Shown here one piece after another: positions 1-16,691 of a DNA stretch of 16,691 bases. The notes beneath the pieces are model-generated. The model saw only the letters and a program-made list of their open reading frames with translations, made no database searches and was not told the DNA's origin. Source of the DNA: Streptomyces roseochromogenus subsp. oscitans DS 12.976 (GTDB taxonomy: Bacteria; Actinomycetota; Actinomycetes; Streptomycetales; Streptomycetaceae); the NCBI RefSeq assembly GCF_000497445.1, contig NZ_CM002285.1:8226870-8243560 (forward strand), in the 5' to 3' direction. The translations under genes and the position numbers were made by a program. Each line of letters opens with the position of its first letter. Position 1 is the stretch's first letter.

Positions 1-561
1 CTCCGCGAGGAGTACGACCGGGTCGCCCGCCTCGCCGCCCTCACCGCGGGCACCTCCGCCGACAACGAACGCAAGATGCGCCTGGAGTCGTATGTGCTCG
101 CGGCCCGGCTGGAGCAGGTCGCCGCCGCCGCGACCGCCCGGCTGCAGCGCATGTCGGCGGGCCGCTACACGCTCGTCCACTCCGACGACCGCACCGGACG
201 CGGCCGCAGCGGCCTCGGGCTGCACGTGGTCGACGCCTGGACCGGACGCGAACGCGACACCGCCACCCTGTCCGGCGGCGAGACCTTCTTCGCCTCCCTC
301 GCGCTCGCCCTCGGCCTCGCGGACGTCGTCACCGACGAGGCCGGCGGCGTCCGCCTCGACACGTTGTTCATCGACGAGGGCTTCGGCAGCCTCGACGACC
401 AGACCCTCGACGAGGTCCTCGACGTCCTCGACTCCCTGCGCGAGCGCGACCGCAGCGTCGGCATCGTCAGCCACGTCCCCGACCTGCGCCGCCGGATCCA
501 CGCCCAGCTGGAGGTCGTCAAGGGCAGAGCGGGCTCGACGCTGCGGCAGCGGGGCGTCTGA
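1..561 (+). CDS. sbcC: SbcC-like nuclease ATPase subunit, C-terminal part (5' end outside window)
   Basis: The frame is open from base 1, so only the last 186 residues are present. They hold the C-terminal half of an SMC/Rad50-type ABC ATPase. The signature motif LSGGE is at window residues 90-94, Walker B LDTLFIDEGF at about 119-128, a D-loop SLD follows, and the H-loop SHV is near residue 157. The stretch before LSGGE (MSAGRYTLVHSDD) is the usual lead-in in SbcC. In the family this subunit pairs with SbcD to form an ATP-dependent nuclease that cleaves DNA hairpins and protein-blocked ends. The N-terminal Walker A and the coiled coil lie outside the window, where sbcD would be expected. The gene converges with the Lrp-type regulator, leaving 4 bp between stop codons and no room for a separate terminator. 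The family is clear; a general Rad50-like ATPase is the only alternative. Confidence 0.9.
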   Translation, partial: LREEYDRVARLAALTAGTSADNERKMRLESYVLAARLEQVAAAATARLQRMSAGRYTLVHSDDRTGRGRSGLGLHVVDAWTGRERDTATLSGGETFFASLALALGLADVVTDEAGGVRLDTLFIDEGFGSLDDQTLDEVLDVLDSLRERDRSVGIVSHVPDLRRRIHAQLEVVKGRAGSTLRQRGV

Positions 562-565
562 CGGG

Positions 566-1012
566 TCAGCGGCCCAGCGCGCGCCGGGGCAGGGGAGAGG
601 AGTACACGACGCTGGTGGTCACGGAGCCCAGCGCGCCGATCCTCCCGGAGATCTCCTCCAGATGCGCCATGGACCGCGCGGCGACCTTGATGACGAAGCA
701 GTCGTCGCCCGTCACATGGTGCGCCTCCAGGATCTCGGGCGTCGCGGCCACCAGGTCGTGGAACGGCTTGTAGTTGCCGTTCGGATACCGCAGCCGTACG
801 AACGCCAGGATCGGCAGCCCGAGCCGCTCGGGGTCGACGACCGCCGCGTACCCCTGGATCACGCCGGCCTCCTCCAGCCGCCGGACCCGCTCGGTGACGG
901 CGCTCGGTGACATGGAGACGGCGCGCGCCAGCTCTGCGTAGCTGGCCCGGCCCTCCCGCTGGAGGACTTCCAGAATGCGCCAGTCGGTAGCGTCCGGGGA
1001 ATACACGGTCAT
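566..1012 (-). CDS. Lrp/AsnC-family transcriptional regulator (partner of the rhodanese gene)
   Basis: This is a 148-aa protein of typical Lrp/AsnC length. An N-terminal winged helix-turn-helix (DATDWRILEVLQREGRASYAEL, then MSPSAVTERVRRLEEAGVIQGY, about residues 7-55) is followed by a RAM/effector domain with the characteristic GDDCFVIKV segment at about residues 102-110. I chose the ATG at 1012 because the protein then starts at the conserved domain. A further upstream ATG at 1057 would add 15 residues unlike the family. No good Shine-Dalgarno is visible. Such regulators form dimers and octamers and often sense amino acids. The gene is divergent from the rhodanese gene across 94 bp containing the palindrome GGGAATTCCC, so control of itself and of the rhodanese is likely. 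The effector cannot be read from the sequence. Confidence 0.92.
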   Translation of the reverse strand: MTVYSPDATDWRILEVLQREGRASYAELARAVSMSPSAVTERVRRLEEAGVIQGYAAVVDPERLGLPILAFVRLRYPNGNYKPFHDLVAATPEILEAHHVTGDDCFVIKVAARSMAHLEEISGRIGALGSVTTSVVYSSPLPRRALGR

Positions 1013-1027
1013 CCCGGATGGATAGCA

Positions 1028-1037
1028 GGGAATTCCC
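1028..1037. promoter_or_regulatory. Perfect palindrome, candidate Lrp operator
   Basis: GGGAATTCCC is a perfect 10-bp palindrome 16 bp upstream of the Lrp-type start codon, in the divergent region shared with the rhodanese gene. Its AT-rich centre stands out in this GC-rich DNA. A role as the regulator's binding site is inferred from position only. Confidence 0.35.
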
Positions 1038-1070
1038 GGCTCGGGCAAGGACGACACCGTGGATTCTCAC

Positions 1071-1099
1071 TTCAGGGAGCCGACCGCGAGCCGTAGATT
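1071..1099 (+). promoter_or_regulatory. Candidate promoter of the rhodanese gene, possibly leaderless
   Basis: A TAGATT -10 box (1094-1099) lies 7 nt before the ATG at 1107, with TTCAGG 17 bp upstream as a weak -35. No Shine-Dalgarno is seen before the ATG. The spacing would start the transcript at or next to the ATG. Confidence 0.45.
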
Positions 1100-1106
1100 T
1101 CCAGTC

Positions 1107-1592
1107 ATGATCACCAAGACCACCCAGACCTCTGTGAATCCCGTCCTGCGGGTCGCCCCCGCCGCTCCCGCCGAGGCCGCCGCCTACTTCCGGGCGAGCC
1201 TGGCCTTCCACGCCGACGTCTCCGACGTGGCCGCCGCGCTCGCGGCCGGCGGCGACCCCGGCTTCGCCGTCGTCGACACACGCTCGACCGAGTCCTGGGA
1301 CCAGGGCCACATCCCGGGCGCCGTCCACCTGCCCACCGCGCTCGTCCCCGGGCAGGCCGAGCAGCTCCTGGACAAGTCCGTGCCGGTGGTGACGTACTGC
1401 TGGGGCCCCGGCTGCAACGGCGCCACCCGCGCCGCACTCGCCCTTGCCGAACTCGGCTACCAGGTCAAGGAGATGCTCGGCGGCTTCGAGTACTGGGCCC
1501 GCGAGGGCTTCGCCTACGAGACCTGGCAGGGCCCCGGCCGCCGCGACGCCGACCCGCTGACCGCGCTCGTCGAAGGCGAGTGCGGCTGCTGA
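1107..1592 (+). CDS. Single-domain rhodanese-like sulfurtransferase
   Basis: This is a 161-aa protein with one rhodanese domain (about residues 33-140). The DTRSTESWDQGHIPGAVHLP segment (57-76) is the family's first conserved block. The active-site loop is YCWGPGCNGATRAA, with the presumed persulfide cysteine C98 and a second cysteine, C103. LGGFEYWAREGF follows as the usual C-terminal block. Rhodaneses carry sulfane sulfur as a cysteine persulfide and pass it to thiols or cyanide. The protein ends GECGC, giving two more cysteines (C159, C161), so it has four thiols in all. I chose the ATG at 1107 over one at 1059 because a -10-like box lies just before it and the extension is non-conserved. 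It is divergent from an Lrp-type regulator, and the immunity gene follows 25 bp downstream. The fold is sure; the physiological acceptor is unknown. Confidence 0.9.
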   Translation: MITKTTQTSVNPVLRVAPAAPAEAAAYFRASLAFHADVSDVAAALAAGGDPGFAVVDTRSTESWDQGHIPGAVHLPTALVPGQAEQLLDKSVPVVTYCWGPGCNGATRAALALAELGYQVKEMLGGFEYWAREGFAYETWQGPGRRDADPLTALVEGECGC

Positions 1593-1603
1593 CGAACGCC
1601 GTG

Positions 1604-1609
1604 TAGGTT
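1604..1609 (+). promoter_or_regulatory. Candidate -10 box for the Imm21 gene, possibly leaderless
   Basis: TAGGTT ends 8 nt before the ATG at 1618, and no Shine-Dalgarno is visible in between. The -35 region is unconvincing. It sits in the 25-bp gap after the rhodanese stop, so the downstream gene may have its own start in addition to read-through. Confidence 0.35.
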
Positions 1610-1617
1610 CTCTGCCC

Positions 1618-2133
1618 ATGGCTCGATACGCGGATCCAGGCGCGCTGGAGTGGGTGGAATCGGGCGGCGGCCCGCTGATAGCCGTCCCGGAGACGGTGCT
1701 GCCGTTCTGGGCGGGCGCCGACAGCGAGGACCTCGACACCGACTACGACCGGGCGTGCGAGGTCGACGGGTACGTCGGCCTGCTGCCCGTCGGCGACAGC
1801 GCGGCCCTGGTGTTCGGCGACGAACCCGCCTCCACCTCGTTCCTGCCGGACCACGCCACCTTCGTACGGTGGTCCGCCGCGAACTCCGAGGCGGAACTGC
1901 TCGCCACCGTCCCTGCCGCCCTCGAGGCGGCGGTGTGGGGGAGCGAGGTGCACTGGCGGGTGCCCGGCCCGGTGCTGCTGTTCGACTCGGCCTGGCCCGG
2001 CCAGGCCGCCGACCGCACCGAACACCTCCGGGTGTCGCTGGAGGCGGGCACATACGCGGTGCGGGCCGCGTATGTGCAGCCGGGGCCGGAGACCTGGGTC
2101 GGGCTGGTACGGCTCACCCGGCTCGCGCACTGA
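1618..2133 (+). CDS. Imm21-family immunity protein
   Basis: This 171-aa soluble protein has no signal peptide or membrane segment. The N-terminus LEWVESGGGPLIAVPETVLPFW, then DYDRACEVDGYVGLLPVGD and ALVFGDEPASTSFLPDHATFVRW, matches what I know of Imm21 (immunity protein 21). That family was defined from gene neighbourhoods of polymorphic toxins, and its members bind and neutralise a cognate toxin domain. Acidic residues dominate the N-terminal half, as in many immunity proteins. No toxin gene (large secreted, WXG, RHS or LXG protein) lies nearby. It is therefore either an orphan immunity gene guarding against toxins of neighbouring strains or a family member with another role. It follows the rhodanese gene by 25 bp on the same strand. 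The family call is fairly sure; the role is inferred. Confidence 0.8.
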   Translation: MARYADPGALEWVESGGGPLIAVPETVLPFWAGADSEDLDTDYDRACEVDGYVGLLPVGDSAALVFGDEPASTSFLPDHATFVRWSAANSEAELLATVPAALEAAVWGSEVHWRVPGPVLLFDSAWPGQAADRTEHLRVSLEAGTYAVRAAYVQPGPETWVGLVRLTRLAH

Positions 2134-2152
2134 CCCGGCGCGTCTTCCGACG

Positions 2153-3391
2153 TCACACGGCCTGACGCACTCCGTCGAAGGCGATCTCCAGGTGCCGGGG
2201 GCCGCGCAGCACCGCGTTCTGCCGGTACGGTGGCGGATCCGCCACCAGGCGGGGATTCTCCAGCCGCCGGGCCAGCTCGGACAGCGCGATCTGGGTCTCC
2301 AGCCGGGCCAGCGGAGCGCCGAAGCAGCTGTGGATGCCGCTGCCGAAACCGAGGTGCTGGATGTCCTCGCGATCCGGGTCGAAGCGCTCGGGGTCCTGGA
2401 AACGCTCGGGGTCGCGGTTGCCCGCGGCCAGCATCAGCCAGATACGCGAGCCCTTGGGGATGGTCACCCCGCGTACCTCGATGTCGGCGATACACGTGCG
2501 CTGCGGCACGATCTGCACCGGCGGCTCGTAGCGCAGCAGCTCCTCCACGATCTTCACCGACAGGCCAGGATCGTTGCGCAGCCGCTCCAGGAACTCCGGA
2601 TGGCGCAGCAGCGTGAGCATGCCGTTGGTGATGAGGTTGACGGTCGTCTCATGGCCCGCGATGAGGAGCAGCACCGCCGTGCTGAGTACCTCCATCGTCG
2701 TCATGGCGCCGTCCGGACCGTGACTGTTCACCAGGTCGGAGAGCATGTCGTCGCGAGGTTCCCTGGCGCGCTGGTCCACCAACCCGTTCAGGTACATGCC
2801 GAGCTGCAACCGTGCCTCCTGCGCGGTTCGCTGGGATTCGGCGCTCGTACGGGCGTCGGGGTCCAGACCGGCGACGATCGGGTCGACCCAGGCACGGAAG
2901 CGGGGCTCGTCCTCACGCGGTACGCCGAGCAGCCGGCAGATCACGGTCACCGGGAAGGGGTACGCGAACTGGTCGACCAGGTCGATCTGCCGCGCGTCCC
3001 CGAAGCCGTCGATCAGCCCGGTGACGATCTCCCCCAGCTCGCCCCGCATGTTCTCGATCCGGCGCGGCCTGTGCGGCGGCCCGAAGGAGCTGTTGGCGAT
3101 CCTCCGCAGCCGGTCGTGCTCCGGCGGGTCGAGCCGGATGAAGCTCGGAGGCAGCCCCGTCGCCTCCGGCCCGGACAGCTCGTCGTCCCCGGCGGCGGCC
3201 AGATTGGCGGCGTCGGAGCTGATCCGCGGATCGTGCAGCAGCGCCTCGATGTCCCAGTACGAGCTGAGGACGTACGGGCCGCCCTCCTCCTCGTGCAGGA
3301 CCGGATTCTTGCGCAACTCCTCGTACAGCGGGTACGGGTTGGCACGGTTGGCGAAGTCGGTGATCTGCTGGAACAGCGGGGCTTGCGTCAT
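2153..3391 (-). CDS. Cytochrome P450, third gene of a ferredoxin-reductase-P450 operon
   Basis: This is a complete 412-aa bacterial class I P450. The I-helix oxygen-activation motif AGHETT is at residues 245-250, the K-helix ExxR is E284-LL-R287, and the heme loop FGSGIHSCFG has the thiolate ligand C356. It starts at the ATG at 3391 behind GAGG with 7-nt spacing. The reductase ends 42 bp upstream, in a gap holding nearly three copies of the 8-mer TCGGGGCG. With the ferredoxin and reductase this makes a complete three-component monooxygenase: NAD(P)H to FAD reductase, to ferredoxin, to P450. The substrate cannot be told from the sequence. It is on the same strand as the CDPS-P450 gene and could be a second tailoring oxidase, or unrelated. 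The Imm21 gene converges on it, with 19 bp between the stop codons. Confidence 0.96.
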   Translation of the reverse strand: MTQAPLFQQITDFANRANPYPLYEELRKNPVLHEEEGGPYVLSSYWDIEALLHDPRISSDAANLAAAGDDELSGPEATGLPPSFIRLDPPEHDRLRRIANSSFGPPHRPRRIENMRGELGEIVTGLIDGFGDARQIDLVDQFAYPFPVTVICRLLGVPREDEPRFRAWVDPIVAGLDPDARTSAESQRTAQEARLQLGMYLNGLVDQRAREPRDDMLSDLVNSHGPDGAMTTMEVLSTAVLLLIAGHETTVNLITNGMLTLLRHPEFLERLRNDPGLSVKIVEELLRYEPPVQIVPQRTCIADIEVRGVTIPKGSRIWLMLAAGNRDPERFQDPERFDPDREDIQHLGFGSGIHSCFGAPLARLETQIALSELARRLENPRLVADPPPYRQNAVLRGPRHLEIAFDGVRQAV

Positions 3392-3400
3392 GACAGGTCC

Positions 3401-3424
3401 TCGGGGCGTCGGGGCGTCGGGGCC
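3401..3424. repeat. Tandem 8-bp repeat between the reductase and P450 genes
   Basis: TCGGGGCG is repeated twice exactly and a third time with one change (TCGGGGCC). The tract fills about half of the 42-bp gap between the two genes and ends 10 bp before the P450 start codon. Copy number could vary by slippage and change spacing, but nothing shows that it does. Confidence 0.6.
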
Positions 3425-3433
3425 GGGCGGCGA

Positions 3434-4825
3434 TCAGTGCCGCGCCGGGTGGAAGACCAGCTGTTGGTCGGCCGGTGAGTAACCGGTGAGGGTCACGGTC
3501 GGGCCGTGGGTCGGCAGGGACGGGTCGGGGAAGTCCGCTGCTACCGGCTGCCGGCCCTCGGGACGCCGGTCCATCGTCGGGAACTCCACCGGGAACGGCG
3601 CGCCCCGTTCGATCTGCCGCGCGTAGAACTCCAGCCACCGGGCGTTGTCGAAGCTCACGGCGGCGATGACGCGTCCCTGGTAGCCGTACACGCCGACGAA
3701 CCGGCGTTCGGCCAGTGCACCCTGCGTGATCATGAGCTGGTCACCCATGGGCGGCACCCCGACCGACTTGATGTTCACACCGAACATCGACGACCAGAAG
3801 GCGGGCATCCACAGATGCGGGCGCCGGTCGGCGCCGTGGCAGATCATGTTGTGCGCGGCCGTCTCCGCCTGGGCGACGGCGTTGCCCCAGTGCTCCAGCG
3901 AGAGGAACTGATAGCCGAACAGCGCGTGCGGGGAGCGCGCGACATCGCCCGCGACGAACACGTCGTCGGTGACGATGCCCCGGAAGTCGAAGGCACGGCA
4001 GCCCGCGTCACAGGCGATGCCCCGAGGCCCGGCACCCAGCCCCGACCCGGTCAGCCAGTCGGTGTTGCGCACCGAGCCCAGCGAGACCACGACCACGTCC
4101 GCTTCGACGACACTCTCGTCGGACAGATGGACGGCACGCACCCTGCCGACCGAGTCGCCCTCCAGCGAGGTCACGGTGACATGGGTGCGCAGATCCACGC
4201 CGTTCTCGGTCTGCAGATCGGCGGCGACCGCGCCGATCACGCCGCCGAGCGCGCCCACCAGCGGCGCACCCGCACGCTCCGCCACGGTCACGGGGATGCC
4301 CGTCTCCCGGCATGCCGAGGCGACCTCCGAACCGGCGAACCCGGCGCCGATCACGAACACCCGGCGCGGCCCCGCCTTCAACCGCTGGTACAGATCGGCC
4401 GCGTCGTCCCGTGTGCGCAGCAGGCAGACGCCGTCCAGCCGGCCCTCGTCCGCCTTCAGCCAGGGCCGGGCGCGCACCCCGGTCGCGATGAGCAGCCGGT
4501 CGTACTCCACCTCGTCCCCGTCGGCCAGCTTGACCCGTTTGGCCGACAGATCCAGACCGGTCGCCGCGACGCCGAGCCGCCACTTGGCGTCGATCTCCCG
4601 GCGGTGCGGCAGCTCGGTCCGGTGCGGGGACGCCTTGCCCAGCAGGACCGACTTGGACAGCGGCGGCCGGTCGTACGGCTCGTACGGCTCGTCACCGATC
4701 AGGGTCAGCTCACCGGCGAAACCCTCCGCACGCAAGGTCTCGGCGGCCCGCAGTCCCGCCAGCGAGGCGCCGACGATCACGATCCGGCCCTCGCGCCTGA
4801 GCCAGTCGACATAGTCAGCGGGCAT
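3434..4825 (-). CDS. FAD-dependent ferredoxin reductase (P450 redox partner)
   Basis: This is a 463-aa pyridine nucleotide-disulfide-type reductase. The FAD-binding Rossmann motif is VGASLAGLRAAE (residues 18-29), followed by EPYEPYDRPPLSK (46-58), which is typical of ferredoxin reductases that serve P450s and ring dioxygenases. The second Rossmann motif, IGAGFAGSEVAS (159-170), binds NAD(P)H, and VFVAGDVAR (289-297) contacts FAD. I chose the ATG at 4825 because AGGAGG lies 6 nt upstream and the FAD motif then falls at the usual distance from the N-terminus. The gene overlaps the ferredoxin gene by 11 bp, so the two are probably translationally coupled. It passes electrons from NAD(P)H to the ferredoxin. 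It could also serve the CYP121-like P450 domain encoded upstream, which has no redox partner fused to it. Confidence 0.94.
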   Translation of the reverse strand: MPADYVDWLRREGRIVIVGASLAGLRAAETLRAEGFAGELTLIGDEPYEPYDRPPLSKSVLLGKASPHRTELPHRREIDAKWRLGVAATGLDLSAKRVKLADGDEVEYDRLLIATGVRARPWLKADEGRLDGVCLLRTRDDAADLYQRLKAGPRRVFVIGAGFAGSEVASACRETGIPVTVAERAGAPLVGALGGVIGAVAADLQTENGVDLRTHVTVTSLEGDSVGRVRAVHLSDESVVEADVVVVSLGSVRNTDWLTGSGLGAGPRGIACDAGCRAFDFRGIVTDDVFVAGDVARSPHALFGYQFLSLEHWGNAVAQAETAAHNMICHGADRRPHLWMPAFWSSMFGVNIKSVGVPPMGDQLMITQGALAERRFVGVYGYQGRVIAAVSFDNARWLEFYARQIERGAPFPVEFPTMDRRPEGRQPVAADFPDPSLPTHGPTVTLTGYSPADQQLVFHPARH

Positions 4826-5060
4826 CGCGCGCCTCCTGGGCGGAGCCGGTGCTCTGCTCACCCGCGCCGTCCAGGCCGTCCGCCGTGATCGCCTGCACCG
4901 GGCAGGCCGCGACGGCTCGGGCCAGCCGTTCGCGCTGTTCCTCGGGTGCGTGCGGGTTGTAGACCAGTGACTCCTCGCCGTGCATGGCGAAGACGTCGGG
5001 AGCGAGGAACGCGCACTGGGCGTACCCCTGACACTTGTTGAGATCGACGACGAGCCGCAT
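4815..5060 (-). CDS. Small ferredoxin, probably [3Fe-4S], P450 electron donor
   Basis: This is an 81-aa acidic ferredoxin. The cluster ligands are in C10-QGYAQ-C16 and C53-P54, that is C-x5-C ... C-P. The central position of the first motif is Tyr13 rather than a fourth cysteine. Three ligands in this pattern are characteristic of single [3Fe-4S] or site-differentiated ferredoxins that serve actinobacterial P450s. A C-terminal tail of about 20 residues, rich in Gly, Glu and Ser, lies after the core and overlaps the start of the reductase gene. The ATG at 5060 follows a GGAAGGGCGGAG purine run. It is the first gene of the ferredoxin-reductase-P450 operon and begins 185 bp downstream of the membrane-protein gene, so a separate promoter is likely, although I see no clear hexamers. 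Confidence 0.93.
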   Translation of the reverse strand: MRLVVDLNKCQGYAQCAFLAPDVFAMHGEESLVYNPHAPEEQRERLARAVAACPVQAITADGLDGAGEQSTGSAQEARDAR

Positions 5061-5245
5061 CGACGCTCCGCCCTTCCGGTGGCAGGTCCGGCGCGCACCG
5101 GTCTTTCGCACGGCACGCCCGGACGGCGGTCATGTCCCGTTTGCCAGCATGAGCGCGACGGAGCAACATCGCCCGTCGGGAAACCCCCGTTCGGGCCGCA
5201 AGTCGGCCGGTGCACGGGCGCGCGGGCGCTACGGCGATGCGTCCG
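5061..5245. other. Intergenic region upstream of the ferredoxin operon
   Basis: This 185-bp stretch separates the membrane-protein gene from the ferredoxin operon. It should contain a terminator for the first and a promoter for the second. I see only short GC-rich inverted matches and no convincing -10/-35 pair, so nothing specific is called. Confidence 0.4.
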
Positions 5246-5917
5246 TCACGGGTTCGCCGCGGTGCGGGACCGGGCGCCTCCGGTCGCCCGGATGATGTGG
5301 ACACTCAGCAGCAGCGACCAGGCGGGGAAGACCAGCTCCGCCCAGGGCACCTCGGACGCGGCGAAGAGCAGCGTGAGGGCGGTCAGCAGCCCCAGGACCG
5401 ACAGCCGGCGAGGCAGGATGCCGAGGCGGTGGCCGATCACCGACATGGAGCAGGCGAAGACGGCCGCCATCCGCGTGGCGTACTCCGTCATCAGCGTGTA
5501 CGCGAAATGCCGGCCGAAGTCCCAGGAGGACAGTGCGGGCGTCGCACCGGCGGGATGGGTGACCGCGAGGACGGCACCGGCGGCCGCGGCGGCGCCGAAC
5601 AGGGTGGCGGTGAAGACGAGTCCGCTGCCGAGGAAGACGGTGGCCAGGAACTTGTCCTCGCCGGCACCGATGTGCGCCCGCACCGCGCCGACGAACCACA
5701 GGAAGAAGACGCCGGCGAACGGCACAAGCGCGAGGGCGGCACGCACCGCGCCACGGCGCCCGGAATCGGTGAACCCCTGAGCGGTGACCGACTCCGCCCC
5801 CTCGGGAATGCCCAGCCGCATCAGGACGATCGCCGCCGCCAGCAACAGCGCGAACACGACTCCCGCCAGCCCGGCGGCCCTCGGCGTCTCCAGCACCCGC
5901 TGCGCCTGCTGCTGCAT
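5246..5917 (-). CDS. Polytopic membrane protein of unknown function
   Basis: This is a 223-aa protein with five or six predicted membrane helices, at about residues 16-34, 60-80, 91-120, 140-162, 172-188 and 192-210. They are joined by short Arg-rich loops, and the C-terminal tail is basic. I do not recognise a family. No transport or catalytic motif stands out; the charged residues GAGEDKF before the third helix and the HFAYTLMTEYATRM segment in the fourth are the most distinctive. I chose the ATG at 5917 because GGAGGAGG lies 9 nt upstream, whereas the frame could also begin at 5938 or 5950. The gene is alone between a double-hairpin terminator upstream and a 185-bp gap downstream. Its place between the methyltransferase and the ferredoxin operon is the only hint of a link to them. 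Confidence 0.75.
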   Translation of the reverse strand: MQQQAQRVLETPRAAGLAGVVFALLLAAAIVLMRLGIPEGAESVTAQGFTDSGRRGAVRAALALVPFAGVFFLWFVGAVRAHIGAGEDKFLATVFLGSGLVFTATLFGAAAAAGAVLAVTHPAGATPALSSWDFGRHFAYTLMTEYATRMAAVFACSMSVIGHRLGILPRRLSVLGLLTALTLLFAASEVPWAELVFPAWSLLLSVHIIRATGGARSRTAANP

Positions 5918-5926
5918 GCCACCCCG

Positions 5927-5934
5927 CCTCCTCC
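5927..5934 (-). promoter_or_regulatory. Strong ribosome binding site that decides the membrane-protein start
   Basis: On the minus strand this reads GGAGGAGG, 9 nt before the ATG at 5917. The two upstream in-frame ATG codons (5938, 5950) lie on the wrong side of it. Confidence 0.7.
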
Positions 5935-5976
5935 ACATCGCCTCGGCCACCAGCTAGCCGCCGCCTGGCCGGTTAC

Positions 5977-6015
5977 GCCACCGGGGGACGGCCGTAAGGC
6001 CGAGCGACCGGTGGC
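5977..6015. terminator. Nested hairpin, second half of a double terminator
   Basis: Perfect 8-bp arms GCCACCGG (5977-5984) and CCGGTGGC (6008-6015) enclose a second stem, CGGCC-GTAA-GGCCG (5989-6002). There is no T tract, as is usual in Streptomyces. On the plus strand the inner loop is a GNRA-type GTAA; on the minus strand it reads TTAC. It lies downstream of the methyltransferase stop. Confidence 0.6.
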
Positions 6016-6031
6016 ACGGCCACGGGGCGAC

Positions 6032-6056
6032 GTGAGTCCCCGGGCTCCGGACTCAC
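6032..6056 (-). terminator. Hairpin at the methyltransferase stop codon
   Basis: GTGAGTCC (6032-6039) and GGACTCAC (6049-6056) form a perfect 8-bp stem with a 9-nt loop. The right arm covers the stop codon of the methyltransferase gene (6053-6055). With the nested hairpin just beyond it, this probably ends the CDPS-P450/methyltransferase transcript. Confidence 0.6.
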
Positions 6057-6670
6057 CCGGACGGCGGGGTCCTGGCCCACAGGAACAGACTCCTCCCGGA
6101 GGACGCCCCGCCGTCCGTCGCGGATTCAGCGCGGGTTTCCACCCGATCGACCTCCAGCCCGGCCAGCCGGGCGTATCGGCGGACGTCCTCGCGCAGGCAG
6201 CGCAGGGGACGGTACGTCAGGTCGAGGAACCGCACGTCCTGGGTGCCCTGGGACTCCGGCACCGCGACCAGAACGGTGCCGCCCGGCACGGTGCGGGCCG
6301 CGAGCCGTCGCAGACCTTCCACGAAGCGGGGTTCGGGCAGGTTGACGAGGCAGAACAGACACACCACGGCGTCGTACACGCCGAGGTCGGCGTCGTCGCA
6401 GTAGAGGTCGGCCAGGACGAAACGCGCCTGGGGCACCTGGCGTCGCGCATGGGCCAGCATGACCTCGGAGACGTCGACGCCCGTGACGTCCAGCCCCTTG
6501 GCGCACAGCTGCTCCGTGGTGGGACGACCCGTCGCGCACCCCACGTCCAGGACCCGGGAGCCGCGGGCGAGGCGGCGCGACAGCTCCTCGACGGCGTCGA
6601 TCTGGGCCTGCTTCCGGTCGGCGAAGGCGTGCTCGTACTCCATGCCGAGACTGTCGAAGAGGCGCGCCAT
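6053..6670 (-). CDS. Class I SAM-dependent methyltransferase next to the CDPS-P450 gene
   Basis: This is a 205-aa protein with a Rossmann-like methyltransferase core. Motif I is VLDVGCATGRPT (residues 40-51), the acidic residue that binds the SAM ribose is in VTGVDVSEVM (D66), ADLYCDD (87-93) follows, and VPGGTVLVAVPES (128-140) is the post-I/motif III region. The start at 6670 has GGAAGG 7 nt upstream. It begins 20 bp after the CDPS-P450 stop codon, so the two are one operon, and a double hairpin follows its own stop. Methyltransferases next to CDPS genes commonly N-, O- or C-methylate the diketopiperazine or its P450 product, and that is the inferred role. The sequence does not show which atom is methylated. 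The family is sure; the substrate is inferred from position. Confidence 0.9.
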   Translation of the reverse strand: MARLFDSLGMEYEHAFADRKQAQIDAVEELSRRLARGSRVLDVGCATGRPTTEQLCAKGLDVTGVDVSEVMLAHARRQVPQARFVLADLYCDDADLGVYDAVVCLFCLVNLPEPRFVEGLRRLAARTVPGGTVLVAVPESQGTQDVRFLDLTYRPLRCLREDVRRYARLAGLEVDRVETRAESATDGGASSGRSLFLWARTPPSG

Positions 6671-6690
6671 GTCGGCGCCTTCCGGTGAGA

Positions 6691-8649
6691 TCACCACAGG
6701 ACCGGAAGCCTCTCGGGGACCCGCTTGATGTTGCCCGTGCGCCAGACCAACTGGTCGACGGGCAGCGCGAGACGCAGCCGCGGGAGGCGTGCGAGGAGGA
6801 CGGTGAGGGCTTCCGCGGCATGGACACGGGAGATCGTCGACGCAGGGCAGAAGTGGCTTCCCGCCCCGAACGACAGGTGCGCGTTGGGCGAGCGGTCGAG
6901 GTCGAACCGCTCGGCGTCCGGGAACTGTTCGGGGTCGAAGTTCGCGCCTTCCACGCAGACCAGCACCAGCTCTCCGGCTCGCACCAGGACCTCGCCGACC
7001 TGAACGTCGGCGCGGGCGATCCGGGGCAGTCCGTCGCCGATCGACAGCGTGCACCGCAGCAGCTCCTCCACGGCGCGTGGCATCGCCTCGGGCCGCTCAC
7101 GCAGTCGGTCCATGGCCTCCGGGTGCCGGATCAGTGTCAGTACGGCGTGCAGCAGGAACACATAGGTGCTCATGGCGCCGGCACCGAAGAGCGACGTGAC
7201 CGTGGCGGCGAGCATTTCGTCCGTCAGGTCTCCGCCGTCGCGCTCCGGGTCGTCGCGCAGCTCGCACAGCCGCCGGATCAGGCCCCGCTGGGCGGCACGG
7301 TCGTCGCGCACGTGCCGCAGTACGAAGGCGTAGTCCTTGTCCCAGTTGGCGGTGCAGCCGTCGTACACGACGGGGCTGGTGACGAAGCCGAGGTCCAGGC
7401 CGGACATCAGCCGCAGTCCGTCCTCGTACGGCAGACCGAGTACCTCGCAGACCAGGGCGGCGGAGTACGGTTCGGCGAACCGCTGCCGCAGATCGACCGG
7501 TGGCCCCTCCTCGACCATGGCGTCAACCAGTTCGTGCGCCCGCGCGGCCATCCACTCCGCGGACGCCGGCCCGGACCGGGGCCCGAAGGCGCGCAGCACC
7601 TCCTGGTGGAGCCCGGCACTGTTGACGTTGCCCATGGTGTTGACGACCTCCGGGGGAATCGTCAGGGCGTACTGGCGCGGTACATCGGGAGCCGCCGTTT
7701 CGCGCAGGCTGAAGCGTTCGTCTTCCAGGACCTGCCGGGCCAGCTCGTAGCTGGTGACCAGCCAGGCGTCGTCGCCGGTGAGGGTCCGGATCCGCGCGAC
7801 GGGGCTCTCCGCGCGCAGCCGGGCGCACTCGGCGGGCACGACGTCGCCGCGCCGCGACAGCGGCCACTCGACACCGGCGTAAGGGGGCACGGGGGCGGGG
7901 GCTTCGGTGGAGGTGGATGCCATGGCAATCTGCTTTCCTGAGTCGCGGCACGCAACGATGGCGTAGCCCTGGTTGTCGGCCGGGCGCAGCGCCATCCGGC
8001 GCTCTCCGAACAGCAGTCGGCCCAGCGCGAGGACGGTGTGGTAGCAGTGGACGGACGAGGCGACACCCAGGATGCGGGGGGTGTCGACGAAGAACGGCAA
8101 CTCGGCGTCGACGTACGCGAGCGCCGCCTCCACCTGAGCGGGGGTGGGCAGGTCGTCCGGCTTCAGCCGCTTGGCGAGGAACTGGTACGCCATGGCGTCC
8201 CGGACCGACCGTAACTCCACGTCGGTGCGCAGAGCCGCCCGTGTCCGCGCCCGCACCTCCCGGTAGGAGGGGTGGTCGAGGAACGCGGACAGCGGCCGCG
8301 CCCTTACGCGTTCTGCGGCTGCGCCGATGTCTTCGAGAGCGCCGTCGATGCGCCGCCGCACGCCGCGCAGTTGCTTGGCCACGCTCTTGCGCGCGGCGAC
8401 ACGCTCATAGCCGAGGGCTTCGAGCATCGCCTCCAAGGCGATGTCGGCGTGTACCACGTCCACGGCGGCGAAGCGCTCCACCGCCCACGCCATCGCATTG
8501 GCCAGATTTCTGCGGCTGAAGTAACTGTTGCCCGTGCTCACCCCGAACAGCGCGTGATCCCCACGCTGCAGGATGCGTTCGCTGCTCGCCCCGAACGGGA
8601 GGACCCGCACTCGATGATCTTCCAGGACCTGCGGTTCACTGTGGGCCAT
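6691..8649 (-). CDS. Cyclodipeptide synthase fused to a CYP121-like cytochrome P450
   Basis: This is a 652-aa protein in one uninterrupted frame. Residues 1 to about 235 are an AlbC-like CDPS, which diverts two aminoacyl-tRNAs into a cyclodipeptide. GVSTGNSYFS holds the nucleophile S38, Y179 and E183 lie in AYVDAELPFF, and Y203-H204 lie in SSVHCYH. N41, Y203 and H204 place it in the NYH subfamily. These sit one residue beyond AlbC S37, Y178, E182 and Y202. Residues 243-652 are a full P450: I-helix FGAGAMST (488-495), ExxR E529-R532, heme Cys C601 in FGAGSHFCP, and an end DQLVWRT...PERLPVLW as in CYP121. I preferred the ATG at 8649 (GAGGGG 7 nt upstream) to the GTG at 8655. L146 is a TTA codon. 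An internal ATG at 7923 could also give a free P450. A methyltransferase follows after 20 bp. The product is probably an oxidised diketopiperazine, identity unknown. Confidence 0.93.
   Translation of the reverse strand: MAHSEPQVLEDHRVRVLPFGASSERILQRGDHALFGVSTGNSYFSRRNLANAMAWAVERFAAVDVVHADIALEAMLEALGYERVAARKSVAKQLRGVRRRIDGALEDIGAAAERVRARPLSAFLDHPSYREVRARTRAALRTDVELRSVRDAMAYQFLAKRLKPDDLPTPAQVEAALAYVDAELPFFVDTPRILGVASSVHCYHTVLALGRLLFGERRMALRPADNQGYAIVACRDSGKQIAMASTSTEAPAPVPPYAGVEWPLSRRGDVVPAECARLRAESPVARIRTLTGDDAWLVTSYELARQVLEDERFSLRETAAPDVPRQYALTIPPEVVNTMGNVNSAGLHQEVLRAFGPRSGPASAEWMAARAHELVDAMVEEGPPVDLRQRFAEPYSAALVCEVLGLPYEDGLRLMSGLDLGFVTSPVVYDGCTANWDKDYAFVLRHVRDDRAAQRGLIRRLCELRDDPERDGGDLTDEMLAATVTSLFGAGAMSTYVFLLHAVLTLIRHPEAMDRLRERPEAMPRAVEELLRCTLSIGDGLPRIARADVQVGEVLVRAGELVLVCVEGANFDPEQFPDAERFDLDRSPNAHLSFGAGSHFCPASTISRVHAAEALTVLLARLPRLRLALPVDQLVWRTGNIKRVPERLPVLW
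7933..7939 (-). promoter_or_regulatory. Internal ribosome-binding-like site before the P450 half
   Basis: On the minus strand AGGAAAG lies 9 nt before an in-frame ATG at 7923, exactly where the CDPS domain ends and the P450 begins (MASTSTEAPAPV). This could allow a separate P450 to be made from the same message, or it may be a relic of two formerly separate genes. Confidence 0.4.
8212..8214 (-). promoter_or_regulatory. TTA codon (bldA-type control point) in the CDPS gene
   Basis: Leu146 of the CDPS-P450 protein is encoded by TTA, in the context D-V-E-L-R-S-V. In Streptomyces this codon is very rare and is read by the bldA tRNA, which becomes effective late in development. It is the only in-frame TTA I found among the confidently called genes of the window. 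Confidence 0.85.
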
Positions 8650-8656
8650 CGTCACT

Positions 8657-8662
8657 CCCCTC
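8657..8662 (-). promoter_or_regulatory. Ribosome binding site that decides the CDPS start
   Basis: GAGGGG on the minus strand is 7 nt before the ATG at 8649 but only 1 nt before the in-frame GTG at 8655. This favours the ATG. Confidence 0.65.
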
Positions 8663-8684
8663 GCATGCCTATGTACGAATGCGC

Positions 8685-8710
8685 ATCACTACATGCCCAC
8701 GTAGAGTGAT
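8685..8710. promoter_or_regulatory. Inverted repeat over the CDPS promoter, candidate operator
   Basis: ATCACT (8685-8690) and AGTGAT (8705-8710) are perfect 6-bp arms 14 bp apart. Between and overlapping them, CTACATG-CC-CACGTAG (8689-8704) is a second near-perfect palindrome with one mismatch per arm. The element overlaps the end of the proposed -10 box and the likely transcription start of the CDPS gene, so a bound protein would be expected to block it. No regulator gene lies next to it. Confidence 0.45.
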
Positions 8711-8714
8711 CATA
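8709..8714 (-). promoter_or_regulatory. Candidate -10 box of the CDPS-P450/methyltransferase operon
   Basis: On the minus strand this reads TATGAT, close to the housekeeping consensus, about 60 bp before the ATG at 8649 and inside the only AT-rich patch of the region. No good -35 hexamer is present at 17-18 bp (CACTTT at 17 bp), so an activator may be needed. Confidence 0.45.
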
Positions 8715-8896
8715 ATGTCGCAAACACCTCGAAAGTGTGACTCTGGGTAATCATCGCCGAGGTCGCGCGCCCCTCACGCACTCCGGCTCATCCCACGGCA
8801 CCGTTCGCGCGTGCCGACATCCGTGGCCGCGCCGGGCGGCAGGCGGGACCGCGCCCTCGCCCCCCAATTCGCTCGCGCGGCGCTCCGCACGCCCCC
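8715..8896. other. Rest of the divergent intergenic region between the CDPS and SDR genes
   Basis: The whole gap between the two start codons is 261 bp. Apart from the promoter and inverted-repeat elements called separately, it is GC-rich, and I see no credible small gene, RNA or repeat in it. Confidence 0.4.
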
Positions 8897-8902
8897 TAGG
8901 GT
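8897..8902 (+). promoter_or_regulatory. Candidate -10 box just before the SDR gene
   Basis: TAGGGT ends 8 nt before the ATG at 8911, as in leaderless actinobacterial genes. The same bases run into GGTGATC, which matches the 16S rRNA 3' end and could instead be a Shine-Dalgarno. The two readings cannot be separated from sequence alone. Confidence 0.35.
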
Positions 8903-8910
8903 GATCCGCC

Positions 8911-9753
8911 ATGGCTTCCCCTGTGCGCTCCGTTCCGGAAGACCTGCGACGTGACCCGCTGCCCCTGCGCGGTCGTACCGCTCTCGTGACCGGTGCGAGT
9001 CGGCGTGCCGGGATCGGGCATGCCGTGGCCAGGCGGCTGGCGGCGTACGGGGCGAGCGTGTATCTGCATCACCATGTGGCGCACGACCAGGCCATGCCGT
9101 GGGGTGCCGACAGCATCGAGGCGGTCGTCGGTTCTGTGCGTGAGGTGGCGGGGGATCCCGGGGCGCGGGTCGTCGCGGGCCCCGGGGATCTGGCCGATGC
9201 GGCCGAACCTGTACGGCTGATCGACGCCGTCGTCGGCGAGTTCGGCCGACTGGACATTCTCGTCGCCAATCACGCCCTCAGCGGCTCGGACGGCACCCTG
9301 GACGAGATCGACGCCGCGATGCTCGACGCGCACTGGGCGGTCGACACCCGCTCCGTCCTGCTGCTGGTGCAGGCGTACGCCCGTGCGCGCGCCGCACCGC
9401 CCGACGGCGTCCCAGGCGGGCGTGTGGTGCTGATGACCTCCGGGCAGGACATCGCAGGCGGTATGCCGGGCGAGATCGCCTATGCCCTTCAGAAGGGCGC
9501 CCTCGCCTCGATCACCCGATCCCTGGCCGGCGCGCTCGCCGAGCACGGCATCACGGTGAACGCGGTCAACCCCGGCCCGGTGGACACCGGTTACGCGACC
9601 GGCGAGGTCCACGCGGCTGTGGCCGAGCGGTTCCCCGGCGGGCGCTGGGGCCTCCCCGACGATCCGGCCCGCCTCGTCGCCTGGCTGGCGACGGACGAGG
9701 CCGGGTGGATCACCGGGGAGGTCATCAACTCGGAAGGCGGCTTCCGGCGTTGA
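8911..9753 (+). CDS. Short-chain dehydrogenase/reductase (FabG-like)
   Basis: This is a 280-aa classical SDR. The cofactor motif TGASRRAGIG is at residues 27-36, NHAL at 120-123 stands for the usual NNAG, the catalytic Ser is in LMTSGQ (S177), and the YxxxK pair is Y191-ALQ-K195. INAVNPGPVDTG-like (ITVNAVNPGPVDTG) and the C-terminal ITGEVINSEGGF segments are the usual family ends. It reduces or oxidises a carbonyl/alcohol with NAD(P)H; the substrate is unknown. A hydrophilic N-terminal extension of about 18 residues precedes the first strand. It is divergent from the CDPS operon and converges with the DUF885 gene. It could be a further tailoring enzyme for the CDPS product, but its opposite strand makes general metabolism equally likely. 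Confidence 0.93.
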   Translation: MASPVRSVPEDLRRDPLPLRGRTALVTGASRRAGIGHAVARRLAAYGASVYLHHHVAHDQAMPWGADSIEAVVGSVREVAGDPGARVVAGPGDLADAAEPVRLIDAVVGEFGRLDILVANHALSGSDGTLDEIDAAMLDAHWAVDTRSVLLLVQAYARARAAPPDGVPGGRVVLMTSGQDIAGGMPGEIAYALQKGALASITRSLAGALAEHGITVNAVNPGPVDTGYATGEVHAAVAERFPGGRWGLPDDPARLVAWLATDEAGWITGEVINSEGGFRR

Positions 9754-9819
9754 GGCCTGGGACCCTCTGGGTCGTCTGAGGGTTTCTGGGCCCCTCGGGG
9801 CGCCGGGGACGCCTGGCCG

Positions 9820-11511
9820 TCAGAGCTGGGACAGTTCGTCCACAAGGTCGTCCAGGCCCAGCGAGCCCTGGGACAGGGCCGCCATGTGCCAGGCCTTCAG
9901 GTCGAAGTCGTCGCCGTGTCGCTTGCGGGCGTTCTCGCGGCCCAGCAGCCAGGCCCGCTCGCCGAGCTTGTAGCCGATCGCCTGGCCCGGAATCGTCAGG
10001 TACCGGGTGAGCTCGCTCTCCACGAAGTCCGCCGGCCGGCTGCTGTGCGAGCCGAAGAACTCCTGCGCCAGCTCCGGCGTCCACCGTTCACCGGGGTGGA
10101 ACGGCGAGTCGGCGGGAATCTCCAGCTCCAGATGCATGCCGATGTCCACGATCACCCGCGCCGCCCGCATCATCTGCGCGTCCAGATAGCCGAGCCGCTC
10201 CTCGGGGTTCGTGAGGTAGCCCAGCTCGTCCATCAGCCGCTCCGCGTACAGCGCCCAGCCCTCGGCGTTGGCGCTGACCCCGCCGATCGTCGCCTGGTAG
10301 CGGGAGAGGTCCTCGGCCACGTGCGCCCACTGCGCGAGCTGCAGATGATGCCCGGGCACGCCCTCGTGGTACCAGGTCGAGACGAGGTCGTACACCGGGA
10401 ACCGCGTCTGGCCCATCGTCGGCAGCCAGGTGCGGCCCGGGCGGGAGAAATCCTCCGACGGTGCCGTGTAGTAGGGGGCCGCGGCACCGCCGGGCGGCGC
10501 GATGCACGACTCCACCTTCCGCACCCGCTCGGCGAGTTCGAAGTGCGTGCCGTCCAGGTCCTCGATGGCCTTGTCCATCAGGCCCTGCAGCCACTCCCGG
10601 ACCTCTTCCACGCCCTCGATGTGCCGGCCGTGCTCGTCGAGGTGCGCGAGCGCCACCCAGGGGGTCTCGGCGCCGGGCAGGATCTTCTCCGCCTCCAGCT
10701 TCATCTCGCCGAGGATCCGGTGGAACTCCGCCCAGCCGTACGCGTACGCCTCGTCCAGGTCCAGATCGGTGCCGTTGAAGTAGCGGGACCAGCGCGCGTA
10801 CCGCTCGCGGCCCACCGTGTTCGGGGCACCCTCGATCGCCGGCGCGTACACGTCCCTAAGCCAGTCCCGCAGCTCCACCAGCGCGCCGGTCGCAGCGCCG
10901 GCCGCCTCGTCCAGCTCTGCGCGCAGCGCCTCGGGACCCGCGGCGGCGAAGTCCTCGTACCAGCCGCGGCCCTGGCCGTCTGTGTCCGTCCACTCGGTGA
11001 GCTGCTGGATGTACGTCGCCGTCGGGCGCGGTGCCGCGAACAGCTTGCGGTCCAGGCCCAGTTGCAGCGATGCACGGTAGCCCGCGAGCGCGCCCGGCAC
11101 CGCGCGCAGCCGCTCCGCGATCGCCGCCCAGTCCTCGTCCGTCTGCGCCGGCGTGACCGTGAAGATGTCCCGCACCGAGTGGCCCGGCGTGCTCATGTTG
11201 CCGACCGCGCGCAGGTGCTCGTCCGCGTCGTACACGGCGAGTTCGGCGGTCAGCCGCTCCCGCAGCAGCCGCCCGCAGCGCCGCTCCACGTCACTGTCCG
11301 CACCCGGCTGCCGCTCCGCCTCGTCCAGCTTCGCGAGGGTGGCCCGGGCCAGCTCCGCGAGGGCCGCCTGGCCCGTGGGCGAATAGTCGGGCAGCCGGCT
11401 CGAACTCTCCTTCACACCGAGGTAGGTACCGGTGACCGGGTCGAGGGCGATGAGGTCGTCCACGTACGCGTCGGCGACCTGACGGGGCAGCGGGCTCTTC
11501 GTCTCAGGCAT
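9820..11511 (-). CDS. DUF885-family metalloprotein, probable zinc peptidase
   Basis: This is a 563-aa protein of the length usual for bacterial DUF885. The HExxPGHH motif HEGVPGHHLQ (residues 382-391) and EGWALYAERL (417-426) match the zinc-binding and nearby acidic residues of this gluzincin-like family. I see no signal peptide, so it is probably cytoplasmic. Family members have been proposed to be carboxypeptidase-like, but no substrate can be assigned here. I chose the ATG at 11511 because GAGG lies 9 nt upstream; an in-frame ATG at 11520 directly abuts that GAGG and leaves no spacing. The gene converges with the SDR gene across 66 bp and lies 53 bp downstream of the second Lrp-type regulator gene on the same strand, so it may be co-transcribed with it. 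Confidence 0.92.
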   Translation of the reverse strand: MPETKSPLPRQVADAYVDDLIALDPVTGTYLGVKESSSRLPDYSPTGQAALAELARATLAKLDEAERQPGADSDVERRCGRLLRERLTAELAVYDADEHLRAVGNMSTPGHSVRDIFTVTPAQTDEDWAAIAERLRAVPGALAGYRASLQLGLDRKLFAAPRPTATYIQQLTEWTDTDGQGRGWYEDFAAAGPEALRAELDEAAGAATGALVELRDWLRDVYAPAIEGAPNTVGRERYARWSRYFNGTDLDLDEAYAYGWAEFHRILGEMKLEAEKILPGAETPWVALAHLDEHGRHIEGVEEVREWLQGLMDKAIEDLDGTHFELAERVRKVESCIAPPGGAAAPYYTAPSEDFSRPGRTWLPTMGQTRFPVYDLVSTWYHEGVPGHHLQLAQWAHVAEDLSRYQATIGGVSANAEGWALYAERLMDELGYLTNPEERLGYLDAQMMRAARVIVDIGMHLELEIPADSPFHPGERWTPELAQEFFGSHSSRPADFVESELTRYLTIPGQAIGYKLGERAWLLGRENARKRHGDDFDLKAWHMAALSQGSLGLDDLVDELSQL

Positions 11512-11564
11512 GCGGCCCATCCTCGTACGACAACGATCTCCGCGTCACCCGCGTTCGGGGGGAT

Positions 11565-12050
11565 TCAGCTCTGGGCGTGGCCGGGAGGCAGCAGTGGACC
11601 GCACTCCCACTGCTGGAAGATCAACCGGGTCTCGACCCGTGCCACCTCGCGCTGCGCGGTGAACTCGTCGAGCACCAGCCGCTGCAGATCGGCCATGTCC
11701 GCGACGGCGACATGCACGAGATAGTCGTCCGGCCCGGTCAGATGGAACACCGTCCGGGCCTCCGGCAGCGCCCGGATCCGCTCGACGAACGGGCCGACCA
11801 GCTCCCGCCGGTGCGGCCTGACCTGCACCAGCAGCAGCGCCTGCAGCCCGCGCCCCAGCTTGGCCGGATCCAGCCGCAGCTGATGGCCGAGGATCACGCC
11901 CGAGCGGCGCAGCCGGGTCACCCGGTCCAGACACGTCGACGGCGCCACACCCACCTGTTCGGCGAGGTCGCGGTAGGTGATCCGGGCGTCGTTCTGCAGC
12001 AGCCGCAGCAGATGAAGATCAACCGGATCCAGTGCGACAGATTCGGCCAT
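11565..12050 (-). CDS. Lrp/AsnC-family transcriptional regulator (partner of the PLP lyase gene)
   Basis: This is a 161-aa protein. The N-terminal winged helix-turn-helix (LDPVDLHLLRLLQNDARITYRDLAEQVGVAPSTCLDRVTRLRRSG split over residues 7-51) is followed by a RAM effector domain with GPDDYLVHV (106-114). It starts at the ATG at 12050 with no Shine-Dalgarno. A TACGTT box ends 6 nt upstream, so the transcript may be leaderless. It is divergent from a Cys/Met PLP lyase over 60 bp that contain an inverted repeat and a direct repeat. That arrangement is typical of a regulator that controls an amino-acid catabolic gene in response to its substrate and also represses itself. It shares only family-level similarity with the first Lrp-type protein of this window, so the two are not a recent duplication. 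Confidence 0.93.
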   Translation of the reverse strand: MAESVALDPVDLHLLRLLQNDARITYRDLAEQVGVAPSTCLDRVTRLRRSGVILGHQLRLDPAKLGRGLQALLLVQVRPHRRELVGPFVERIRALPEARTVFHLTGPDDYLVHVAVADMADLQRLVLDEFTAQREVARVETRLIFQQWECGPLLPPGHAQS

Positions 12051-12056
12051 GGCTCG

Positions 12057-12085
12057 AACGTAGCACGGTGTTCGATTCCGGTGAA
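12057..12085 (-). promoter_or_regulatory. Promoter of the second Lrp-type regulator, probably leaderless
   Basis: On the minus strand, TTCACC (12080-12085) and TACGTT (12057-12062) are separated by exactly 17 bp, and the ATG comes 6 nt later. The inverted repeat at 12073-12088 covers the -35 and spacer, which would fit autorepression. Confidence 0.5.
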
Positions 12086-12088
12086 TCG
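12073..12088. promoter_or_regulatory. Inverted repeat, candidate Lrp-type operator
   Basis: CGATTC-CGGT-GAATCG has perfect 6-bp arms and lies in the 60-bp divergent region between the regulator and the PLP lyase. Lrp-type proteins bind short imperfect palindromes of about this size. Confidence 0.5.
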
Positions 12089-12101
12089 TTCACTGTTCAC
12101 T
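12088..12101. repeat. Direct repeat GTTCACT x2 upstream of the PLP lyase
   Basis: GTTCACT occurs twice in tandem, overlapping the end of the inverted repeat by one base and ending 9 bp before the lyase ATG at 12111. It may be a second protein-binding site or part of the lyase promoter; I find no clear -10 box for that gene. Confidence 0.4.
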
Positions 12102-12110
12102 CTTCCGCCC

Positions 12111-13310
12111 ATGGACACAGCGACCACCGGTGCCTACGACGGCGTACGCACCGCAACGAGAGCCCTGGCCACCGAGGCCGTGCACGCCGGCCGCGACGAC
12201 CTCGCCCGCCAGGGCCTGCACGCCCCGCCGATCGACCTGTCCACCACCTACCCCTCCTACGACAGCCGCGCCGAGGCCGCCCGTATCGACGCCTTCGCCA
12301 CCGACGGCGCCGACCCGGTGGGACCGCCTGTCTACGGCCGTCTCGGCAACCCGACCGTCGCCCGCTTCGAGACCGCCCTGGCCCGCCTGGAGGGCACCGA
12401 GTCCGCGGTCGCCTTCGCCAGCGGCATGGCGGCGCTCAGTGCCGTCCTGCTCGCCCGCGCCGCGACGGGCCTGCGCCATGTCGTCGCCGTGCGGCCCCTG
12501 TACGGCTGCAGCGACCATCTGCTCACCGCCGGGCTGCTCGGCACCGAGGTCACCTGGACCGACCCGGCCGGCATCGCCGACGCGGTGCGCCCGGACACCG
12601 GCCTGGTGATGGTCGAGTCCCCCGCCAACCCGACCCTCGCCGAGCTGGACCTGCGGGCCATCGCCCACGCCTGCGGCGCGGTACCGCTGCTCGCCGACAA
12701 CACCTTCGCCACACCCGTGCTGCAACGCCCGGCCGAGCACGGCGCCCGTATGGTGCTGCACAGCGCCACCAAGTACCTCGGCGGGCACGGCGATGCGCTC
12801 GCCGGGGTGGTCGCCTGCGACGAGGAGTTCGCGGGCCGGCTCCGCCAGATACGGTTCGCCACCGGCGGTGTGCTGCATCCGCTGGCCGGCTATCTGCTCT
12901 TGCGCGGGCTGTCCACCCTGCCGGTGCGGGTGCGGGCGGCCTCCGCGAACGCCGCCGAACTGGTCCGCCGGCTCGCCGCCGACCCGCGCGTGGCCCGCGT
13001 CCACTACCCACGGCTCGGCGGCGCGATGATCGCCTTCGAGGTGTACGGCGACCCTCACGAGGTCATCTCCCAGGTCCGGCTCGTCACCCCGGCGGTCAGC
13101 CTGGGCAGCGTCGACACGCTCATCCAGCACCCTGCCTCCATCAGCCACCGCATCGTCGACGCCGACGACCGGCGCGGGGCCGGGGTGAGCGATCGGCTGC
13201 TGCGGTTGTCGGTGGGGCTGGAGGACGTGGACGATCTCTGGGCCGACCTGGATCAGGCGTTGGGGGAACGTGCCCGGAGGCCGGTACCGCTTCAGGAAGC
13301 GGTGCGCTGA
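12111..13310 (+). CDS. Cys/Met-metabolism PLP-dependent enzyme (methionine gamma-lyase / cystathionine lyase-like)
   Basis: This is a 399-aa protein with the full fold-type I signature of the Cys/Met family. It has YGRLGNPT (residues 75-82) with the phosphate-binding tyrosine of the neighbouring subunit, SGMAA (104-108), the PLP-ring Asp in DNTF (196-199), and the Schiff-base lysine K221 in HSATKYLGGHGD. The C-terminal SLGSVDTLIQHP and RLSVGLEDVDDL blocks are also present. Such enzymes catalyse gamma- or beta-elimination, or gamma-replacement, on homocysteine, methionine, cystathionine or O-acyl-homoserine. Sequence alone does not separate these; the Lrp-type partner argues for a catabolic lyase. 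It starts at the ATG at 12111, with no Shine-Dalgarno. It is divergent from the regulator, and a strong inverted repeat overlaps its stop codon. Confidence 0.9.
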   Translation: MDTATTGAYDGVRTATRALATEAVHAGRDDLARQGLHAPPIDLSTTYPSYDSRAEAARIDAFATDGADPVGPPVYGRLGNPTVARFETALARLEGTESAVAFASGMAALSAVLLARAATGLRHVVAVRPLYGCSDHLLTAGLLGTEVTWTDPAGIADAVRPDTGLVMVESPANPTLAELDLRAIAHACGAVPLLADNTFATPVLQRPAEHGARMVLHSATKYLGGHGDALAGVVACDEEFAGRLRQIRFATGGVLHPLAGYLLLRGLSTLPVRVRAASANAAELVRRLAADPRVARVHYPRLGGAMIAFEVYGDPHEVISQVRLVTPAVSLGSVDTLIQHPASISHRIVDADDRRGAGVSDRLLRLSVGLEDVDDLWADLDQALGERARRPVPLQEAVR

Positions 13311-13320
13311 GCGGTACCGG
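13281..13320. terminator. Long inverted repeat with a competing inner hairpin at the PLP lyase stop codon
   Basis: CCGGTACCGCT (13281-13291) and AGCGGTACCGG (13310-13320) are perfect 11-bp arms 18 nt apart, with the stop codon (13308-13310) at the edge of the right arm. Inside, ACCGCTTC (13286-13293) and GAAGCGGT (13296-13303) form another perfect stem that uses part of the left arm, so the two folds exclude each other. With no T tract, this is most simply a Streptomyces-type terminator between convergent genes. Confidence 0.6.
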
Positions 13321-13457
13321 TCGACGGTGGGCTGCGCGGAGGGGGCACCGCCGGACGCCGACGTCGTGGCTGAGCGCCGTCGCGGCGGACGCATCTGGGC
13401 CGGCGCAGGGTGTGCGGTTCGGCCGGGGCACCGGGCCGTCGCCCCGCGTGGCCGGTG
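13321..13457. other. Convergent intergenic spacer
   Basis: These 137 bp lie between the lyase terminator and the stop codon of the ACT-GNAT gene. The stretch is GC-rich, and I see no gene or clear structure in it. Confidence 0.4.
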
Positions 13458-14903
13458 TCAGTCGCGGCGGGCCGGATCGCCGAGCTGGTGTCTGGTGTCG
13501 TGCTGCGGCCGGGAAGCGGCCGGTACGACGTCCAGGCGGGCCGTGATCACCAGCGTGCCCTCCTCTATCTGGTAGTCCAGCGGCAGGCCGAGGCCGCGCA
13601 TCGCGGCGACCATGCCGGTGTTGGAGGCCTGTGTGACGGCGTACACGCTCTCGCAGCGGGCCTCCACGGCCAGAGCCACGAGCCGGCCGAGCAGCTCGCC
13701 GCCGATGCCACGCTGCTGCCAGTCGTCCTCGATCAGCAGCGCGACCTCGGTCTCGTCGCCGTCCCACAGCAGATGCCCGAGGCCGACTATGCGGCCGGAG
13801 GCGGTCTGCGCGGCCAGGGTGCGGCCGAAACGGGGGCTGAGCAGATGGTTCAGATAGCGGTCCGCGTCGCTGACCGGGCCGTGGTAGCGCAGGCCGAGGG
13901 TGCGCGGCGAGCACCGCTCGTGCATCGCCTTCGCCGCGGCCACGTCTGAGGTGTCGACCCGGCGGACCGTGATGTCGTTGCCCTCGGGCAGCGTCAGCAC
14001 GTCCTTGCCGCGCGGGATGCGCGGACCGAGCCGGTTGTCCAGCTCCACCAGGGCCCGGGCCCTGGCGAACTCGGTGGGCGTGAACGGCAGATACGGCCGC
14101 TCCACGGTGAGCACTCCGCCCTCCGGCGCCCGCAGCCGCATCACGGTGTCCTCCAGCACGCCCTCGACCGGCACCGGCTGCGGTCCGCGGTCCCCGCCGA
14201 CCGGTGTCCCGGGCAGCGAACGGATGGTGCACCGGCCCAGCAACTGGCGCAGCGCCAGCGGCAGTTCGGCGGCGTCCAGCGCGGTGCGCGCGGCCAGGCC
14301 GAGCACCCGGGTGGGGGCGTCGACCAGGTCGTGGGCATCGGCCCGCTCGATCCAGGTGGACGTGCCGCCGGCCAGCGAGACCACTCGGCTGATCTCGGCC
14401 GCCGCCAGCGCGCCGGGCGCCCGCAGCAGGAACTCGTCCACGGTGCCGTCGGCCAGCGGGTGCGTCTGGAGGCTCAGGATGTCGACGCGCCGCTCGGCCA
14501 GCGCCGTGCACAGCGCCGCCAGCGAACCCGGCTCGTCCTTGACCGTCGTCCGCATCCGCCACAGGGCACCGGCGGCCGCCACGTCGTCCGCCGGCTCGCC
14601 CGGCTGCTCGGAGGGCCCGGCCGACCGCGTTTCGGCGGACGGCCGGGCGCCGGTATCTTCGGTCGGCGGTGCGTGTCCGTGGCGCCGTGCCCACCACGTG
14701 TGGAAGCCGGCGGTCGCGGCCAGCACGAGGGCCGAGATCACCAGCAGAGCGGGGCCGTCGGGGCCGTGCCCGATCAGATTCGCCACTCCGTCGGCGACCG
14801 CCACCGCGGTGAACAGGGCGGCGAGCTCCACAAGATCACGCCGCCAATGGTGCACGGGCCGACCGTGTTTCGCCCGGGTCACATCAGACATGTCTGCACT
14901 CAT
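13458..14903 (-). CDS. Membrane-anchored ACT-domain GNAT acetyltransferase
   Basis: This is a 481-aa multidomain protein. Two hydrophobic segments (about residues 24-44 and 52-71) are followed by a Pro/Glu-rich linker (75-110). An ACT domain comes next (about 114-185, with RTTVKDEPGSLAALCTAL), then a middle region I cannot assign (190-305). The C-terminal GNAT domain (about 310-455) has the acetyl-CoA pyrophosphate loop QQRGIGG at 396-402. ACT domains bind amino acids. Actinobacterial ACT-GNAT proteins are known as amino-acid-regulated protein lysine acetyltransferases, and that is the best guess here; the two membrane segments are an addition to that picture. The ATG at 14903 overlaps the stop of a possible small upstream ORF by ATGA. 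The ATG at 14891 is an alternative, and neither has a Shine-Dalgarno. Confidence 0.87.
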   Translation of the reverse strand: MSADMSDVTRAKHGRPVHHWRRDLVELAALFTAVAVADGVANLIGHGPDGPALLVISALVLAATAGFHTWWARRHGHAPPTEDTGARPSAETRSAGPSEQPGEPADDVAAAGALWRMRTTVKDEPGSLAALCTALAERRVDILSLQTHPLADGTVDEFLLRAPGALAAAEISRVVSLAGGTSTWIERADAHDLVDAPTRVLGLAARTALDAAELPLALRQLLGRCTIRSLPGTPVGGDRGPQPVPVEGVLEDTVMRLRAPEGGVLTVERPYLPFTPTEFARARALVELDNRLGPRIPRGKDVLTLPEGNDITVRRVDTSDVAAAKAMHERCSPRTLGLRYHGPVSDADRYLNHLLSPRFGRTLAAQTASGRIVGLGHLLWDGDETEVALLIEDDWQQRGIGGELLGRLVALAVEARCESVYAVTQASNTGMVAAMRGLGLPLDYQIEEGTLVITARLDVVPAASRPQHDTRHQLGDPARRD

Positions 14904-15103
14904 GCACCCACTGTGAAGGAAGGGTGTTGCGTGATCACGAACTGTTTGTGACCGATGGGTAAAGCATGCTCCGTCCTTTTTGTGCTCGTTTTCACGGTCT
15001 GGTGGGCCCGCATCGTACGGCCCCAGATCGTGGCGTTGCCGTCCTCCGCCGACTTCGGCGCGCAGGGACGGGAAAGGGTCATGGCCTGCAGTGATCGCGT
15101 CAT
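14900..15103 (-). CDS. Possible small upstream ORF coupled to the ACT-GNAT gene
   Basis: This is a 67-residue frame (MTRSLQAMTLSRP... to ...SFTVGA) with no recognised family. For it: its stop codon overlaps the next gene's start as ATGA, that gene lacks a Shine-Dalgarno, a TACGGT box (15110-15115) ends 6 nt before its ATG, and roughly codons 11-37 use mostly G/C third positions. Against it: the second half has ordinary AT-rich codons, as expected of a promoter region, codon 48 is TTA, and no homology is evident. It may be a leader peptide or chance. Confidence 0.25.
   Translation of the reverse strand: MTRSLQAMTLSRPCAPKSAEDGNATIWGRTMRAHQTVKTSTKRTEHALPIGHKQFVITQHPSFTVGA
14930..14939. promoter_or_regulatory. 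Perfect palindrome upstream of the ACT-GNAT gene
   Basis: CGTGATCACG is a perfect 10-bp palindrome 26 bp before the ATG at 14903. It is in the AT-richer part of the intergenic region, where a promoter would be expected. A regulator-binding role is inferred only from its position and symmetry. Confidence 0.35.
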
Positions 15104-15142
15104 ACGAAAACCGTAGCCGGGACCACTGACAATCGGTCTGAC

Positions 15143-15160
15143 CTGCGAAAAGGCCCGCAG
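15143..15160 (-). terminator. Weak hairpin downstream of the PhoD-type gene
   Basis: CTGCG (15143-15147) and CGCAG (15156-15160) make a 5-bp stem with an 8-nt loop, 14 bp beyond the phosphatase stop codon. On the minus strand the loop holds the TTTT; no T run follows the stem. It is a modest terminator candidate. Confidence 0.3.
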
Positions 15161-15174
15161 AGCCCAGGAGTTTC

Positions 15175-16691
15175 CTACCGGCCGACCCGGCCCGGCTGGA
15201 GCGTCTGCGTGAACAGCACCGTGCCGTCGTACTCACGCAGCCGGACCGTCATTTCGCCGCTCTCGCCGTCGATGTCCACCTCGCCGAAGAACTGGTACCC
15301 CTCGGCAGGCGACACGTTCGCTGTGGTGGGCGCCTTGACGAACACCCGGTCCGGGCCGAACGTGCCGTCCAGCGCGTTGGCCGGGAAGGCGCCGGCGTTG
15401 AGCGGGCCCGAGACGAACTCCCAGAACGGCTCGAAGTCCTTGAACGCGGCCCGCGAGGGGTCGTAGTGCTGGGCGGAGGTGTGGTGCACGTCGGCCGTCA
15501 GCCACACCGTGCCGGTGATCCGCCGGTGCTTGATGAAGCGCAGCAGCTCGGCGATCTGCAGCTCGCGGCCGAGCGGGGCGCCCGGGTCGCCCTGCGCCAC
15601 CGCCTCGAAGTCCGGCTTGCCCTCCACCGGGTCGGGCACGACCAGCCCGAGCGGCATGTCGTTGGCGATCACCTTCCACACCGCACGGGACTTCGCCAGC
15701 TCGCGCTTGAGCCACTCCAACTGCTCACGGCCGAGGATGCCCACCGGGTCCGCGGTCTGGTTGTCCGGCGAGTTCGCGTTGCGGTAGGTACGCATGTCGA
15801 GCACGAACACGTCGAGCAGCGGGCCGTGGTTGATGACGCGGTAGATGCGGCCGTCCGGGCGCCCGCTGATCGTGGAGATGGGGAAGTACTCGGAGAACGC
15901 CTGCCGGGAGCGCGGCGCCAGGTCGTCGAGCCTGGTGCCGGCCGGGTAGGGGGTGCCGGTGCCGATGACCTCGCCTGGGTACCAGTTGTTGCGCACCTCG
16001 TGGTCGTCCCACTGGATGATGTTCGGCACCTGGGCGTTGAACCGGCGCAGCGCCGAGTCCAGCAGGTTGTAGCGGAAGTTGCCCCGGTAGTCGTCCAGGG
16101 TGACCGCGACGTGCGACTTCTCCTCGGTGGTGACGTTCCGGTAGACACTGCCGTCGGGCAGGCTCGCGGTTGCCGCGATCGGACCGTCGGCGTAGATGTT
16201 GTCGCCGCTGCACAGGAAGAAGTCCGGGTCGGCCTTCGCCATGGCGTCGAAGATGCGGTAGCCGCCGATGGACTCGTTGATGCCCCAGCCCTGTCCGGCC
16301 AGGTCGCCCGACCACACGAACCGCACATCCCGGCGCCGCTTGACCGGCGCCGTACGGAAGGTGCCGGTCACCGGCTCGCCGGTGCGGCGCGGGTCGTCCG
16401 GGTCGGCGAGCAGCACGCGGTAGTGGATCTGCTCGCCGGAGGCCAGGCCGTGCAGCCGGGTGGTGCCGGTGAAGTCCGTGCCGGCGCCCAGCAGGGGACC
16501 GTGCCATCGGCGCGGGTTGCGGAACGACTCGGTGGCCGCGGTCTCCACGATCATCCGGGCCGGCCGGTCCGAACGAACCCACACCAGGCCGGAGTCGGTG
16601 GTCACGTCACCTGCTTGCACACCCCAGCCGGCCTGGGGGCGCCCGGAGCGGGCGAACGCCGGGGCCGCGCCGAGGCCGCCGGGCAGGGCGA
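15175..16691 (-). CDS. phoD: PhoD-type alkaline phosphatase/phosphodiesterase (5' end outside window)
   Basis: The frame is open to the window edge, so the first residues are missing. What remains begins ALPGGLGAAPAFARSG, the hydrophobic end and A-x-A cleavage region of a secretion signal, probably Tat as is usual for PhoD. The N-terminal Ig-like PhoD domain follows (GVQAGDVTTDSGLVWVRSD). The calcineurin-like metal-dependent core then has GDLAGQGWG, SGDNIYADG, WDDHEVRNNW, LDMRTYRN, ANDMPLG and TADVHHTSAQHYDP in the order expected for the family. PhoD enzymes hydrolyse phosphate monoesters and diesters outside the cell and are usually induced by phosphate starvation through PhoP; the promoter is outside the window. 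A GTG at 16620 is not the start, because the frame and the signal-peptide residues continue upstream of it. Confidence 0.94.
   Translation of the reverse strand, partial: ALPGGLGAAPAFARSGRPQAGWGVQAGDVTTDSGLVWVRSDRPARMIVETAATESFRNPRRWHGPLLGAGTDFTGTTRLHGLASGEQIHYRVLLADPDDPRRTGEPVTGTFRTAPVKRRRDVRFVWSGDLAGQGWGINESIGGYRIFDAMAKADPDFFLCSGDNIYADGPIAATASLPDGSVYRNVTTEEKSHVAVTLDDYRGNFRYNLLDSALRRFNAQVPNIIQWDDHEVRNNWYPGEVIGTGTPYPAGTRLDDLAPRSRQAFSEYFPISTISGRPDGRIYRVINHGPLLDVFVLDMRTYRNANSPDNQTADPVGILGREQLEWLKRELAKSRAVWKVIANDMPLGLVVPDPVEGKPDFEAVAQGDPGAPLGRELQIAELLRFIKHRRITGTVWLTADVHHTSAQHYDPSRAAFKDFEPFWEFVSGPLNAGAFPANALDGTFGPDRVFVKAPTTANVSPAEGYQFFGEVDIDGESGEMTVRLREYDGTVLFTQTLQPGRVGR

Follow-up and report, generated by a model that had tools for sequence, protein, structure and literature searches.

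The window, by which we mean the whole 16,691-nt stretch of DNA analysed, carries a cyclodipeptide synthase (CDPS) and a P450 joined in a single reading frame, and this gene is very probably one that has already been published, CDPS 71. In all likelihood it encodes a CDPS that makes cyclo(Trp-Tyr) (cWY), followed by a P450 of the CYP121/PtmB type that would couple cWY, presumably to a purine base; the joining would reflect lineage-specific loss of a stop codon and spacer sequence, with the start of the P450 gene retained. Both the architecture and what the first domain makes are in print. Our additions are modest: the history of the junction, the internal start that has been kept, and a second, independent case.

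CDPS-P450 fusions were described by Gondry et al. 2018 (PMC5816076). In the portion of that paper available to us, CDPS 71 of Streptomyces roseochromogenes subsp. oscitans DS 12.976 is presented as a CDPS of ~240 residues fused to a P450 of 410 residues, and its isolated CDPS domain, the only part of the protein used in the published test, yielded cWY (98%) with some cWA and cWS. The window fusion shares with CDPS 71 the strain, the ~240-residue CDPS and the 410-residue C-terminal P450 within one protein, and no difference emerged when the two were compared by description, as that portion gives it, rather than letter by letter. Two CDPS genes are present in the genome, and only the one in the window lies in a long frame (664 versus 259 codons); counted from its own ATG, the P450 half has 410 residues. 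The genome also encodes a protein identical to the solved CloQ in 324 of 324 residues, CloQ being part of the clorobiocin cluster of DS 12.976. An earlier interpretation made from the DNA alone (the sequence-only reading) had put the fusion forward as its best candidate for an undescribed enzyme architecture. That idea is ruled out by CDPS 71, since Gondry et al. had tested an example from the same strain. A tailoring enzyme at the C-terminus of a CDPS is also known from the CDPS-methyltransferase fusion of Skinnider et al. 2018 (PMC5767969), which, as described in the available text, differs from the window fusion in carrying a methyltransferase in place of the P450. The CDPSs found in a 2010 study were all standalone, according to the accessible part of that article (PMC2922099).

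The fused frame is on the minus strand, a detail left unstated by the sequence-only reading, and the plus-strand translation over the same interval (6691..8649) is interrupted by stops. It runs for 652 codons from the ATG at 8649 to the stop at 6691-6693, and for 664 from stop to stop. Its main features are as follows.

6691..8649, minus strand: fused CDPS-P450 gene, 652 codons from the ATG, with GTG 8655 as an alternative start
7954..8607, minus strand: CDPS domain (PF16715, NYH subfamily), with S38, N41, Y179, E183, Y203 and H204
6694..7884, minus strand: P450 domain, CYP121/PtmB-like, with heme C601 and ExxR at residues 529-532

Both domains are recognized by Pfam, the CDPS with 275 bits (PF16715, cut-off 27) and the P450 with 70.4 bits (PF00067, cut-off 22.8), and the CDPS half passes TIGR04539 as well (247.1 bits, cut-off 45). 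The CDPS half scores below the 300-bit threshold of the cyclodityrosine synthase equivalog NF052540 (201.4 bits), and the P450 half below the 500-bit threshold of NCBIfam TIGR04538 P450_cycloAA_1 (71.7 bits). All six of the CDPS residues listed above are invariant in an alignment of 28 rows, as are C601, E529 and R532 of the P450 half in an alignment of 30 rows, and FGAGAMST of the P450 half occupies residues 488-495. Because both halves match solved enzymes nearly from end to end, the frame is not a product of chance. The single-frame joining of a CDPS to a CYP121-like P450, as claimed by the sequence-only reading, is thus borne out by Pfam and by the 652-codon minus-strand frame, and every residue number it gave, from S38 to C601, is correct. 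Its linker of 10-20 residues was an underestimate: the spacer between the domains measures ~25 residues (about 235-258). Fold models of the fusion, with mean pLDDT values of 56.4 (CDPS-deep alignment) and 77.2 (P450-deep alignment), do not show the arrangement of the domains.

A scan of genome contigs returned 13 loci, and in seven of them the CDPS is close to that of the window (68–87% identity). In all six orthologous loci that have both genes, CDPS and P450 are separate proteins. These loci are L063 (S. acidicola), L064 (S. alanosinicus), L065, L066, L067 and L068 (S. atriruber); L032 and L061 come from the contig of L063, and L033 and L062 from that of L068. The seventh close locus, L069 of S. 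alfalfae (10001-10808), has a CDPS orthologue that lacks its C-terminal part, and the 20.6 kb examined contain no P450, so that the CDPS-P450 pair has apparently decayed. Comparison with the intact loci defines three features at the junction.

7939..7941, minus strand: TCA codon at the site of the S. alanosinicus (L064) CDPS stop TGA, placed by alignment
7933..7939, minus strand: Shine-Dalgarno (SD)-like AGGAAAG of the P450 gene, inside the fused frame, aligned to AGAAGAAAG of L064 and matched to L033 by eye
7921..7923, minus strand: in-frame ATG of the P450 gene itself, opening a 410-residue P450

From the CDPS stop point to the P450 ATG there are 47 nt in L064 and 18 nt in the window, a shortening of 29 nt. 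The 18 nt that remain resemble the P450 ribosome-binding region of L064, to which they align, and that of L033, which was compared by eye because its junction was left unaligned in the DNA alignment. In L063 the same stop position has also been lost, but there is a TGA six bases upstream of the P450 ATG, in the P450 frame. The two proteins of the orthologues, the shortened spacer and the lost stop together indicate that the fused state is derived, through loss of the CDPS stop and part of a short intergenic spacer, and that it is specific to the lineage of the window. The sequence-only reading had named close orthologues that always encode two proteins as its refutation; two proteins are indeed what all six two-gene loci encode, and this points to a lineage-specific fusion rather than to an error.

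The opposite view is that the genes are truly separate and that the fused frame is an artefact of sequencing or assembly. Separation of the genes in 6/6 two-gene orthologous loci favors this view, and pyrosequencing is prone to homopolymer errors. This was the method used for the DS 12.976 genome, which was covered 20.39-fold and has its chromosome in 397 contigs (PMC3886958), and the published CDPS 71 would share the same assembly. Against an artefact, the longest base run at 7921-7945 is three, and the three G5 runs nearby (7883-7901) fall within the first part of the P450, where the frame set by the ATG agrees with that of the orthologues. If one base had been gained or lost at the junction, the CDPS would carry an out-of-frame tail of 91 or 137 codons instead of a nearby stop, and the window is free of N throughout. 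We consider an artefact highly improbable, and take the fusion to be a genuine change in this lineage.

Fusions of this kind are rare. We compiled 103 loci with a CDPS match, chosen as best matches rather than as a random sample. Among the 90 that are non-duplicate, a P450-like match adjoins the CDPS directly downstream in 79, consistent with the claim of the sequence-only reading that CDPSs and their P450s are normally separate neighbors. Rv2275 and CYP121 are likewise two genes. The accessible part of PMC2922099 describes CDPS and P450 as forming a conserved operon. CDPS and P450 share a frame in only 6 of the 79 pairs, and just two of these six, the window and L114, have no intervening stop. 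The script also flagged L047, L093 and L105, where the two genes overlap and are read in different frames, and the decayed locus L120. In wider scans of overlapping genome samples, a CDPS was found in 136/392, 135/391, 155/394 and 7/396 genomes; among the matches listed in the first of these, the frame in the window is alone in reaching at least 600 codons. Plasmid searches gave no close DNA match, and the CDPSs encountered there (22 records) are all <60% identical. The second CDPS of the source genome (L076; G000:C1:8892097-8893979) adjoins a P450 as well, as two genes, and that P450 is 54% identical to the one in the window.

We inspected ten loci whose CDPS frames are long. Two run in frame into a P450 (L114 and L122), seven owe their extra length to sequence upstream of the CDPS only, and L120 (G478:C1:2997500-3003000), with its CDPS in pieces and P450-like sequence in another frame, has the look of a decayed CDPS-P450 locus. 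In L114, from another Streptomyces (G567:C110:127800-132800, frame end L114:3933), CDPS and P450 occupy one 670-codon frame, inside which the P450 ATG is kept, as it is in the window. The P450s of the two fusions belong to different clades: that of L114 is 85% identical to PtmB and groups with it in the tree, whereas that of the window groups with its six orthologues. This placement indicates that the two fusions arose independently. L122 (G187:C321:36500-41500) has a CDPS split over two frames, the second half of which is in frame with a GymB1-like P450, and its junction is one base shorter than that of the unfused L084. Given the one missing base and the split CDPS, we dropped L122 as a firm third fusion; it may be a draft error.

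By both sequence and fold, the P450 half is closest to CYP121/PtmB-like P450s. PtmB scores higher against it than CYP121 does (519 versus 400 bits). Identity is about 59% to PtmB and 54% to GymB1, with a range of 54–62% across PtmB, 9o4d and GymB1; the structure list for residues 254-652 omits 9o4d, the second-best sequence match. The nearest solved P450s are PtmB, GymB5 and GymB1. Two of them were solved with substrates, namely cWW and purine bases for PtmB, and cYY and hypoxanthine for GymB5. In each case the solved chain is a standalone P450, whereas the window P450 is fused and falls in a separate clade. This clade comprises seven rows, the window and its six orthologues (SH-aLRT 100), with no characterized member among the rows used. 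One caveat here is that the tree was a quick one with SH-aLRT support alone and a long-branch warning near the window clade (L074, L009); duplicates, matches <45% identical and those with fewer than ~330 aligned residues were left out.

We envisage that the N-terminal half converts aminoacyl-tRNAs mainly to cyclo(Trp-Tyr), as published for the isolated domain in the available portion of PMC5816076. The C-terminal P450 would then most likely couple the cyclodipeptide oxidatively, with a purine base as the probable partner, and a downstream methyltransferase would act after the P450 step.

6053..6670, minus strand: gene for a class I SAM methyltransferase; it starts 20 nt past the fusion stop

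A methyltransferase also lies 3′ of the P450 gene in L063 and L064, and none was seen at that place in L065-L068. According to the accessible sections of the review by Harken and Li 2021 (PMC7954767), the Streptomyces P450s associated with CDPSs include guanine and hypoxanthine transferases; guaninylation of dehydro derivatives followed by GutE methylation gives a cWY-derived product, and cWY-type guanine clusters also contain cyclodipeptide oxidase genes. CYP121, which belongs to the same group as the window P450, forms an intramolecular bond according to the same sections. The reaction of the window P450 can only be inferred, because its clade has no characterized member among the rows used and because CYP121 makes such a bond. 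A P450 half that closes a bond within cWY in the manner of CYP121, rather than forming a nucleobase adduct, is possible but on the unlikely side. The closer relative is PtmB, solved with purine bases; base transferases are known among CDPS-associated P450s, with subsequent methylation by GutE, and a methyltransferase follows the fusion here. Rv2275 and CYP121 take cYY to mycocyclosin (PMC7954767, same sections), while the substrate here would be cWY, as published for CDPS 71. Coupling to a purine base is the reading that we prefer.

How much P450 is made apart from the fusion depends on the retained start. All SD energies refer to a presumed anti-SD sequence; a search for the anti-SD pattern across the genome did not find it. 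At the start of the CDPS, the SD energy is –11.7 kcal/mol for the ATG at 8649, versus –4.8 kcal/mol for GTG 8655. The internal AGGAAAG gives –6.5 kcal/mol, a moderate value that is equalled or beaten at 56 of 1071 other in-frame internal ATGs. The P450 starts of the six orthologues range from –5.4 to –10.6 kcal/mol, and the SD-like sites at the retained P450 ATGs of L114 and L122 reach –7.3 and –9.6 kcal/mol, respectively. Translation from the internal start is a plausible source of free P450, and since this signal has survived, the gene probably yields some free P450 alongside the fusion. The sequence-only reading had supposed that fusion would pass the cyclodipeptide straight to the oxidase, which is conjectural, and would fix the two activities at a 1:1 ratio. 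With an ATG and a moderate ribosome-binding site persisting in frame, that ratio is not assured.

Purifying selection acts on both halves. When the window is paired with each of four orthologues, dN/dS is 0.20–0.30 for the CDPS and 0.15–0.19 for the P450; in six pairs without the window the values are 0.25–0.42 and 0.17–0.23, and hence the window pairs are no higher. These data say little about the fused state itself. It is a distinct possibility, although short of probable, that the fusion is a neutral accident, in which the CDPS works unchanged, most P450 comes from the internal start and tethering has no role. The window, L114 and L122 each keep the P450 ATG together with an SD-like site; stop-free fusions are rare (two among 79 non-duplicate neighbors); and the window's was found in one lineage only. 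All of this fits such an accident. That the fused frame is uninterrupted and both halves are conserved argues weakly the other way. More speculative still, and in our judgment unlikely, is the proposal that tightly coupled CDPS and P450 genes become fused again and again, each time with the P450 start retained, so as to yield tethered and free P450 as a tunable channel of cWY to a base-coupling P450.

Whatever its role, the fusion in the window is instructive as an example, not as a new architecture. It shows a route to fusion, in which a stop codon is lost within a spacer only a few dozen bases long. Natural fusions of a scaffold enzyme to its tailoring oxidase provide ready tests of whether tethering aids the transfer of a poorly soluble intermediate from one enzyme to the other, and can guide the engineering of diketopiperazine pathways.

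Two other groups of genes in the window deserve mention. At 2153-5111 on the minus strand, a second P450, a ferredoxin reductase and a ferredoxin follow in a row and are possible redox partners; the stretches examined of the orthologous loci contain no such row. At 566-1592, genes for an Lrp/AsnC-type regulator and a rhodanese-domain protein lie on opposite strands, with their starts nearly back to back.
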